From contig NZ_JJOY01000048.1 of the NCBI RefSeq assembly GCF_000979455.1, positions 124,001 to 188,000 of the forward strand: a stretch of DNA of 64,000 nucleotides. Reading direction: 5' to 3'. How positions within the stretch are numbered: the stretch's first letter is position 1; each line of letters starts with the position of its first letter. Shown one piece after another: positions 1-64,000 of this stretch. The notes beneath the pieces are model-generated. The model had not been told where the DNA came from. It saw only the letters and a list, made by a program, of their open reading frames with translations, and did not search any database. The translations under genes were made by a program, and so were the position numbers. The stretch comes from Methanosarcina sp. 2.H.T.1A.6. Its GTDB lineage: Archaea > Halobacteriota > Methanosarcinia > Methanosarcinales > Methanosarcinaceae.

Positions 1-683
1 ACACAGGCGGCATGATTATTGGCAGTTACTCAGATTCAGAATATACCTCCACAACAGTAAAAGATGTTATTAAGCCTTTGAAAGGCATGAAGCTCAACTC
101 TCCAGGTGTTGCGGCAAAAATAGGGAAAGATCTTTCTCCCAAAAATATCAAAAACCAGTTGAAGACCTGGTGGGGCATTGATGCAACTGATGAAGACATA
201 ACTGAAATTCTTGAACTTTACAATGATGGGAAAGGCCTCTCACTCGACTATGCTATCAGTGAGGTAATCAGCCGAAATCATACAGTCATTGGGTGGACTA
301 CTCATGGGCACTGTGGAGAAGATGTCCCTCTGTGGGCTTATGGCCCTGGCAGTCCTTCAGGCCACATGGATAATACTGAAATTGCGGAATATGTTGCTAA
401 AGAACTGGGCTTTGACCTGAATGAAACCAGCGAATATCTGTTTGTCGAAGCAGGTGAGGTTTTCTCCAGAGACAACGGAGATGGGCAACTCGATGAAAAT
501 GAGTATTCTCTGGATATGACAGATCCCTTAAACCCTGTACTGAGAATCGGAGATGCCGAATTGCCCGTGAGCAAGAACCTTCTTATTAAGGATGGAGTTA
601 CTCATGAACTCGACGGAATAGTTGTTTATACTCCTGAAACCGATAAAGTCTACATTCCTTATGAGGTTCTTTCATCAGTCTGA
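1..683 (+). CDS. Alkaline phosphatase, C-terminal part (5' end outside window)
   Basis: The frame is open from base 3 and reads TGGMIIG before the first internal ATG at 12, so the gene begins outside the window. The fragment looks like the C-terminal third of an alkaline phosphatase: a TGG that normally follows the metal-binding D-x-x-x-H region, and HGHCGEDVPLWAYGPG, matching the family's late zinc-binding His in an H-T-G-x-x-V-P-L-x-A-Y-G-type motif. A DNGDGQLDENE stretch near residue 155 resembles an EF-hand-like calcium loop. Such enzymes are exported phosphomonoesterases; the signal peptide would lie upstream and cannot be checked. The family call is fairly firm, the substrate unknown. 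Confidence 0.8.
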   Translation, partial: TGGMIIGSYSDSEYTSTTVKDVIKPLKGMKLNSPGVAAKIGKDLSPKNIKNQLKTWWGIDATDEDITEILELYNDGKGLSLDYAISEVISRNHTVIGWTTHGHCGEDVPLWAYGPGSPSGHMDNTEIAEYVAKELGFDLNETSEYLFVEAGEVFSRDNGDGQLDENEYSLDMTDPLNPVLRIGDAELPVSKNLLIKDGVTHELDGIVVYTPETDKVYIPYEVLSSV

Positions 684-937
684 TGCAGGCACTGTCACAA
701 CAATGAAACCTACAAACGGGTGAATAAGCCATATTGAAATCTCAGGAAACCCTGAAGAAAAACGGAAGATTTTTTCCTTTATACCTTTTTTTATTCATTT
801 TGCTCTTCTCCACCCTTTATGAGCTGGAAATTGGTTGAATTTCCTCCTCAGGATTTTTTCTTCTGCCTTAAACCTAGGTGGTATTTATAAAACTACTTTT
901 ATACTGATATATGGAAGCTTAAAAAAGGAGATCCTAT

Positions 938-2050
938 ATGGAAGCGGAAATGACCTCAAGGGAGCGTTTTATTAACGCACTAGAAGGAAACTATGTTGAC
1001 CGTGTCCCATACGGCTACCTGTGGTTCGGAGCAGGGCATGCGGTACTGGAGCGGCTGGGCGCAAGCCTCAAGGACGCTTACGGTTCTGCAGAGGGAATTG
1101 CAAGGGCACAGATCCTTGCGCGGGAGATGTATCACCAGGATAATGTAATGTCCCCCTGGGGCTGCCTTCTGGTGGAAGCCGAGGCACTCGGGACAAAGGT
1201 AAACATAAAGGAAAATGCCTATCCTACAGTTGCAAAATATGTACTCAAATCCGCGGCTGAGCATGAACTGATAAACCCCGATGACATCGAGAAGTCCGGG
1301 AGAGTGAAGACCATTGCCGGATCGGTTGAGATTCTCAAGAAGGAAATCGGGGATGAAGCATTTATCACAGGGGCAACTATGTCTCCTCTGATGCTCGCAT
1401 CTCAGGTCATGGGAGGGAGCAGGCTCTGCATTGACATGCTGAAGGACAGGGACAGTTTCCACGCCCTGCTGGAAAAACTCACGGAAAGCTGCATCCTTTT
1501 TGCCGATGCCCTGCTTGAAGCCGGAGCTGACGGTATTTTTGTCGAAAACGGGGAGAACACGGGAGACCTTTTCAGCCCGCAAATGGCTGAAGAATTCATG
1601 CTGCCATATACGAAGAAACTCTATGATCATATCAAAGCCGGAGGAGGCTATGTAATCTCCCATAACTGTGCAGCCCATGCTTTCTATGACCTGGAAATGA
1701 AACTTGAACCCCATGCCCTTAACTTTGCCTTCGGGGATGTCAGGCTGCTCGGAAAAAAGTATGGGGTTGAATGTAAAAAGCTCCATAACCACAAAAACAT
1801 CGGGTGCGGTCCAAGGCACTGCTTCAAGGAATTTAAGGTATTTTCGGACGCAGGCATCTGCCTTATGGGAAACATTATCCCGGATGCTCCTCTCACCGGT
1901 TCCCGCGCCGAGATCGAGCATGAGGTAAAAAGCTGTCTCTCCGCGGCACCGAAAAAAGGTTTCATTCTGTCGACAGGCTGCGAAATCCCTCTTAACACCC
2001 CGCTTGAAAAAATGGAAATGCTCTGGGATGCGGTAAAAGCAGGGATTTGA
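938..2050 (+). CDS. MtaA/MtbA-like (URO-D family) corrinoid:CoM-type methyltransferase
   Basis: A 370-residue protein of the uroporphyrinogen decarboxylase fold, from the branch containing methylcobamide:coenzyme M methyltransferases. The N-terminus (TSRERFINALEG) is typical. The zinc motif H-x-C...C is present as SHNC near residue 236 and STGCEIP with Cys about 348. In the family this zinc activates the CoM thiol to accept a methyl group from a corrinoid protein. Between them lies an unusual Cys/His-rich stretch (VECKKLHNHKNIGCGPRHC, about residues 275-295) that I do not recall from MtaA or MtbA. An AAAAAAGGAG ribosome site lies 7 bases before the ATG. No corrinoid protein or substrate-specific methyltransferase gene is adjacent, so the methyl donor cannot be inferred. 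Confidence 0.75.
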   Translation: MEAEMTSRERFINALEGNYVDRVPYGYLWFGAGHAVLERLGASLKDAYGSAEGIARAQILAREMYHQDNVMSPWGCLLVEAEALGTKVNIKENAYPTVAKYVLKSAAEHELINPDDIEKSGRVKTIAGSVEILKKEIGDEAFITGATMSPLMLASQVMGGSRLCIDMLKDRDSFHALLEKLTESCILFADALLEAGADGIFVENGENTGDLFSPQMAEEFMLPYTKKLYDHIKAGGGYVISHNCAAHAFYDLEMKLEPHALNFAFGDVRLLGKKYGVECKKLHNHKNIGCGPRHCFKEFKVFSDAGICLMGNIIPDAPLTGSRAEIEHEVKSCLSAAPKKGFILSTGCEIPLNTPLEKMEMLWDAVKAGI

Positions 2051-2143
2051 GGACTTCTTTCCAGGCTTTTGTTTCAAGGAAAACTTTCTGTAAATATTAA
2101 TTATTTCGTAAAGTTTCGCAAAGTTAGTAAATTTTGTAAAATT

Positions 2144-2335
2144 TCAGTAATACACAATTTCCGAAAAACCCTGTGGAAGTTCTTCCCCCAGGAATTTTTC
2201 TACTTCTTTTTTCAGGTTTGCAACGGCTTCTTCAACAGTTCCTCCTTTACAGATAACATCCGCTTCAGGGCAGATTGAAACATAGGCATTCTCCTCCTTG
2301 AGAATGGTTGCAGAGAAAGGAAACCATATAGTCAT
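2144..2335 (-). CDS. HicB-like small protein, orphan
   Basis: A 63-residue protein with the HicB/UPF0150 pattern: a short beta-rich N-terminus (FSATILKEENAYVSICPEADVICKGGTVEEAVANL, cited here in pieces: FSATILKEENAY, CPEADVICKGGTVEEA) followed by an amphipathic helix. The GxTxEEAxANLKxxxE pattern is diagnostic. HicB proteins are usually antitoxins paired with a HicA RNase, but no HicA-like frame is seen on either side. Many archaeal stand-alone copies have no known role. No clear ribosome site precedes the ATG. Confidence 0.65.
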   Translation of the reverse strand: MTIWFPFSATILKEENAYVSICPEADVICKGGTVEEAVANLKKEVEKFLGEELPQGFSEIVYY

Positions 2336-2517
2336 ATTTTGAAATATTGTCCAGTCATTTTAAGCGTTTCGTATCCCTGTTATCTTACCATACTCTCACG
2401 AGCCGTTTTTCAGGGGGCAGATGGACGAGCGTAGGAAATTTATACTTGCGAATATATCACATTCGAAGTTTATATTAATAGAACGTTGAAACTTATGTTG
2501 ACAGGCTTGCGGGATTT

Positions 2518-3789
2518 ATGGCAGCAGAGTCTTTGATAACCTCTTTTGTGTCTTCGCCTGACCTTTCGGTACTCGTCCTCCTTGGAGTTCTTTTACTGAC
2601 TGCTCTGAGGCAGGTTGGGTCTTTGAGGCTGCGGATCTGGCAGGTTATGACCCTGGGTGCTCTCTCAGTGCTACTGCTCGGGGAAATTTCACCTCAAGAG
2701 GCTCTCCGGGCAATTAACATGGATGTTCTCCTCTTCCTTTTCGGGGCTTTTTGTGTGGGTGAGGCGCTTAACAGGAGCGGATACCTTGCCTGGCTTGGAA
2801 GCCGGATAGTTTCAAGGGCAAGGAACACGGGTCAATTGGTCTTGCTCGTGATATTTTCTACAGGGCTTCTCTCTGCAGTCCTTATGAATGATACCCTTGC
2901 TATTATGGGCACTCCGCTTGTTCTGCGTTTTTCCCGGAAATACGGGGTATCCCCCAAACTCATGCTCTTTGCCCTGGCTTTCGGAATAACCACAGGTAGC
3001 GTCATGAGCCCCATCGGAAATCCTCAGAACCTTCTGATCGCAATTGACGGAAATCTTGATTCCCCGTTTGTGACCTTTTTGTGTTCGCTGGCTCTGCCGA
3101 CTCTTATAAACCTTGCACTTGCTTATGCAGTACTCAGGCTCTTTTTCAGCCGGGAATTCGGGAAAACAGCTCTTGTTCATTCTGAAGAGGTTATTTCCGA
3201 CCCAGAACTTGCAGAAATCTCAAAGAAGTCTCTTTTCCTTCTGCTGGCTCTTATCACCTGTAAGATCCTTTTTGTGGAGTTTTTGCCTTCCCGGGATTTC
3301 AGTTTGAGCTGGATTGCCCTGCTCTCCGCTTCTCCCATACTGCTCAGTAAAAGGCGAACTGAAGTTGTAAAGAATATTGACTGGACAACTCTGGTCTTCT
3401 TTGTTTCAATGTTCGTGCTTATGGAAAGTGTCTGGATGTCCGGAACCTGCCAGGAACTTCTCGGCAGAATGTCTCCGCATTTAGGCTCGGTTCCTATGAT
3501 TCTTGTCCTCAGCATGGGACTCAGCCAGCTTATTTCTAATGTACCCTTTGTTGCGCTCTATCTCCCTGCAATGGGAAGTGAGGTCTCTCAGGGGCAGCTG
3601 ATGGCGCTTGCTGCTGGAAGTACAATTGCGGGGAATCTTTTTATCCTGGGGGCTGCAAGCAATGTTATAATCCTCCAGAATGCTGAAAAAGACGGTGAAA
3701 CGTTTTCTTTTATGGAATTCGCCAGAATTGGGGCATTAATTTCCTTCTTAGATGCTATTATTTACTTTATCTTCCTTTTGCCCTTCTAA
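2518..3789 (+). CDS. ArsB/CitT-type (ion transporter superfamily) membrane permease
   Basis: A 423-residue, very hydrophobic protein with about 10-12 predicted membrane segments. It shows two inverted-repeat halves typical of the ion transporter superfamily: the first half has MNDTLAIMGTPLVLRF and SPIGNPQNLLIA, the second ISNVPFVALYLPAM and AASNVIILQNAE. The asparagine-rich N-D-T and S-N-V/G-N-P hairpin motifs are those of ArsB, NhaD and DASS carriers. Substrate is not predictable; arsenite, Na+/H+ or dicarboxylate are all possible. The gene stands alone, divergent from the HicB-like gene across about 180 bases. Confidence 0.75.
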   Translation: MAAESLITSFVSSPDLSVLVLLGVLLLTALRQVGSLRLRIWQVMTLGALSVLLLGEISPQEALRAINMDVLLFLFGAFCVGEALNRSGYLAWLGSRIVSRARNTGQLVLLVIFSTGLLSAVLMNDTLAIMGTPLVLRFSRKYGVSPKLMLFALAFGITTGSVMSPIGNPQNLLIAIDGNLDSPFVTFLCSLALPTLINLALAYAVLRLFFSREFGKTALVHSEEVISDPELAEISKKSLFLLLALITCKILFVEFLPSRDFSLSWIALLSASPILLSKRRTEVVKNIDWTTLVFFVSMFVLMESVWMSGTCQELLGRMSPHLGSVPMILVLSMGLSQLISNVPFVALYLPAMGSEVSQGQLMALAAGSTIAGNLFILGAASNVIILQNAEKDGETFSFMEFARIGALISFLDAIIYFIFLLPF

Positions 3790-3891
3790 GCAATAATATT
3801 TCCATAAATACCGCTAAAAAATCCGTTATAACTTTAAATGCCCTTTTAAAACCTATTAATCGTCTAATAGATTTAGCTGGTTAACCCTTCC

Positions 3892-3903
3892 GGTATATAA
3901 AGG
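3892..3903 (+). promoter_or_regulatory. Candidate TATA box of the methyltransferase/ATP-grasp gene
   Basis: GGTATATAAAGG lies about 70 bases before the ATG at 3972 and is a good archaeal TATA element in an otherwise gene-free spacer. It would give a 5' leader of about 40-45 bases. This rests on the motif and position only. Confidence 0.45.
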
Positions 3904-3971
3904 GTGCCCAACCCTCTGATAAACTTGATATACTGAGAGCACATACACTTTTTTCTGGAAGATATCAAATC

Positions 3972-6080
3972 ATGACCCAGAATACTACCGATTCAAATAC
4001 CAGGCGCAAACGCGCTAAAGGTACCGTACAGATGAAAACCCTCGGGCCTGTTGATGACCTTGAACCCCATGTCCAGTCCAACTGGTGGCAGACTCTTTTT
4101 AATTCCCTTTATCTCAAGACCGATGCCGATCTTCTGGATGATATGGAAGTTACAAGGAAAGAAACAGATCTTGTTGTCTCCATCCTCGGACTCGCCCCTG
4201 AAGACACGGTTCTTGACCTTTGCTGCGGACAGGGCAGGCATGTCCTGGAACTGTCAAGGAGGGGTTTTTCAAACGTCGAAGGCTATGACAGGTCCCAGTA
4301 CCTTATCCGGAAAGCAAGAACAAGGGCTCTGAAGGAAAACCTGCAGGTCCGGTTCAGGGAAGGGGACGCAAGAAAACTGCCTTACCCATCTGATACTTTC
4401 TCTGTGGTTACCATCCTTGGAAACAGCTTCGGATACTTTGATTCCACTCTGCATGACCGAAAAGTGCTTGAGGAGATTTTCAGAGTACTGAAACCAGGAG
4501 GCAGGGTCTTTATTGATGCTGCAGATGGGGACCATATGAAAAAGAATTTCCAGCCAAGATCATGGGAATGGCTGGACAGGAAGTACTTCGTATGCAGGGA
4601 AAGAGCCCTTTCTTCTGATGGCGACCGTCTGATTTGCAGGGAGGTTATATGCCGCAATGACAAAGGAATAATTGCGGATCAGTTTTACGCTGAGAGACTG
4701 TACAATAAGGAAAGCCTTTTTGAGCTACTTACAGCATCAGGTTTTAGCAGCCCTACTTTTCATACAACCTTTAGCCCTGTGTCAACAGGCACCCAGGATG
4801 CAGGAATGATGGAGCAGAGAATCCTGCTTTCAGCAACGGTTGAAAAAGCCTGGCCGTCTCTGGCTTCCCCTCTTCATTCTGAAAGTAAAAAACCCCTTAA
4901 CGTTGTAGTGGTGCTTGGAGACCCGAGAAAGGAAGACCAGGTCAAGCCTGCCTGCGTATTTGACGATGATGATTTCGAAACCGTTAATAGGATGAAAAAG
5001 GCACTTGCTGAGATTCCTTACATGAAATTCACTTTCCTGGACAGGCACGAAACCCTTCTCGAAGACCTTAAAAAGAGAGCAGGAAAAACTGACCTTGTGC
5101 TTAACCTCTGTGATGAAGGCTTTTACAATGACCCTACAAAAGAGCTTCATGTTCCTGCCCTGCTTGAGCAGTTCAATATTCCTTATACAGGTGCGGGTCC
5201 CCAATGCCTTGCCTTCTGCTATGATAAGTCTCTTGTAAGGGGGGTCGCTCGTGAGATGCGGATTCCTGTGGCAAAAGGAATTCTCGTTACCGGGGATTCT
5301 GATGTTTCAAGGCTTTCCCTCTCTTTCCCCCTGCTAGTAAAACCCAACTCAGGGGACTCAAGTTACGGGATCACGCAGAAAAGCATAGTCCACAGCAGGG
5401 AAGAAATATTCGAAATAATGAAGGAGACGAAAGAAAAAATAGGGTCAGATAAGCCTTTCCTGCTGGAGGAGTTCCTTCCGGGGAAGGACATCAGTGTCGG
5501 TATCATCGGAAATCCGCCTATGTGCACTGTACTGCCTATCACGGAAGAAGATTACTCTGCAGTTCCGGAAGAACTTCCACAGATTTGCGGGTATGAGGCT
5601 AAATGGCTTCCTGATTCTCCGTACTGGAATATCAAATCCGTGCCTGCGGGAATTCCTGAAAAAACCGAAAAAGAAATTGTGAGGTGCTGCCTTGCTCTCT
5701 TTTCAAGGTTGGGCTGCCGCGACTATGCTCGCTTTGACTGGAGGCTTGACGCCGAAGGCAGGCCAAAATTGCTTGAAGTAAATCCGAATCCTGGCTGGTG
5801 CTGGGATGGGCACCTTGCAAAAATGGCAGCTTATACCAATATCTCTTACTCCGGTATGCTGGCAGCAATTCTTGAGGCTGCAAAGAAAAGGTATGGTATC
5901 GGAACCGATGTAAAGGCTGAGCTTCATAAGAAAGTCCCTGAACAATCCCCAAGGAAAAGCCCGGCTGAATGTGCTGCGGAATTCGAGGAGGAAGTCGAAG
6001 CTAAAGGTTCTATCGACTCAAAGAACGATAGAAAGAGAAATGTTTTCTCCAGCAATTCTGAGACAATACAGGCTCTTTAA
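3972..6080 (+). CDS. Fusion: SAM methyltransferase plus D-Ala-D-Ala ligase-like ATP-grasp
   Basis: A 702-residue fusion. Residues about 60-290 are a class I SAM methyltransferase: motif I is VLDLCCGQGRH (79-90), followed by EGYDRS, REGDARKLPYP and LKPGGRVFIDA. Residues about 310-650 are an ATP-grasp enzyme of the D-Ala-D-Ala ligase type: PYTGAGPQCLAFCYDK, the nucleotide-binding LVKPNSGDSSYG (about 456), LLEEFLPGKDISVG and the metal-binding RFDWRL...LLEVNPNPG (about 599). The last 45 residues are charged and probably disordered. Archaea lack peptidoglycan, so a D-Ala ligase role is unlikely; the sequence suggests ATP-dependent carboxylate-amine ligation coupled to methylation of the same small molecule or peptide. 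No neighbour points to a pathway. Confidence 0.85.
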   Translation: MTQNTTDSNTRRKRAKGTVQMKTLGPVDDLEPHVQSNWWQTLFNSLYLKTDADLLDDMEVTRKETDLVVSILGLAPEDTVLDLCCGQGRHVLELSRRGFSNVEGYDRSQYLIRKARTRALKENLQVRFREGDARKLPYPSDTFSVVTILGNSFGYFDSTLHDRKVLEEIFRVLKPGGRVFIDAADGDHMKKNFQPRSWEWLDRKYFVCRERALSSDGDRLICREVICRNDKGIIADQFYAERLYNKESLFELLTASGFSSPTFHTTFSPVSTGTQDAGMMEQRILLSATVEKAWPSLASPLHSESKKPLNVVVVLGDPRKEDQVKPACVFDDDDFETVNRMKKALAEIPYMKFTFLDRHETLLEDLKKRAGKTDLVLNLCDEGFYNDPTKELHVPALLEQFNIPYTGAGPQCLAFCYDKSLVRGVAREMRIPVAKGILVTGDSDVSRLSLSFPLLVKPNSGDSSYGITQKSIVHSREEIFEIMKETKEKIGSDKPFLLEEFLPGKDISVGIIGNPPMCTVLPITEEDYSAVPEELPQICGYEAKWLPDSPYWNIKSVPAGIPEKTEKEIVRCCLALFSRLGCRDYARFDWRLDAEGRPKLLEVNPNPGWCWDGHLAKMAAYTNISYSGMLAAILEAAKKRYGIGTDVKAELHKKVPEQSPRKSPAECAAEFEEEVEAKGSIDSKNDRKRNVFSSNSETIQAL

Positions 6081-6236
6081 GAGTATCTAAAATCAAAAAG
6101 TAATATCAATAAGATCGGTTAAGAAAAAGGTTAGATTTGGAAAAAAGTTATATTCAAAAAAACTGCAGTCAAAAAACTACGGAATGCGAAAGATCGATTT
6201 CTTCCTTTATTCTTCCCTTTCGCTTTCCTTTTTCTT

Positions 6237-7331
6237 TTACTTCTGGATGATTATCGTGAGGATATCTTCATCCTCCATGGCATGTTCAAGTCCTACCCTC
6301 TGTCCGGGGTGTTTTGCAGACGGGCCCCATATCTGGGCATAACGGAACTTTCTGCGGAAATCACGGTGAAGGCGGTCACAGATCTGGCCGATGTTTGTCC
6401 CACTCATTACTATAAGAGGCTCTTCCATATCTGCTGGTCCTCCCTGAGGTTTCAGGTAGACCCGGATAAAGCCCAGGCAGTCGTAGATAGCGTCCTTGAG
6501 CTCCTCGATATTAATGCCTTTATGGGCTGAGATAAAAAGTGAGTTCGGGTATATTTTCCGGCATTCTTCTATCAGCTGAGGGTAAGCAAGGTCCACTTTG
6601 TTGACTGCAATCAGGGAGCTGACATAACTCCGGTTTTCCAGGACGACATCGATAAGCTGGTCTACATTGATATTTTCCCTTATCAGGACATGGGCATTGT
6701 GGATTTTATATTCATCCAGCACTGCCTTGATAGTCTCTTCATCCAGGTCAAGGTCTATGGTTGAGTTTATCTCGATTCCACCCCTGTCCTTTCTCTTGAT
6801 GGTAACGTCAGGGGGCACCTCATCCACACGGATTCCTGCCTGGTATAGTTCGTCCATAAGGACTTCATAGTGCTTGGGCTGGAAAACATCGAGCAAAAAG
6901 ATAACCATGTCGGAGTTTCTTATGACCGAAATCACTTCTTTCCCGCGTCCGCGCCCGGAAGATGCGCCTTTTACAAGCCCGGGTACGTCAAGGAACTGGA
7001 TTGTTGCTCCTTTGTGCTCAAGCACTCCCGGCACGACGGTAAGGGTGGTGAATTCGTATGCTCCTACCTCTGATTTTGCGCCAGTGACTTTATTCAGAAG
7101 AGTGGATTTCCCTACCGACGGGAAGCCCACGAGAGTTACGGTACCGTCTCCCGATTTCTTGACCGAGTAACCGTCTCCTCCACTCTTTGAGGAGGCTTTC
7201 TTCTCAATTTCATCCCGCATGCGGGCCATCTTGGCTTTCAGCCTGCCTATGTGGTGAGAAGTTGCCTTATTGTACTGGGTCTTTCGAATTTCGTCTTCTA
7301 CTTCCTGTATTTGCTCCTGTATGCTGCTCAT
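6237..7331 (-). CDS. DRG/Obg-family GTP-binding protein
   Basis: A 364-residue developmentally regulated GTP-binding protein (DRG), the length usual in archaea. It has a charged N-terminal helix (EIRKTQYNKATSHHIGRLKAK), G1 GFPSVGKST near residue 70, G3 DVPG near 113, G4 NKVD near 244, and a C-terminal TGS domain (IRVYLKPQGGPADM to ILTIIIQK). DRG proteins associate with ribosomes or translation factors. The frame is open upstream to a TTG at 7400, but MSSIQEQIQEVE matches the family's N-terminus, so the ATG at 7331 is chosen. The upstream 69 bases are then untranslated leader. Confidence 0.93.
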   Translation of the reverse strand: MSSIQEQIQEVEDEIRKTQYNKATSHHIGRLKAKMARMRDEIEKKASSKSGGDGYSVKKSGDGTVTLVGFPSVGKSTLLNKVTGAKSEVGAYEFTTLTVVPGVLEHKGATIQFLDVPGLVKGASSGRGRGKEVISVIRNSDMVIFLLDVFQPKHYEVLMDELYQAGIRVDEVPPDVTIKRKDRGGIEINSTIDLDLDEETIKAVLDEYKIHNAHVLIRENINVDQLIDVVLENRSYVSSLIAVNKVDLAYPQLIEECRKIYPNSLFISAHKGINIEELKDAIYDCLGFIRVYLKPQGGPADMEEPLIVMSGTNIGQICDRLHRDFRRKFRYAQIWGPSAKHPGQRVGLEHAMEDEDILTIIIQK

Positions 7332-7724
7332 CTGGAACCTGCCGATTTCGGGACTGAAAAAATTATTTTCATAGCACTTTAAAAATGAAACCGCATCCAA
7401 ACGGTCTCTATAAACCTTTTTTGATCTAAAACAGATCCGTTATCTGGATATTTTATTCTGAATAGTTGGATGCAATATATATACCTATGGAATGGTTTTT
7501 ATCGCTACTGAATGGTCTTTACTGTTAGAATTATTTTATTTCCTTGCTACTAAGCTACTAAATGATTTTTACTGCTTGAATTATTTTGTTGGTATGAAAT
7601 TATTTTTATTGATTGATCCGGAAATGATGAAATTGGTTGGTTATTTATATCTCTCAATAAGTATAATAATATTTAAACCTTCTTGATTGGAAGCTCTCTG
7701 GCAAATATACATAACAAACGCCCT

Positions 7725-7862
7725 GGTGCTTCCTGATTAACTGGTTGGTATTATTCCTAAATGACCGCAAATGGCATCTCACGTTCTTTTTTTCACGCGC
7801 CGCGCAAGGCTTGACCCCGCCTGCGTACAGTAGATCTATACAAAATCAATAGCCTTACCGGT
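7725..7862 (+). repeat. Dispersed 138-bp non-coding repeat, copy A
   Basis: This stretch lies in the 580-base spacer between the DRG start and the moeA stop. Its sequence reappears, inverted, at 14281-14418 with the same length. The best conserved blocks are TGGTTGGTATTATTCC near the left end and CCCGCCTGCGTACAGTAGAT in the right half. The middle diverges in sequence but not in length. Neither copy has an open frame or obvious terminal inverted repeats. The rest of the spacer (7332-7724) is AT-rich and shows nothing else. Confidence 0.75.
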
Positions 7863-7911
7863 AGCTTTAATTCTAAAATACTAACCATGCAACGGGGCGC
7901 GACCAACGCCT

Positions 7912-9855
7912 TTACTCAAAAGGAATGATCTCTCCAGTTCTCTCATATACCTGCAGCCCTGCCGGAAGCTTTGAGGCGAATTCTGTGGAACCAAGGGCTT
8001 GCAGGAATTTTCTGATTTCAGGGGCTTCCAACACCTCTTTTCTGACCAGAAAGTCGTATTCTTCTTCTGCAAATTTTACGAATTTCAGGCAGTTTCTTTC
8101 TGCACAGTTCCTTATGCCCACTCCGGCATCAGCCTTTCCTGAATGAACAGCCTCGCAGACTGCAACTTCAGATTTCGCTCCGGAAACATATCCTGGTATT
8201 GAGTCCGTAAACTCTTTTTTGCTTACTCCTCTTTCCCTTGCCAGTTCCTCTATTTTCATCTCAAGAAGAGCCCTTGTACCCGAACCTCTGTTCCGGTTAA
8301 TCAGGCGTTTTCCTGGCAGGTCTTCAAGTCCGGAAATCGGGGTGTCCTGCCTGACAAGGAGTCCTACTTCACGCCTGTACCCTTTAACAAGCACAGCTCC
8401 TGAAAGGCCCATTGCCTCAACTGTGGGGGTATTGTACCGGATTTCATCTGGCAGGGTCCCGTTCTGTCCTTCCGGACGCCTGGAGGGCATATTCACGCCT
8501 GCGATATCTGCCGTGCCTGCGGCAATTGCACTGAAACCCCCGCTTGAGCCGCTGTAAAGTGTTCTGAACCTGAGTCCGCTAAGGTCTTCCAGAACATCAA
8601 GTCCGGGGCAGAACCCACCTGCAATGAGTATATCCGGCTTTTCAACTTCTCCAAAAAGGGTCACTTCTACCGGAGTTCTTGCTTCTATGAACTCGGTCTT
8701 TGGCTGGATTTCTATAAAGCCATCTGCTCCGGAAAGCGATGTTATGGCACCTGAACCCCTGTCTGCAGGATAAACCCGTCCCCTTACCATGCCTACGGGA
8801 AGGAGCTGCTGCCTCCCTTCGGAACGGAGGTCCGTACCCATTATTCCTTCTTCCGTTCTCCTGATTCCAGCCTCTGCTCCAAGGGATTTTCTAAGAAGAG
8901 GAGCCACAAATTCATTAAAGATCATTAAAGCAGATGTAGGGTTTCCGGGAAGCCCTATAATCGGGACATCTTTTATGACGCCGATGATTACAGGTTTTCC
9001 CGGTTTTATGTTGATACCGTGGGCAAGGGTCTCTCCTGCTTCGTCTATTAACCGGTACATCACATCCCCCGCCCCGGATGATGTGCTGCCCGAAGTCAGG
9101 ATAAGGGCACACTCCGAAACCGCAGTTTCAAGTGCTTTTCCCATCACACTCTCATTGTCCTTTACAATCCCGTAAAGCAGGGGGAAAGCTCCGCATTCCC
9201 GGACTCCTGCGTATAGCGTGTAAGAGTTTGCGTCATATACTTTCCCCGAAGCCAGCGTTTCTCCCGGATTGGTGAGTTCGTCTCCAGTAGAAATTATCCC
9301 TACCTGCAGCCTGAGTACGGGAACTTCTTTTTTTCCTATGGAAGCCAGGACCCCGATTTCTCTTGTGCCCAGTTTCCTTCCCCTGCGCAGCACCCTTTCC
9401 CCCTTCAGGATATCAGAGCCTGCTTTCATGATATTTTCTCCCCCGGTTACAGGTCTGAAGATGAGTGCAGTCCCGTTTTCTTCAGAGGTATATTCAACCA
9501 TAACCACAGCATCAGCCCCTTCAGGAATCGGGGCTCCTGTCGCAATCTCCACAGCTTCCCCTGCCGAGACCGTGAATTTTGCATCCGAACCTGCGGGGAT
9601 ATTTCCAAGTAACCTCAGCTTTATGGGTTCTGTTTCACTGCAGGCATACGTATCTTCTGCCCTGACAGCATAGCCGTCCATCACAGCTCTCGGAAAAGGA
9701 GGAACATTAATTTCGGTAATAATATCCTCTGCAAGGATTTTTCCGTGGGCATTCTCAAGGGCTGAGCTTTCTTTTTCAGGACGGACCTGAAGGTTGTTTA
9801 TTATTCTCCGGGCCTCCTCCACAGAGACAAGTTCCCGAAATTCTTTGCGTTTCAT
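7912..9855 (-). CDS. moeA: MoeA molybdopterin molybdenumtransferase with C-terminal PBP-like domain
   Basis: A 647-residue two-domain protein. Residues 1 to about 400 are MoeA: PFPRAVMDGYAVRAED, GEAVEIATGAPIPEGADAVV, ISTGDEL, ILTSGSTSSGAGDV and GLPGNPTSALMIF are the family motifs. MoeA inserts molybdenum or tungsten into the pterin cofactor, which methanogens need for formylmethanofuran dehydrogenase. From about residue 405 (DILIAGGFCPGLDVLE) follows a PBP-like substrate-binding domain of the type often fused to archaeal MoeA, perhaps sensing oxyanion or ligand. A TTG three codons upstream was rejected in favour of the ATG at 9855, preceded by AGGTTT. The 5' leader holds an inverted repeat (9959-10048). 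Confidence 0.92.
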   Translation of the reverse strand: MKRKEFRELVSVEEARRIINNLQVRPEKESSALENAHGKILAEDIITEINVPPFPRAVMDGYAVRAEDTYACSETEPIKLRLLGNIPAGSDAKFTVSAGEAVEIATGAPIPEGADAVVMVEYTSEENGTALIFRPVTGGENIMKAGSDILKGERVLRRGRKLGTREIGVLASIGKKEVPVLRLQVGIISTGDELTNPGETLASGKVYDANSYTLYAGVRECGAFPLLYGIVKDNESVMGKALETAVSECALILTSGSTSSGAGDVMYRLIDEAGETLAHGINIKPGKPVIIGVIKDVPIIGLPGNPTSALMIFNEFVAPLLRKSLGAEAGIRRTEEGIMGTDLRSEGRQQLLPVGMVRGRVYPADRGSGAITSLSGADGFIEIQPKTEFIEARTPVEVTLFGEVEKPDILIAGGFCPGLDVLEDLSGLRFRTLYSGSSGGFSAIAAGTADIAGVNMPSRRPEGQNGTLPDEIRYNTPTVEAMGLSGAVLVKGYRREVGLLVRQDTPISGLEDLPGKRLINRNRGSGTRALLEMKIEELARERGVSKKEFTDSIPGYVSGAKSEVAVCEAVHSGKADAGVGIRNCAERNCLKFVKFAEEEYDFLVRKEVLEAPEIRKFLQALGSTEFASKLPAGLQVYERTGEIIPFE

Positions 9856-9958
9856 AAGAGTCAAACCTGAAATCTTATCGGTTTCCAGATGGATTTTTTA
9901 CCTTAATAGCATTTCCCGGTGCATATCAATCTGTTCTTGCATCCGTAATCGCTCTTAC

Positions 9959-10048
9959 AGCTGGAATCGGCTGGTGCCTGCAGGAGAAAAGTATACAGGG
10001 TTGACTGATAAGATTGACTTCGAACGTCGAAAGAAATAGATTCCAGCT
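9959..10048 (-). promoter_or_regulatory. Inverted repeat with long loop in the moeA leader
   Basis: AGCTGGAATC at 9959-9968 and GATTCCAGCT at 10039-10048 are perfect 10-base complements separated by 70 bases. Inside the loop a second small hairpin (TTCGA-ACG-TCGAA) is present. On the minus strand the structure lies about 100-190 bases upstream of the moeA start and downstream of ilvE. It could be a structured leader or a processing site. No known riboswitch consensus was recognised. Confidence 0.4.
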
Positions 10049-10089
10049 AAGAAGGTTGACTGAGAAAGATTTGATCTAAAAAAGAGTTT

Positions 10090-10107
10090 GGCGGGAAAAA
10101 TCCCGCC
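10090..10107 (-). terminator. GC-rich hairpin with T-tract after ilvE
   Basis: GGCGGGA-AAAA-TCCCGCC forms a perfect 7-bp stem with a 4-base loop. On the minus strand it lies 50 bases beyond the ilvE stop and is followed by AAACTCTTTTTTAG; on the plus strand it is followed by a GTTTTTGTTTTT tract. Intrinsic-style terminators of this kind plausibly end ilvE transcription before moeA. Confidence 0.6.
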
Positions 10108-10156
10108 GTTTTTGTTTTTGTCTTCAGAGTCGCGCTCTTTCATTGAGCAGATTCTT

Positions 10157-11035
10157 TTATTTATAAATAGGTGTGCCCGTACTCTTGGTTATTTTATCAA
10201 AGGCTTCAACCATTTTCATTGTAAGGGGTCCTGGTTTGCCTGTACCTATGAGTCTTCCGTCAAGTTTGGTAACGGGGGCAGATTCGGCTGCTGTTCCGGT
10301 GACGAAGATTTCATCTGCTGTGTAGAGGTCAAAAAGGCCGAGATTTGATTCGATGACTTTGTAGCCCATCTCGTCCAGGAGTTCGATGGCTGTGGCTCTT
10401 GTGATACCCTTTAAGTTGCTTATTGTGTGGGGGGTAAGGACCTGGTTGTTTTTGACGATAAAGATGTTGTCTCCCGAGCCTTCGCACACAAAGCCGTTCT
10501 GGTCAAGGAAGACGGCTTCATCTCCTCCTTTTTCATTGGCTTCAATCTTTGCGAGGATGTTGTTGAGATAGTTCAGGGACTTGATGTTCGGGGACAGGGC
10601 ATCCGGGGCATTTCTACGGACACAGACGCTGACTCCTGTGAGCCCGACTTCGTAAAGGTCGCCGTACATGGCTCCCCAGCCCTGGGCGATAACAACGACA
10701 CATGGTTTTTCACATTTGCGGGGGTCAAGTCCGAGGTCTCCGACTCCTCTTGAGACGATGGGGCGGATGTAAGCATCTTTGAGGTTGTTTTTCCTGAGGG
10801 TCTCAAGGATTATCTCGGCCATTTCTTCTCTTGTGATGGGGATGTCCATTGCGATTGCTTTTGCTGAGTCATAAAGCCTGTCAACGTGTTCCTTTAACTT
10901 GAAGACACGCCCGTTGTATGCCCTTATGCCTTCGAACACACCGTCGCCGTAAAGGAATCCGTGGTCATAGACCGAAACTTTGGCTTCGGATTTTGGGACA
11001 AATTTCCCGTCTAAATAAATCAGTAACTCACTCAT
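10157..11035 (-). CDS. ilvE: Branched-chain amino acid aminotransferase
   Basis: A 292-residue fold-type IV PLP aminotransferase, the usual IlvE length. It has the N-terminal [36 protein letters not shown] signature (quoted in parts: [23 protein letters not shown]), the catalytic lysine in [10 protein letters not shown] (Lys about 152), the EGSGDNIF segment and the [11 protein letters not shown] phosphate-binding turn. It makes or degrades Val, Ile and Leu using glutamate. The frame extends to a TTG two codons upstream, but [10 protein letters not shown] with AAAAGGATG about 9 bases upstream fits better. No other branched-chain gene is adjacent. Confidence 0.93.
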
Positions 11036-11384
11036 TTGCAAATCATCCTTTTCAGTTTTTATTATCTGTAGGGTACTTAACTGGGGCTTTCTATCCAGTA
11101 TAAGTCTTTAACCTACAGGTCAATAGCCCATTTAACTTTTTCACTCTTTTACAGTATGTAAGCTCTGTGAAAAGCTCTTAAAGGAACTCAGAACTCCAAG
11201 AGAGTTGCCATACTGAGATTCTTAATAAACATTCCAAGTAAAGCGGGTAGATACTAAATATATATTACAATTCCGCTTCCACATAAATATTTTTAGATTT
11301 TATATCGCACCAATTAGTATGTTCATGCAAAAGGTTTTTATCTTAGAAGGCTCATTTCGTACTCCGCAGTAGGATAAGCAACCA
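11036..11384. other. Spacer between ilvE and tRNA-Arg(TCT)
   Basis: AT-rich, with no open frame of interest. It must hold the divergent ilvE and tRNA promoters. A TATA-like ATATATTACAA lies near 11260 and TTTTTATCTTAG near 11335. Nothing else is evident. Confidence 0.4.
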
Positions 11385-11459
11385 GGGCTCGTGGCTTAGC
11401 CTGGATATAGCGCTGGGCTTCTAACCCAGACGTCGGGGGTTCAAATCCCTTCGAGCCCG
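11385..11459 (+). tRNA. tRNA-Arg (anticodon TCT)
   Basis: A complete cloverleaf: acceptor stem GGGCTCG pairs with CGAGCCC, the D arm contains GGCTTAGCCTGGATA, the anticodon stem CTGGG/CCCAG encloses the loop CTTCTAA with anticodon TCT, and the T arm is GGGGGTTCAAATCCC. The discriminator is G and CCA is not encoded. No intron is seen. It reads AGA codons. Confidence 0.95.
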
Positions 11460-11827
11460 CTTTATTCTTCTTGCTTACTTTTGATTAATTTCTGGTAAAT
11501 AAACCTCGACCTTCTTCCTGATGTTCTTATACTTTTTATTGAAATATCCGCTCGTTTTCAATCTATTTTTGTCTTTTTTCGGCAACGAGCTTTCAGCATA
11601 GCTGCAGCTTTTTACGGAGGCCTGTGCAACATCTCTTTTCAAATCGAAAAAATTCAAAAACAGGGTCGAAATTTAAATAAATATACATTAAATAAAATTT
11701 GAACTAAATATAAATTAACTAAAAATGCAGTCTACCGGGGACGCTGATGATATGAAAATTCCCGGTATAATCTCACATAACGCTATTTCCTGTTCTTTAA
11801 AAATCCGGATACTGCCAGCTCTTTTCG
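11460..11827. other. Spacer between tRNA-Arg(TCT) and the PspC gene
   Basis: AT-rich. A 60-codon minus-strand frame (11475-11657) begins with TTG, has no ribosome site and no recognisable domain, so it is not called. Nothing else is evident. Confidence 0.4.
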
Positions 11828-12400
11828 TTAACTGCTCTTCCGGGTTTCGGGCACCATCTGAACGCTCTCTTCCGAGGGCATGATTATTGCCAGAATAATA
11901 TATATGACGATCCCGATCCCGTCTATCAGGGCAAGAAGAACAAAGACAAGCCTTACAAAGGTCGGGTCAATCCCGAAGTATTTTCCGAGCCCGCTGCAAA
12001 CCCCAAAGAGCATACGGTCACTCTTACTTTTTGTCAGGCGCTTTTCCATTTTATAAACCGTGCGTTTTTCTTCTTTTGTCTCCTCCTTTTCTTCGCTGGT
12101 TCTTTCCCCTGACTCTGTTCTGGCTTCTTCTTTTGTTTCTTCCATTGTTTTCTCAGGTTTTTCCCATGATTTCTCTGTATAGCCAGTTTCAAGTTCCCCC
12201 GGAGCCTTGAAATCGCTTTCTTTCGGTTCTATTCTTTCCTGGGGTAGAGGCTCTATGCTGGCTTCTTTTTCTGTTTCTTCCATTGTTTTCTCAGGTTTTT
12301 CCCATGATTTCTCTGTATAACCAGTTTCAAGTTCCCCCGGAGCCTTGAAATCGCTTTCTTTCGGATCCTTTTTTTCCTCAAAGTCGGGATTTTCCTGCAT
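11828..12400 (-). CDS. PspC-domain membrane protein with duplicated acidic segment
   Basis: A 190-residue protein. Residues about 120-180 are a PspC domain: KRLTKSKSDRMLFGVCSGLG, then YFGIDPTFVRLVFVLLALI and IVIYIILAIIMP, the typical single hydrophobic hairpin. The N-terminal 115 residues are very rich in Glu and Lys and hold two copies of a 31-residue segment beginning PKESDFKAPGELETGYTEKS. PspC proteins are linked to membrane stress, but in archaea the role is unknown. The ATG at 12400 is the only reasonable start. Confidence 0.8.
   Translation of the reverse strand: MQENPDFEEKKDPKESDFKAPGELETGYTEKSWEKPEKTMEETEKEASIEPLPQERIEPKESDFKAPGELETGYTEKSWEKPEKTMEETKEEARTESGERTSEEKEETKEEKRTVYKMEKRLTKSKSDRMLFGVCSGLGKYFGIDPTFVRLVFVLLALIDGIGIVIYIILAIIMPSEESVQMVPETRKSS
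12134..12364 (-). repeat. In-frame 93-bp direct repeat inside the PspC gene
   Basis: Bases 12134-12226 and 12272-12364 are 93-bp copies that differ at one position, which is silent or nearly so. They are separated by 45 bases, giving a 138-bp period that keeps the frame. Near identity points to recent duplication or gene conversion. Confidence 0.9.
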
Positions 12401-12496
12401 ACTGATTATTCTATTTACGAGGATTTATATTATCCTGTTATTTATCCAACGTTTTTTATAATTATATATCTGATTTCTTCCTGTTCTCTCTTCCTT

Positions 12497-13864
12497 TCAA
12501 TGGCATTCAGTGCAGCCGCACTCTTGCCCCCTGCGGAAGACTCCGTATAGCATCAGAGGGAGCAGGAGGGCCGCAAAGCCAATCTTAATGTCTTCTGGAA
12601 GCAGTTCTCCTGCGCTTCCCAGGGTTGCAGTCGCACTTACTCCCAGCTTAAGGTAAAGCCAGTCAAGAAAGATTCCTGCCCCAAGGGAACACAGGGAGAT
12701 CACTCCAAGGTAGAGGGCTGCAGAACGCTTTCCCAGGAAACGGGCTACCATGGTTATGGTTGCCGCATTGGTTGCAGGACCTGCAAGAAGGAAAACAAAA
12801 GCCGTGCCAGGGCTCATTCCTTTGGCTACGAGGCTTGCGGCAAGAGGAGTCGAGGCTGTAGCGCAGATGTAAAGTGGAATTCCCACTACAAGCATGGCCA
12901 GCATTGACCCGAGCCCTCCTCCCAGGTATTCCTGAATCAGGGTTTCGGGAACAGCATAGGAAATTATCCCTGCAAGCAGAATTCCAATCAGCATCCACTT
13001 CGAGATTTCTCCGGGAAGTTCTATGTAGGAATATTTCAGTCCTTCCAGGAACTGTTCTTTTACGGATTTTTTGCTTCTCCCATCCGGCAATGATTCATTT
13101 TTCTCCTGCTCGCAGTGCCCGCAGCCACACGAGGATGTTTTGCTTTCAGTGGCCTTTGTTGCTGAGGGAAGTGTGAGGGGCAGGACTCCTTTTTCTGATC
13201 CGGTCTTCAATTCCAGAGGCATGGCTTTTGAAGGCACCGTATTCAGGGCAGGATAGTCCTTTTTTCCTGTCTCCGGAACTTCAGGTGAGCTGCAGCCGCA
13301 GGAATGGGAGTTGCATTTTTCCCCGGCTGCCGATACTCCTACAAGGGTCGAGACAGCAAGGATTTCTGTTTTTTTCCCGGATTTTTCCAGTCTTTTGCTT
13401 CCTTTTTTTTCGGGTTCTTCCCCTATCAGCAGGTTGTCTGCAAGCCCTGCAAGAAGTGCAGTTACAAGGGTTGCAATCGGGCGGAAAATAGTCATCAGGG
13501 GGTCAAGGAGAGCGTAGGTGATTGCAATAGAGTCCACTCCGGTCTGGGGAGTCGAGATCAGGAAGGACAAAGTTGCACCTCTGGTTGCCCCCCTTTTCCT
13601 TATAGACATGGCTGCGGGGATCACTCCGCAGGAACACAGGGGAAGGGGAAGACCTGCCAGGGAGGCGTTGATAACGGAACGGACTTTTCCTGCTGATGTT
13701 CCAAGGTATTCCACAATTTTCTGGTCAGGAACAATTACATTGAGGATACCTGCAACGCCGAAACCGAAAATTAGGTAAGGGGCAGCTTCCACAAAGATTT
13801 TCCAGGATGCGAGAAGGATCCCCGAAAGCAGGAAAGGAATGAAGCTGAGGAATTCAAAGCTCAT
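12497..13864 (-). CDS. SO_0444/ArsP-type (DUF318) metal permease
   Basis: A 455-residue membrane protein of the DUF318/COG0701 permease family. It has two similar halves, each with a cysteine-bearing or glycine-rich helix: LAGLPLPLCSCGVIPAA with SFLISTPQTGVDSI in the first, and VVGIPLYICATASTPLAA with FLLAGPATNAATI in the second. The long cytoplasmic linker (about residues 165-275) is rich in Cys/His clusters (CNSHSCGCSS, SCGCGHC) suited to binding soft metals. The C-terminus ends GCTECH. The gene overlaps its ArsR-type regulator by 4 bases, so it is probably metal- or metalloid-inducible efflux. The cargo (Cu, Zn, Cd or As) cannot be decided. Confidence 0.85.
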   Translation of the reverse strand: MSFEFLSFIPFLLSGILLASWKIFVEAAPYLIFGFGVAGILNVIVPDQKIVEYLGTSAGKVRSVINASLAGLPLPLCSCGVIPAAMSIRKRGATRGATLSFLISTPQTGVDSIAITYALLDPLMTIFRPIATLVTALLAGLADNLLIGEEPEKKGSKRLEKSGKKTEILAVSTLVGVSAAGEKCNSHSCGCSSPEVPETGKKDYPALNTVPSKAMPLELKTGSEKGVLPLTLPSATKATESKTSSCGCGHCEQEKNESLPDGRSKKSVKEQFLEGLKYSYIELPGEISKWMLIGILLAGIISYAVPETLIQEYLGGGLGSMLAMLVVGIPLYICATASTPLAASLVAKGMSPGTAFVFLLAGPATNAATITMVARFLGKRSAALYLGVISLCSLGAGIFLDWLYLKLGVSATATLGSAGELLPEDIKIGFAALLLPLMLYGVFRRGQECGCTECH

Positions 13865-14214
13865 GTTTTTTCCTCCACATGTTCAAGGCACATCTCGATG
13901 AGTGTGCGTACATGTTCGTCTGCGATGTAGTAAACCGTAAATTTTCCTTCCCGCCTTACTCTTACAAGGTCAAGCTGCCTGAGGGTCCGAAGCCCATGAG
14001 AGACTGCAGACTGCGTGACTTCAAGAGCCTGCTCGAGTTCACAGACGCACATCTCTTTCTGCCTGAGCAAAAAAAGGATTTTCAGGCGGGTATCTGATTG
14101 AAGCGCCTGAAAGACTGCAGACATCCGTGTAATATTTTCGGAATCCGGGACCTTCTGCATCAGGGTTTCTATCTTCTCTGGGTTAACACGATCGCACTTA
14201 TCTTGCATGAACAT
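13861..14214 (-). CDS. ArsR/SmtB-family metal-responsive repressor
   Basis: A 117-residue winged-helix regulator. The DTRLKILFLLRQKEMCVCELEQALEVTQSAVSHGLRTLRQLDLVRVRREGKFTVYYI core (in parts: DTRLKILFLL, EMCVCELEQAL, QSAVSHGLRTLRQLDLV) is the ArsR fold with the E-x-C-V-C-E-L metal-box cysteines in the alpha-3 position. The C-terminal EHVRTLIEMCLEHV resembles the alpha-5 metal site (His/Cys). It is the first gene of the permease operon, with ATGA overlap. Its own operator (14210-14235) directly precedes the start codon. M3 (14208) is an alternative start. Confidence 0.92.
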   Translation of the reverse strand: MFMQDKCDRVNPEKIETLMQKVPDSENITRMSAVFQALQSDTRLKILFLLRQKEMCVCELEQALEVTQSAVSHGLRTLRQLDLVRVRREGKFTVYYIADEHVRTLIEMCLEHVEEKT

Positions 14215-14235
14215 ATGAACAACTGTTCATCTATT
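14210..14235 (-). promoter_or_regulatory. SmtB/ArsR-type 12-2-12 operator
   Basis: ATGAACA-AC-TGTTCAT (14215-14230) is a perfect 7-base inverted repeat flanked by further symmetric A/T bases. It matches the published SmtB/ArsR consensus core TGAACA-N2-T(A/G)TTCA. It sits immediately before the repressor start codon, where binding would block transcription. This is strong support for autoregulation of the repressor-permease operon. Confidence 0.8.
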
Positions 14236-14280
14236 AATCTCTTTCTCAGGACTGCTCCGATCTGAATTGATATAAGGTTT

Positions 14281-14418
14281 CCAGCCGGCCTAGTGCTTTT
14301 GTTTTTATCTACTGTACGCAGGCGGGCTCAAGCAGGGCGCAGCACGTGGAAAGAAAGAACAGGGGATAAAACAAAAGGTCATTTCGGAATAATACCAACC
14401 AATTAACCAGGGAGCACC
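14281..14418 (-). repeat. Dispersed 138-bp non-coding repeat, copy B
   Basis: The inverted counterpart of 7725-7862, with equal length. On the minus strand it reads GGTGCTCCCTGGTTAATTGG at the ecfT side and contains CCCGCCTGCGTACAGTAGAT. It lies 15 bases beyond the ecfT stop and 46 bases from the ArsR operator. Confidence 0.75.
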
Positions 14419-14432
14419 CTTTTATTTCTTCT

Positions 14433-15206
14433 TCAAAATCTCAGGATAAGGGCAGCAAAAGACACAAGGGCAAAAAGGGATACCCAGTCTCTTTTCTGCA
14501 TTAAAAGCTCATGCATCGAAGTCCTGCGAGTTCCCTGATATCCCCTGCTCTCCATTGCCAGAGCCAGTTCTTCAGCATCCCTTACAATGCCTCTTATCAG
14601 GGGAATTACAAGGGCAGGAACTGAGTGGAAAGGATTCCGTCCGAAATACATGCCCCTTGAAGCCTGTGCAGCTTTTGTCCGCTCAACCCTCTCAAAAAGA
14701 AGGGGGAGAAAGGCTATCGAGAGGTTCATCATTGTCGCAAGTTCAAAGGAGTTCACTCCCAGCCAGTGAAGGGGCAGTGGACGAAGTATTCTCTCTATCC
14801 CGCAGGTAATTGCCGAAGGGTCGGTGCTGGCTGTCATAAGGGCGGCAAAAAGCAGGAGGAGTATAAACCGTACAGAAAGCCTGAGCCCATTTTGAAGCCC
14901 CTCGATACTCGGCTGCAGGATCCAGAACGAAGCCGGCACTCTTCCTTCGGTGAAAAATAGCTGCGCAAGAAAGATGAATATTATAAACAGCAACATAGGT
15001 CTAACTGCCCGGAAAAATACTCCGACTGGCAGCCCGGTGAATGATGCAAGGGCAAAAAAGAACGCAAAAAGGGCCCCTATCCCGAAAAAACTTTCAGTCC
15101 TGAAGACCAGAATACCCAGCAGCATCACAGCTGCGAGTTTTGTCCTGGGGTCAAGCGTATGCAGAAAGGAAACCCCGGGAACGTAACTGAAAACAGGTTC
15201 TTGCAT
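14433..15206 (-). CDS. ecfT: ECF transporter transmembrane component EcfT
   Basis: A 257-residue CbiQ/EcfT membrane protein with four to six hydrophobic segments in the N-terminal two thirds. The two coupling motifs that contact the ATPases are present: QASRGMYFG and ESRGYQG (Ala/Ser-Arg-Gly type). It is the last gene of a bioY - ecfA - ecfA - ecfT run on one strand, 60 bases beyond the second ATPase. In the complex it links the two ATPases to the substrate-binding S component, here BioY. Confidence 0.9.
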   Translation of the reverse strand: MQEPVFSYVPGVSFLHTLDPRTKLAAVMLLGILVFRTESFFGIGALFAFFFALASFTGLPVGVFFRAVRPMLLFIIFIFLAQLFFTEGRVPASFWILQPSIEGLQNGLRLSVRFILLLLFAALMTASTDPSAITCGIERILRPLPLHWLGVNSFELATMMNLSIAFLPLLFERVERTKAAQASRGMYFGRNPFHSVPALVIPLIRGIVRDAEELALAMESRGYQGTRRTSMHELLMQKRDWVSLFALVSFAALILRF

Positions 15207-15265
15207 GTTTTTTCTCGTTCTCCCTATTTTTTTCTTTTTCTTGCTTTTTTAGGCTATTCTTCAGG

Positions 15266-16102
15266 TTATTTTTCAGCTTTTTCTTTTTCAATCATTGATT
15301 TTACTTTCAATATCTCTTCAAGAGCTTCTTCAACCGTAAAGACAGCAGGGTTTACCGGTACGCCCCTTACTTTAAGTTCTCTCATCATGGACGCTACAGG
15401 GGGAAGAGGTACGTTTTCGGTCTCAAGGTACTCTTTTCTGCTTCCCTGATAACTTATCCTGCCTTTCTGGATAAGCACTATTCTTTCCAGAAGGGGAAAA
15501 AACCCTTTTAGATTGTGGGTCACAGTTATAATTGCAGTACCCCGATCCTTTATCTTTCTGAGAGTATCAAGAATTTCTTTTTTCCCGGCAGGGTCCAGCC
15601 CTGTTATAGGTTCGTCCAGCACAAGATAGTCCGGCCTGAGGGCAAGGGCACCTGCAAGGGCGACTCTTTGCATCTCTCCCCCGCTCAGGCTGAACGGGTC
15701 TCGAAGTAGCATTGAGCGGTCGAACGAAACTGCGTCAAGGGCTTCAAAGACTCTTTCTTCAGTTTCTTTTCTTGTATATCCGAAGTTTAGTGGTCCGAAT
15801 GCTATCTCCTCATATACTGTCCTGCAAAAAAGCTGGTCTGCAGCCTGCTGAAAGACCATCCCTACCCTTCGTTTAACTTCTTTTGAAGAGGGGGCAAGCC
15901 CATCAACAGTTACTTTTCCTGAATCCGGGCGCAAAAGTCCATTAAATAGTTTTATGAGGGTGGATTTTCCTGCACCTTTTTCTCCCAGGATCCCCACGAA
16001 TTCCCCTTTTTCGATGCGCAGATTAACATCTTTTAAGGCTGCTGTTTCAAGAGGGGTATTTCTCGAGTAGAAAAAACTTACATTTTCAAGAATAATCGGC
16101 AT
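15266..16102 (-). CDS. ecfA2: ECF transporter ATP-binding subunit (second EcfA)
   Basis: A 278-residue ABC ATPase. Walker A is GEKGAGKST, the Q-loop VFQQAADQLF, the signature LSGGEMQRVALAG, Walker B YLVLDEP and the H-loop VTHN. The C-terminal helical extension is that of EcfA proteins. It overlaps the upstream ATPase gene by 25 bases, which implies translational coupling. EcfA and EcfA' form a heterodimer that drives vitamin uptake. Confidence 0.9.
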   Translation of the reverse strand: MPIILENVSFFYSRNTPLETAALKDVNLRIEKGEFVGILGEKGAGKSTLIKLFNGLLRPDSGKVTVDGLAPSSKEVKRRVGMVFQQAADQLFCRTVYEEIAFGPLNFGYTRKETEERVFEALDAVSFDRSMLLRDPFSLSGGEMQRVALAGALALRPDYLVLDEPITGLDPAGKKEILDTLRKIKDRGTAIITVTHNLKGFFPLLERIVLIQKGRISYQGSRKEYLETENVPLPPVASMMRELKVRGVPVNPAVFTVEEALEEILKVKSMIEKEKAEK

Positions 16103-16902
16103 ATCTCCTCCGCAAAGTTGGAAGGGGAAGAGGTCTTTTCCCAGGGGACCGCAACTCCGTGATTTTTCAGGTGTTCTGCAAGTTCTATCAGGGAAGGTGG
16201 AGTGAGCCCGAGATCTCGGAGAGAAGGATCTGAAAGTACATTCTCGGGTTTTCCTTCAAGCACTATCCTCCCTCTGTCCATTACGATAATTCGGTCTGCA
16301 GCATGAAGCTCTTCAAGATTATGTGTTATATACACTATGGTTTTTCCTTTTTCATGCAGTCTTTTTACACGTTCGAGGACGGCTTTCCCTGAATCAGGGT
16401 CAAGCATGGAGGTTACTTCATCAAAAACAAGACATTCAGGCTCCATGGCGAGGACTCCTGCAAGAGCCACGCATTGTCCCTGCCCTCCACTCAGGGTCTT
16501 TGGAGAATGATACCTGTATTTCTCAAGCCCTGTTTCAGCAAGGGCTCTATCCACACGCCTCCGGATTTCCATGGGGGGAAGGCAGAGATTTTCAGGCCCG
16601 AAAGCAAGGTCTTCTTCTACGGTTCTGCCAACAAACTGAGTTTCAGGGTTCTGAAATACAATTCCGACAATTTTCCTGATCCCCTGAAGCTTTGAAAAGT
16701 CTCCGGTATCCATGCCCCTTACCATGACCTTTCCTTTTTGAGGCCTCAGGAGCCCGTTAAGGTGGAGGGACAGAGTGGATTTCCCGCTCCCATTTTTTCC
16801 TATTATCCCTATGTACTCCCCTTTTTTTATTCCCATGTTTATGTTTCTTAGGGCAGGGGTTCCATCAGGGTAATTGTAACTTACGTTTTCGAACCTTATC
16901 AT
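16078..16902 (-). CDS. ecfA1: ECF transporter ATP-binding subunit (first EcfA)
   Basis: A 274-residue ABC ATPase with Walker A GKNGSGKST, Q-loop VFQNPETQFVG, signature LSGGQGQCVALAG, Walker B CLVFDEV and H-loop ITHN. Walker B ends D-E-V rather than the common D-E-P, which in EcfA1 subunits is frequent. The C-terminal part (TPPSLIELAEHL) is EcfA1-like. It precedes the second ATPase with a 25-base overlap and follows bioY by about 105 bases. Confidence 0.9.
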   Translation of the reverse strand: MIRFENVSYNYPDGTPALRNINMGIKKGEYIGIIGKNGSGKSTLSLHLNGLLRPQKGKVMVRGMDTGDFSKLQGIRKIVGIVFQNPETQFVGRTVEEDLAFGPENLCLPPMEIRRRVDRALAETGLEKYRYHSPKTLSGGQGQCVALAGVLAMEPECLVFDEVTSMLDPDSGKAVLERVKRLHEKGKTIVYITHNLEELHAADRIIVMDRGRIVLEGKPENVLSDPSLRDLGLTPPSLIELAEHLKNHGVAVPWEKTSSPSNFAEEICRLFLKM

Positions 16903-17007
16903 GCTGAATCGAATTCTATTTTTTTTCTTTTTAAATTAAGTGAAATTTGAGAACTTAGTTTTTTTCCGGGAATGGGATTGCTCAGGGCTTTAGAGGTCAT
17001 GAAGGAT

Positions 17008-17571
17008 TTAGAGTTTGTGGGTTGAAGCGATATATGCGGCAACTGCGATTTTTACTATTTCTCCTGGCAGGAAGGGAAAGGCTCCGAAGGTAAGTGCTGT
17101 CCAGGGTCCTATTTCGGCTACCAGCATCAACTGGGAAACCCCTAAGGCATATATGACCAGAACTCCTGTGCTCATATTAAGGGCATTGACCGCAAACCCT
17201 GAGTTTCCGGCACTTTCCGCCTTTTCGGAAAGTTTGCCTATAAGGTAGGCAGCCAGCATAAAACCGAAAATGTACCCTCCAGTAGGTCCGAAAAGCACTC
17301 CTATTCCGGAACTGCCTCCTGCAAAGACCGGAAGCCCTGCAATGCCAAGCAGGGTATATACAACCATACTCAGGCTTCCCCATTTGCTCTTCAAAATGCT
17401 TCCTGCAAGCAGGACAAAGAATACCTGCAGTGTGACAGGAACAGGCGAAAAGGGAATGGGGATCTGTATATATGCCCCTGCCGCAGTCAGGGCTGCAAAG
17501 AGGGAGGCAAAGACCATTTTCCTAAGTTCGGGAGTATGGGCGGGGTAAGAATGATCATGTCTCATATGCAT
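17008..17571 (-). CDS. bioY: BioY biotin S-component
   Basis: A 187-residue membrane protein with six hydrophobic segments and the BioY hallmarks IQIPIPFSPVPVTLQVFFVL, LGIAGLPVFAGGSSG and FGPTGGYIFGF. BioY captures biotin and, with EcfA/EcfA'/EcfT encoded just downstream, imports it. The N-terminus is His-rich (MHMRHDHSYPAH). GGAAAAAAT precedes the first ATG; M3 is an alternative. A BirA-like site lies 267 bases upstream. Confidence 0.93.
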   Translation of the reverse strand: MHMRHDHSYPAHTPELRKMVFASLFAALTAAGAYIQIPIPFSPVPVTLQVFFVLLAGSILKSKWGSLSMVVYTLLGIAGLPVFAGGSSGIGVLFGPTGGYIFGFMLAAYLIGKLSEKAESAGNSGFAVNALNMSTGVLVIYALGVSQLMLVAEIGPWTALTFGAFPFLPGEIVKIAVAAYIASTHKL

Positions 17572-17767
17572 ATTTTTTCCTTTTTTGTTAATTTTATCTC
17601 TTTACCCGGCTTTCTGTCAGCTTTTCATGTTTTTGTTGTTTACTCGATTCTTCTGTCTGAAAAAGTGTCAGGTAAATATTTTTTGAAGATGTATGAATGT
17701 GACTTGAACGTGAATTGAATGTGAATTAAATAAATTCGATAATTCTGAGAGTATATTCAAAGCATAC

Positions 17768-17793
17768 AGAGTTATTGTTAACTCTTTTTTTCT
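17768..17793 (+). terminator. Hairpin plus T-run upstream of bioY
   Basis: AGAGTTA-TTGT-TAACTCT followed by a run of T on the plus strand looks like an intrinsic terminator or a palindromic site. No plus-strand gene ends here, so as a terminator it would act on stray transcription; on the minus strand it lies in the bioY leader region. Its role is uncertain. Confidence 0.35.
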
Positions 17794-17837
17794 GTACATC
17801 TCTGAGGGCTATGTAATTCCCTGTAATCATAACTGCA

Positions 17838-17869
17838 TTGTTAACCCACAGGGGTTACATGGTTTACAT
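17838..17869 (-). promoter_or_regulatory. Candidate BirA (biotin) operator
   Basis: TTGTTAACC, then exactly 14 bases, then GGTTTACAT. This matches the well known BirA site (TTGTwAACC-N14/15-GGTTwACAA) with two mismatches between half-sites. It is the only such pair noticed here and lies 267 bases upstream of bioY. A minus-strand TATA-like GAATATACT lies between, near 17750. The distance from bioY lowers confidence. Confidence 0.55.
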
Positions 17870-18031
17870 TGAATTTAAAACTTTCCAGAGGTCTTCTATA
17901 GTCACACTTGCAGATTTTCTATGCTTCGGAGCGATAATTAAATATATATCTTATGCCGGTATTATGGATACTTCACCTGGAATGCAGTTTTAGCATACTG
18001 TTACATGCTGTATTTTCGGGAGTTGCATTGT

Positions 18032-18106
18032 GGGCGCGTGGCCTAGCCCGGATATGGCGGCAGCCTCCTAAGCTGTAAGTCGGGGGTTCGAATCCCTTCG
18101 CGCCCG
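18032..18106 (+). tRNA. tRNA-Arg (anticodon CCT)
   Basis: The acceptor stem GGGCGCG pairs with CGCGCCC, the D arm is GGCCTAGCCCGGATA, the anticodon arm CAGC-CTCCTAA-GCTG gives anticodon CCT, and the T arm is GGGGGTTCGAATCCC. The discriminator is G. It reads AGG, complementing the TCT isoacceptor at 11385. Confidence 0.95.
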
Positions 18107-18373
18107 CTAAATTCCATTTTCTTATCTATTGTCTGTTTTTCCTTTGTTTCGTTTTGCCTGTTTCACCTTATCTGTTTTGGTGGTCTGTTTTTGGAAGTTT
18201 ATCTGATGTGAAAAGCTTTTCAAGTATATGTTTTCTGCAAGTATAGACGCTGTTTCTTCTTCAGCAGTTTCTCATTTTATGCTTTTGTTTTCTGGCCATC
18301 TCCTCGCTGTGTCCGTAAAAAACAGATCCTCGGTAGGTGAGAGAAAAATCGGTCTTCGGAAGAGAATCATCCA

Positions 18374-18490
18374 AACAAGAGAAGAGTCAGAACAAGAGAA
18401 GAGTCAGAACAAGAGAAGAGTCAGAACAAGAGAATAGTCAGAACAAGAGAAGAGACAGAACAAGAGAAGAGACAGAACAAGAGAAGAGAC
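18374..18490 (+). repeat. 17-bp tandem repeat, about seven copies
   Basis: The unit AGAAGAGTCAGAACAAG repeats about seven times, with late copies carrying AGACAG or AATAGTC instead of AGAGTCAG. A 17-base period cannot keep a reading frame, so it is non-coding. The rest of the 513-base spacer between tRNA-Arg(CCT) and the acetyltransferase shows nothing else. Confidence 0.85.
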
Positions 18491-18619
18491 ATGTTCTGTA
18501 AATTATGGAATAAATTCTTATTTAGAAATACATTATTCCTAGCTGGAATACAGTAAATGCTTATAATGCAGCATAATTTCTATTAAAAAACATAACTGCC
18601 GCTTCAGAGGAAACAGGAA

Positions 18620-19075
18620 TTGATCAGAAAAGCCCGGATAAGTGATGTTGTTGAGATGAAGCAAATCATCAACACTTACTCTAAGGATGAGCTTATGCTT
18701 GCTCGCTCCCTTAGTGAGATGTACGAGAACATAAGGGATTTTTATGTATGTGAGATCGAAGGAGAGGTTGTGGGATGCTGTGCCCTGCATGTGGTCTGGG
18801 AAGACCTTGCAGAAATCCTTGCTCTCGCAGTTAAGCCCGATTGTGCAAGAAAAGGAGTAGGCACACAGCTTGTTTCAGCCTGTCTTGAGGATGCTAAAGA
18901 TCTCGATATGAAGGAAGTCTTTGCTCTTACTTATGTGCCTGAGTTTTTTGAAACCCTGGGCTTTAATATTGTGGATAAAAACAGCCTTCCCAGGAAAATC
19001 TGGTCTGGTTGCATCAGGTGCCCCAAATTTCCGGACTGTAATGAAATTGCAGTTCTTAAATCTATCAACGCCTGA
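18620..19075 (+). CDS. GNAT N-acetyltransferase (ArgA-like)
   Basis: A 151-residue GNAT-fold protein. MIRKARISDVVEMKQIINTY is the usual N-terminus, and the acetyl-CoA loop is ARKGVGTQLVSACL. The C-terminal IWSGCIRCPKFPDCNEIAV is a Cys-rich tail typical of the small ArgA-like family (COG1246), suggesting N-acetylglutamate synthase activity, though the true substrate is unproven. The start codon is TTG, supported by AGAGGAAACAGGAA just upstream and by the family N-terminus. No arginine gene is adjacent. Confidence 0.8.
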   Translation: MIRKARISDVVEMKQIINTYSKDELMLARSLSEMYENIRDFYVCEIEGEVVGCCALHVVWEDLAEILALAVKPDCARKGVGTQLVSACLEDAKDLDMKEVFALTYVPEFFETLGFNIVDKNSLPRKIWSGCIRCPKFPDCNEIAVLKSINA

Positions 19076-19243
19076 AATCTTTCAGGAACCCTCAGGAAGT
19101 CTTACGCTTCACGACTCCTGAATTTTTTATTTTATTTTTCCTGTCCGATTCCATGTGATAAAGCCCGGGTTTGAAATCTTTTTCAACCCGAATTTCTTTA
19201 AAATGGCAAAAACCAAAAGCTATTTATTCAGTGATTCTATTTT

Positions 19244-19257
19244 TTAGGTTGTCCTAA
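19244..19257 (+). promoter_or_regulatory. Candidate DtxR-family operator
   Basis: TTAGG-TTGT-CCTAA is a perfect 5-base inverted repeat resembling the core of DtxR/IdeR sites (TTAGGTTAG...CTAACCTAA). It lies about 50 bases upstream of the DtxR-family gene and just downstream of a TATA-like AGCTATTTAT, where it could mediate iron-dependent repression of the regulator and feoB. Confidence 0.5.
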
Positions 19258-19304
19258 TCATCTGGCCTGATAAATTTCGGGCATGTGTTGGTGGAATGGT
19301 GTTA

Positions 19305-19970
19305 ATGCATACAGATCGACTCGAAGAATACTTAGAAACTATTCTTTACCTTATTACGAAAAACCAGAGCCCTGCAAAAACCAAACAAATTGCAGAAGAA
19401 CTGAATGTATCTCCGCCCAGTGTGACGGAAATGATCAAAAAATTGCATTCTATGGGGTTCGTCGAGTATAAGCCCTATCAAGGGGTCGAATTGACCACTA
19501 AAGGGGCCGAAGAAGCTATCCGGGTTAAGAGGAAACACCAGGTTCTTGAGACTTTCCTGGCTGAAGTCCTTGATTTTGACAGGAAGGAAGCCCACAGGGA
19601 AGCCTGCGAGCTTGAGCACGCGGTATCAGACTCAGTGCTTGAGAAACTTTACGATTTCCTGGGAAATCCGGAGTACTGCCCCGACGGACACCCAATTAAT
19701 ATCGATAAAAGTAACTTGCAGCGCGAGGAAGGATTCATTCCTCTCGATGAAATGAAAGAGGGAAGTTCAGGTACGATTGCCAGGGTAACCCTTCCAAGGG
19801 AGACAAAAGAGCGTTTAACCTCTCTTGGTATCCTTACAGGAGAAGGTATTGAAGTCAGGCGCAAGCAAAAACAGGGATGTATCTCAGTCATGGTTGTTGG
19901 GTCTGAGATTGCTCTTGGAAGAGATATCGCAAAAAAAATTTTTATCACTCCTAAAGGTAAAAATGCGTAA
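19305..19970 (+). CDS. DtxR-family iron-dependent regulator with FeoA-like domain
   Basis: A 221-residue regulator (224 from the ATG at 19296). Residues about 1-60 are the winged-helix domain (YLETILYLITKNQ, AEELNVSPPSVTEMIKKL), about 70-140 the metal-binding dimerisation domain (HQVLETFLAEVL, HREACELEHAVSD with the expected Cys/Glu/His ligands, CPDGHPI), and about 145-215 a FeoA/SH3-like domain (SGTIARVTLP, LGILTGEGIEVRRKQ, GSEIALGRDIAKKIFI). It probably represses iron uptake when Fe(II) is plentiful. feoB follows by 51 bases with no separate feoA, so the fused domain may serve as FeoA. GGTGGA precedes, at better spacing for 19305. Confidence 0.92.
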   Translation: MHTDRLEEYLETILYLITKNQSPAKTKQIAEELNVSPPSVTEMIKKLHSMGFVEYKPYQGVELTTKGAEEAIRVKRKHQVLETFLAEVLDFDRKEAHREACELEHAVSDSVLEKLYDFLGNPEYCPDGHPINIDKSNLQREEGFIPLDEMKEGSSGTIARVTLPRETKERLTSLGILTGEGIEVRRKQKQGCISVMVVGSEIALGRDIAKKIFITPKGKNA

Positions 19971-20021
19971 AAAAGGGACAATGCTGGCACTTTACAGGTA
20001 CAGGGAAAAATTAATGGAGGC

Positions 20022-22001
20022 ATGATAGGGATTTCCAGCTCATGCTGTACTTCTGGCAACAGAGGTCAAAAGAATTCTCCTTATGATGTGACACTGGCCT
20101 TCATAGGCAACCCAAGCGTTGGAAAAAGCGTTTTTTTCAGCAGGCTTACAGGAGTTGGGGTTGAGGTTTCCAATTACCCGGGCACTACGGTTGCGCTTAA
20201 AAGAGGAAGTGTAAATGCCAGAGGCAAGACCATTGAAGTAGTTGACCTGCCTGGAATATATTCTCTCGGGGTTGCAAACGAAGACGAAAAGGTAACCAAG
20301 AGATTTCTTATTGAAGATAAGCCGGATGTCATTATCAATGTCCTTGATGCAAGCCGGCTTGAGAGAAACCTCTATTTGACTCTACAGCTGCTGGAACTCG
20401 ATATCCCTATGGTTATTGCCTTAAATCAGGTGGATCTGGCAGCAGAGCTCGGAATTCTTATTGATACGGAAAGACTTTCAGAACTCTTAGGCCTGCCTGT
20501 AGTCTCCACTGTTGCAACGTGGGGGATAGGGCTTGATGAGGTAGTGCTCGTGGCTCTCGAAGAGAAAGACAAAGTCCAGGACCACCACAGGGTAAAGTAC
20601 AGCCAGTGGATTCTCCAGGCTCTGTCCGGTCTTGACCATGCTTTTCCGGATTCATCTCAAAGTGTCAAGATTGCAGCTCTGCTGAACGATGCCGAGTTTG
20701 TGGAACTCTGCTGCATGCCGCCTGAAGCCCATGCCATTCTCTCTTCTGCCCGACGCTTCAGGCAGAACCTTGAGATTGAGCACGGAATTTCAGTTCCGGA
20801 TACCGTTGCAAGAGACCTGTACGGAGAATCAGGGCATATCGTAGATAGTGTTGTCTCAGTGTTCGAGCCGAAAAAAAAATTTCGTGACAGGATAGACAGT
20901 GTTCTTACCTCTCCTAACTTCGGGATTGCGGTTCTCATAGCGGCCTTGCTCCTTACTTTTCTTCTCGTCTTCAGGGTAGGAGGCTTCCTTGAAAACTGGA
21001 TTGTGAATGATTTTTTTGAGCCTCACGTGATTCAGCCAGTGGAAACAATGACTCTTGGCATGGCGCCTATCTTTAGAAACCTGATTCTTTATTCCCTGCG
21101 GGGTGTGGAAGCCGGATTTGCAATTGCAATCCCGTATATTGCAGTTTTCTATGCTATCCTTTCCATATTCGAGGACTCAGGCTACCTGACCAGGGCAGCT
21201 TTTCTCCTGGACAACCTGACCCACAAGCTCGGGCTTCATGGGAGAGCTGTTATTCCTCTGGTTCTGGGGTTTGGCTGCAATGTCCCCGCAATAATGGCAG
21301 TGCATGCCCTTGGTACCAGGAGGGAAAAGCGGATAGCTTCGCTTCTCATCTCCCTTATTCCCTGCTCTGCAAGGACAGTTATTATCCTGGGACTTGTGGG
21401 GACATTTGTTGGTTTCTGGCCCGCGGTTTCTATCTATGTGTTGGATGTTCTCATTATTGCAGCGATGGGTTGGGTTCTCGGAAAAACCCTTCCAGGCCAG
21501 AGAAGCGGCTTCATTATGGAAATGACCCCTCTCAGAAAACCTGAACTGAAATCCACTCTCAGGAAGACCTGGATGAAAAGCCGGGAGTTTTTATATATCG
21601 CTTTTCCGCTGCTGCTTGCAGGAAGTGCATTCCTCGGAATCGCCGATGCCCTTGGTCTTCTTTCGATCTTCCAGGACTTTGTAGAACCTGTATCTGTTGG
21701 CCTTCTGGGTCTTCCGGCTTTTGCCGCAACAGCCCTGGTTTTTGGAATTCTCCGAAAGGAAATGGCTCTCCAGATCCTGGCCGTACTTGCAGGCACAGCC
21801 AACTTCGCAGCTGTAATGACCCCCCTTCAGATGTACCAGTTTGCGGTTATTACTACCATTTATGTCCCGTGCGTGGCAACGATTGCAGTACTGAAGCATG
21901 AGCTTGGAACAAAGGATACGGCTATGATTGTTACCTTCACCATATTCCTTGCTCTTGTGGTAGGTGTCTTGATCCGGATTCTCGGGCCTCTCTTCCTGTG
22001 A
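20022..22001 (+). CDS. feoB: Ferrous iron transporter FeoB
   Basis: A 659-residue FeoB. The N-terminal G domain has G1 GNPSVGKS, G2/G3 NYPGTT and VDLPG, and G4 NQVD; a helical GDI-like region follows, then the membrane part with two Gate motifs (GFGCNVPAIMAV and YVPCVATIAVL). The first 20 residues are Cys/Ser-rich (SSSCCTSGN). It takes up Fe(II) at the membrane. The GGAGG before the ATG ends one base from it, too close for a standard ribosome site, so start choice or translation coupling is unclear; no better start exists before G1. Confidence 0.95.
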   Translation: MIGISSSCCTSGNRGQKNSPYDVTLAFIGNPSVGKSVFFSRLTGVGVEVSNYPGTTVALKRGSVNARGKTIEVVDLPGIYSLGVANEDEKVTKRFLIEDKPDVIINVLDASRLERNLYLTLQLLELDIPMVIALNQVDLAAELGILIDTERLSELLGLPVVSTVATWGIGLDEVVLVALEEKDKVQDHHRVKYSQWILQALSGLDHAFPDSSQSVKIAALLNDAEFVELCCMPPEAHAILSSARRFRQNLEIEHGISVPDTVARDLYGESGHIVDSVVSVFEPKKKFRDRIDSVLTSPNFGIAVLIAALLLTFLLVFRVGGFLENWIVNDFFEPHVIQPVETMTLGMAPIFRNLILYSLRGVEAGFAIAIPYIAVFYAILSIFEDSGYLTRAAFLLDNLTHKLGLHGRAVIPLVLGFGCNVPAIMAVHALGTRREKRIASLLISLIPCSARTVIILGLVGTFVGFWPAVSIYVLDVLIIAAMGWVLGKTLPGQRSGFIMEMTPLRKPELKSTLRKTWMKSREFLYIAFPLLLAGSAFLGIADALGLLSIFQDFVEPVSVGLLGLPAFAATALVFGILRKEMALQILAVLAGTANFAAVMTPLQMYQFAVITTIYVPCVATIAVLKHELGTKDTAMIVTFTIFLALVVGVLIRILGPLFL

Positions 22002-22005
22002 CGCC

Positions 22006-22100
22006 CGAGTTGCGATTCGGGATCACAGGAAATCGGAGATTTCCTGGGAGTTGCACTGCAAGTGCAACAGCCCGCAGTCCTTTTCGCTGCGCTCAAGAGG
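22006..22100 (+). repeat. Dispersed hairpin-rich repeat, copy 1
   Basis: Begins 5 bases after the feoB stop. It contains the palindromes GTTGCACT-TGC-AGTGCAAC (rotated here) and GGAAATC...GATTTCC, plus TCCTTTTCGCT...GCTCAAGAGG. A closely matching inverted copy lies at 40775-40890. It is REP-like and placed just beyond a stop codon in both cases. Confidence 0.8.
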
Positions 22101-22103
22101 ATT

Positions 22104-22260
22104 ATTTATGAGTTTTAGTAGTGAACTTTGCTCCAAGGACAAATTTATGGGTTTTATCAGTTATCTTGCTCAAGAAGGCTAATTTATGGGTTTTAGTAGT
22201 GAACTTTGCTCCAAGGACAAATTTATGGGTTTTATCAGTTATCTTCGCTCAGGAGGTCTA
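22104..22260 (+). repeat. 78-bp tandem duplication
   Basis: Copies 22104-22181 and 22182-22260 are almost identical; each holds AACTTTGCTCCAAGGACAAA and TGGGTTTTATCAGTTATCTT. The end of each unit (GCTCAAGAAGG) echoes the end of the dispersed repeat just upstream, so the array seems to have grown from it. Confidence 0.9.
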
Positions 22261-22715
22261 AATTACAAATATTTCTTACCCTTTCAACCATATTCGCTAT
22301 AAATAGTCGTTTTTTTCACTTCTTTTAAGATGGGCAGACAGGCTGGTGGAGGCGCTCATATTTGCCGGAATTGAAACACGGTTTCCGGGGTTAAGGGAGG
22401 TATTTCTCTGGCTGAAAGAGGGACGTGCTGAAATTCCGTTATATTGAGTAAAAAGCGGTATTTAAGGAAAGATCAATTAATTTATGAGATTAATTAAATT
22501 ATCAAAAAACAGCAAGTTTTTTTATTTGCCTCAGTGCCGATTCGTTGGAACGTATGTTTCTGTATGCCGGGTACAATATTTATATATTAGTAAACTTATC
22601 CATTCTTTCTCGTCTGTTTTCATATTATAGTAAATTATTAATACTTCATGCATCGTGTTTATTTTCGATGACTCGGATTACCGATCACATACACAAAAAC
22701 GTTTTTAGTGTTATT

Positions 22716-22910
22716 ATGGATATTTTCGAAATGGATCATTTCCGAGAGCCTGAAGTTGAAGAGGTTCAACTTTTCCTTGAAAGCACCGGGACCCACGGTT
22801 CTATTGTTAACGAGAGTGCTCTGGAGATGGACTGCAGCACATCCCCCAAAATCCAGGAGAGGCAGAGTGTACTTCTTAATTTCGATGAGTCTATTCCGTC
22901 CATTGAGTAA
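22716..22910 (+). CDS. Doubtful small acidic ORF
   Basis: A possible 64-residue protein (MDIFEMDHFREPEVEEVQLF...). It is acidic at the N-terminus and has reasonable codon use in its first half. The frame is open 57 codons further upstream to a TTG, but that part looks non-coding. There is no ribosome site and no recognised domain. Confidence 0.25.
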   Translation: MDIFEMDHFREPEVEEVQLFLESTGTHGSIVNESALEMDCSTSPKIQERQSVLLNFDESIPSIE

Positions 22911-23542
22911 CACTTTCTTCTAAAAATTTCCAACCCCTGTTGAAATCCAACTCTTTAACTCCTTTCATTTTAGAGTTAACTTTTGGGTTTCATTCCCTAT
23001 TTTGTACAAATCCCGGACTGAAGCCTCTATCTTGTTTATATGAGATCATTAACAGCATTCCGCGTTCTGGACTTCATCTCTTATTTTTATATCTGCCTTT
23101 ATCCAGTCTTTCCGGGAAGTAGAATTGCACCTGCTGCACATATATAATATTTTTGTGCAGATGCTTCCAAAACATATTTATTCTACTGTTCTGCCCCTTT
23201 CCTCTCCAGGAAAGTTATTATCTCCACGGGATTCCTTAATTCCGGATCCGGGTATTATGTGCTCGAAAGTGAGGCATTTTAGCATCAATATTATTCTTTA
23301 CAGGGTGATTTAAGGAAAACTGTTCATTCTCTTCCAGAGCATTTTCCGATCTGCATCTCCTGTTTTCTGTCCTTTCTGATGTTTAACCCTTCTTCCTTCG
23401 GAAATTTAATATTTTTTGCAATTTCTCCTGTTCTTATATGCGGTTTCTGCACCCGTTTTCAGAAAGGTTTATTAAGTTATCTTATTATAATATAATTTAA
23501 AGTTATTTCGGGTCTGCTGAATACTATCGATTACCATATATA

Positions 23543-23570
23543 TATAAAGTAAGATTACATGTACTTTATA
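23543..23570 (+). promoter_or_regulatory. Inverted repeat at the SMC-block promoter
   Basis: TATAAAGTA and TACTTTATA are perfect 9-base complements with a 10-base spacer, about 120 bases before the first gene of the SMC block. The left arm overlaps a TATA-like run (TATATATATAAAG). It could be an operator overlapping the promoter. Confidence 0.4.
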
Positions 23571-23691
23571 CACATTATTTAAATTTGTCAGATTGAATCT
23601 ATTTAATTATATTACACTGATGTTTCATGCTAACAAAAAACTGCAGACATAAGGAAACCCGGGACCCGAATTTATTGTTAGAGGTATTTTC

Positions 23692-24675
23692 ATGAGAACT
23701 GGACAGAGGGACGTGCACAATACACCGCTTAAAAGGCGATTGTCAATAACCTATGAGGAGCTCGAGACTCTCAAAAAATCAATCAAGATTTCGGTTCTCA
23801 ATGAACTGCAGGCCGAAATGGAAAACAGTTCCGATCTGGATTCCTTTAAGGATCAGATCCTTTCCGAAATCAGAACCGAATTGAAGAGGCTCCCTGATTC
23901 TGCATCACTAAAGGCTTCAATTATTAGCGAACTGCGAGCCGAATTCAGTTCTGGCAAAGATAATGACTCTTCGACGGCGGACCGGCGGCTGAAGGAACTG
24001 GCAGGAATTCAGGAAGGGCTTGTCAGGGAGCTGCTTGACCAGAAAATGCTTATAAAACAGCTGGAAAAAGACCTCGAAAAACTCTCCGGAGCGCTGGGAT
24101 GCATGCAAAATACTGTTTCTTTCTCTCCCCCCTTGCCTCCCTCTTCTCCTTCTGTTTCTCTTCCCATCCTCGAAGACCCCCTTGACCTTCCTCCTCTCTC
24201 CAGAAAACCAACGCGTAAACTTGAGTTCAGGAAAGAGAATCCTTCCTCACACGAGCTTATTGATTTCAGGGAAGCTCCTGCATCCCTGCCAGGCACAAAT
24301 GCAAAAGTTCAGCTTAAGATAAGGGAGGTTGAGCCCGAGGAACTTGACGAACAGGAGGTTGTCGAAACAAAGTGTGAGTATATCATCGCCGAGAGCGGGG
24401 ATCGAAAACGGCTTAGAGGCAACATGAGGCAGTCGACTCCAGTAAAAGAAGCCCCTGCGGGACAGTTGTTCCCTCCAAGCTCGAGATCTTCTATGAGGCG
24501 CCAATCTCCTGTGAATGCAGATCCTGTAAGAGCCCGACCCGATGATGATTATAAATGCGAGTACATAATCGCCGAAAAGGCTCCAAAAAAGCGTTTAATC
24601 GATGAGTCCGTGGATCTTAGGGATACTGATGATGCGGAAATCATAACCTGCAATCGGAAAGACCCCCAGGCGTAA
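23692..24675 (+). CDS. Unknown protein preceding smc, coiled coil plus two CEYIIAE motifs
   Basis: A 327-residue protein I do not recognise. Residues about 15-140 are charged and helical with likely coiled coils (SITYEELETLKKSIKI, SEIRTELKRLPD, MLIKQLEKDLEKLSG). A Pro/Ser-rich linker (about 145-170) follows. The C-terminal half is probably disordered but holds two copies of a short motif: KCEYIIAESGDRKRLRG (about 228) and KCEYIIAEKAPKKRLID (about 288), and a similar final ITCNRKDP. The stop lies 54 bases before smc, and the scp genes follow, so a role with condensin is plausible but unproven. GAGGT precedes the ATG by 7 bases. Confidence 0.8.
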   Translation: MRTGQRDVHNTPLKRRLSITYEELETLKKSIKISVLNELQAEMENSSDLDSFKDQILSEIRTELKRLPDSASLKASIISELRAEFSSGKDNDSSTADRRLKELAGIQEGLVRELLDQKMLIKQLEKDLEKLSGALGCMQNTVSFSPPLPPSSPSVSLPILEDPLDLPPLSRKPTRKLEFRKENPSSHELIDFREAPASLPGTNAKVQLKIREVEPEELDEQEVVETKCEYIIAESGDRKRLRGNMRQSTPVKEAPAGQLFPPSSRSSMRRQSPVNADPVRARPDDDYKCEYIIAEKAPKKRLIDESVDLRDTDDAEIITCNRKDPQA

Positions 24676-24729
24676 TGAGGCTGAAAAAACGGAGACATCC
24701 TCAAAAACGCAAAACCTCAGAGGCATTCT

Positions 24730-27700
24730 GTGTACATAAAAGAAATCGAGTTCGTTAATTTCAAGTCCTTTGGAAAAAAAGTAAAGATTTCCTTTTTCAA
24801 TGACTTCACCACTATTTCCGGTCCTAATGGGAGTGGGAAGTCAAACATCATAGATGGGATTCTCTTTGCGCTCGGGCTTTCGAGCTCCAGGACTCTCCGG
24901 GCTGAAAAACTTACGGATCTTATTTACAATGGAGACGAGGCAAAAAAGCCTGATTTTGCCCAGGTTACGATCCGTTTTGACAATACTGACCGCAAGATGC
25001 CGTTAGAGCTTGATGAGGTTGAGGTCTCAAGAAAGATCAAGCGGACAAAAAATGCGTACTACAGTTACTTTTACTTTAATGGAAAAGCCGTAAGCCTGGG
25101 GGAAATCCATTCCCAGCTTGCAAAGGCAGGAGTAACGCCTGAAGGTTATAATGTGGTAATGCAGGGAGATGTCACGCAGATCACCTCCATGACCTCTGTA
25201 GAAAGGCGGAAAATCATTGACGAAATTGCCGGGGTTTCAGAATTTGATGAGCGTAAGCAAAAGGCGCTCGGGGAACTGGAAATCGTCAGGCAGCAGGTCG
25301 AACGCGTGGACATCATCCTTGAAGAGGTGCGTACCCAGCTTGAAAAACTTGCAGGGGAACGAGACCAGGCACTGAAGTACCAGGCTCTGAAGACTGATAA
25401 AATTAAATTTGAAGGCTATGTCCTGCTCTCCAAACTCAAGGATGCCAGAACAGAACTGGAAAATGTGGACAAAGAACTTGCAGGCAAAGCAGAGCATCTT
25501 GAAAAAGTCCAGGTACTGCTGGACGAGAGGGTTAAGGAATTAGAAGCCCTTGAACAGGCCCTGGAAACAATTTCCCTTGAAATCCGGAAAAAAGGGGAAG
25601 ACGAACAGCTGCAGGTCAAAAGGGAAATCGAAGAGACAAAAGGGGAAATTTCCCGCTGTGTGGACAGCATTGAGCTTTCGGAATCCGAACTTGAAGACGC
25701 TGACGCAAAGCGCAGAAAGGCGTTTGTTGATATCGACTCCACAAAGGGCAAGGTAGGGGAGCTCGAAGAGAAAATCGAAACTGAAAACGTGAGAAAAGAA
25801 AGCATCTCTTCTGAGCTGTCCGAGAGAAAAACCGAGCGTATGCTGCTTCAGAGCAGGATTGCGGATGTGGATGCAAAATTTGCAGCAACAAGGGACGAGC
25901 TCATGGCTGCCCGCAAGAAACTTGAGGACATTAAAAACAAAAAAAATGAGCTTATCCGAAATGAGGACCGGCTCCTTGATACCCTCAGGAGAAAATCGTC
26001 GGAATTGCGGGATATCGAAAACCAGATCAGGGATGCAGAAGCTGCATTCACTGCCTCTGATAGTGATACTCTTTCTGTCCAGTATGAGATTGAGAAGCTT
26101 ACGGAAAACCTGGAGTCCCTGATAAAAGACCGTGACGATGTCGAGAGCAGCCATTTCAGGGTCAAGGAAGACATAAAGAAACTTGAGAGCAGGCTTCACG
26201 GGCTCCAGCAGGAATATGCAATTGCCGAGGCAAGGGTCCGGGCTTCAGAACAGGGAGGCGGATATTCAAGGGCTGTGGAAATGGTAATCGGAGCTTCCAG
26301 GCAGAATGAACTCTTTGGAATTCACGGGACCATTGCCCAGCTGGGAAAAGTTGACCGCAGGTATGCGGCTGCCCTTGAGGTTGCTGCAGGTAACAGGATG
26401 CAGGCAGTTGTTGTAGATAATGATGGGGATGCTGCAGAGGCAATCGAATTCCTGAAGCGGAGAAAGGGCGGAAGAGCTACCTTCCTTCCGCTTAATAAAA
26501 TGAGGGATTCCAGGCGGCTTGAAAGCCTCAGTTATGAAAATGGAGTAATAGGGTACGCAATTGACCTCATCGAATTTGATCCCGACTTCGAACCTGCTTT
26601 CTGGTATGTTTTCCAGGATACCCTTATTATGGAAAACCTTGCCAGTGCCCGCCGTTTCATGGGAAAGGCAAGAATGGTCACCCTTGAAGGTGAACTCCTT
26701 GAAAAGAGTGGGGCAATGGTTGGAGGTTCTCTTTCTTCAAAATCGGGGATCTCTTTTGCGGCAGCGGAAAAAGACAAACTCCTTGAGCTTGCAGGTGAGA
26801 TTAAATCCCTCGACGCAAGCCGGACTGCAGCGATCAGTAAACAGGACAACATTGAAAGCCACGTTTTTGAGCTGAGCAGGAAGATCCGCGACTGTGAGGC
26901 TACCATCTCCAGAAAAGAACTCGAGCTTCAGGAAATTGCCGGCAGGGGAACCAAACTTACAGAACTCCTTGAAGCTAAGCAGGCAGACCTGAGAGCAATT
27001 GAAGAGTCCAGGACAGAACTCAGGGCTGAAATGGACAGTGTAATTGCAGAAAAGGCTGAAAAAGAAGGCGCTTTGGCTGAACTTGAGGTACAGGTTGCCG
27101 AAATTGAGGCAAAACTTGCTGATTCTCCTCTCCCCGAGATCAACAAAAAAGCCGAGTTTGTAGACGAGGAAATCCGGAGACTTGACGGCAGGATCAGGGA
27201 CACCGAAGCAAACCTGAATGCCCTGCAGCTCGAAAAAGAGTATGCTGAGCAGAAGATTGCCGAAGCTAAGGAGCTTATCCGGGAACTCGATGAAAAGAAA
27301 GCTTCAAGGCGTGAAAAAGTAGATTCTCTCAGGGCAAAAATTGCGGAACTTGAAGTGCAGCTTCTGGAAAAACAGAACCGGGAACTTGAACTTTCCGACG
27401 AGCTTATGGGGCTCCAGAAAGAAAGGGAAAATGTTCAGGCCGAATACAGTGCAGTAAAGCGCAGGGTCAGTATAGCCGCAACCACCCTTGAAAAGGCAAA
27501 ACAGCAGGTACTTACTCTCACAGCTACGAGAAGTGCACTTTTTGACCAGGAAAAGCAGCTGCTTGAAGAGATACAGAGAAGGGGCATAGAAGAATCCTTA
27601 GAGGTCCCGAGTTACGAAACCGTTTACATAAGGATCCAGGCAATCGAAGAAGCCCTGCGCAGGCTTGAACCTGTAAACATGAGGGCAATCGATGAGTATA

Positions 27701-28257
27701 ACGAGGTGGAACTAAGGCTTTCAGACCTGCAGGGCAAACGCGATACTCTCTTTTCCGAAAGAGAACAGCTCCTTGAACGCATTGACCATTACGAGCAGCT
27801 CAAGCGGGACACCTTTATGGAGGCTTATACAAGCATAAATACCAATTTCAAAGAGATTTTTTACGAGCTTTCCGATGGCATGGGAGAACTCCTGCTGGAA
27901 AACCTTGATGACCCCTTTGCCGGAGGAATGACCCTCAGGGCCCAGCCAAAAGAAAAGACTCTCCAGCGTATAGAAGCCATGTCCGGAGGAGAAAAGAGCC
28001 TTACCGCACTTGCCTTTATTTTTGCAATCCAGCAATACCGCCCCGCTCCTTTCTATGCCTTTGACGAGATCGACATGTTCCTTGACGGCTGGAACGTGGA
28101 GAGAGTCTCAAGGCACGTTAAAACTTCAGGCTCAAAAGTCCAGTTTATTGTTGTTTCCTTAAGAAAACCCATGATCCAGGCGGCAAGCCGGACTATCGGG
28201 GTTACAATGCAGGAGAATAACATCACGAGTATTACCGGAGTGAAGTTTAATGGCTGA
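24730..28257 (+). CDS. smc: Chromosome segregation protein SMC
   Basis: A 1175-residue SMC ATPase. Walker A GPNGSGKSN is at residues 33-41, followed by long heptad-rich coiled coils, a hinge at about 520-680 (GIHGTIAQLGKVDRRYAAAL, GGRATFLPLNK, MVGGSLSS) and the C-terminal head with signature MSGGEKS near 1083 and Walker B FYAFDEIDMFLDGWN. The D-loop region (MFLDGWN) differs from the usual AALD form. Start is GTG with AGAGG 7 bases upstream. It overlaps scpA by 8 bases, the classical condensin operon. Confidence 0.97.
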   Translation: MYIKEIEFVNFKSFGKKVKISFFNDFTTISGPNGSGKSNIIDGILFALGLSSSRTLRAEKLTDLIYNGDEAKKPDFAQVTIRFDNTDRKMPLELDEVEVSRKIKRTKNAYYSYFYFNGKAVSLGEIHSQLAKAGVTPEGYNVVMQGDVTQITSMTSVERRKIIDEIAGVSEFDERKQKALGELEIVRQQVERVDIILEEVRTQLEKLAGERDQALKYQALKTDKIKFEGYVLLSKLKDARTELENVDKELAGKAEHLEKVQVLLDERVKELEALEQALETISLEIRKKGEDEQLQVKREIEETKGEISRCVDSIELSESELEDADAKRRKAFVDIDSTKGKVGELEEKIETENVRKESISSELSERKTERMLLQSRIADVDAKFAATRDELMAARKKLEDIKNKKNELIRNEDRLLDTLRRKSSELRDIENQIRDAEAAFTASDSDTLSVQYEIEKLTENLESLIKDRDDVESSHFRVKEDIKKLESRLHGLQQEYAIAEARVRASEQGGGYSRAVEMVIGASRQNELFGIHGTIAQLGKVDRRYAAALEVAAGNRMQAVVVDNDGDAAEAIEFLKRRKGGRATFLPLNKMRDSRRLESLSYENGVIGYAIDLIEFDPDFEPAFWYVFQDTLIMENLASARRFMGKARMVTLEGELLEKSGAMVGGSLSSKSGISFAAAEKDKLLELAGEIKSLDASRTAAISKQDNIESHVFELSRKIRDCEATISRKELELQEIAGRGTKLTELLEAKQADLRAIEESRTELRAEMDSVIAEKAEKEGALAELEVQVAEIEAKLADSPLPEINKKAEFVDEEIRRLDGRIRDTEANLNALQLEKEYAEQKIAEAKELIRELDEKKASRREKVDSLRAKIAELEVQLLEKQNRELELSDELMGLQKERENVQAEYSAVKRRVSIAATTLEKAKQQVLTLTATRSALFDQEKQLLEEIQRRGIEESLEVPSYETVYIRIQAIEEALRRLEPVNMRAIDEYNEVELRLSDLQGKRDTLFSEREQLLERIDHYEQLKRDTFMEAYTSINTNFKEIFYELSDGMGELLLENLDDPFAGGMTLRAQPKEKTLQRIEAMSGGEKSLTALAFIFAIQQYRPAPFYAFDEIDMFLDGWNVERVSRHVKTSGSKVQFIVVSLRKPMIQAASRTIGVTMQENNITSITGVKFNG

Positions 28258-29317
28258 ACTTATAGATAATTCGGCACTTGATATTTCCGGACTTCCTTCC
28301 CCCGATGTTCGTGAATCGGGGGAAAAGAATTCTCTTTTTTCAGACCCCGAAGTTTTCGGGCTTCCGAACACTCTTTCATGCCTCGGCGTTGATTGGACTC
28401 TGCTCGACCTTTCAGAGTTTGATTCCTATGAGCCCCTGGGTATCCTGGTCGAACTTGCAAAGGACGGGAAGATCGATCCCTGGGATATCGATGTTGTGCA
28501 GCTAACTGACAGTTTTCTGCAAAGGATAGAAGAGCTCCAGAAAATGGACCTGAGGATTTCCTCAAGGACTCTCCTTTATTCAGCTGTCCTCCTCCGAATG
28601 AAATCTTCAGTAATTCTCGGAACGGAAGAAGAAGAAGATGATTTTGACTCTGGATTTTTCGATGATGAAGACCTCCCTGAGCCTGATGAGTTTCCTATCC
28701 CAAAGCTGCCTGTCCGCCGCCTTTCCACAAGGCCTGTCACACTGAATGAACTTATTCTGGAGCTTAAAAAAGCTGAAAGGACGCTCTCAAGGAAAAACGA
28801 AAAGAAAGCCCGTCTGGCTGCAGAAGAACCTGATATTTCTCCGGATCCCCTTACTACCGGAGACGTGCTCGGGATTGCCCACGACGAGGCGATCGGTTCG
28901 AGGCTGGTACTTATCTGGGCAAGGCTTGTTGAACTATTTATGAAGCAGCCTGTTGTGGAGTTTTCTGACCTCCTTAAACTGAGTGAAGACAGGATCATGG
29001 ATTACCTTTCCCTCCTCTTTCTTGCTTCGAGCAGAAAGATCTGGCTTTTCCAGAGTGAACTTTTCGGGGAATTGTATATTTATCCAGGAGAAGAATCAGG
29101 GTTTTCTACGGAAGGCAACCCGCCTCTCTTCCTTCAGAGCAAACAGGGCTTAACAGGAGATGTTTCAGAGCCTGAATTTTCTATGGAAGACAATTTTGCA
29201 AACAGTAAACCTCCGGTTGAGTACACTGATGGAGAGCCTGATGAAGCCGGGTATCCCGAGGTTCTGTCCTTTGAGCCGGAACATATAGATGTAGACTCTC
29301 CTGAAGAAACACGTTAA
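28250..29317 (+). CDS. scpA: Segregation and condensation protein A
   Basis: A 355-residue kleisin. The N-terminal SMC-binding part has PLGILVELAKDGKIDPWDID and VQLTDSFLQRIEEL, then LRISSRTLLYSAVLLRMKS. A Glu/Asp-rich linker follows, and a winged-helix region (VVEFSDLLKLSEDRIMDYLSLLFLASSRKIWL in parts) near residues 225-270 binds the other SMC head. The last 80 residues are acidic and look disordered, longer than in bacterial ScpA. Starts inside the smc stop (ATGGCTGA overlap). Confidence 0.93.
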   Translation: MAELIDNSALDISGLPSPDVRESGEKNSLFSDPEVFGLPNTLSCLGVDWTLLDLSEFDSYEPLGILVELAKDGKIDPWDIDVVQLTDSFLQRIEELQKMDLRISSRTLLYSAVLLRMKSSVILGTEEEEDDFDSGFFDDEDLPEPDEFPIPKLPVRRLSTRPVTLNELILELKKAERTLSRKNEKKARLAAEEPDISPDPLTTGDVLGIAHDEAIGSRLVLIWARLVELFMKQPVVEFSDLLKLSEDRIMDYLSLLFLASSRKIWLFQSELFGELYIYPGEESGFSTEGNPPLFLQSKQGLTGDVSEPEFSMEDNFANSKPPVEYTDGEPDEAGYPEVLSFEPEHIDVDSPEETR

Positions 29318-29362
29318 CTCAAATGAAAAATAACCTTATCCTCTTTTTTGGTCGTGAAACTT

Positions 29363-30478
29363 ATGAGTGAGCTTGAAATTATCGAAGCGGCTCTTTTTGC
29401 TGCGGGCAGGGCAGTAAGCCTTGAAAAACTTATGAAAATTACCGGAAAGCCAAAAAAGAATGTCTTTTCGGCAGTGCAGGAGCTGATGGAGGCTTACTCT
29501 TTCCGGGGATCAGGCCTCGAAATTCTGGACCTTGGAGACCGTTACGTTATGCAGGTTAAGCCGGAGTACTCCGAACTTATGCGGGACGTTGCCCCAAAAG
29601 AACTATCCGCCCCCAAACTCCGGACCCTCTCTATGATTGCCTATCATCAGCCTCTGCTCCAGTCCGACCTTATCGATATGAGGGGCAGTGGGGCCTATGA
29701 TCATATAAAAGACCTGATTGAGAGAGGATTTGTTGAGTCTGTGCCCAGCGGGAGAAGCAGGCAGCTTTCTACAACTTCTCTGTTTGCAGATTATTTCGGG
29801 CTCAAAAGAAATGACCCTAAAGCCATAAAGGAAAAAATCATTGAACTATTGAGGTCGCAGGGAGGGCAGAGTGAGATAAACCTCTGGGTTGGGAAAAAGA
29901 TCATTGCTGTGACTCCAATGTATGAGTCCCTTATGGGTATGTGCGGGATTAAAGACTATTTTGTTGCCAATGCTTACCGCCCTTCAAAGGAGGAAATTTC
30001 CCGCCTGCTTGAGGCTGATGTGCTTGTGGTCTCTGCCGGCTACCTTGATACCGTGAAGCAGCATTGTGATGGGGAAATCCTTGAGGTTCGTTCAACAACC
30101 TTTGAAGACCTTATCGAGGCAGTCTCTCTAATCTCTGAAGAACTTTCCGATGAGGTAGACCCCGAAACAGTGGAAAACACTCTTCGGAAGATCAGGGAGA
30201 CGCGGGAAAAATACGTATCTTCGGCTTTCCTAATTGAGAGGAAGGTAAAACCTGCAACTGAGATGGTCTCAAGGATCGTAAACGACCTCAACATACGGAT
30301 TTCTACAGACGGTATCCTTGTTGCTCCGGATTACGGGACTTCACGCGAAGGAGTTAGCATAGGTAATGGGGCAAATATTCTGATACCTACTCACCGCACT
30401 GTAGAGGGCGACCTTCTCGAGAGGGTCTGCAAAAAATATGATTCCCTCCTTGAAGGCTTGAAAAACTTTGAAGAATGA
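29363..30478 (+). CDS. scpB: ScpB with long C-terminal extension
   Basis: A 371-residue protein. Residues 1 to about 160 are a normal ScpB with two winged helices (ELEIIEAALFAAGRAVSLEKL, LRTLSMIAYHQPLLQSDLIDMRG, LIERGFVES). About 210 further residues follow that I cannot assign: LWVGKKIIAVTPMYESLMGM, RPSKEEISRLLEADVLVVSAGYLD, ISEELSDEVDPE and a conserved-looking tail ILVAPDYGTSREGVSIGNGA. Bacterial ScpB is about half this length. A TTG 15 bases upstream was rejected for the ATG at 29363. It completes the smc-scpA-scpB operon (45 bases after scpA). Confidence 0.9.
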   Translation: MSELEIIEAALFAAGRAVSLEKLMKITGKPKKNVFSAVQELMEAYSFRGSGLEILDLGDRYVMQVKPEYSELMRDVAPKELSAPKLRTLSMIAYHQPLLQSDLIDMRGSGAYDHIKDLIERGFVESVPSGRSRQLSTTSLFADYFGLKRNDPKAIKEKIIELLRSQGGQSEINLWVGKKIIAVTPMYESLMGMCGIKDYFVANAYRPSKEEISRLLEADVLVVSAGYLDTVKQHCDGEILEVRSTTFEDLIEAVSLISEELSDEVDPETVENTLRKIRETREKYVSSAFLIERKVKPATEMVSRIVNDLNIRISTDGILVAPDYGTSREGVSIGNGANILIPTHRTVEGDLLERVCKKYDSLLEGLKNFEE

Positions 30479-30618
30479 GGCATCTCAAAGCCAATGCGGG
30501 TGCCACTTTCTCCTTTAATTTTTTTTAATTCACTGGCGCCCATAATTTAAGCTTTTCTGTTCCATTTATATTCTATATATATAGTATTTATATAGTATGC
30601 GAGGCATTTAACTATATC

Positions 30619-30665
30619 TTTATATACTGGTTAGAGGATATTACTTTTGCTTTATATACTGAGGG
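30619..30665 (+). promoter_or_regulatory. tbp promoter and ribosome site
   Basis: Two TATA-like elements, TTTATATACTGG (from 30619) and TTTATATACTGA (from 30651), precede the gene. The first would give a leader of about 25 bases carrying the GAGGG ribosome site at 30661-30665. The second lies only 15-20 bases from the ATG and overlaps this leader. Confidence 0.5.
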
Positions 30666-30672
30666 TTGACTA

Positions 30673-31224
30673 ATGAGCGAATCTAGCATTAAAATTGAAA
30701 ACGTGGTCGCATCCACCAAACTCGCTGAAGAGTTTGATCTAATTGTGATCGAATCCGAGTTCGAAGGCGCCGAGTACAACAAGCAGAAGTTTCCAGGGCT
30801 CGTCTACAGGGTTTCTGACCCCAAAGCCGCTTTCCTGGTCTTTACTTCCGGAAAGGTTGTCTGCACAGGAGCAAAAAATGTCAATGACGTGCACACAGTT
30901 ATTGGCAATATGGCAAAAAAGCTGAACGGTATAGGGATCCCGACAATCGAAAACCCGCAGATTACTGTCCAGAATATAGTTGCCTCCGCAGACCTGCACA
31001 CTATCCTTAACCTCAATGCAATTGCAATCGGGCTTGGGCTTGAGAATATCGAATACGAACCCGAGCAGTTTCCGGGTCTTGTGTACAGAATCGATGTACC
31101 CAAGGTAGTTGTCCTTATCTTCAGTTCCGGAAAACTGGTAGTTACAGGCGGGAAATCCCCTGAAGACTGTGAGAGGGGTGTAGAAGTAGTCCGTCAACAG
31201 CTCGACAACATGGGGCTTTTATAA
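30673..31224 (+). CDS. tbp: TATA-binding protein
   Basis: A 183-residue archaeal TBP with the two imperfect saddle repeats: [16 protein letters not shown]...[29 protein letters not shown] and [16 protein letters not shown]...[29 protein letters not shown] (key repeats FPGLVYR and [10 protein letters not shown]). It binds the TATA box and recruits TFB and RNA polymerase. It lacks a long acidic tail. Genes of this genus often have several TBPs; this one has no special neighbour. Confidence 0.97.
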
Positions 31225-31364
31225 GAATCCTCATATTTTTTAATCTATTATATCCATTATATCCATTAAATCTGTCTCCGGTGGAAAGGATATGGATAGA
31301 ATAATTATATAAAAACGGATTCTGCGATACGCGTAGAGGCTCCGGCAAAGGATATGTGTGAAAC

Positions 31365-32282
31365 GTGAATAATGCAGATGTTTGCATCCTCATTCCTACC
31401 CTTAACGAAGTTGCAACGATAGGGGAGCTCATTAAAGATTTCAAAAAAGAAGGGTTTTCCAACATTCTGGTAATCGATGGAAACAGCAGGGACGGGACAG
31501 CGCAGATTGCAGAGGCAGAAGGCGCAAGAGTTGTCTTGCAGACTAGAAAGGGCAAGGGACAGGCAGTGATCCAGGCTTTCGAAATTATCGAGAGCCCTTA
31601 TGTGGTAATGGTCGATGGAGATGGGACATATCTTGCAAGAGAAGCTCCTACTCTCCTTGAGCCTGTTCTGGAAGGAAAAGTTGACCATGTTATAGGTAGC
31701 CGGCTGGAAAATTATTCCCCGGGGGCTTTTACAAAGCTTAACCTTGTGGGCAACCGCCTGATTAATATGTTTTTTAACCTTGCTTACGGAGTACATTTAA
31801 CAGACATTCTCTCAGGCTACCGTGCGTTTACTCTCGAGAGTGTGAGGGACCTTGAACTTAACAAGGCCGGCTTTGAAATCGAAACCGAAATCTCTGTGGA
31901 ATGCATCCTGAAAAAACAGAGGGTTGAAGAAGTCCCGATTACTTACCTCCCCCGAAGCGAAAAAGGTGCAACCAAGCTAAACCCTGTAAAAGATGGAATC
32001 AGAATCGGATCTACCATTTACAGGCTTGCAAAAGTGCATAACCCTATGTTTTACTTCGGGGTTATAGGCTTTTTCTTTATTATGGCAGGTCTGTTTACGG
32101 GAACCTTTGTGGTATTCCAGTGGCTTCAGGGAATCACCCGCATCCCTCTTTCGATTCTCACAACACTGTTTATTATATTCGGTCTTCAAATGTTCATTTT
32201 CGGGATGATCAGTGATCTTATAGTAACTCTCCACAGGCAAACAGTCAGCTTAATCCAGGAGAATAATAAGCAGAGAAAATAA
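31365..32282 (+). CDS. aglJ: GT2 glycosyltransferase, AglJ/dolichol-phosphate type
   Basis: A 305-residue family 2 glycosyltransferase. GT-A motifs are ILIPTLNEVATIGELI, VIDGNSRDGT, and the D-x-D MVDGDGTYL; ILSGYRAFT and LPRSEKGATKLNPVKDG are typical of dolichyl-phosphate hexose and AglJ enzymes. Two C-terminal membrane helices (about 228-253 and 263-285) anchor it. The family starts N-glycan assembly on lipid in archaea. Start is GTG with AAAGGA upstream. The AglJ symbol is a family-level guess. Confidence 0.8.
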   Translation: MNNADVCILIPTLNEVATIGELIKDFKKEGFSNILVIDGNSRDGTAQIAEAEGARVVLQTRKGKGQAVIQAFEIIESPYVVMVDGDGTYLAREAPTLLEPVLEGKVDHVIGSRLENYSPGAFTKLNLVGNRLINMFFNLAYGVHLTDILSGYRAFTLESVRDLELNKAGFEIETEISVECILKKQRVEEVPITYLPRSEKGATKLNPVKDGIRIGSTIYRLAKVHNPMFYFGVIGFFFIMAGLFTGTFVVFQWLQGITRIPLSILTTLFIIFGLQMFIFGMISDLIVTLHRQTVSLIQENNKQRK

Positions 32283-32697
32283 TAAGAAATCTCTGTGTTT
32301 TCTGATCGCTGCACATTTTTTAAGCATTCTACAGGTCTTTTCCTGTACTTATTTTTTCTCCGGATCTACTTTTTCATCTCATTTTTCATCCTCATTTTTC
32401 ATCCTCATTTTTCAAGTTTCTTCTAATATAACTCTCCCCTCAACTCAACTTTACTTGTTATCTACTCAAAACAACTTTTAATAATTCTTTATAAAAAACT
32501 TATTTTAATCCGATGCTATCTATTTTCGGCATCTCTCTACATATAAGTAAAGTAAAGTTGATTAAGGTTAAAGTTAGTTTTTTAAATAGTGTTATATATA
32601 ATTACTAGCCTTTTAGGATCTAACTCACAATCCCTTTACTTACTTATGAATCTTGCATGATGATCTTACAGATAAATGAAAGCTTGAGGTACTAAAT
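32283..32697 (+). promoter_or_regulatory. thiC upstream region with inverted repeat
   Basis: A 415-base AT-rich spacer. ATAAGTAAAGTAAAG (32543-32557) and CTTTACTTACTTAT (32634-32647) are complementary except for one base and bracket a TATA-like TTATATATAA near 32591. A copy of the same arm, CAACTTTACTT, appears near 32440. They may be operator arms. A TPP riboswitch was looked for and not recognised. GAGGT at 32686-32690 is the ribosome site. Confidence 0.4.
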
Positions 32698-33984
32698 ATG
32701 ACAATTGTGGAAGATGCACAAAAAGGAATTATCACTGAAGAGATGAAGATCGTTGCAAAGGACGAAGGACTTGACCCTGAATTTGTCCGCCGTGGCGTTG
32801 CAGCCGGAAGAATCGTTATTCCAACCTCTCCCTACAGACAGGTAAAGATTTGCGGTATTGGAGAAGGGCTCAGGACCAAGGTCAATGCCTCCATTGGTGT
32901 ATCCTCAGACATTGTTGATCCAGAGATGGAAGTCCAAAAGGCAATCGCTGCAGAAAAAGCAGGCGCCGACACCCTCATGGAGCTCGGGACCGGTGGAGAC
33001 TTCCTCGCAATCAGGAAAAAAGTCATTGACAGCATCTCCCTTTCAGTTGGTTCAGTGCCTCTTTACCAGGCTTTCATTGAAGCTGCAAGGAAGTACGGTT
33101 CAATCGTGCACATGACCGAAGACGAGCTCTTCAACGCAACCGAAGCCCAGGCAAAGCTCGGAACCAACTTCATGGCAATCCACACTGGTATCAACAACAT
33201 TACCCTTGACAGGCTTAAAGCCCACGGCAGGTACGGCGGTCTCTGCTCCCGTGGCGGCGCCTTCATGAGCTCCTGGATGCTCCATAACGAAAAGGAAAAC
33301 CCACTCTTCGCAAACTTCGACTACCTCGTTGAAATCCTCAAGGAACACGAAGTTGTCCTCTCCACCGGAAATGGAATGCGTGCAGGTGCAATCCACGACG
33401 CAACCGACCGCGCCCAGATCCAGGAATTGATTATCAACTCCGAGATGGCTGACAGGGCACACAAGCAGGGCCTGCAGGTCATTGTCGAAGGTCCTGGCCA
33501 CGTCCCCCTCGACCAGATCGAAACCAACGTAAAGCTCATGAAGGAAATGAGCGGCCACAAGCCCTTCTACATGCTCGGTCCTCTCGTTACTGACATCGCC
33601 CCCGGCTATGACCACATCGTAACCGCAATCGGCGCATCCGTATCCGCATCATGCGGCTGTGACTTCCTCTGCTATGTGACTCCTGCAGAGCACCTTGCCC
33701 TCCCGAACCTCGAAGACGTCATAACCGGAGTCAAGACCTCCAGAATTGCAGCTCACGTCGGCGACATGATAAAGTACCCCGAAAGAGCAAGACAGTGGGA
33801 CCTTGACATGGGCAGAGCAAGAAGAGAACTCGACTGGGAAAAGATGTACTCCCTTGCAATCGACCCCGAACACGCAAGAGCAGTCAGGACCAGCAGGGCA
33901 CCCGAAGACACCGACGCATGCACAATGTGCGGCAACTACTGCGCCCTGAAGATCGTCAACCAGAGCTACAACCTCGCAAAATAA
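32698..33984 (+). CDS. thiC: Phosphomethylpyrimidine synthase ThiC
   Basis: A 428-residue ThiC, which rearranges aminoimidazole ribotide to the HMP-phosphate of thiamine in a radical SAM reaction. Typical segments are IVIPTSPYRQ, KVNASIGVSSD, ADTLMELGTGGD, RGGAFMSSWML, GNGMRAGAIHDATD, EGPGHVPLDQIE, LGPLVTDIAPGYDH, CDFLCYVTPAEHL. The Fe-S cysteines near the C-terminus are C408, C411 and C415 (CTMCGNYC), spaced C-x2-C-x3-C and not the C-x2-C-x4-C of enterobacterial ThiC. No other thiamine gene is adjacent. GC content is higher than its flanks, as for highly expressed genes. Confidence 0.96.
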   Translation: MTIVEDAQKGIITEEMKIVAKDEGLDPEFVRRGVAAGRIVIPTSPYRQVKICGIGEGLRTKVNASIGVSSDIVDPEMEVQKAIAAEKAGADTLMELGTGGDFLAIRKKVIDSISLSVGSVPLYQAFIEAARKYGSIVHMTEDELFNATEAQAKLGTNFMAIHTGINNITLDRLKAHGRYGGLCSRGGAFMSSWMLHNEKENPLFANFDYLVEILKEHEVVLSTGNGMRAGAIHDATDRAQIQELIINSEMADRAHKQGLQVIVEGPGHVPLDQIETNVKLMKEMSGHKPFYMLGPLVTDIAPGYDHIVTAIGASVSASCGCDFLCYVTPAEHLALPNLEDVITGVKTSRIAAHVGDMIKYPERARQWDLDMGRARRELDWEKMYSLAIDPEHARAVRTSRAPEDTDACTMCGNYCALKIVNQSYNLAK

Positions 33985-34002
33985 GCAAGTAGTCTCGCAA
34001 AA

Positions 34003-34028
34003 AAAGTAAGGCCTTTGGCCTTTACTTT
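34003..34028 (+). terminator. Hairpin terminator after thiC
   Basis: AAAGTAAGGCC-TTT-GGCCTTTACTTT forms a stem with one bulged base, 18 bases after the thiC stop, followed by a T-rich run (CTTTTCTTTTGTTTTTG). Confidence 0.7.
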
Positions 34029-34118
34029 CTTTTCTTTTGTTTTTGTTATTTTCAGTTTTTGTTGTTTTTCAGTTTTTGTTGTTTTTCAGTTTTTCTGTAT
34101 TTTTCGTGAATTTTTGAT

Positions 34119-35222
34119 TTATTCTTTTTCCGAAATTGACTCTGCAATTTTCAGTAATTCGTCTTTTTCCAGGGGGGTGGTAAGGCTCAGGTCAATATCC
34201 CTTATCTTCCAGCTCAGGATATTCATGTCCCCCAGGTCAAGGTACTTCCCTTCCATCCCGTTAATAGAAACTTCTTCTGCAGAATTCATGATTGGAGCTT
34301 CCGGGGCCTCGTTTTCGTGTACGGTTTCCGAAAGGAAAATATAATCTTCCTCCTCGTTTTCGTATCTCAGGGAAACCGTCTCGGAGGCCTGCCCTTCAGG
34401 GGCTATCCAGCTGTTGTTGGAGACCGTCGAATAGTTGAAGGCATATCCTTCGGGGAGGTACTCCGGAACCAGGATTTCAAATCCCGCAGATTCTCTGGCT
34501 TCTTCGAGGGTCATTTCTTCGGGAATTAATGAGTCAAAATTCACGGTCTTTACGGTTGCCCCTTCCGGCACCTCGAATACAAACTCGGAATCCGGGATCC
34601 CCTGATTGACTTCCAGGTCGCGGATCTCAAGTTCCATCATCAGGTTTCCGCTGCTGTCATATATTTCATACCTTAGAGGCATCCATGTCTCTTTGTCCAC
34701 CCAGAGTTTCATCCCTTCTACAAACAGGAGTCCCTCTTTTTCCTCTTTCGGGTTTGCCTCCAGCAAGTATGCGGACCTTCCGTCGATTTCCTCCATACCA
34801 AGCAGAGAGACATCCGTTTTGTTCAGGAACTCGCCAATAATTCCTGCGGAATCTAACTCACCCAATACCGGGGTATCCGGCATTTCCATTTTTATGACCG
34901 TATTTGTTTTCGGGTCATAGGTCCACATAAATTCCCCGTCCGAAACCACAATTGTTCCTGCTTCTTCTTCAGGTTTGATTGCAACGGTTTTTGTCTTGTC
35001 TGGTTTCTTCTGCAGGGTCTGGATCTCACTTTCTCGTGTCTGATTTCCAATGTATGAGGTTATTTGCATCGTATACGAGTAATCCTGGATGCTGGCTTCT
35101 TTTTCCTGCATCTGTTCTGCGATTTCTTCCGCACTGTGTTCCTCGGTACAGCCCGATACAAAAAGGACCGGAACCAGCAGAACCAGTAATGTAAATGCTG
35201 TAAGTATTTTCCTGTCTGTCAT
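34119..35222 (-). CDS. Lipoprotein, LolA-like domain plus DUF4367-like domain
   Basis: A 367-residue predicted lipoprotein (signal helix ending in lipobox VSGC, Cys25). Residues about 30-215 resemble the LolA/LppX-like outer-membrane-lipoprotein-sorting family: AEQMQEKEASIQDYSYTMQI, FMWTYDPKTNTVIKM, YLLEANP, KLWVDKETWMPLRYEIYDSSG, FVFEVPEGATV. Residues about 225-365 resemble DUF4367: LEEARESAGFEILVPEYLP, EGKYLDLGDMNILSWKI, LTTPLEKDELLKIAESI. It probably sits outside the membrane. The ATG at 35222 has GGTGGAG at good spacing. Function is unknown. It is paralogous to the next two lipoproteins. Confidence 0.8.
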   Translation of the reverse strand: MTDRKILTAFTLLVLLVPVLFVSGCTEEHSAEEIAEQMQEKEASIQDYSYTMQITSYIGNQTRESEIQTLQKKPDKTKTVAIKPEEEAGTIVVSDGEFMWTYDPKTNTVIKMEMPDTPVLGELDSAGIIGEFLNKTDVSLLGMEEIDGRSAYLLEANPKEEKEGLLFVEGMKLWVDKETWMPLRYEIYDSSGNLMMELEIRDLEVNQGIPDSEFVFEVPEGATVKTVNFDSLIPEEMTLEEARESAGFEILVPEYLPEGYAFNYSTVSNNSWIAPEGQASETVSLRYENEEEDYIFLSETVHENEAPEAPIMNSAEEVSINGMEGKYLDLGDMNILSWKIRDIDLSLTTPLEKDELLKIAESISEKE

Positions 35223-35323
35223 TTTCTCCACCATTCTATTTCCCGGGTTTTTTGAATTCTTCCCATCCCATTGAAAGTTGAATCCTATTCTTCCTCCCTA
35301 TTTTCCACCGTTGCCCCTTCTCT

Positions 35324-36241
35324 TCAGGGACAAAGACCTATGATGAAACCTGAGGCTATCTGCCTGTCCCCATCAGGGCCTGTCAGGTTTTCAGGAGGAT
35401 AATATTTCCCGAACTCTCTGGTTTCTACCGTTGTCCCTTCCGGCACCTCAAATTCAAATTCGGAGTCCTGGATGCCCGTGTTGATTTTCAGGTCTCGTAT
35501 TTCATATTTTACTGTCAGGTTTTCGCTGCTGTCATATGTCTCATACCGGAGAAGCGTCCCTGTCTCTTTATCTATCCAGAACTTTTCCCTATATCCTGGC
35601 TGGGCCCCCTCTTCTTCTCCATCTGCCTCTTTCTCTCCACCTTTTTCGTTATCTTCCTCTCTTTTTTCATCTCCTTTTTCTTCGGAGTTCTTTCCCAGCA
35701 GGTAGGCGGGCCTGTCGTCTATCTCTTCTGTCCCGAGAAGGGATACACCGCTGTCATTCAGGAGGCCTTCAATGAACCCGGTACCACTGTTTTCTCCAGA
35801 CTCTTTCTCTGCAGATTCTTTTTCCTCGGATTCTTTTTCTTCGGGTCCGGAAGTTTCAGGCAGTTTTACTTTTATGGTGGTGTTTTTCCAGGGGTAATAG
35901 GTCCACATGTACTCTCCGTCCGAAACCTCTTCTTTTTCAGTTTCTTCTCCCGGTTTTTTCGTTAGAATTCTGTACATGTCCGGTTTCTTGCACATGACCT
36001 CATATTCCCTTTCCAGGGCTTCTCCCTCTAAAAATAAGTTCAGGTGTATTATACATGAGTAATCTTCGATATTGCCCTCGTTTTGCTGTATATGGGCTGC
36101 AATTTCTTCTATTGTAAGTCCATTCTCTTCTGTAAGTTCCTTTTCTACAGTGAGTTTCTCCCCGCAGCCCGAGGTAAATAGGGCAAGTGTCGTTGCGATA
36201 AGTACGACGATAAGTACGGGCAGTATTGTCTTTGTTTTCAT
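35324..36241 (-). CDS. Lipoprotein, LolA-like domain only
   Basis: A 305-residue predicted lipoprotein (TLALFTSGC, Cys26). It carries only the LolA-like part: EEIAAHIQQNEGNIEDYSC, EYMWTYYPWKNTTIKV, LLGTEEIDDRPAYLLG, FWIDKETGTLLRYETYDSS, FEFEVPEGTTV. Two low-complexity Glu/Lys/Ser tracts (PEEKESEEKESAEKESGEN and a longer one near 200-220) interrupt it. The frame upstream to TTG at 36250 was rejected; GGAGAAA precedes the ATG. It ends where its neighbour has the DUF4367 domain. Confidence 0.75.
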   Translation of the reverse strand: MKTKTILPVLIVVLIATTLALFTSGCGEKLTVEKELTEENGLTIEEIAAHIQQNEGNIEDYSCIIHLNLFLEGEALEREYEVMCKKPDMYRILTKKPGEETEKEEVSDGEYMWTYYPWKNTTIKVKLPETSGPEEKESEEKESAEKESGENSGTGFIEGLLNDSGVSLLGTEEIDDRPAYLLGKNSEEKGDEKREEDNEKGGEKEADGEEEGAQPGYREKFWIDKETGTLLRYETYDSSENLTVKYEIRDLKINTGIQDSEFEFEVPEGTTVETREFGKYYPPENLTGPDGDRQIASGFIIGLCP

Positions 36242-36489
36242 TTTCTCCAACTTCCAGTTTTTTTTATTTACGTTTTCCTTTTGTTTTCTTGATCTTTTTT
36301 CTGTTTTCGGGCCAGTACTTCAAATTTTAAAGTTTGTTTATGATAAATCTTTCGAAAAAATATTATAAAATATATGTCTTAATTGTGAAATTTCTGCCTA
36401 TTCATTGGAGAATTTTATAGGTCCGGCATTGAATAGGCATTTCTACCAGAAACAATAGAACTACCTGTAACCGGCAGGAGAAAACAGAA

Positions 36490-36966
36490 ATGTATTATCA
36501 TGTAGTTGGATCCCCAATAGGCCCAATACTTCTGGCAGGGGACGAGGAAGGCCTGAAATACTTAAACATCCAGACAGGCAAAAAGAACATCGAAGTTCCT
36601 GATGGCTGGGCGGAAAATGAGGATTTTTTCAGGGAAATTTCCGGGCAACTTGAAGCTTATTTTGCAGGGCAACTCAAGTCTTTTGACGTAAAGCTGGCTC
36701 CCGAAGGCACGGAGTTTCAGAAATCTGTCTGGAAGGCTCTATGTGAAATCCCTTATGGGGAAACCAGGACTTACGGAGAGGTCGCAAAAAGCATTGGAAA
36801 CCAGAAGGCTTCCCGGGCCGTGGGGCTTGCAAACAACCGGAATCCGATCGCAATAATAGTGCCATGCCACAGGGTTATCGGGGCAAACGGGAAACTTACG
36901 GGTTATGCTAGTGGGCTGGATGTAAAAGAGTTTTTATTAAGGCTTGAAGGAAACAATTTGAAATAA
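36490..36966 (+). CDS. ogt: Methylated-DNA-protein cysteine methyltransferase
   Basis: A 158-residue O6-alkylguanine-DNA alkyltransferase. The active-site PCHRVIG is present (Cys about 126), with FQKSVWKALCEIPYGETRTYGEVA for the helix-turn-helix and ASRAVGLANNRNPIAIIVP before it. It directly repairs O6-methylguanine by suicide transfer to the cysteine. GGCAGGAG lies upstream of the ATG. It is divergent from, and unrelated to, the surrounding lipoproteins. Confidence 0.96.
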   Translation: MYYHVVGSPIGPILLAGDEEGLKYLNIQTGKKNIEVPDGWAENEDFFREISGQLEAYFAGQLKSFDVKLAPEGTEFQKSVWKALCEIPYGETRTYGEVAKSIGNQKASRAVGLANNRNPIAIIVPCHRVIGANGKLTGYASGLDVKEFLLRLEGNNLK

Positions 36967-37117
36967 GAAAACACAAAGATCATTCCTCATTTCTCTGTAA
37001 ATCCTGTTTAGTTCTCTGTGAGTTCTGTCAACTTTTCTTTAATCTATATACCAATTTCAAAAACAGGAATGCAACTGTAAGATAAAATATTGTCACAAGA
37101 ACAATCATTATTTCAGT

Positions 37118-37194
37118 CATGTGCTGACCGCTTTGGAACAATACTTATTCCCGGAGAAATCATGTGCTGACCGCTTTGGAACAATACTTATTCC
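37118..37194 (+). repeat. 43-bp tandem duplication
   Basis: CATGTGCTGACCGCTTTGGA begins at 37118 and again at 37161; 34 bases are identical, then nine differ. It lies between ogt and the third lipoprotein stop. The frames that cross it are not convincing genes. Confidence 0.85.
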
Positions 37195-37260
37195 TGCAGA
37201 TTTAATTACCTCAGCTTTTTCTGGAAAGGCGGACTCGATGTTGAATTTCAGCTCAGTTAT

Positions 37261-38214
37261 TTATATTGCCGTTAACGGAGTTGAAATGTTTTCCGAGAGA
37301 TTCTGTGATACGTTTATCCATAGACGAAGGTCTCTATAAGGCATGCAGATGCCCTCTTCAAGTACATTCTTCTCGTCCTCATTGTAGAGCAAAAATCCAA
37401 GCGTCATCTCCGTTCCCTCAAAGGGTGGGGTTATGGTAACTGCTTTTTCCCAGGTCTCGTTGTCCCCGAGAGTTATATACTGCTGATCAGGGGGTAAAGG
37501 CAGAGGTGTATCTTCGAGCCTGACTTCCATTGTATAATTCACGGGTTTGTACTCATGGTTCACGACTCCTACTATTACTGTTCCGCTTTTTCCGAGAACG
37601 TAATCTGTTGGATAGTTCTCAGCAGTTCCTTCAGGTCCGAGGATATAGAATTCGGTATAAGGATCTAAAGATTCCGCGATTTTCAGCATCTCGGCTTTTT
37701 CGAGAGATCCGCTCAAGGTTATCTCAACTCCTCCAAGCTCCCACTGCAGTAGATTCAGATCTTCTGGTCCTTCAAGGTATTTTGCATCTCTTTCGTTGAT
37801 GCTAATTTTTTCAGTCCCCTCCATGAACGTATTTTCTTCAAGCTTGTCTGGGTAGACTGTTATTTCAGCATCCCCAAACTCCCATTTGCTTTCGTAGACT
37901 GTTTCCTTTATCTGAAAGCTTTTGTTCCCCTTTTGATAATTAAGGATGACTATTTTGGCATCCTGATCTTCAGGAGTTATATTGCCATTATTGTATACTA
38001 TCGAATAATTGAAAACATATCCATCGGGCAGGTATTCCGGGGTTATGATCTCAAAGCTGGCTTGTTGTCTGGCTTCTTCAAGGCTAAGTTTTTCGGGAAC
38101 TTCAGAGTCTTCTTCTGAATCCGGGGGTTCTGCAATCGTTCTTTCCTCGCAGCCTGATGTAAAAAGAGTCAGGCTTATGAGAATCAGTATGAATAATATT
38201 TTTGTATGTTTCAT
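37261..38214 (-). CDS. Lipoprotein, DUF4367-like plus DUF1616-like domain
   Basis: A 317-residue predicted lipoprotein (LTLFTSGC, Cys22). Residues about 40-180 match the C-terminal domain of the first lipoprotein: SLEEARQQASFEIITPEYLPDGYVFNYS, DAKYLEGPEDLNLLQWEL, SGSLEKAEMLKIAESL. Residues about 185-317 are a DUF1616/CARDB-like beta domain: FYILGPEGTAENYPTDY, GTVIVGVVNHEYKPVNYTMEV and ETWEKAVTITPPFEG. DUF1616 often marks archaeal membrane proteins tied to exported saccharides. The GTG at 38274 was passed over for M21. Function unknown. Confidence 0.78.
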   Translation of the reverse strand: MKHTKILFILILISLTLFTSGCEERTIAEPPDSEEDSEVPEKLSLEEARQQASFEIITPEYLPDGYVFNYSIVYNNGNITPEDQDAKIVILNYQKGNKSFQIKETVYESKWEFGDAEITVYPDKLEENTFMEGTEKISINERDAKYLEGPEDLNLLQWELGGVEITLSGSLEKAEMLKIAESLDPYTEFYILGPEGTAENYPTDYVLGKSGTVIVGVVNHEYKPVNYTMEVRLEDTPLPLPPDQQYITLGDNETWEKAVTITPPFEGTEMTLGFLLYNEDEKNVLEEGICMPYRDLRLWINVSQNLSENISTPLTAI

Positions 38215-38335
38215 TTTCGCCACGCTTTTTCTATTTCCCTCTATATTTTCCAATGTAGGACTGTATCTTCTCACATCTTAATATTATTTCTCAATTCGCC
38301 ATAGTGTAAAATAGCAAAAAAGCCGAATAATATTC

Positions 38336-39124
38336 ATGTCTGTCATCACCCTTACCACCGATTTTGGGGACCTCTACCCTGCAGCCATGAAAGCCGTGGT
38401 CCTGCGTATCAACCCCGACGCGAAAATCGTTGATATAACTCACTCGATCTCAAGGGCCGGTATCCGGGAAGGCGCTTTTGCCCTTTACTCTCTTGTCCCT
38501 TATTTTCCGGAAAAGACTGTTCATGTGGCAGTTGTCGACCCCGGGGTCGGGACTTCCCGCCGCGCCCTTGCCATAAAAGCCGGAGAGGCTGGCCGTGAGC
38601 AGTTTTTCGTGGGGCCTGACAACGGGCTCCTGATCCCTGCAGCTCGCTGCCTGGGGGAGATGGAAGTGTATGAAATTACAAACAGGGACCTTATGCTCAA
38701 ATCCGGGATTTCCGCGACATTCCACGGCAGGGACATCTTTGCACCTGTGGGAGCCCACCTCTCAAAAGGTATGCCAATCGAGGGTGTCGGGCATAGAGTC
38801 TCGGATTTTGTGGACCTTGATTTCGGATATTTTGGAGTTGACGGGCCTTTTCTTATGGGGAAAGTTGTTTTTGCTGACAGTTTCGGAAATGTGATTACGA
38901 ATATCCCGGAAGATGCCATTCTGCAATTTTGCACTTTTGGCTCGAAGGTAGAGGTAAACGGCCGAAAAGTCCCCTTTGTCCGGAGTTATGGTTTTGTCGG
39001 ACAGGAAGATGCACTTGCACTTATAGGCAGCCACGGTTTTCTGGAAATTGCGATAAACCAGGGAAGTGCTGCACTTCAGTTCGGGCTCAGAGGTGGGGAC
39101 CCTGTGGCAATTAAAATTTTATGA
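38336..39124 (+). CDS. SAM hydroxide adenosyltransferase (DUF62 family)
   Basis: A 262-residue DUF62 protein. Family motifs are ITLTTDFGD, AKIVDITHSI, VHVAVVDPGVGTSRRALAI, FVGPDNGLL, FHGRDIFAPVGAHL and DSFGNVITNI. These enzymes hydrolyse S-adenosylmethionine to adenosine and methionine using an activated water or hydroxide, and are related to fluorinases. It stands alone. No clear ribosome site precedes the ATG. Confidence 0.9.
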   Translation: MSVITLTTDFGDLYPAAMKAVVLRINPDAKIVDITHSISRAGIREGAFALYSLVPYFPEKTVHVAVVDPGVGTSRRALAIKAGEAGREQFFVGPDNGLLIPAARCLGEMEVYEITNRDLMLKSGISATFHGRDIFAPVGAHLSKGMPIEGVGHRVSDFVDLDFGYFGVDGPFLMGKVVFADSFGNVITNIPEDAILQFCTFGSKVEVNGRKVPFVRSYGFVGQEDALALIGSHGFLEIAINQGSAALQFGLRGGDPVAIKIL

Positions 39125-39188
39125 GTAGCTTCGCCTTCAGGCAGGTGAATATTTATAGAATATTCTTTATACAAACTGCCCGTTAAGT

Positions 39189-40684
39189 ATGAAATTAACT
39201 GATGTAAAAACGTACAAACTGGAATTCTTTTTCTTTTCTATTCTGATTGTTCTAAGCTATGTCGCTCTTTCCGGAAATGATCCCGGAACCAGGGCCGGAA
39301 GTATGAATAATTACTTCTGGGTGCCCTCTGCGGTGATGCAGTCTATAGCTGCAGTATATGCCGTGTTTATTGCCATTTTTGCCCTGTCCTGCAGAGGGCC
39401 CGGGACAGCATCCATTCGATTGCAAACCGGTTAAAGCTCCCTTTGAAAATCGTATCATACACGGCTGCCGGAAGCATATATCTCAACGGGCTGATGCTTA
39501 TCATTTTCAGCTTATATTCTCCCCCAGAAGTGAAAATAAAGTTCATGCTTTTCACTTCTCTGTTTTCATTAGTAGCCTCCCTCGTCGCCATCGTTTATCT
39601 TTCCCTGGAGATGTTAAGTGATGTTTCCGGGCTAAAAACTTCCTCCGAAAAATTTGCTCATCTTTCGAATCTCCTTCGGGAGCTTGAGGGCTTGGGGTCT
39701 TCAGGGCAAATGGAGCTCAGTGCCGAGGATACGGAGTTCTGTATCCAGGCCCTTGATGACGAAAAACCGGATGTCCGGATGGTTGCGGCTCAGCTTCTGG
39801 GTCGGTTGGGGGATGAACAGGCAGCAGATGCACTCTTAAGAAAATTGGCAGATAAAAATTCCCGGGTGAGGGGAGCTGCAGTTGAGGCTCTCGGTTGTGT
39901 TGGGAGCGAAAAAACCGTCGATGTGCTTGTTGAAAAGCTTGAAGATAAAGATCCTGACTTCAGGTCGCATACCATCCGGGCGCTTGCCAGGCTCGGAGAT
40001 GAAAGGGCAGTTTTCCCTCTTGCCAGAAGGATGGACGATAAAGTCCTTGAGGTCAGGGTTGCTGCAGCCGAAGCTCTCGGAAACCTTGGAAGCCGGAATG
40101 CGGTAGATGCCCTTCTCAAAAAGCTGGAAGACCCTCAGATGGCAGGCACTCCCGTAGAACTTCAAAAACATATCATGGTCGCTCTTGGGGAAATCGGGGA
40201 TAAAAAAGCCCTGGAAGCCATTCTTTCCAGATTGGATTCTCCCTACCCGGAAATCAGAAAGCATGCCGCAGAAGCTCTTGGAAACCTGGGGGACGAGATG
40301 GCTGTTTCCCACATGGTCAAAAAACTCGCTGATCTCAGCCCTGAAGTAAGAAACGCTTCCGCATATGCCCTGGGAAAACTCGGAGACAAACGTGCAGTTG
40401 AGCCTCTCATCGGAATGCTTAACGAACCCGACCCCGAACTCAGGATTACTGCCGTATATGCACTTGGAAACCTCAGAGCCCCGCAGGCAGTAAGCTCTCT
40501 TATCAAAATGCTGGATGACGATAATCCCTGGGTAATAAAGTGTGCCGCCGAAGCCCTCGGAAAAAGTGGAGATAAAAAAGCAATCGAAGTCCTCGTTAAT
40601 AAACTAAATGACATGGACCCGGAGGTCAGGAGAGTTGCAGCCGGAGCCCTGGGGATTATTTCCGAAAACCAGGATTTCAGGTGA
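39189..40684 (+). pseudogene. Membrane HEAT-repeat protein, interrupted by a frameshift
   Basis: Two frames make one gene. 39189-39434 encodes an N-terminus with one membrane helix and a second helix start (QSIAAVYAVFIAIFALS), then ends in nonsense. The next frame, open from at least 39389, continues with LQRARDSIHSIANRLKLPLKI, two more membrane helices and about nine HEAT/PBS-lyase repeats (DVRMVAAQLLGRLGDEQAADALLRKL and similar). One missing C in TCCTG near 39388 would restore ALSLQRA. It is either a true mutation, programmed slippage or a sequencing error. Without repair, translation from the TTG at 39443 would give only the HEAT part. HEAT repeats act as scaffolds; partner unknown. Confidence 0.75.
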
Positions 40685-40774
40685 AAAAGGATCAAAGGAA
40701 TAAGAAACATTTGATACGGTATTCCGGTTGCCCTGTTTTTCGCTCCCTGAACTTATCCCCACACCTGTTTTAAG

Positions 40775-40890
40775 TCCTCTTGAGCGAACAAAGTGAGCGA
40801 AAAGGACCGCGTGCTGTTGCACTTGCAGTGCAACTCCCAGAAAATCTCCGATTTCCTGTGATCCCGAAGCGCAAATCGGGAAGCGCAAAT
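40775..40890 (-). repeat. Dispersed hairpin-rich repeat, copy 2
   Basis: The inverse of 22006-22100, between the HEAT gene stop and the radical SAM stop. It includes GTTGCACTTGCAGTGCAAC (a perfect 8-bp stem), GGAAATC-containing arms and GAGCGAAAAGGACCGCG. It lies within 100 bases of two convergent gene ends. Confidence 0.8.
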
Positions 40891-40896
40891 CTGCCG

Positions 40897-41889
40897 TTAC
40901 ATCCACTCGTAATGCATCAAAACTTCAGGATTGAAACTCTGCATCAGGCTATTTTCAGTATACCCGAAAAAGAGGCAGCCTTCGCAATTCTGCACTATTT
41001 CTTTCCTGCGCTGTGTAGAATCTTCCCATACTTTTTCAAATCCGTCTTTCATAACGTTCCCGAGTGGTTCATGCTGTACCCGGCAGGTCTCGGCAGTCCC
41101 GTCATGTGTGACATTGATAATAATGCCGCTTGCCCTGCATGTGTAATCCATTTTTCCATCCCTTACCATTTTGAGGTAGGTTTTGGAGTTAATAATGGGG
41201 AAGCCCTCTTTTTTCAGCTCGATTATTCTGTCCACAACCCGGCGGAATTTTTCTTTGTCGCGGATTCCTATTTCGCTCCAGATCTCTTCGCTGATTCCGG
41301 GAAACTCATGTACAGGCTCAAATGATATTTTTACACCCAGTTTTTTCGCAAGCAAAATCAGGGTTTCAATGTCGTCCAGATTTTTTCCTGTGAGTACGCA
41401 GTTCAGCAGGATTGGATTTTTCTGTTTCTGGTGTTTCCTTACCTCGATAGCCTTTTTTAAGCCTTTCAGCAGGGTTTCAAAATCCATTCTCCGGATTTCT
41501 TTATAGCTTTTTATCCCATCTACTGAAACCGAAAGGAAATCCACATCTTCAAGCTCTTCTACTCTTTCGTAGAGCAGCTTTCCGTTTGTGACCATGGATG
41601 TGACCATCCCGAGTCCCTTTGCATGAGCCATTATCAGGGGCAGGTCCTTTCTGAGAAGAGGTTCAGTCGTCCAGGCATTATAAACTCCTATTCCGAATTT
41701 TTTCGCATCATCGAGCAGCTTGAAGACCTCTTCTCTTTTTGGTTCTTTTCCGGGCTCTTTCCAGTATTCACAGAACTTGCAGCTCATATTGCAGCTGGCA
41801 TTTACGCCGTGAGAGATGACAAAAGGGCGCTTTTTAATCCTTATCTGCCAGAGGGCTTTTGAAGCCATGATGGGGTCAAATCGGGACAT
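40897..41889 (-). CDS. Radical SAM protein with C-terminal cysteine-rich region
   Basis: A 330-residue radical SAM protein. The cluster motif is CNMSCKFC at residues 33-40 (C-x3-C-x2-C). The barrel follows with TTEPLLRKDLP, MVTNGKLL and SVSVDG. C-terminal cysteines (YTCRASG, AETCRVQHEPLGNV, NCEGC) resemble a SPASM/twitch auxiliary cluster. The fold is that of peptide- or lipid-modifying enzymes, but no substrate peptide is seen next to it. Its 3' end abuts the dispersed repeat. Family exact name not recognised. Confidence 0.85.
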   Translation of the reverse strand: MSRFDPIMASKALWQIRIKKRPFVISHGVNASCNMSCKFCEYWKEPGKEPKREEVFKLLDDAKKFGIGVYNAWTTEPLLRKDLPLIMAHAKGLGMVTSMVTNGKLLYERVEELEDVDFLSVSVDGIKSYKEIRRMDFETLLKGLKKAIEVRKHQKQKNPILLNCVLTGKNLDDIETLILLAKKLGVKISFEPVHEFPGISEEIWSEIGIRDKEKFRRVVDRIIELKKEGFPIINSKTYLKMVRDGKMDYTCRASGIIINVTHDGTAETCRVQHEPLGNVMKDGFEKVWEDSTQRRKEIVQNCEGCLFFGYTENSLMQSFNPEVLMHYEWM

Positions 41890-42337
41890 AGGGATCTCTT
41901 TCTGTTTTTAACAATAGCAGTTTTTCCATTCAAGATTAATTCCTCTATTCATGAGCTTTTTTATTATAACTTTTTTGTAAGAGAAGCTGAATAACAGGAG
42001 AACTAAAGAGATTAAAATGTTTAAGAGAAGGTAAGAAAATAATCACTTAATTGGCCAGAAACATAATCTTAAACGTTAGTATGGAAAAACAGCTCGGAGA
42101 AGTAACCTTCAAAATAGCTGAACATTGAATCTCTGAATAGGGAAACAGTTAAGCTTTAACCAAATCTGAACTATGGGAATATTTATTATGAGTACAAATT
42201 CTTGTTTTCAAAACGATTATTTTTTAAAACGATTATTTTTCAAAACGATTATTTTTTAAAACCACTAAAAATACTTCAAAAGTTTTGAAATCCAAAAAAA
42301 AGAATGCCCGCCCTGAGGCGAGCTATGGGTATTGAAA
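41890..42337. other. Spacer between the radical SAM gene and rpl12
   Basis: AT-rich, containing three short near-repeats of AAAACGATTATTTTT (about 42210-42262). On the minus strand these are T-rich runs just beyond rpl12 and may act as terminator tracts. No gene is evident. Confidence 0.45.
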
Positions 42338-42646
42338 TCACCCGAAGAGGGCGCCGAGACCGGCCATTCCGTCTTCTTCGGAGGTGTCTTCTTCTTCTGG
42401 TTCCTCAACAGCAGCTTCTGCTGCTGCAGGGGCTGCTGCTGCTGGAGCTGCTGCTGCTGCGGGGGCTGCGAATGCGGCCTTTGCGATTGCTTCTTCGATG
42501 TCCACGCCGTCAAGGGCTGCGACAAGGGCTTTTGCCCTGGCTTCGTTTACTTCTACACCAGCTGCCTGAAGAACGGCAGTGATTGCTTCTTCGGAAATTG
42601 CTTTACCTGCGTTGTGCAATAAGAGAGCTGCATATATGTATTCCAT
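42338..42646 (-). CDS. rpl12: Ribosomal protein P1/L12
   Basis: A 102-residue archaeal P1/L12: [20 protein letters not shown], then an Ala-rich hinge and the acidic tail [13 protein letters not shown], the same tail as in P0 next door. It forms the ribosome stalk that recruits translation factors. It is last in the operon. Confidence 0.96.
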
Positions 42647-42696
42647 CGTTGATCACCTAATTTTATATTATCGTAAATTGTAAATCGTAAATCTGT

Positions 42697-43731
42697 TTAT
42701 CCGAAAAGGGCACCGAGTCCGGCCATTCCGTCTTCTTCGGCATGGTCTTCTTCTTCCTCTTCAGGTTCTTCTTCCTTCTTTTCTTCTGCTGCTACCGGAG
42801 CTACTGCTGCTGCCGCGCTTGCGGCTGCTCCGAGAACTTCCCTCAGATCTTCATCCACAGCAGCTGCGTCCTTATCTGCAGCTTCGGATGCAACAGAGGT
42901 CATCTGGACATGTGCTTTTGCCAGCAGGGCGTCCATGACTCCCGGTTCAAGTATAACAGCATTGACACCAAGGTTCTTTGATTCTGCATGTGCTTTTGCC
43001 AGCAGGGTGCCGATTGTTGCGCTTGTCGGGTATGCAGTGTTGACTGAGAGATTGAAAGCATTCTGAACTGCACTGATAATGTCAGAGAAGTACTTGCCTT
43101 CATCAATTGCAAGGAGTTCCGGCCCGTAAATTGTCCCTTCCTCATAGGCGGCTCTCATGTCAAGCCCTACAATGAGTGGGAATATTTCCAGCTTTGCGAG
43201 CATGGTGGCGAGCTTCTGCGGGACTGCCTCACCTGCTTTACAGACAACCTTAGTTTCCTTTATTGCTACCTTCCCGGCTTCTATTGAAGCGGGAATCCCT
43301 GCGCTCTGGAATTCACCCAGAATCGGGCCAGGTGGGAAACTGGTGGGGCCCTTCTGGACAATTATATCCACAGGAGCTATTGCGCCTCCTTTTATTGGAG
43401 AAGGTGTCTTTGTCTGCTCAAGCAATTTGTAAAGCTTGAAGGGACTTTCATTGGTAAATACCAGAGCAGTCTGTTTGTCAAGGTATTTATTCATCTCGGG
43501 AATGGTTTCCCCGAGCTGGTTTAAAGCCCGCTCTGTGAGGGTGTTCCTGGAGACTTTGAGCACCGCAACGTCCTTAAGGTCCCGGCGAATCTTCTGGATC
43601 TTGTTTGCAAGAATGCCTTCGATCCCTACCATCCCGAAAACTTTGTGGGACTGGATGAGTTCCTTTATGTTTTCGATTTCATCCTTTTTCCACTGCGGGA
43701 CGTGCTCGGTGTGATGCCTTTCTTCTGCCAT
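42697..43731 (-). CDS. rplP0: Ribosomal protein P0 (L10)
   Basis: A 344-residue P0. The N-terminal rRNA-binding domain (WKKDEIENIKELIQSHKVFGMVGIEGI) leads to an inserted archaeal/eukaryotic domain and then an Ala-rich hinge and a highly acidic tail ending [11 protein letters not shown], which anchors the P1 dimers. The ATG directly follows the L1 stop (TAA-ATG). Confidence 0.97.
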   Translation of the reverse strand: MAEERHHTEHVPQWKKDEIENIKELIQSHKVFGMVGIEGILANKIQKIRRDLKDVAVLKVSRNTLTERALNQLGETIPEMNKYLDKQTALVFTNESPFKLYKLLEQTKTPSPIKGGAIAPVDIIVQKGPTSFPPGPILGEFQSAGIPASIEAGKVAIKETKVVCKAGEAVPQKLATMLAKLEIFPLIVGLDMRAAYEEGTIYGPELLAIDEGKYFSDIISAVQNAFNLSVNTAYPTSATIGTLLAKAHAESKNLGVNAVILEPGVMDALLAKAHVQMTSVASEAADKDAAAVDEDLREVLGAAASAAAAVAPVAAEEKKEEEPEEEEEDHAEEDGMAGLGALFG

Positions 43732-44373
43732 TTACACCACCCTCTCTGATTTCCCCATGGTTGTCGTGACATAGACCGTTCTGAGGTTGTGCTTGCCCTT
43801 ATCGAGGACACGCTCAAGCCTGGCCATAATAGTCTCAATATTCTCGGCAAGGTCATCAGGATTCATAGTCCTTCTGCCGACAGCCACGTGGAAGGTAAGT
43901 CTGTCTTTTGACCTGAGCTTGACTGCATTTTGCTTGCTCTGGATCAGTTCGCCGATATCCTTGTTCGGCATGAGTGGGATAGGCATCTTGCCTCTGGGTC
44001 CCAGAACAATACCAAGGTTCTTACCGATTATCGGCATGAACTGAGTTTCTGCAATAAAAAGGTCGCATTCGTTTGCAAGAGTTCTGGCTCTGTTTTTGTC
44101 AGCTACCAGCTCTTCGAGCTCAACATCAGAAATAACATACGCAGCACCGGCAGCTTTTGCCTTCAGGCCAACGTCACCCTTTGCAAAAACACCGATCTTC
44201 AGCTCTTTTCCGAGCCCGTGCGGAAGAATTACTTCTTCATCGACTCTGTTCTTCGGTTGGTTCATGTCAAGGTTCTTTAAGTTAATCGCCAGATCCACGC
44301 TTTCCGAGAAATTGCGTTTTGGCGACTCCTCAATAACTTTCTTGACAGCTTCCAGTATAGTCTTTTCTACCAT
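43732..44373 (-). CDS. rpl1: Ribosomal protein L1
   Basis: A 213-residue L1: VEKTILEAVKKVIEESPKRNF, VILPHGLGKELKIGVFAKG, LGIVLGPRGKMPIPLMPN, VAVGRRTMNPDDLAENI. The ATG at 44373 has GGGGAGG 6 bases upstream. An upstream in-frame GTG at 44418 was rejected. L1 in methanogens also represses its own operon by binding mRNA. Confidence 0.96.
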   Translation of the reverse strand: MVEKTILEAVKKVIEESPKRNFSESVDLAINLKNLDMNQPKNRVDEEVILPHGLGKELKIGVFAKGDVGLKAKAAGAAYVISDVELEELVADKNRARTLANECDLFIAETQFMPIIGKNLGIVLGPRGKMPIPLMPNKDIGELIQSKQNAVKLRSKDRLTFHVAVGRRTMNPDDLAENIETIMARLERVLDKGKHNLRTVYVTTTMGKSERVV

Positions 44374-44608
44374 CTTGTTCCTCCCCGTAGTGTTTGAACT
44401 CAGTGTCCAGACAGCCACTCCGGCTTACTACGGTGGTTGTAGGGGCTCCCATCCGGGTCTGTTACTCTTAACAGTAAGCCACCAATAACTTTCTCTAAGC
44501 TATTCCAGTAGAACACTGTTCAAGGCTCTTGTGCTATTAGTGGTATCCAATTTAAAACTATTGGTGTGTAGACAGACCACGGATTAAAAGGTAAAAGGAG
44601 AAGAAGGT
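44374..44608 (-). promoter_or_regulatory. Leader between L11 and L1 genes
   Basis: The 235-base spacer separates rpl11 from the L1-P0-L12 run and is long for this compact cluster. The minus strand holds GC-rich stretches (GGATGGGAGCCCC, CCGTAGTAAGCCGGAGTGGC) that could fold. It probably contains its own promoter and, by analogy with Methanococcus L1 autoregulation, a possible L1-binding site. No definite match to the L1 site consensus is claimed. Confidence 0.35.
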
Positions 44609-45094
44609 TTACCATTCCTCGCTTGCAAGCAAATCGTCAAATTTGCCTTCATCGAGTGCCTTCTGGCAGTCCTTAGCCTTCATTCCCTCTACGTTCACGC
44701 CCATAGGGACACAGGTGCCCATTACCTCTTTCATTGTGGCTTTGAGGTCATAAGCAAGCACGTCTTCCTTTTTCATACGGGCGATCTTTGCAACCTGCGG
44801 GATGGTGAGGTTTCCAACAACCTCGCTTCCTGCATTTCCTGACCCTTTCTGGATCCCCAGTTCTTTCATGACCAGGGATGCGGTCGGAGGGGTGCCTACC
44901 TCGATCTCGACGTTTTTCTTGTCGTCAACAATTATCTTCACAGGGACCTGCATTCCATTGTAGTCCCTTGTTTTTGCATTGATCTTTTCGACCACGTCTT
45001 TTATATTGACCCCGAGCGGACCAAGTGCCGGACCTAATGGTGGTCCGGGATTCGCTTTTCCTCCGGGGACAAGTGCTTCAACAATACTTGTCAT
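44609..45094 (-). CDS. rpl11: Ribosomal protein L11
   Basis: A 161-residue L11: VEALVPGGKANPGPPLGPAL at the N-terminus, GMQVPVKIIVDDKKN, and the C-terminal RNA-binding domain (GNLTIPQVAKIARMKKED, GTCVPMGVNVEG). The longer frame from a TTG at 45142 was rejected; GGTGAG lies upstream of the ATG. Confidence 0.97.
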   Translation of the reverse strand: MTSIVEALVPGGKANPGPPLGPALGPLGVNIKDVVEKINAKTRDYNGMQVPVKIIVDDKKNVEIEVGTPPTASLVMKELGIQKGSGNAGSEVVGNLTIPQVAKIARMKKEDVLAYDLKATMKEVMGTCVPMGVNVEGMKAKDCQKALDEGKFDDLLASEEW

Positions 45095-45216
45095 CTGAGT
45101 CTCACCGGTTTTTATAGTATAAATTTTGTAGATTTGTTTCAATCCACTCTGAGTACTGGTGATTTTTGTTTATTAATAAGCTGGAATGTTTCAGGCGTTT
45201 CCATCCGATTTCTGGC

Positions 45217-45675
45217 TTAGTCTTTCTCTTTTTTGAGTATTCTTACGGTATCGCCGCGAATCGTGATGGGGATCGGAACCACAGCATCGAAGAGTTCCAC
45301 AGTAATTTCCTCATGCCCTTCGTCAACCCTTTTAACCCGGGCTTTTTCTCCCTTGAAGGGTCCAGAGGTGACCTCAATTATAGCCCCTTCCTTGATTCCG
45401 GTCACTATTGGCTTGGGCTTAAGGAAATGCTCGATTTCAGCGATTGAAGAACTCCCTTTAACAATGGCTCTTGCGTGTGGAATTGTCTGGATTGCCAGTT
45501 CCACGATTCCGGACTTTGGGGTCTCGACAAGGACATATCCTTTGAGCTCATCAGGAGCCAGGATTGCCCTTATGTCCAGTCTCTCCTTCTTCGAAATCCT
45601 TGCAAGGGCCATTGCAACTGATCTTTCCTGGTTTGCCGTGGTTTTGATTACGAATATCTGGGAATCCTCACTCAT
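45217..45675 (-). CDS. spt5: Transcription elongation factor Spt5 (NusG)
   Basis: A 152-residue archaeal Spt5 with an NGN domain (QIFVIKTTANQERSVAMALARI, LKGYVLVET) and a KOW domain (IIEVTSGPFKGEKARVKRV). It clamps RNA polymerase with Spt4. Its ATGA overlaps the secE stop; GGGTGGCC is the ribosome site. Confidence 0.96.
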   Translation of the reverse strand: MSEDSQIFVIKTTANQERSVAMALARISKKERLDIRAILAPDELKGYVLVETPKSGIVELAIQTIPHARAIVKGSSSIAEIEHFLKPKPIVTGIKEGAIIEVTSGPFKGEKARVKRVDEGHEEITVELFDAVVPIPITIRGDTVRILKKEKD

Positions 45676-45887
45676 TGGGCCACCCACTGGGGCAACATTG
45701 TCAGCAGTACATAGATAATAAATCCAATTGCGCCCACAGCCAGTATGCCGGCACCTGCAACTTTGGCAATGGTCAAGAACTCTTCCCTGGACGGTTTTTT
45801 CGTAAGTTTCAGGACCCTCAGGTGTGCCCGGATTGCCTGACCAACGCTTTTTGTGGTTATTTTCGGTTCAAATGTGGATTCTGCCAA
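45672..45887 (-). CDS. secE: Preprotein translocase subunit SecE
   Basis: A 71-residue SecE/Sec61-gamma with one C-terminal membrane helix (VAGAGILAVGAIGFIIYVLL) after the amphipathic KPSREEFLTIAK. Start is TTG with GGATGTG about 9 bases upstream. It precedes spt5 with a 4-base overlap. Confidence 0.94.
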   Translation of the reverse strand: MAESTFEPKITTKSVGQAIRAHLRVLKLTKKPSREEFLTIAKVAGAGILAVGAIGFIIYVLLTMLPQWVAQ

Positions 45888-46314
45888 TTAATTCACATCC
45901 AGGTTTTTATATACATCTTTATTTTTTTCTGGAGTTTTACGCGCGGCTCTTCCTTTGTATGCTGCATCTCCGAAATTTGCTTTTATATCACAGAATATCG
46001 GATTTAATATCTCAGGAAGGACGGGCGGATTATATTATTAATTCCTATTATATGAAGATATCACTGGCACGGTCTTTTAAACATCCAAAAATTTAGACGC
46101 AGGATTATTACTCACGTAAACCCCTTATCGTGTCAGTAAATATTTATTCATTTTTGATGCCGAATTGTATCGGCATCATACTGCATTTACCATAAAAATA
46201 GTTTTCGATTGGATTTATATTCCTACGTTCCTTCTTTTTCCTTTAAGAGGAGGAAAACAGTGTTTTTTCCAACCGAGCGTTTTAACCCATTTTACTGTTT
46301 CATTCCTGATCTGA
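45888..46314. other. Spacer between secE and ftsZ
   Basis: AT-rich; no open frame or repeat is evident. It carries the secE promoter region (minus strand) and the ftsZ 3' tail. Confidence 0.4.
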
Positions 46315-47457
46315 TCACTCTACGAAGTCAATTCCGTACTTATATGTAATGTTCTTATCGTTCCCGTGACCGTAAATCTGGGCGGAGGTAACTCCTGTGA
46401 CCACGATCATGGTACGTACTGTCTGTTCGAGGTCAGGATCGATCTGCGCACCCCAGATCAGGCGGGCATTGCTGTCTATGCGGCTGTAGACTTCCTGAAC
46501 CACACACTCGGCTTCCGAAATGGTCATGTCAGGGCCTCCAACCACGTTAACAAGAGCAGAGGTCGCACCTGATATGTCCACGTCAAGGAGCGGGCTGCGC
46601 AGAGCTTTCTGGACAGACTCGACAGCTTTGTTCTCGCCGTCTGCCTCTCCAAGCCCTATCATAGCAACGCCTCCGTTTTGCATCACAGTTCTGATATCTG
46701 CAAAGTCAAGGTTGACAAGTCCGGGCTTTGTAATCAGTTCGGTTATGCCCTTTACTGCTCTCATCAGGACTTCATCCGATACTTTAAAGGCAGCCTGAAG
46801 CGGAAGCCTTGGGACCACTTCAATCAACTTGTCGTTGGGGACAACGATAACTGTGTCGGCAACATCTCTCAGACGCTCGAGACCGGCCTCAGCGTTTGTC
46901 CTCCTTACATGCCCTTCCACGCTGAACGGGAGGGTTACGACTGCAATCGTAAGGGCTCCTGCATCCCTGGCTGCCTCAGCCACTACAGGCGCGGATCCGG
47001 TTCCGGTTCCTCCTCCAAGGCCTGCGGTAATAAAAACCATATCTGAGCCCTGGACGATCTTGTTAATCTCATCAATACTCTCGATTGCAGCATCTTCTCC
47101 TATCTGGGGGAGACTGCCGGCACCAAGTCCTCTAGTTTTCTTTCTCCCTATGAGAATTTTTTTGCCGGAGCGTATATGAAGAAGGTGCTGAGCGTCAGTG
47201 TTCAGAGAAACAAGGTCTGCTCCCTGGATGCCTTCGCCCATCATGCGCTGGATACTGTTTGAACCGCCGCCTCCGCAACCTACTACTTTGATAGTTGTTT
47301 TAAGGCTTCTCAGTATTTCTTCAAGTTCAGCATCCACTTCTAAATTTTCATTAGAGTAATCTGGATCTGAGTACTCTCCCTGCCCGGCGCGTCCTTCCAG
47401 GGCAGATCGAGCAAGGGCTTCTTCCACAATGGACCTCATACTACTGTTTTCCTCCAT
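46315..47457 (-). CDS. ftsZ: Cell division GTPase FtsZ
   Basis: A 380-residue FtsZ. The tubulin signature GGGTGTGS is near residue 147, with [19 protein letters not shown] and the synergy loop [20 protein letters not shown]. It has a 50-residue acidic N-terminal tail and no long C-terminal tail. It polymerises at the division site. M7 (47439, [12 protein letters not shown]), behind GGAGG, is a good alternative start. Confidence 0.96.
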
Positions 47458-47927
47458 TCTGCTGGGATGATCATTTAACGGATTGTATTAGAAATAAGTA
47501 TACTACAACAAGGAACAAATTATTTTAACCATCACATATACAGTTTCCAATTTAATAGTTTTCCTTTTCCAGTTTTTGAATTTACACTGTATATGCTTAA
47601 TAATTTTATTAATGTTACTCTATTTTCCTGTTTGATTTTATATTCCTTGCTCTTCGGGATTATCTGGTCTGTTTCTCTTTTCTGCCTGCACTTCTCTAAT
47701 TTATTTGTCTCAAATGTATATTTTTTTATTTTGTATGTTTTTTGAGGCTGGTTCCTGTATTTTTATCTTTCCCTTTTTTCCTGATTTTTTTTCATGTTTC
47801 CCCTTAATCTCATACCCGCCCGGAGCTTATTTCTGCTAAATTTTCTGCTCAGGTCGCTGCTCAAGATTCTGTTGGTTCTCTGCCCGGATCCTCTCCCGGA
47901 GTCCGGCAAAAACGGTTATGTTTTCAG
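47458..47927. other. Spacer between ftsZ and the DUF99 gene
   Basis: T-rich on the plus strand; no convincing frame. It should contain the ftsZ promoter. Nothing else is evident. Confidence 0.4.
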
Positions 47928-48518
47928 TTATGCTTTTCCTCTTGATTCCCCAAAGATGATGCCTGTTGCAATTAGATGGGCAACCCTGAGAGGCTCCGGA
48001 ATATTACTTCTTATTGAAGTGAGGCGGACTATCTTTTCTGCGCTTTTTATCCCTATTCCGGTTTTCTGGATATAAGTCGGAGTCCCGTTTTTTTTCGTTA
48101 TCAGCTTTTCTATTTTGCCGGCTTTTTTTATTATGTCCCAGCGCACATCTCCATCGGAGAAATGCCTGAGGGCAGATCGAATCTTTTCAAAATCAGGGTA
48201 GGAACGCATGATTACAATAACAGGAAGTCCTGTCTCTCTGTAAAGTTCCTCTATATCAACAACATTGAAGCCTCCGTAAGTGATTCCATCAAGCATGATA
48301 ATCCTGAGCTGGCCGTAATGCCTGCTATTCTTTATCATCGTGCTTATCACCTCGGTAGCATCAAGTCCGTCTCTGGTGATCTCCGAGCGCAGGACTCCGT
48401 CTATCCAGTCTCCTCCTCTGAAAACAGTTCCTACTATCATTACCCTTTCATTAAGAAGCGCAGAGTCGTCTATGCCCAGAATTCGGATTTCGGGTTTGAT
48501 GTGAAAATCTGAACTCAC
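47928..48518 (-). CDS. DUF99 family protein
   Basis: A 196-residue DUF99 protein: RILGIDDSALLNERVMIVGTVFRGG, IIMLDGITYGGFNVVDIEELY, LPVIVIMRSYPD. The DUF99 fold is related to endonuclease V, but its substrate is unknown; the acidic residues in GIDDSA and MLDGITY fit metal binding. The start is GTG. No ribosome site is clear. Confidence 0.85.
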   Translation of the reverse strand: MSSDFHIKPEIRILGIDDSALLNERVMIVGTVFRGGDWIDGVLRSEITRDGLDATEVISTMIKNSRHYGQLRIIMLDGITYGGFNVVDIEELYRETGLPVIVIMRSYPDFEKIRSALRHFSDGDVRWDIIKKAGKIEKLITKKNGTPTYIQKTGIGIKSAEKIVRLTSIRSNIPEPLRVAHLIATGIIFGESRGKA

Positions 48519-48657
48519 AGGTATCTTTATGTCTGAATTACAAAAATAGTTTGCCGGTTCCCCATGACGCCACTCCCAGCAGAAATCAACGGGAAACTGG
48601 AATTTTTTCTGTAAAAACGGGCACCCCCGAAAGGTCTTTTTTGTGACTCCCTGTTTT

Positions 48658-49983
48658 TTACACGAACATTGTCGTCTCAGGAGGGCTGCTAGGCATCATT
48701 TTTTGCGTATCTGCAGCCACAGATACCTTACCCACTGCTTCGAGGAAATCTTCCATTTCAACGAGTTCCTTATCTTTTCTGACCGCGAACATGCCTGCTT
48801 CAGTGGCAATTGCCTTCAGGTCTGCTCCGCTCATCCCTTCGGTAGCTTTTGCGAGCTTTTTAAAGTCGATTTCTCCCGCAAGAGTCATCCTTTCACAATG
48901 GATCTCGAGGATTTTTCCTCTGGCTTCTACTCCGGGCATCGGAACATGGACAAGCCTATCAAAACGGCCTGGCCTGAGAATTGCAGGGTCAAGGACATCC
49001 GGTCTGTTTGTTGCTGCAATGATCCGAATGTTCTTTCTCTTGTCAAAGCCATCCATTTCTGCAAGAAGCTGCATCAAAGTTCTCTGAACTTCTCTGTCTG
49101 CGCCAGTCGTCTCGTTTAAACGCCTTGCAGCTATCGAATCCAATTCATCTATAAAGATGATACTGGGAGCTTTTTTCCGTGCCATCTCGAAGATTTCCCT
49201 TACCAGTTTGGAGCCGTCCCCAATGTATTTCTGTACAAGTTCAGAACCCACAACTCTGATAAATGTTGCATTGGTTCTATGGGCTACGGCTTTTGCAAGC
49301 AGGGTTTTGCCCGTTCCCGGAAGCCCGTAGAGTAGTACTCCTTTCGGGGGCTCAATCCCTATCCGGGCAAAGCGCTCAGGCTCAATTAGCGGAAGTTCGA
49401 CTGCTTCCTGAAGTTCCTGAATCTGCTCCTCGAGACCACCTATCTGATCATAATCCACTTCAACACTTTCGATAACCTCCATTGCGGCAACAAAAGGCTC
49501 TTCTGTGGAAGGGATAACCTCTGCAATGGCAAGTGTATGCTGGTTCAAGGCAACCTTTGCCCCTGGCAGCAGTTTTTTCTCGTCAATATATTGTGAGACG
49601 TTAACCAGAAACTGAGGTCCGTTACTGCTACGGACAATTATACGATCATTCTTGATCACGTCAATAACCGTACCAATGATCAACGGAGAGGTCTTCATGC
49701 GATCAAGCTCTGACTGAAGCTTTCGTATTTCTCTCTCATACTTGATCTTCTGGTTCTCTAAATAGCGTTTTTCGGACTCTATCTGGCTACACTGCTCTTC
49801 CAGAAAACTGTTGCGGCTTTCAAGTTGCCTCACTCGGTCCTGGACGCTTTCAGTTGACTCCCCCAGCTCTCCAGGCTCGATTCCGTCATACACAGATCCG
49901 GACTTCACAAGGTGACTGCGCATGCTTTCATCCTTACTTTTGGTACTTTCCGTCATGGAGCTCCGAATATTATTTAAGTTCAT
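48658..49983 (-). CDS. pan: Proteasome-activating nucleotidase PAN
   Basis: A 441-residue AAA ATPase. The N-terminal coiled coil (about 45-95) is followed by an OB domain ([20 protein letters not shown]), Walker A GLPGTGKT near 221, Walker [10 protein letters not shown] near 277, and sensor/arginine-finger regions ([21 protein letters not shown]). It unfolds proteins for the 20S proteasome. The C-terminus ends M-F-V, a conservative version of the HbYX docking motif. M10 (49956), behind GGAG, may be the real start. Confidence 0.96.
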
Positions 49984-50013
49984 ACCGTATATAGCGTTTT
50001 CGAAGTGATCAAT

Positions 50014-50499
50014 ATGCAGTGCGAAATATGTGGTGCAGAGATCCGTGAAAAGCCTATATCCGTTACAATTGATAACAGCGAACTCCAGGTCTGCCCGAAA
50101 TGTGCACCGTACGGTAAGCCCGTTGATAAACGGACGCCCGTATCAAGGAAAGTCTCTCCGGTAGTTCGTACGGTATCACGAACTGAAAAGAGGCCAAAGA
50201 AGGATTTCTTCGATATTTTAAAAGATGAACTTCTGGACAACTACGATCAGATTATCCGAGACGCCAGAGAAGCCAAAGGCTGGTCTCTTGAAGATCTGGC
50301 TGAAAACATCAAGGAAAAAGCATCCCTGATCAGAAAGATAGAGCGAAGCGAAATAGTACCCGAAGAATCTGTTAGAAAGAAACTGGAACATGCCCTTAAT
50401 ATCAAACTCACCGAACGCACGGATGCCGCAGGGCAGGAAGTCTCTCACATGAGGAAAGATACTACTCTTGGCGACATAGTAAAAATTAAGCGCAAATAA
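50014..50499 (+). CDS. mbf1: Multiprotein-bridging factor 1 (aMBF1)
   Basis: A 161-residue aMBF1: an N-terminal zinc ribbon (CEICGAEI...CPKCAPYG), a basic linker and an XRE-type helix-turn-helix ([33 protein letters not shown]). Archaeal MBF1 contacts the ribosome or transcription factors. A GTG three codons upstream was passed over for the ATG at 50014. It is divergent from pan across only 30-57 bases. Confidence 0.95.
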
Positions 50500-50687
50500 G
50501 TGTGGGTTTTAACTGTAAAGGTTTTAATTGAGGTTTTTTTTCCAGCAGTAACAATCGTTTCCGGCAGGTTTTTCCTTCCGGAAACAATTCTAATGGAGAG
50601 AGTTTTCATTCTAATAGGTTTTCCTTTAAGCTTCTTGCAATTGTTTTGTCCTCTGCTTTTTTACCCGTCTTAATCTTTGGAGTCGTG

Positions 50688-51530
50688 TTAAAGCTCGATC
50701 TCTATATCATAAACCTTTTCAGGATTTTCTTTATGAATGGTCCAGAAAGGTTCTTCCCCATGCGTTTCAATTAGTTTTAGGGTCCTTTTCGGGATCGTCT
50801 TCGGGCCAAGTACCGCCCCCGGCCTGTCAGGGTCATCAATATAATCAGTTTCCATCATAAAGCGAGTCCCTTCTTCAAGCGCCTGCTCGATTGCTCCTTT
50901 AACCGATATGACCCCTGGAAAAATCCCAAGTTCTTCACACGTATTTACAAGGGGGGGAGAGTAATGTTTGACTACCCTGTACATTTTTATTCCGGTTTTT
51001 TTTGCCCTTTCTGCTATATCCTCAAGTTCGGGCTTTCCCACGCTTTCCGTATGGAGCTGGACTGCGCAGTCCTGTTCTTTTCCGAGAGAAAAGGCATGTT
51101 CCATTATCTCATTCGAGGCTGCCCATATCTCTGGGGGTACGGGATAGTGCGGGCGTCCTGATTTTATTCCAACCGCAAGACCTTTTTCCACATATCCGGC
51201 AGCAATCTCAAGGCCTTTTTTCATGGTTTCCGTAGCTTCTGATAGTTCCATATATTCCGTAAGCTTTGAGATCTCAGCAGGGTGGACCCCGAGAACCGGA
51301 AAAGCCCCAACCCCAATCTCGCGGATTTTTGATGCTATTTCCACGGTTTCGTCAAAGACCGCAAGATAATCCTCAGGTTTCCTGACCGCAATTCCAAGGG
51401 ACCAGCTGGGTTTGGCGACCAGGATTATATGCGTCCCTCCCGATCTCTGAAACTCTTTTACGGCTTCAAGCCCTCTGGCTCTTGGGTCTATATGCATATG
51501 GTTGTCGGTAATCGGAATTTTTGCAGGCAT
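50688..51530 (-). CDS. TatD-family metal-dependent hydrolase
   Basis: A 280-residue TIM-barrel hydrolase: ITDNHMHIDPRARG (H-x-H), VLGVHPAEIS, VQLHTESVGK, VVKHYSP and the metal-binding METDYIDDPDRPG. The family includes TatD nucleases, but the archaeal branch is uncharacterised. AGGAATAAAC before the ATG is a good ribosome site. Confidence 0.88.
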   Translation of the reverse strand: MPAKIPITDNHMHIDPRARGLEAVKEFQRSGGTHIILVAKPSWSLGIAVRKPEDYLAVFDETVEIASKIREIGVGAFPVLGVHPAEISKLTEYMELSEATETMKKGLEIAAGYVEKGLAVGIKSGRPHYPVPPEIWAASNEIMEHAFSLGKEQDCAVQLHTESVGKPELEDIAERAKKTGIKMYRVVKHYSPPLVNTCEELGIFPGVISVKGAIEQALEEGTRFMMETDYIDDPDRPGAVLGPKTIPKRTLKLIETHGEEPFWTIHKENPEKVYDIEIEL

Positions 51531-52031
51531 GTTTATTCCTCGAAAATGTCCTGAAAACTCTCTTCAAAACTCTCTTCAAACTCTCTATTCAGTAGCCTGA
51601 ATTCTAAATCTCTGGAATTTTTATGAAGGGCTTTCTGGATTGTAATACTATAATCTGAATACTAATTGAGCTCTTTGTTGTTTCGTGCGAGTCTCATCAT
51701 AAAAACCAATGAGGTCGTGAATTGAGAATCATCCCCTTCATAGAGAATGACGAAGAGTCACTAATATGTGCAGGCAACGGTTTAATTTGAACAGTGTACC
51801 TATCTTTGTAGGGCACGAGGACAGGATTATATTCTGTGGACCCGTATCTATTTTCCGGATGCATTATTCTATAATACTATTATATTATTACCCAAAAGTT
51901 GAAATATGAGCCTTACGTTGAGTACGCGGCGAGACTCAATTATTCTTTCCAAATTCTTCAAAAGTTTCCCCTTTTTAACTTTTCAATCGCTACGGTTCTT
52001 TTAACACGAACCTTATAGATCTGGTGATAAC
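51531..52031. other. Spacer between the TatD-like gene and isocitrate dehydrogenase
   Basis: AT-rich. Short direct repeats (AAACTCTCTTC, two to three times near 51555-51580) are present. GGTGATAAC at 52023-52031 is the ribosome site for the next gene. No other feature is evident. Confidence 0.4.
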
Positions 52032-53060
52032 ATGACTAAAACCGCAGCAGTAATCAAAGGTGACGGGGTAGGCCCCGAACTTGTGGACGCAATGCTTAAA
52101 GTTGCAGAATCCGCTGGTACTGATATCGAATTCGTGATGTGTGAGGCAGGAGCAGGCTGGTGGGAGCAGCATGGCGGCAATTCCCTTATCCCTGATGAGA
52201 CCTGGCAGATCCTTGATAGCTCTGATGCCTGTTTCAAGGGTCCTACCACAACCCCCGGAGGAATCGGTTCTCCGAGAAGTGTGGCTGTATCCATCAGGAG
52301 AAAGTACGACCTCTATGCAAATGTCAGGCCAATAAAGACCTTCCCGAACTCAAGTGCACCTCTCGGGGATGTCGAGATGGTCTGTGTGCGTGAAGGAACG
52401 GAAGGACTTTACATCGGAGAGGAAATCCAGCTCACAGACGATGTTTCCATTGCAATCAGGAAGATTACCCGCACGGCATCCAGCAAGATTGCCCGGTATG
52501 CCTTTGAAGACGCTAAAAGGAGAGGTTACGACACTGTTGTGCCCATCCATAAAAGCAATATCCTGAAATTGACCTGCGGCTCTTTCTTAGAAGAAGTCGA
52601 AAAGGTTTCAAAGGACTACCCGAACATTGAGGTCTGGCCCTATCATATTGATAACATTGCCCAGCAGCTTATCAAGAACCCCCAGATCTTCAACAAAAAG
52701 GTCCTTCTTTCCACCAACCTCTTCATGGACGTTATCAGTGAAGAATGTTCAGCCCTTGTTGGCAGTATCGGGCTCATTTATTCTGCAAATATCGGGGACA
52801 ATTTTGCAATGTTTGAACCGGCTCACGGCTCGGCCCCGAAGTATGCCGGCCAGGATAAAGTAAACCCTGTTGCAACCGTGCTTGCAGGAGCCTGGATGCT
52901 GGACTACCTTGGTGAAAAAGAGAAGTCTGAAGCCATCTTCAAAGCCACTGAGCGTGTAATCTCCGAAGGCAAGTATGTGACATATGACCTTGGAGGCAGT
53001 GCAAAACTCAGTCAGATGACAGATGAGATCGCAAAATACACAGCAGAAATCCTGAAATAA
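52032..53060 (+). CDS. icd: Isocitrate dehydrogenase (isopropylmalate/isocitrate family)
   Basis: A 342-residue decarboxylating dehydrogenase: IKGDGVGPELVDAMLKVAE, SVAVSIRRKYDLYANVRP, VREGTEGLYIGEE, and the metal site NLFMDVISEECSALVGSIGL with NIGDNFAMFEPAHGSAPKYAG. An isopropylmalate dehydrogenase is the main alternative, since the families are close. The convergent Re-citrate synthase supports isocitrate: in these methanogens an incomplete oxidative TCA branch yields 2-oxoglutarate for glutamate. Confidence 0.85.
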   Translation: MTKTAAVIKGDGVGPELVDAMLKVAESAGTDIEFVMCEAGAGWWEQHGGNSLIPDETWQILDSSDACFKGPTTTPGGIGSPRSVAVSIRRKYDLYANVRPIKTFPNSSAPLGDVEMVCVREGTEGLYIGEEIQLTDDVSIAIRKITRTASSKIARYAFEDAKRRGYDTVVPIHKSNILKLTCGSFLEEVEKVSKDYPNIEVWPYHIDNIAQQLIKNPQIFNKKVLLSTNLFMDVISEECSALVGSIGLIYSANIGDNFAMFEPAHGSAPKYAGQDKVNPVATVLAGAWMLDYLGEKEKSEAIFKATERVISEGKYVTYDLGGSAKLSQMTDEIAKYTAEILK

Positions 53061-53322
53061 GGATTTTGAGCATCTGAAAAATGAGAATCTGAATGCAACC
53101 TAAGCAAAGTAAATGATGAAGACTGATATAAGGTTTTATAAAACTGATCTCAGATCTGAAGAACCTTATACCACTTTATCTAATTCTCTTTCTGATTCTT
53201 TTTCTGATTCTTTTTCTGATTCTTTTTCGTTTGCTTTCTTCTTTTTGTCTTTTATTGATTCTTTGTCCTTCGGTTTCTGATTTTTCTCTGTTATCCCGTA
53301 TATTCTGTTTTCTTTCGCGACT

Positions 53323-54645
53323 TTAATCCTTTTCTTCTTCCGGTTCCTGGATCTTTCCTTTGCTTTTTAATTTTCCTCCGCCTATATGTGCAGGGTCACA
53401 GATTGGCTGGTAGAGGAAGTATTTCTCAACGTAAGCAAGGAGTTCTTCATCTGAGATACAGGAGACCCTTTCTTCTTTATCGTAGAGCTTCTGGATTTCG
53501 GTCTGGATCTTAAGCAGTCTCCTGTCATCTTTTTCGACTATGGTTTCGACATCAAGGAGGTTGTTTAAAGTTTCCTGGATCTTGTGACGTATTACCTCAA
53601 GGCCCGAAGAGTCGCCTATGAGGAGAAGCCTGGTGCCTCCTACCAGTTCAGGGGGGTAGGGTTCATAGTTGAAGGGATTTTTCAGGACCCCCGCGGCATG
53701 GATTCCTGATTCGTGGGCAAATATATTTTTTCCGACAACAGCTTTATTTCTCGGGACTCTGAGACCCAGCTCTTTTTCCATAAACTTTGCAAAACGAGTA
53801 ACGGGCTCAAGATTATATTTGTCAAAACCTTCAACTCTGTCTGCCAGGAAGAGCAGGATTTTTTCCATTTCGCTGTTTCCTGCACGTTCTCCTATGCCAA
53901 GGAAGGTTACACTTGTCCAGTTGGCCCCATGCCAGAAACCTGTAATTGAACTTGCTGCCCCGAATCCGTAATCGTCGTGAATATGAGTTTCTATATTCTT
54001 GACCCCAATTTCTTTTTTGAGGTGCTGGATAATTTTCGGAATTCCGTAAGGTTCATCAATATTCATGAATGGCATCCCGTATCCAACGGTATCGCAAACT
54101 CTTATTATGCAGTTAGGATCGATCTCCATAATCCTTTTTACCAGGGGGAAAACAAAGCCATAGTTGTCAGCTCTAGTCATATCTTCCAGATGAGCCCTTG
54201 TACGAAGCCCATGATCCACTGCATACTGAAGGGCGTCAAGATACTTCTCTTCAGCCTCCTCCCTGCCTGAAAGCCTCATCTTTGAATGAATATGCGTATC
54301 CGAGACAGACATCAAAATCCCGGTCTCTTCAAGCCCATCTACTTCCAGAATTTTGTCAATATCAGCTCTTGAAGCTCTTGCCCACCCTGTGATTTCAGGG
54401 CACTCATATCCCCTGTCGAACATAAGTTCAACAGCATCTCTGTCTCTTTTATTGAATACAAAGGCTTCAAGTTTCTCAATCCCTATCTCGTGCAGGTATT
54501 CATAGATTTGAACTTTGTGTTCTCTGCTTAAGACTATTCCCGGCATCTGGGAACCGTCGCGAATAGTGCTGTCACTTATGAATATCTCGTTTCCATAAGG
54601 CAGCTTTAGTTTGGGCAGATCTTCATATGATTCGTAAATTTTCAT
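53323..54645 (-). CDS. Re-citrate synthase-like (isopropylmalate/homocitrate synthase family)
   Basis: A 440-residue Claisen-condensing enzyme of the IPMS/homocitrate synthase family. The barrel shows ISDSTIRDGSQMPG, AFVFNKRDRDAV, VCDTVGYGMPF, ETHIHDDYGFGAASSI and IFAHESGIHAAG. It lacks the C-terminal leucine-feedback domain; instead a short ScIII-like helical region and a charged tail follow. It resembles Re-face citrate synthases of anaerobes, which fits the isocitrate dehydrogenase nearby. Homocitrate synthase is possible. GGAGG lies 7 bases before the ATG. Confidence 0.78.
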   Translation of the reverse strand: MKIYESYEDLPKLKLPYGNEIFISDSTIRDGSQMPGIVLSREHKVQIYEYLHEIGIEKLEAFVFNKRDRDAVELMFDRGYECPEITGWARASRADIDKILEVDGLEETGILMSVSDTHIHSKMRLSGREEAEEKYLDALQYAVDHGLRTRAHLEDMTRADNYGFVFPLVKRIMEIDPNCIIRVCDTVGYGMPFMNIDEPYGIPKIIQHLKKEIGVKNIETHIHDDYGFGAASSITGFWHGANWTSVTFLGIGERAGNSEMEKILLFLADRVEGFDKYNLEPVTRFAKFMEKELGLRVPRNKAVVGKNIFAHESGIHAAGVLKNPFNYEPYPPELVGGTRLLLIGDSSGLEVIRHKIQETLNNLLDVETIVEKDDRRLLKIQTEIQKLYDKEERVSCISDEELLAYVEKYFLYQPICDPAHIGGGKLKSKGKIQEPEEEKD

Positions 54646-55330
54646 CTATTATCCTCCTTTTCTTCAGGCGGCAGGGCCCTGCATCGAGAGAGCGGGCTTA
54701 CACTGCTAGGGTTTTCCTGTCAAAAAGATACTGTTATGTATACAGATTAAAAAATTAGATATTAAACCGAAGACGTTCCGCTTCTTGTTTGAAAAACATT
54801 TCTTTCGGGGAATATCTATCGTTTTTTTCTTAAAAGGGCGTTTTAACTTTTCCTAAAAGAGGCACTTTATCAGGAGTACCGGAAACTTAACTATCATGTG
54901 TTGTTATAGTTAAAATCTCTTTCTTTCAAAGTTACTACATGTATTCTGAAATTTATTCAATAATAATATTTTGGACGTTCCCTACATTGCAGGACATTTT
55001 CATTCTCTCACTTCTTTTCAAAACCATTTTCCCACATTCTTTGAAGAATTCCTGCTTAAAAGATTCACTAAATTTTCGAAGAATTCCTGTTTTAAGTTTT
55101 GACGAATCCCTTTTAAGTTTTGGCGAATCCCTTTCAAGTTTTGAAGAAGCCTGTTTAAGGTCAGTCTCACTACATATCCTAACTTTTCTATATGTTTTCT
55201 CTCGGTTCTTTTGGGGCTCCATTAAAGTTTACTTTCCTTTACTGCCCTTCTTGTCGATAATAAGGTATATCTACAGCAAGTTATATTTATAATCGGGTAA
55301 ATCTGAAACATCTAATTTATGAAAGTCTCT
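54646..55330. other. Spacer before the cobamide cluster
   Basis: Mostly AT-rich. A 21-bp unit (TTTTAAGTTTTGACGAATCC) repeats three times at 55090-55151. A minus-strand 89-codon frame (54953-55222, MEPQKNREKTYRKVR...) spans it and keeps phase, with GGAAAG upstream. I cannot tell whether this is a gene; it is very basic and low-complexity. Nothing else is evident. Confidence 0.4.
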
Positions 55331-55350
55331 CCATATGCATCTGCATATGG
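55331..55350. promoter_or_regulatory. Perfect palindrome upstream of cbiT
   Basis: CCATATGCA-TC-TGCATATGG, 9-base arms with a 2-base spacer, lies about 190 bases before the cobamide operon. Its symmetry fits a dimeric repressor site. The regulator is unknown; cobalt or cobamide control is an inference. Confidence 0.45.
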
Positions 55351-55362
55351 TTTGCACCTGAT

Positions 55363-55478
55363 AAAATAGTATATTGAAGGCTCGAACTATCACATCAAGA
55401 TTTAATATAATTTTCAAATTAAAATAGTATATTGAAGGCTCGAACTATCACATCAAGATTTAATATAATTTTCAAATT
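55363..55478 (+). repeat. Perfect 58-bp tandem duplication
   Basis: 55363-55420 and 55421-55478 are identical (ATAGTATATTGAAGGCTCGA... to ATTTTCAAATT). It lies 60 bases before the cbiT start and includes TATA-like ATTTAATATAA in each copy, so the operon may have a duplicated promoter region. Confidence 0.95.
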
Positions 55479-55538
55479 ATATCGCCATATATTTAATTCA
55501 TATTCAATATATTTGCTTTACTTTTCCCGAGGTAGAAC

Positions 55539-56093
55539 ATGTCCGAAATAGTAAGTGTTAGCGGCGGTCCGACTAAACCGGAAATAATTGCAGTTTCCCT
55601 TTCCAAACTCGGACTGCAGGATGGGGATCGGTTTGCAGATGTAGGCTGTGGTACGGGTTCGGTCTCTATTGAAGCAGCCCGGATTACCCGGAACCTGACG
55701 ATCTATGCAATCGATGCACGTAAAGAAGCTCTCTTTGCTACGGAAGCGAACTTCAAGAATTTCAAGATCGAAAATGCCAGGATCTTTGCCGGCGAAGCTT
55801 CGGATCTCCTTGGCTCTGAGGGGTCTATCGATTCAATTGACTGCGCTTTTGTTGGTGGAACTAAAAACATTGACACCGTACTTGAGAAGCTTGTTGAAAA
55901 AAAAGCCCGCAGCATTGTGGTAAACGCCGTCCGCATTGAAACCGTTGTCAGAACGATCGAGGCTATGAAGAGACTGGGAATTTTTGATGAGGTAGTCCAC
56001 GTTGCCGTCTCGAGAAGTGCCCCGATTGCCGGAGAGACTATGTTCAAACCCGAAAACCCGGTATACATAGTTGTCGGAAAAAAGCAAGCTTGA
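55539..56093 (+). CDS. cbiT: Cobalt-precorrin decarboxylating C15-methyltransferase
   Basis: A 184-residue CbiT: GGPTKPEIIAVSLSKLGLQDG and the SAM motif FADVGCGTGSVSIEAAR, then IDARKEAL and FVGGTKNIDTVLEKL. It methylates C15 and decarboxylates the C12 acetate side chain of the corrin ring. GAGGT before the ATG. It heads the operon. Confidence 0.95.
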   Translation: MSEIVSVSGGPTKPEIIAVSLSKLGLQDGDRFADVGCGTGSVSIEAARITRNLTIYAIDARKEALFATEANFKNFKIENARIFAGEASDLLGSEGSIDSIDCAFVGGTKNIDTVLEKLVEKKARSIVVNAVRIETVVRTIEAMKRLGIFDEVVHVAVSRSAPIAGETMFKPENPVYIVVGKKQA

Positions 56094-56172
56094 AAATTAT
56101 CCTTTAATTCCCCATCAGTTTAATGAAATCACGTTTTACATTTACCTATTAAAAAAACTATGGAGCTATAAT

Positions 56173-56781
56173 ATGTTAATAGGAGTAGGACTTGGTCCCG
56201 GAGACCCTGAGCTTCTGACCCTGAAAGCAGTGGATGTTTTGAAAAACAGCGATAAGGTATATGTTCCAGGACGCCTGGCAAAAGACCTTGTAGCCCCTTA
56301 TGCGGATGCCGAAATCCTTGAGTTTCCCATGATAAGGGATATCGAAGTCCTGAACGCCCTCTGGAAAGAAAATGCAGATCGGGTAGCAGAAGAGTCAAGA
56401 AAAGGGACAGTGGCTTTCGGGCTTATAGGTGACCCTAACTTTTTCTCTACTTTCACCCACCTGAAAAAGGTCATGAGCAGGCATTACCCGGATGTTGAGA
56501 CTGCAACAGTTCCGGGAATAAGTTCAATCACGTCTTTTGCTGCAAGAACTGACGTGGCAGTTGAGAGTTCCTTTGAAGTAAGTGACGGCTCTGAAATCGG
56601 ATATAAGATCCACCTTAAAGCCACACAGCCGAGAAAGATTATGGAACAACTCGAAACTGAAGGATACAGGGAGTTTATTTTTGCAGAGAGGCTCTTTTCG
56701 GATAATGAACTGATTATCAGTAAGAAAGATGATATCCCGGAAAAAGGGAACTATTTCAGTATCATTTACGGAAAGAAATGA
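56173..56781 (+). CDS. cbiL: Cobalt-factor II C20-methyltransferase
   Basis: A 202-residue tetrapyrrole methylase: [50 protein letters not shown] and [16 protein letters not shown]. It adds the C20 methyl. The frame is open into the cbiT end, but MLIGVG (56173) with GGAG 8 bases upstream is the start. Confidence 0.93.
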
Positions 56782-56896
56782 ATCCACTCAAATGAAATTT
56801 TTAATGATCGTTATACAACTTTGAGTATCGGTATACGAGTTTGAATTTCAGCATATAATTTTGAACCAGTTACAGAAAAGCAAAGGGAATGGTCAG

Positions 56897-57625
56897 ATGG
56901 AAAGAAAAGTATATTTTGTAGGGGCAGGCCCTGGAAACCCCAAACTGATTACCGTATTGGGGCGTGAGATGCTTGAAAAAGCGGACCTTGTTATATACGC
57001 GGGCTCCCTGGTAAACCCCGAAGTCCTTAACTACACGAAGGGAGAGAAAGTAGATAGTTACGGGCTTACCCTTGATGAAACCACGAAACTAATTGCCGAT
57101 GCTGTGGATGCAGGAAAGTTCGTGGTACGCCTTCACAGTGGAGACCCCTCTCTTTACGGGTCTGTTATAGAACAGATGGAAGAGTTGAGAAAATACGATA
57201 TAGGAGTCGAAAGGGTGGCAGGCGTCTCGTCTGTCTTTGCAAGCTCAGCCGCTCTGGGCACCCAGCTTACTCTCAACGGTGTTTCAGATACTCTTATCAT
57301 CACCCGCCCTGCAGGAAAAACCCTGGAAAAAGACCTTATTCCCGAGCTTTCTGCCTATAATACCACCATGGCAATTTTCCTTGGCACTCAGAAGATCAGG
57401 GAAATTATGGAAAAAGTCCGCTGCCCTAAAGATACGCCTGTTGCAGTTGTCTTCCATGCGTCCTGGGAAGATGAAGAAGTCATCACAGGGACAGTTGAAG
57501 ATATTGCTGATAAGGTAAAAGATGCAGGGATCAAGCGCTCGGCAATGATAATCATCGGTGGGGTTGTTGACCCTAAAAACTACAGGAGGTCCTACCTATA
57601 CGGAGTGGCCCAAGAACCGTTGTAA
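56897..57625 (+). CDS. cbiF: Cobalt-precorrin-4 C11-methyltransferase
   Basis: A 242-residue CbiF/Cob[50 protein letters not shown] and [20 protein letters not shown]. It methylates C11. The ATG at 56897 was chosen over TTG at 56861. Its 3' end overlaps the true start of cbiG. Confidence 0.95.
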
Positions 57626-58164
57626 TTACCTTTGAAAGGAACAGGGAAATTGCATCACGGATAGCAGAGCATCTTGAAGCCGACCTTCTTCCCTATGAAA
57701 AAGGGGTGTTCAGGAAAGCCTTTGAAAACTACGGGGCAATCGTTGCAGTCTTTGCTACAGGCATTGTAGTAAGGGATATTGCCCCTCTTCTCGATAATAA
57801 GTGGTCAGACCCCGCAGTGGTCGTTGTGGACTCAAACCTGAATTTCGCAATTCCCCTCCTTGGTGGGCATCACGGGGCAAACGAGATTTCCCGGAAGATT
57901 GCGGAATTGGGTGCGGTTCCTGTGCTCACCACAGCTACTGAGGTTCACGGTAAACCCTCTGTTGAGGGAATTGCTGATAGGTTTGGCTGTGAGATCTTCA
58001 ATAAAGAGTCCACAATCGCTGTAAACTGTGCACTCCTTGACCAGCAGGTAGAGGTTCTTGAGGTTAAGGGGCCCAGGATTGTTATTGTGGACGAGGATGT
58101 TTCCGTGCTTGTGAGAAAAAAACAAGCTGCTGAAGTTAAGGGTGAAAGTGCCGGAAACAACTAA
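57598..58164 (+). CDS. cbiG: CbiG N-terminal and central domain, apparent ATA start
   Basis: The conserved CbiG N-terminus ([20 protein letters not shown]) is encoded from about 57616, upstream of the first ATG/GTG/TTG codon in frame (GTG 57706). The only plausible start is ATA at 57598, seven bases after a perfect AGGAGGT, inside the cbiF end. The following [38 protein letters not shown] and [14 protein letters not shown] are the core of CbiG, which opens the delta-lactone of cobalt-precorrin-5A. The protein would be 188 residues. A GTG start would lose 36 conserved residues. Confidence 0.85.
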
Positions 58165-58212
58165 CAATTTACGCTAATAGCTGACTAAATTACGAAACTG
58201 CCTGAAAAAGCA

Positions 58213-58584
58213 GTGGATAAAAGATTACTGATGATTATCGGAATTGGAACCCGCAGGGGCATAACAAAAGAAGAAGTCATTGACGCCGTAAAACAGGCGC
58301 TTGATGAATGCGGCCTGAGTCTCAAAGAGATCACGGGCTTTGCCTCTGCGAAACTTAAAGAAAATGAACAGGGGCTGCTGGAAGCAGGAGAACTGCTTGG
58401 CATTCCGGTTAAGTTTTTGCCGGACGAAGTGCTGAACAGCTACAACCCCCCTTCCTCATCCCAGGCTTCGCGCTTTGGGTTAAAAGGGGTTGCAGAGCCT
58501 GCAGCTCTTGCTCTCTCGGAAAAACACGAATTGATTTTCAGGAAGAAAGTCTATGGCAGAGTCACAATCGCAATCGCAAGATAA
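58213..58584 (+). CDS. CbiG C-terminal domain protein (split CbiG)
   Basis: A 123-residue CbiG C-terminal domain: IIGIGTRRGITKEEVIDAVKQAL, ITGFASAKLKENEQGL, FLPDEVLNSYNPPSSSQASRFGL, VAEPAALAL. In most species this is fused to the preceding domain; here a stop and 48 bases separate them. Start is GTG, with ATG at 58231 as alternative. It overlaps cbiH by 32 bases. Confidence 0.9.
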   Translation: MDKRLLMIIGIGTRRGITKEEVIDAVKQALDECGLSLKEITGFASAKLKENEQGLLEAGELLGIPVKFLPDEVLNSYNPPSSSQASRFGLKGVAEPAALALSEKHELIFRKKVYGRVTIAIAR

Positions 58585-59353
58585 GGCATCCGGCGGAAAA
58601 CTCTACGTTGTAGGGATCGGACCGGGCTCCGTGGAACAGCTGACCCTCAAAGCCCGTGATGTAATCCTCAATGCTGATTATATTCTCGGGAACAGTACCT
58701 ACCTGGACCAGATGGAAAGCCTTCTTGGCACCCAGGAAGTAATCCGAAGTTTCATGGGAAAAGAGGTTGAAAGAGCCCGAAAAGCCGTGGAACTTGCAAA
58801 AACCGCAAACGTGGTCATGCTCAGCGGGGGCGACACCAACGTCTACGGCATGGCAGGCATCGTGCTGGAGGTCGCTGAACATGAGAACCTTGATGTGGAC
58901 ATCGAAATCCTGCCCGGGGTCACAGCAATCCTTGCCGGGGCAAGCATTCTCGGTGCACCCGTGGTGACGGACTTTGCAGTGATCAGTTTAAGCGATCTTT
59001 TAACTCCCTGGGAAGTCATCGAAAAGCGGCTTCATATGGCTGCAGACGCTGATTTCGTGATAGGGCTCTACAACCCAAAGAGCCGCAAGAGACAGTCCAA
59101 CTTTGCAAGGGCAATCGAAATCATCCGCAAGTACAAGGCCGATTCCGTGCCTGTGGGGCTTGTCAAGAACGCCATGAGAGGCGAAGGGGAGGACCAGATC
59201 GTGACAACCCTCGGGGAAGTCATGGAGTCTGAGGACTGGGTGGATATGAGCACAGTCATTCTCGTAGGCAACGGGGATTCCCGGACCTGGAAGTCTCCGA
59301 AAAAGGATATCATCATAACACCCAGGGGGTATCATAAGAAATATGACTACTGA
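58553..59353 (+). CDS. cbiH: Cobalt-factor III C17-methyltransferase
   Basis: A 266-residue CbiH/CobJ: LYVVGIGPGSVEQLTLKARDV, MLSGGDTNVYGMAGIVLEV, LPGVTAILAGASILGAP and LYNPKSRKRQ. It methylates C17 and contracts the ring. Overlaps the CbiG C-domain gene and cbiC. Confidence 0.95.
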   Translation: MAESQSQSQDKASGGKLYVVGIGPGSVEQLTLKARDVILNADYILGNSTYLDQMESLLGTQEVIRSFMGKEVERARKAVELAKTANVVMLSGGDTNVYGMAGIVLEVAEHENLDVDIEILPGVTAILAGASILGAPVVTDFAVISLSDLLTPWEVIEKRLHMAADADFVIGLYNPKSRKRQSNFARAIEIIRKYKADSVPVGLVKNAMRGEGEDQIVTTLGEVMESEDWVDMSTVILVGNGDSRTWKSPKKDIIITPRGYHKKYDY

Positions 59354-60074
59354 AAAAAGCAGTGAAGGGAAAGCAGGAGCTCTCGAAAACCTCGAAGAGT
59401 TTACCGAACTTACAGTGGAAGTAGACCCCGAACTTGTGGGCATTTGCAGGGACTCCGGCGCAAGGACTGAAGAGGCCAAAGCCATCTATATGAAAAGCCG
59501 GACAATGATTCAGGAAATCGTCGGGAACAATACTCCCGAAGACCGTTTCCGTCAGCGCTGCGTTATTGCCACCGGAGACCTCTCCGTTGCAGACATCATG
59601 CGCTTTAACAATGACCCCATCCCTGCCGGGGTTGAAGCAATTAAAAAAGGTGCCCCTATCTTTGTGGATATCAACATGGTAAAAGCCGGGATCACAAAAG
59701 CCGGGCACAAATCCGAAATCATCTGCGTGCTTGACGAAGACCGGGACGCTGCAATCGCTAATAAGTACGGGATAACCAGGACTTCGGCAGGTTTCCTTGC
59801 TGCCAGAGACAGGCTGGAAGGAAGCATTATCGCAATCGGAAATGCGCCTTCTGCCCTCATCATGGTCTGCAAGCTGATCGAAAAAGGCGTGAGGCCTGCT
59901 CTTATAATCGGGCTTCCTGTTGGTTTTGTAAACGCAGCCGAATCCAGGGAAATGGTCAGGGACCTGAAAATCCCCATCCCCTCAATCAGCTGTGTCGGGA
60001 CCAGGGGAGGGACTCCGATGGCAGTTGCCTGCGTAAACGAGCTCGTAGCAATCGCAAGGGAAAGTGAAGAATAA
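59343..60074 (+). CDS. cbiC: Cobalt-precorrin-8 methylmutase
   Basis: A 243-residue CbiC: AIYMKSRTMIQEIVG, RQRCVIATGDLSVAD, VDINMVKAGIT, IIAIGNAPSALI, GLPVGFVNAAESRE. It moves the methyl group from C11 to C12 to give cobyrinate. It overlaps cbiH by 11 bases and ends the operon. Confidence 0.95.
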   Translation: MTTEKSSEGKAGALENLEEFTELTVEVDPELVGICRDSGARTEEAKAIYMKSRTMIQEIVGNNTPEDRFRQRCVIATGDLSVADIMRFNNDPIPAGVEAIKKGAPIFVDINMVKAGITKAGHKSEIICVLDEDRDAAIANKYGITRTSAGFLAARDRLEGSIIAIGNAPSALIMVCKLIEKGVRPALIIGLPVGFVNAAESREMVRDLKIPIPSISCVGTRGGTPMAVACVNELVAIARESEE

Positions 60075-60237
60075 CACTTTCTACTTTCCTTTTTGATTTT
60101 ATTTTCCTTTTTTCCTTTTATCTCAGCTCATTTTTTGTTTTCTCGCCGGCTTTTTAGTTCCTGCTTGCCTTACATGATCTCGTCCTTTAAGCCTGCGGTT
60201 CCACCGGGAAAAAAGAGAGTATAATTTTAAGGTAACT

Positions 60238-60375
60238 ATGGATAAACAGATTACAAACACAGTTAAGATGGAGATTCCACATAGTCATACTTTAGTCGAC
60301 ATAAGGTTGTACAGTAAGGACTATGAGTCAGGTGAAATTGTTCCTATTTTCATGGAAATCGCAGAAGTGGTATGA
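60238..60375 (+). CDS. Candidate 45-residue protein
   Basis: ATG at 60238 opens a frame of 45 codons ending TGA at 60375: MDKQITNTVKMEIPHSHTLV..., ending PIFMEIAEVV. Base and amino acid composition look protein-like and AAGGTAACT lies before the ATG. No family recognised. It lies in the 390-base gap between cbiC and ccdA; the rest of this gap is AT-rich with nothing else. Confidence 0.45.
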   Translation: MDKQITNTVKMEIPHSHTLVDIRLYSKDYESGEIVPIFMEIAEVV

Positions 60376-60463
60376 GAAGAAACTGGTCAAGTTTACTGTT
60401 TTCTTTCCCATATTGTATTTTAAATTGTATTTCAAAATATACATATTATTATTTACGAAAAAC

Positions 60464-61114
60464 TTAAAGTAGCCAACTTAAGTGGTTCTGGTAGACCATC
60501 GAGAGCCCTACAAGGATAAGCACTATTCCGGCTCCCTTTTTGAAAGCTACGTCATACTTTGATATGAGCTTTATTTTCGAAGTTGAGAGGTGAGCTGAGT
60601 ATGCGAGTAGTAGCATAGGCACTGCAAACCCTGCAGAATAAATGGAAAGGGTTAGTGCACCGGTAGCAGCGTTTCCTTCCAGGGCTACCATGGTCAGGAT
60701 TGAGGCAAGGATCGGGCCCACACAGGGGATCCAGAGCACTCCGAGGGAAAGCCCTAACAGAAAGCCAGAGATCGGTCCTTCGTCTTTCATTCCTGCAAGA
60801 AGGGGGAATCTTGCAAAGGCGTTAAACAGGCTTATATCAAAGAGTATTGCAAGACCCATTGTGATGATAAGAATCTCTGCAAGGATTTTCAGCTGCCCTA
60901 TGTACGCCTGAAAAGCTGCTCCGAAAGTGGAGGTCACAACTCCCATGAGGGTAAAGGATATCGATACTCCAAGTACTATAGCAAGGGGTCTTAACTTTCC
61001 TTTTCCTGTTGAGCTTGCAAGGACTGCAGGAAGAAGGGGGAGGATGCATGGGGACAGGACGCTGAGTACTCCTGCGCCAAATGCAGCTAGAGGGGAAATC
61101 GCTTCATAATACAT
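60464..61114 (-). CDS. ccdA: CcdA/DsbD-type thiol-disulfide transporter
   Basis: A 216-residue membrane protein with six helices. The redox cysteines are in LSPCILPLLPAV (helix 1) and WIPCVGPILAS (helix 4), as in CcdA. It carries electrons from cytoplasmic thioredoxin to the outside. The thioredoxin lipoprotein gene lies upstream on the same strand, giving a likely reducing pair. Confidence 0.93.
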   Translation of the reverse strand: MYYEAISPLAAFGAGVLSVLSPCILPLLPAVLASSTGKGKLRPLAIVLGVSISFTLMGVVTSTFGAAFQAYIGQLKILAEILIITMGLAILFDISLFNAFARFPLLAGMKDEGPISGFLLGLSLGVLWIPCVGPILASILTMVALEGNAATGALTLSIYSAGFAVPMLLLAYSAHLSTSKIKLISKYDVAFKKGAGIVLILVGLSMVYQNHLSWLL

Positions 61115-61285
61115 GGTCTGGTTCGCTGTTTTTCAGTTCGGTTTTTTACTTTAGTTTTTTTTAGTTTAGTTTTTTACGATACTGCTTTTTTATCCGGAAA
61201 TCTGTTTTAGTCTAAACTCCGTCGAAAGCCTGAATTTTCAGCCGATGCAGGATGTTTGAAGCCGTTTTTCCGGGCAGGTCACTTT

Positions 61286-61813
61286 TTATTCTGCATTTAC
61301 GTTCTCATAGTAAAGAATAGCCCTGTCAAGGAGCTCTTCGTACACCTGCTTTTCTCCAAGTCCCATAACTCTTGCCTGGAGTCTGTCTGTGGTAACGTTT
61401 CCATCTTCCTGCATGTAAACATATTCTCCGTTTTCAATGCCTACGACTACAAAGGAATCCGGGATATAGGCTATTCTGAAATATGCTGCTAGGTGAGGGC
61501 TCTGATCTATATCTGCAGACATGACTGTGGCTCTTCCTCCGTATTCTGCTGCCAGATCGCTCAGGATGGGTTTCATCTGCCGACACGGTCCGCATCTCTC
61601 AGATCCAATTTTCAATAAAACCGGGCCTTCCTGAATGGATGTATTTATCTGTTCCAGATCGGTTATTTCTACAACAACACTTTTTTCCTGGATTTCCTGA
61701 GCATTTCTTAAATCTGGGGTAAGCTCAGTTGTGGCGTTTTCCGGGTCTTCAGTACAGCCTGCCGTAAAGAGTACGGCTGTAAGCAGGATTAGTAATATAA
61801 TTAATTTATTCAT
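61286..61813 (-). CDS. Thioredoxin-like lipoprotein
   Basis: A 175-residue protein with a signal helix and lipobox LFTAGC (Cys20). The thioredoxin fold has SERCGPCRQM (C74, C77), AADIDQSPHLAAYFRI-like strands and cis-Pro YIPDSFVV. It would be anchored outside the membrane and re-reduced by the CcdA protein encoded 170 bases further on. Confidence 0.9.
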   Translation of the reverse strand: MNKLIILLILLTAVLFTAGCTEDPENATTELTPDLRNAQEIQEKSVVVEITDLEQINTSIQEGPVLLKIGSERCGPCRQMKPILSDLAAEYGGRATVMSADIDQSPHLAAYFRIAYIPDSFVVVGIENGEYVYMQEDGNVTTDRLQARVMGLGEKQVYEELLDRAILYYENVNAE

Positions 61814-62136
61814 GTTCTCAACATTCGTTGTTCTTTTTGTAGTTCTTTAGGCTTTCTGTATTGATAATTCTCTCTTATCACAAATAATTTTGTTTCCACT
61901 TATTCTGAAAGCCTGAATTTTACAATAGAATTATCCATAACACTCAAATAATTATCCGTAAACTACGGTACTAATCATTTGTAAATACTCCTCTGTGACT
62001 ATATATATACCAACTACTCGATTAACGGGGGTGCATAGGATACATATCAATAACTATATTAGAGCTCACTTTCCTCAGTATTTTTTCGAAAAACAATATT
62101 TTTTCTGATAGCGTTTTTGAAACAAATCAAATTAAT

Positions 62137-62236
62137 TTGGACTTTTAATGGAACTTGGTGAAAATTGAATAATATCGTTTTTTGGTCTCTCTATGATACA
62201 CCATATAGCTGCTTTACAACCTGCATAAAAGTCCAA
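62137..62236. mobile_element. Inverted-repeat-bounded 100-bp element (weak MITE candidate)
   Basis: TTGGACTTTTAATG (62137) and CATAAAAGTCCAA (62224-62236) are complementary apart from one base and bracket about 75 bases without an open frame. It could be a small non-autonomous element or a structured RNA. No target duplication is clear. Confidence 0.35.
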
Positions 62237-62446
62237 TAAATCCACGTTTGATTGAAAATTGATCGCGGAAATAAGTTATAAATATACGAAAATTTTCTGC
62301 GGAAAGCGGGTTAGAGTCCTGCGGCAGGAATGGAATCAAAAATCCGGAAAATACATTATATAAACAAAAAATAAAAAGAAAAAGGAAAATAAAAATGATC
62401 TATTCCGATAGAGGAATGGAATTTCGATAAAAGAAGCTTAACTAAT

Positions 62447-62580
62447 TGAGCTCATCCCAAAACTCAAAAATTACTTCTTTGAACCTCAATTTAAAAACAA
62501 TTAATTGATATACTGATCATGAAGGTAGTTATGAAACTTTTATGTTGTGGGATTAAAAAATGGGTTTTGGGATAAGCTCA
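62447..62580. mobile_element. MITE-like 134-bp element
   Basis: TGAGCTCATCCCAAAACTC (62447-62465) and GGGTTTTGGGATAAGCTCA (62562-62580) are terminal inverted repeats matching at 17 of 19 positions. The interior has no frame. The 19-bp arms at exact ends are typical of a transposase-mobilised MITE. Flanking target duplication is not obvious (TAAT versus TTAT). The rest of the 805-base spacer shows nothing else. Confidence 0.55.
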
Positions 62581-62618
62581 TTATGAATCGTATAAACCTT
62601 TTTCCTTTTTACTCTGCC

Positions 62619-63461
62619 TTACTTTTCCTCGTGGATTTTTTCTACTGCGTTCACGACATTTTCAAAATTCTTCTGCCACTCCGTGCTGTGTTTAAGCTGG
62701 TCCTGAACGATCGTACCCTTGTCTTCCATTTCTGCGATTTTGGGCTCTATAGGAAGTCTGGCAAGGACGGGGACATTAAAGTCTTCTGCGGCTTTTTCAA
62801 CGCCTCCACTTCCGAATACATCTATAGTCTTATTGCAGTGAGGGCAGATCAGCCCATGCATATTGTCCACAAGCCCTATTATAGGTACATTTAGTTTTTC
62901 CGAGAACGTGATTGATTTCCGAACACTGATAAGGGCTACATCCTGAGGGGTTGTAACAAGCACGGAACCGTCACAGTTGGGGATAAGCTGGGCTACACTC
63001 AGGGGTTCGTCTCCCGTTCCCGGAGGAAGGTCGATAATCAGAAAGTCAAGCTCCCCCCAGTAAACTTCTTCCAGGAACTGCTTGATTGCTCCCATTTTGG
63101 CAGGTCCCCTCCAGATTATAGGTGAGTCTTTGTTTTCGAGCAGGAAACCAATAGACATTATTGAGAGGTTGGGAAGCACCTGAATTGGGATAATTCCTTC
63201 TTCATTTACTTCAGGTCTTGCGGACTCCAGCCCGAAGATAGTAGGGACAGTCGGACCGTGGATATCACAGTCAAGAAGACCGACCCTGTGTCCGCGGAGG
63301 GCAAGCCCGACAGCGAGATTTGCGGCAACCGTACTTTTTCCTACTCCGCCTTTCCCGCTCATTACCATTATCTTACGTTTGATGCGCCTGAGGTTGACTA
63401 CGATTTTTGGCTCCTCGGGCTTTTTCGATAAGCTTTCCAGTGGTTGAACCTTATCTTTCAT
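62619..63461 (-). CDS. Mrp/NBP35-type Fe-S cluster carrier ATPase
   Basis: A 280-residue P-loop ATPase. Walker A SGKGGVGKST near residue 35, LLDCDIHGPTVPTIFG, WRGPAKMGAIKQFLEEV, FLIIDLPPGTGDEPL, and the C-P-H-C cluster ligands near 204 (LICPHCNKTIDVF). It assembles or ferries [4Fe-4S] clusters, of which methanogens need many. Confidence 0.93.
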   Translation of the reverse strand: MKDKVQPLESLSKKPEEPKIVVNLRRIKRKIMVMSGKGGVGKSTVAANLAVGLALRGHRVGLLDCDIHGPTVPTIFGLESARPEVNEEGIIPIQVLPNLSIMSIGFLLENKDSPIIWRGPAKMGAIKQFLEEVYWGELDFLIIDLPPGTGDEPLSVAQLIPNCDGSVLVTTPQDVALISVRKSITFSEKLNVPIIGLVDNMHGLICPHCNKTIDVFGSGGVEKAAEDFNVPVLARLPIEPKIAEMEDKGTIVQDQLKHSTEWQKNFENVVNAVEKIHEEK

Positions 63462-63522
63462 TTTTTATCGCCTGTGTAAAAATTCCGCATTTTTCAGTTT
63501 TTCCCCGTTTCAAATCTCTCTT

Positions 63523-63861
63523 TTACGCGTCAACATCTTCTCTAATGTCAGTACCCTCAGCCCTGATATAGTTACCGCCTTTTATCTCAATCGCTTTTCC
63601 TGTGCTGAGGGCGAGTGCTACTTTCATTCTGGCGGCTTTCAGGTCTTCCCAGAATGCTCTCCTTGATATCCCTACCCTGGTGGCCGCATCCTCCTGTCTA
63701 AGGTCTTCAACATCCACAAGCCTCAGGGCTTCAAGCTCTTCTACTGTGAGGGACACCACTTCAAGATCCGAAAGTGGAACCCCCCTGGGCTTGAAATATG
63801 TGACATCAGGGGTTTGCTCAACGCGCCTCGGGCATTTTGGTCTTCCTCTGCATTTTTTCAT
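63523..63861 (-). CDS. DUF134 (UPF0251) DNA-binding protein
   Basis: A 112-residue DUF134 protein: [30 protein letters not shown] is the family N-terminus (R-G-R-P-K-x-P-R), followed by a helix-turn-helix ([35 protein letters not shown] in parts). It probably regulates a neighbour and lies just upstream of the Mrp gene (62 bases). Confidence 0.92.
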
Positions 63862-63940
63862 AGGTTACTTATGTACATTGTTGAATAAATATATAACAAT
63901 TTCTCTTTTCAAATGGAAAACTATAAATATTTATACCCAT

Positions 63941-64000
63941 ATGAGTGAAATTGTACTTTCTATATCTCTGACTTCTCTGGGTTTGTGCGGGGCTGATGTG
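63941..64000 (+). CDS. Possible start of a gene cut by the window edge
   Basis: An ATG at 63941 opens a frame of 20 codons (MSEIVLSISLTSLGLCGADV) with no stop before the window ends. CTATAAATATTTATA (about 63920-63935) lies right before it, so a promoter and a leaderless start are possible. Divergent from the DUF134 gene. Too short to identify. Confidence 0.35.
   Translation, partial: MSEIVLSISLTSLGLCGADV

Follow-up and report, generated by a model that had tools for sequence, protein, structure and literature searches.

A coiled-coil protein with repeated tail peptides, encoded directly upstream of smc in Methanosarcina: a plausible partner of archaeal SMC complexes

The smc locus and the product of its first gene

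The window, i.e. the whole 64,000-nucleotide stretch of Methanosarcina sp. 2.H.T.1A.6 DNA analysed here, carries on its forward strand an ATG-started coding sequence for a protein of 327 residues (23692–24675). A GAGGT element at 23681–23685 (+ strand) is read as its probable ribosome-binding site. After a 54-nt gap follows smc with a GTG start (24730–28257; Pfam SMC_N 236 bits, SMC_hinge 121 bits), then the kleisin gene scpA (28250–29317; SMC_ScpA 70.9 bits), which overlaps the end of smc by 8 nt, and a scpB homologue (29348–30478; SMC_ScpB 133.8 bits), all on the same strand. The first-pass annotation had placed the gene directly before smc-scpA-scpB, and the Pfam matches confirm all three neighbours. 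In the ScpB homologue the matched domain (PF04079) spans residues 7–150 of 372 only, and the roughly 220 residues past it carry no Pfam assignment; ScpB-like ORFs are mostly about 170–205 residues long in lineages devoid of the smc-upstream gene.

Structure prediction of the 327-residue protein as a single chain, which is of low to moderate confidence (mean pLDDT 54), places helices at residues 21–45, 49–65, 70–86 and 93–140, with the firmest prediction around residues 110–130, and predicts disorder for the tail (residues 142–327). The earlier description of a coiled-coil protein with a disordered tail is consistent with this model. The N-terminal helices (residues 21–86, 23752–23949) consist of repeated LK.SI..EL..E units and match VASP_tetra (PF08776, coiled-coil tetramerisation) in two stretches at 33.1 bits, above the Pfam cut-off of 25.8, which hints at oligomerisation, possibly as a parallel tetramer. 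Profile comparison identifies the main helix (residues 93–140, 23968–24111) as the part conserved phylum-wide. It bears the signature GLVRELLDQK (residues 109–118, 24016–24045), with counterparts GVM.ELLDQK, GLTEELVE.K and SLM.EVLYLK in other lineages. A further short segment, EDPLDLPPL (24172–24198), is kept in the disordered tail throughout the genus. Searches of Pfam and NCBIfam revealed no winged-helix, kleisin, ParB or DNA-binding domain in the protein, and NCBIfam, PDB and plasmid searches returned coiled-coil noise only.

Tail peptides in the genus and across the phylum

The two KCEYIIAE copies already recognised in the first-pass annotation are present at residues 227–234 (24370–24393) and 288–295 (24553–24576), and each is a putative docking peptide. 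A degenerate third copy near the C-terminus, DAEIITC (residues 314–320, 24631–24651), was absent from that account; it resembles, and is presumably equivalent to, the DDIIVCD C-terminus of Archaeoglobales-like relatives (family f9). The basic K/R-K/R-x-L patch reported after each copy fared less well: it is found in the window protein as RKRL and KKRL, but varies within the genus (KRGL, RRGI, KKHF, KKQI) and is missing in more distant relatives.

Across 30 same-genus genomes, both KCEYIIAE copies are invariant apart from a single E-to-G exchange in copy 2 of one genome (L004), while the spacer between them ranges from 28 to 89 residues and the remaining tail sequence diverges. The same genomes spell the two peptides in 20 and 23 distinct DNA versions. 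Such a variety of spellings for an invariant peptide demonstrates that selection acts on the peptide itself, i.e. purifying selection at the protein level. A nucleotide-level repeat behind the twin copies was considered and rejected: their codons differ, the DNA spellings vary in the genus, and a repeat search found no direct DNA repeat of at least 12 nt at this site.

The peptide is unique to the smc-linked protein. The twin motif goes well past what chance would give: in the whole 4.07 Mb genome, the pattern EYI[I/V]A[D/E] occurs twice, both times in the window gene. Exact KCEYIIAE was found in 24 stretches among 84,980 species genomes and is essentially confined to Methanosarcinaceae: 21 stretches belong to Methanosarcina, other Methanosarcinaceae or a MAG whose protein shares the N-terminus, and the other three are bacterial strays, two of them in frames of at most 30 residues. 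Wherever the flanking sequence of a Methanosarcina copy reaches far enough, smc comes next.

Related peptides mark the tails of more distant members, for which group names (“haloarchaea” and the like) were inferred from the named control Haloferax volcanii, genome traits and sequence. The C-terminus reads DDIIVA or a close variant of it in haloarchaeal members, and DDIIVCD, DEIIVVD and the like in f9 members; in Methanomicrobiales-like members the peptide is internal and reads SEYIVAS, DLIVAE or DMIIAD. A simple tail-peptide pattern was recovered in 55 of 67 tails, whereas 500 rounds of shuffling each tail gave 1.4 on average and never more than 5. In 16 of 18 haloarchaeal genomes DIIVA-stop occurs exactly once, always in the smc-upstream gene, the other two having DIIIA and GIIVA ends. 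A stricter f9 pattern, which is narrow, hit the smc-upstream gene only, in 4 of 14 genomes. The idea of a general hub motif shared among proteins was rejected for EYIIAE and for DIIVA-stop, as each is confined to the smc-upstream gene; so strict a tie to a single protein speaks for a single dedicated receptor. Two departures from the common layout were seen. Many Methanomicrobiales-like members (L135–L136, L139–L152, L155–L156) carry a second conserved tail motif, approximately [DE]LIMQ.DGTLKPE, ahead of YIVAS or DLIVAE, and this group alone has it. Members of family f14 (L163, L167, L198) keep the coiled-coil core before smc and have an RFFHLSKN-like end with no recognisable tail peptide.

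Conservation beside smc and relation to DUF7518

The first-pass annotation had let its proposal depend on the gene being kept next to smc in relatives, and kept it is: a homologue precedes smc in the same place in all 30 same-genus loci fetched, a related ORF lies immediately upstream of smc in all 28 other Methanosarcinales genomes having smc, and the linkage extends to most of the phylum. The ORFs of other Methanosarcinales combine an RDILIERLE-like N-terminus, a coiled coil with GVM.ELLDQK, and tail peptides such as SEYIIAES or DIIIAE; several match Pfam PF24362 (DUF7518, function unknown) weakly. When the PF24362 profile was searched in 148 genomes of the phylum at its curated cut-off of 27 bits, each of the 43 matches above the cut-off lay immediately ahead of smc and in the same orientation. 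Once weak matches are counted too, 72 of 87 lie there; the other 15 all fall below the cut-off, among them two same-genus matches in 1076-residue frames not adjacent to smc. A member was likewise recognised in 67 of 80 smc-upstream regions from other lineages; the remaining 13 comprise 11 without a member, one in which the ORF picker missed the gene despite a DUF7518 match, and one ambiguous case.

The 11 loci without a member belong to families f6, f11, f12, f17, f20 and f21. In the 17 genomes scanned from these families smc is present, and no copy of the gene was detectable beside it or elsewhere; f21 gave two weak matches in a 421-residue frame away from smc and f6 one weak match in a frame with a stop. 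Most of the loci fetched from the six families keep scpA and scpB besides smc. The gene is therefore not universally required, and the complex can do without it.

Searched against the window protein itself, PF24362 gave no match up to E = 10, and G000 had none at E ≤ 0.01, so the threshold is not reached. In four genomes of the same family (G035, G070, G132, G137) the smc-upstream gene does pass the PF24362 cut-off. Profile–profile alignment with hhalign links the genus to other Methanosarcinales at 99.9%, and the latter to f9 (99.1%), Methanomicrobiales-like members (98.6%) and haloarchaea (90.8%); as coiled-coil profiles inflate such scores, these links need the backing of synteny and of the tail peptide. 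The DDIIVA-kind peptide takes the form of EYIIAE, twice, and of degenerate AEIITC in the window protein. The wider smc-linked family is continuous in these sequence comparisons, since close homologues reach the PF24362 model; DUF7518 is its haloarchaeal part, and the window protein belongs to it.

The gap to the smc start is mostly below 30 nt, and often a single nucleotide in f9, which makes co-expression with smc likely. In many of loci L135–L161 smc starts with TTG or GTG about 11–50 nt past the upstream stop, a layout that would fit translational coupling. On the 5′ side the neighbour varies: it is rad50-like in some Methanosarcinaceae (L035, L036, L039) and resembles the aspartyl-tRNA synthetase gene aspS in other Methanosarcinales families (L037–L046, L049–L051), smc alone being constant.

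Proposed role, rival explanations and known SMC partners

Loading and regulation of archaeal SMC complexes are largely unknown, and the smc-linked protein offers a concrete candidate partner. In Haloferax volcanii, deletion of smc abolishes some domain boundaries (review PMC9764264). Archaeal ScpA and ScpB did not bind each other in any of six tested pairs, and scpB is undetectable in haloarchaea (Jeon et al., PMC7055376), which leaves the archaeal complex apparently lacking a subunit. The smc-upstream gene occurs in scpB-bearing and in haloarchaeal genomes alike. A literature search that covered few subscription papers and preprints found no mention of DUF7518, and the parts covered of the nearest papers do not describe the gene.

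The pattern of conservation is best read as that of a docking peptide in a disordered tail. Because the gene stays beside smc and the docking-peptide reading fits its conservation, a dedicated partner of the SMC complex, as the first-pass annotation suggested, is plausible. We judge it an evenly balanced proposition that the product is an accessory factor dedicated to the archaeal SMC-ScpA complex, working by coiled coil and peptide docking. The N-terminal 140 or so residues would then be a coiled coil that probably assembles into a parallel oligomer, and the remainder a disordered tail. One to three short acidic-hydrophobic peptides per tail (EYIIAE here, DDIIVA or DDIIVCD elsewhere) would bind a single cognate surface, probably as an added β-strand; SMC or ScpA is the most likely bearer of that surface. 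Several such peptides on one oligomer could allow it to tether SMC complexes, gather them in clusters or gate how they are loaded. SMC-ScpA is favoured as partner on account of linkage alone, since smc stays while the upstream genes change. A comparison of SMC sequences from genomes with (20) and without (17) the gene gave differences that follow phylogeny, and no interpretable binding site. A role as DNA loader is possible, and nothing favours it over tether, clamp or regulator; the basic patch behind the idea is poorly conserved. Against a core role speak the six families that keep smc with no detectable copy. The f14 members, whose tails show no such peptide, also count against the proposal.

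Regulation by itself may be enough to maintain a gene order, and the product might serve another partner in chromosome biology (e.g. Rad50, replication or division proteins), its adjacency to smc reflecting shared regulation or translational coupling in place of contact with SMC-ScpA. The rad50 and aspS genes found upstream in other Methanosarcinales suit this explanation, as do the frequent TTG or GTG starts of smc within about 30 nt and the existence of lineages with smc and no such gene. It is nevertheless rather unlikely, as smc is retained where those upstream neighbours are exchanged from lineage to lineage, and not one DUF7518 match above the cut-off lies away from smc. Were the protein instead to act on the SMC coiled coil, as a chaperone or assembly factor whose tail is a spacer, the conserved coiled-coil core beside smc would fit; the invariant tail peptide would stay unexplained, and this reading is accordingly quite improbable.

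Two further explanations concern the peptide. Its position at the extreme C-terminus of haloarchaeal and f9 members would suit a degradation or localisation signal, a DDIIVA-COOH end read by a protease or adaptor, in which case the protein would be a short-lived SMC regulator. This is improbable, if slightly less so than the chaperone, for Methanosarcinales and Methanomicrobiales-like members carry the peptide internally and in repeats, and a degron of general use would be expected in further proteins whereas DIIVA-stop is confined to the smc-upstream gene. The tail peptide also resembles a SUMO-interacting motif, a hydrophobic core with acidic flanks, and might form a strand that binds a ubiquitin-fold modifier (e.g. 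SAMP), linking SMC to protein modification. The likeness is one of composition only, acidic residues flanking I-I-V/A, and a hub-binding motif would be expected in several proteins while the tail peptide is unique per genome; we consider this the least probable of the explanations weighed. With versions of it encoded in the same place across most of the phylum, the smc-upstream protein is probably an overlooked dedicated helper of the archaeal SMC machine. As the peptide is found nowhere else in its genome, it presents a small and specific target, in haloarchaea the last six codons of the gene, in a genetically tractable species.

Among known systems, the closest is DUF7518 itself, with which the window protein shares the position before smc, a homologous core of about 40 residues and an acidic disordered tail with a related peptide; it differs in its greater length, its additional helical repeats at the N-terminus and the internal duplicated EYIIAE. 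It has coiled-coil repeats of the 15-residue type known from the VASP tetramerisation domain, although the best stretch covers only 20 of 36 positions and any actin-related context is missing. The tip of SSB offers a parallel in layout only, as haloarchaeal and f9 members likewise would join an oligomeric core via a disordered linker to an acidic-hydrophobic C-terminal peptide; the smc-linked proteins have no OB fold, and their peptide shows no sequence relation to that of SSB, is peculiar to one protein and, in the window protein, is internal and repeated. A possible loading role recalls the bacterial SMC loader ParB by analogy only, the window protein lacking the ParB CTPase and DNA-binding domains. 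Like the kite subunits (ScpB, MukE, Nse1/3) and the kleisin ScpA, it is encoded with smc and is a candidate third component of SMC-ScpA, but it has neither winged-helix nor kleisin domain, and ScpB is encoded separately in the window operon. A more far-reaching and doubtful proposal sees in the DUF7518-like proteins the third component that a kite-less archaeal SMC-ScpA is missing, a multivalent coiled-coil tether that would recruit or cluster SMC via EYIIAE or DDIIVA and would have no counterpart among the known kleisin, kite, hawk and ParB-type partners.
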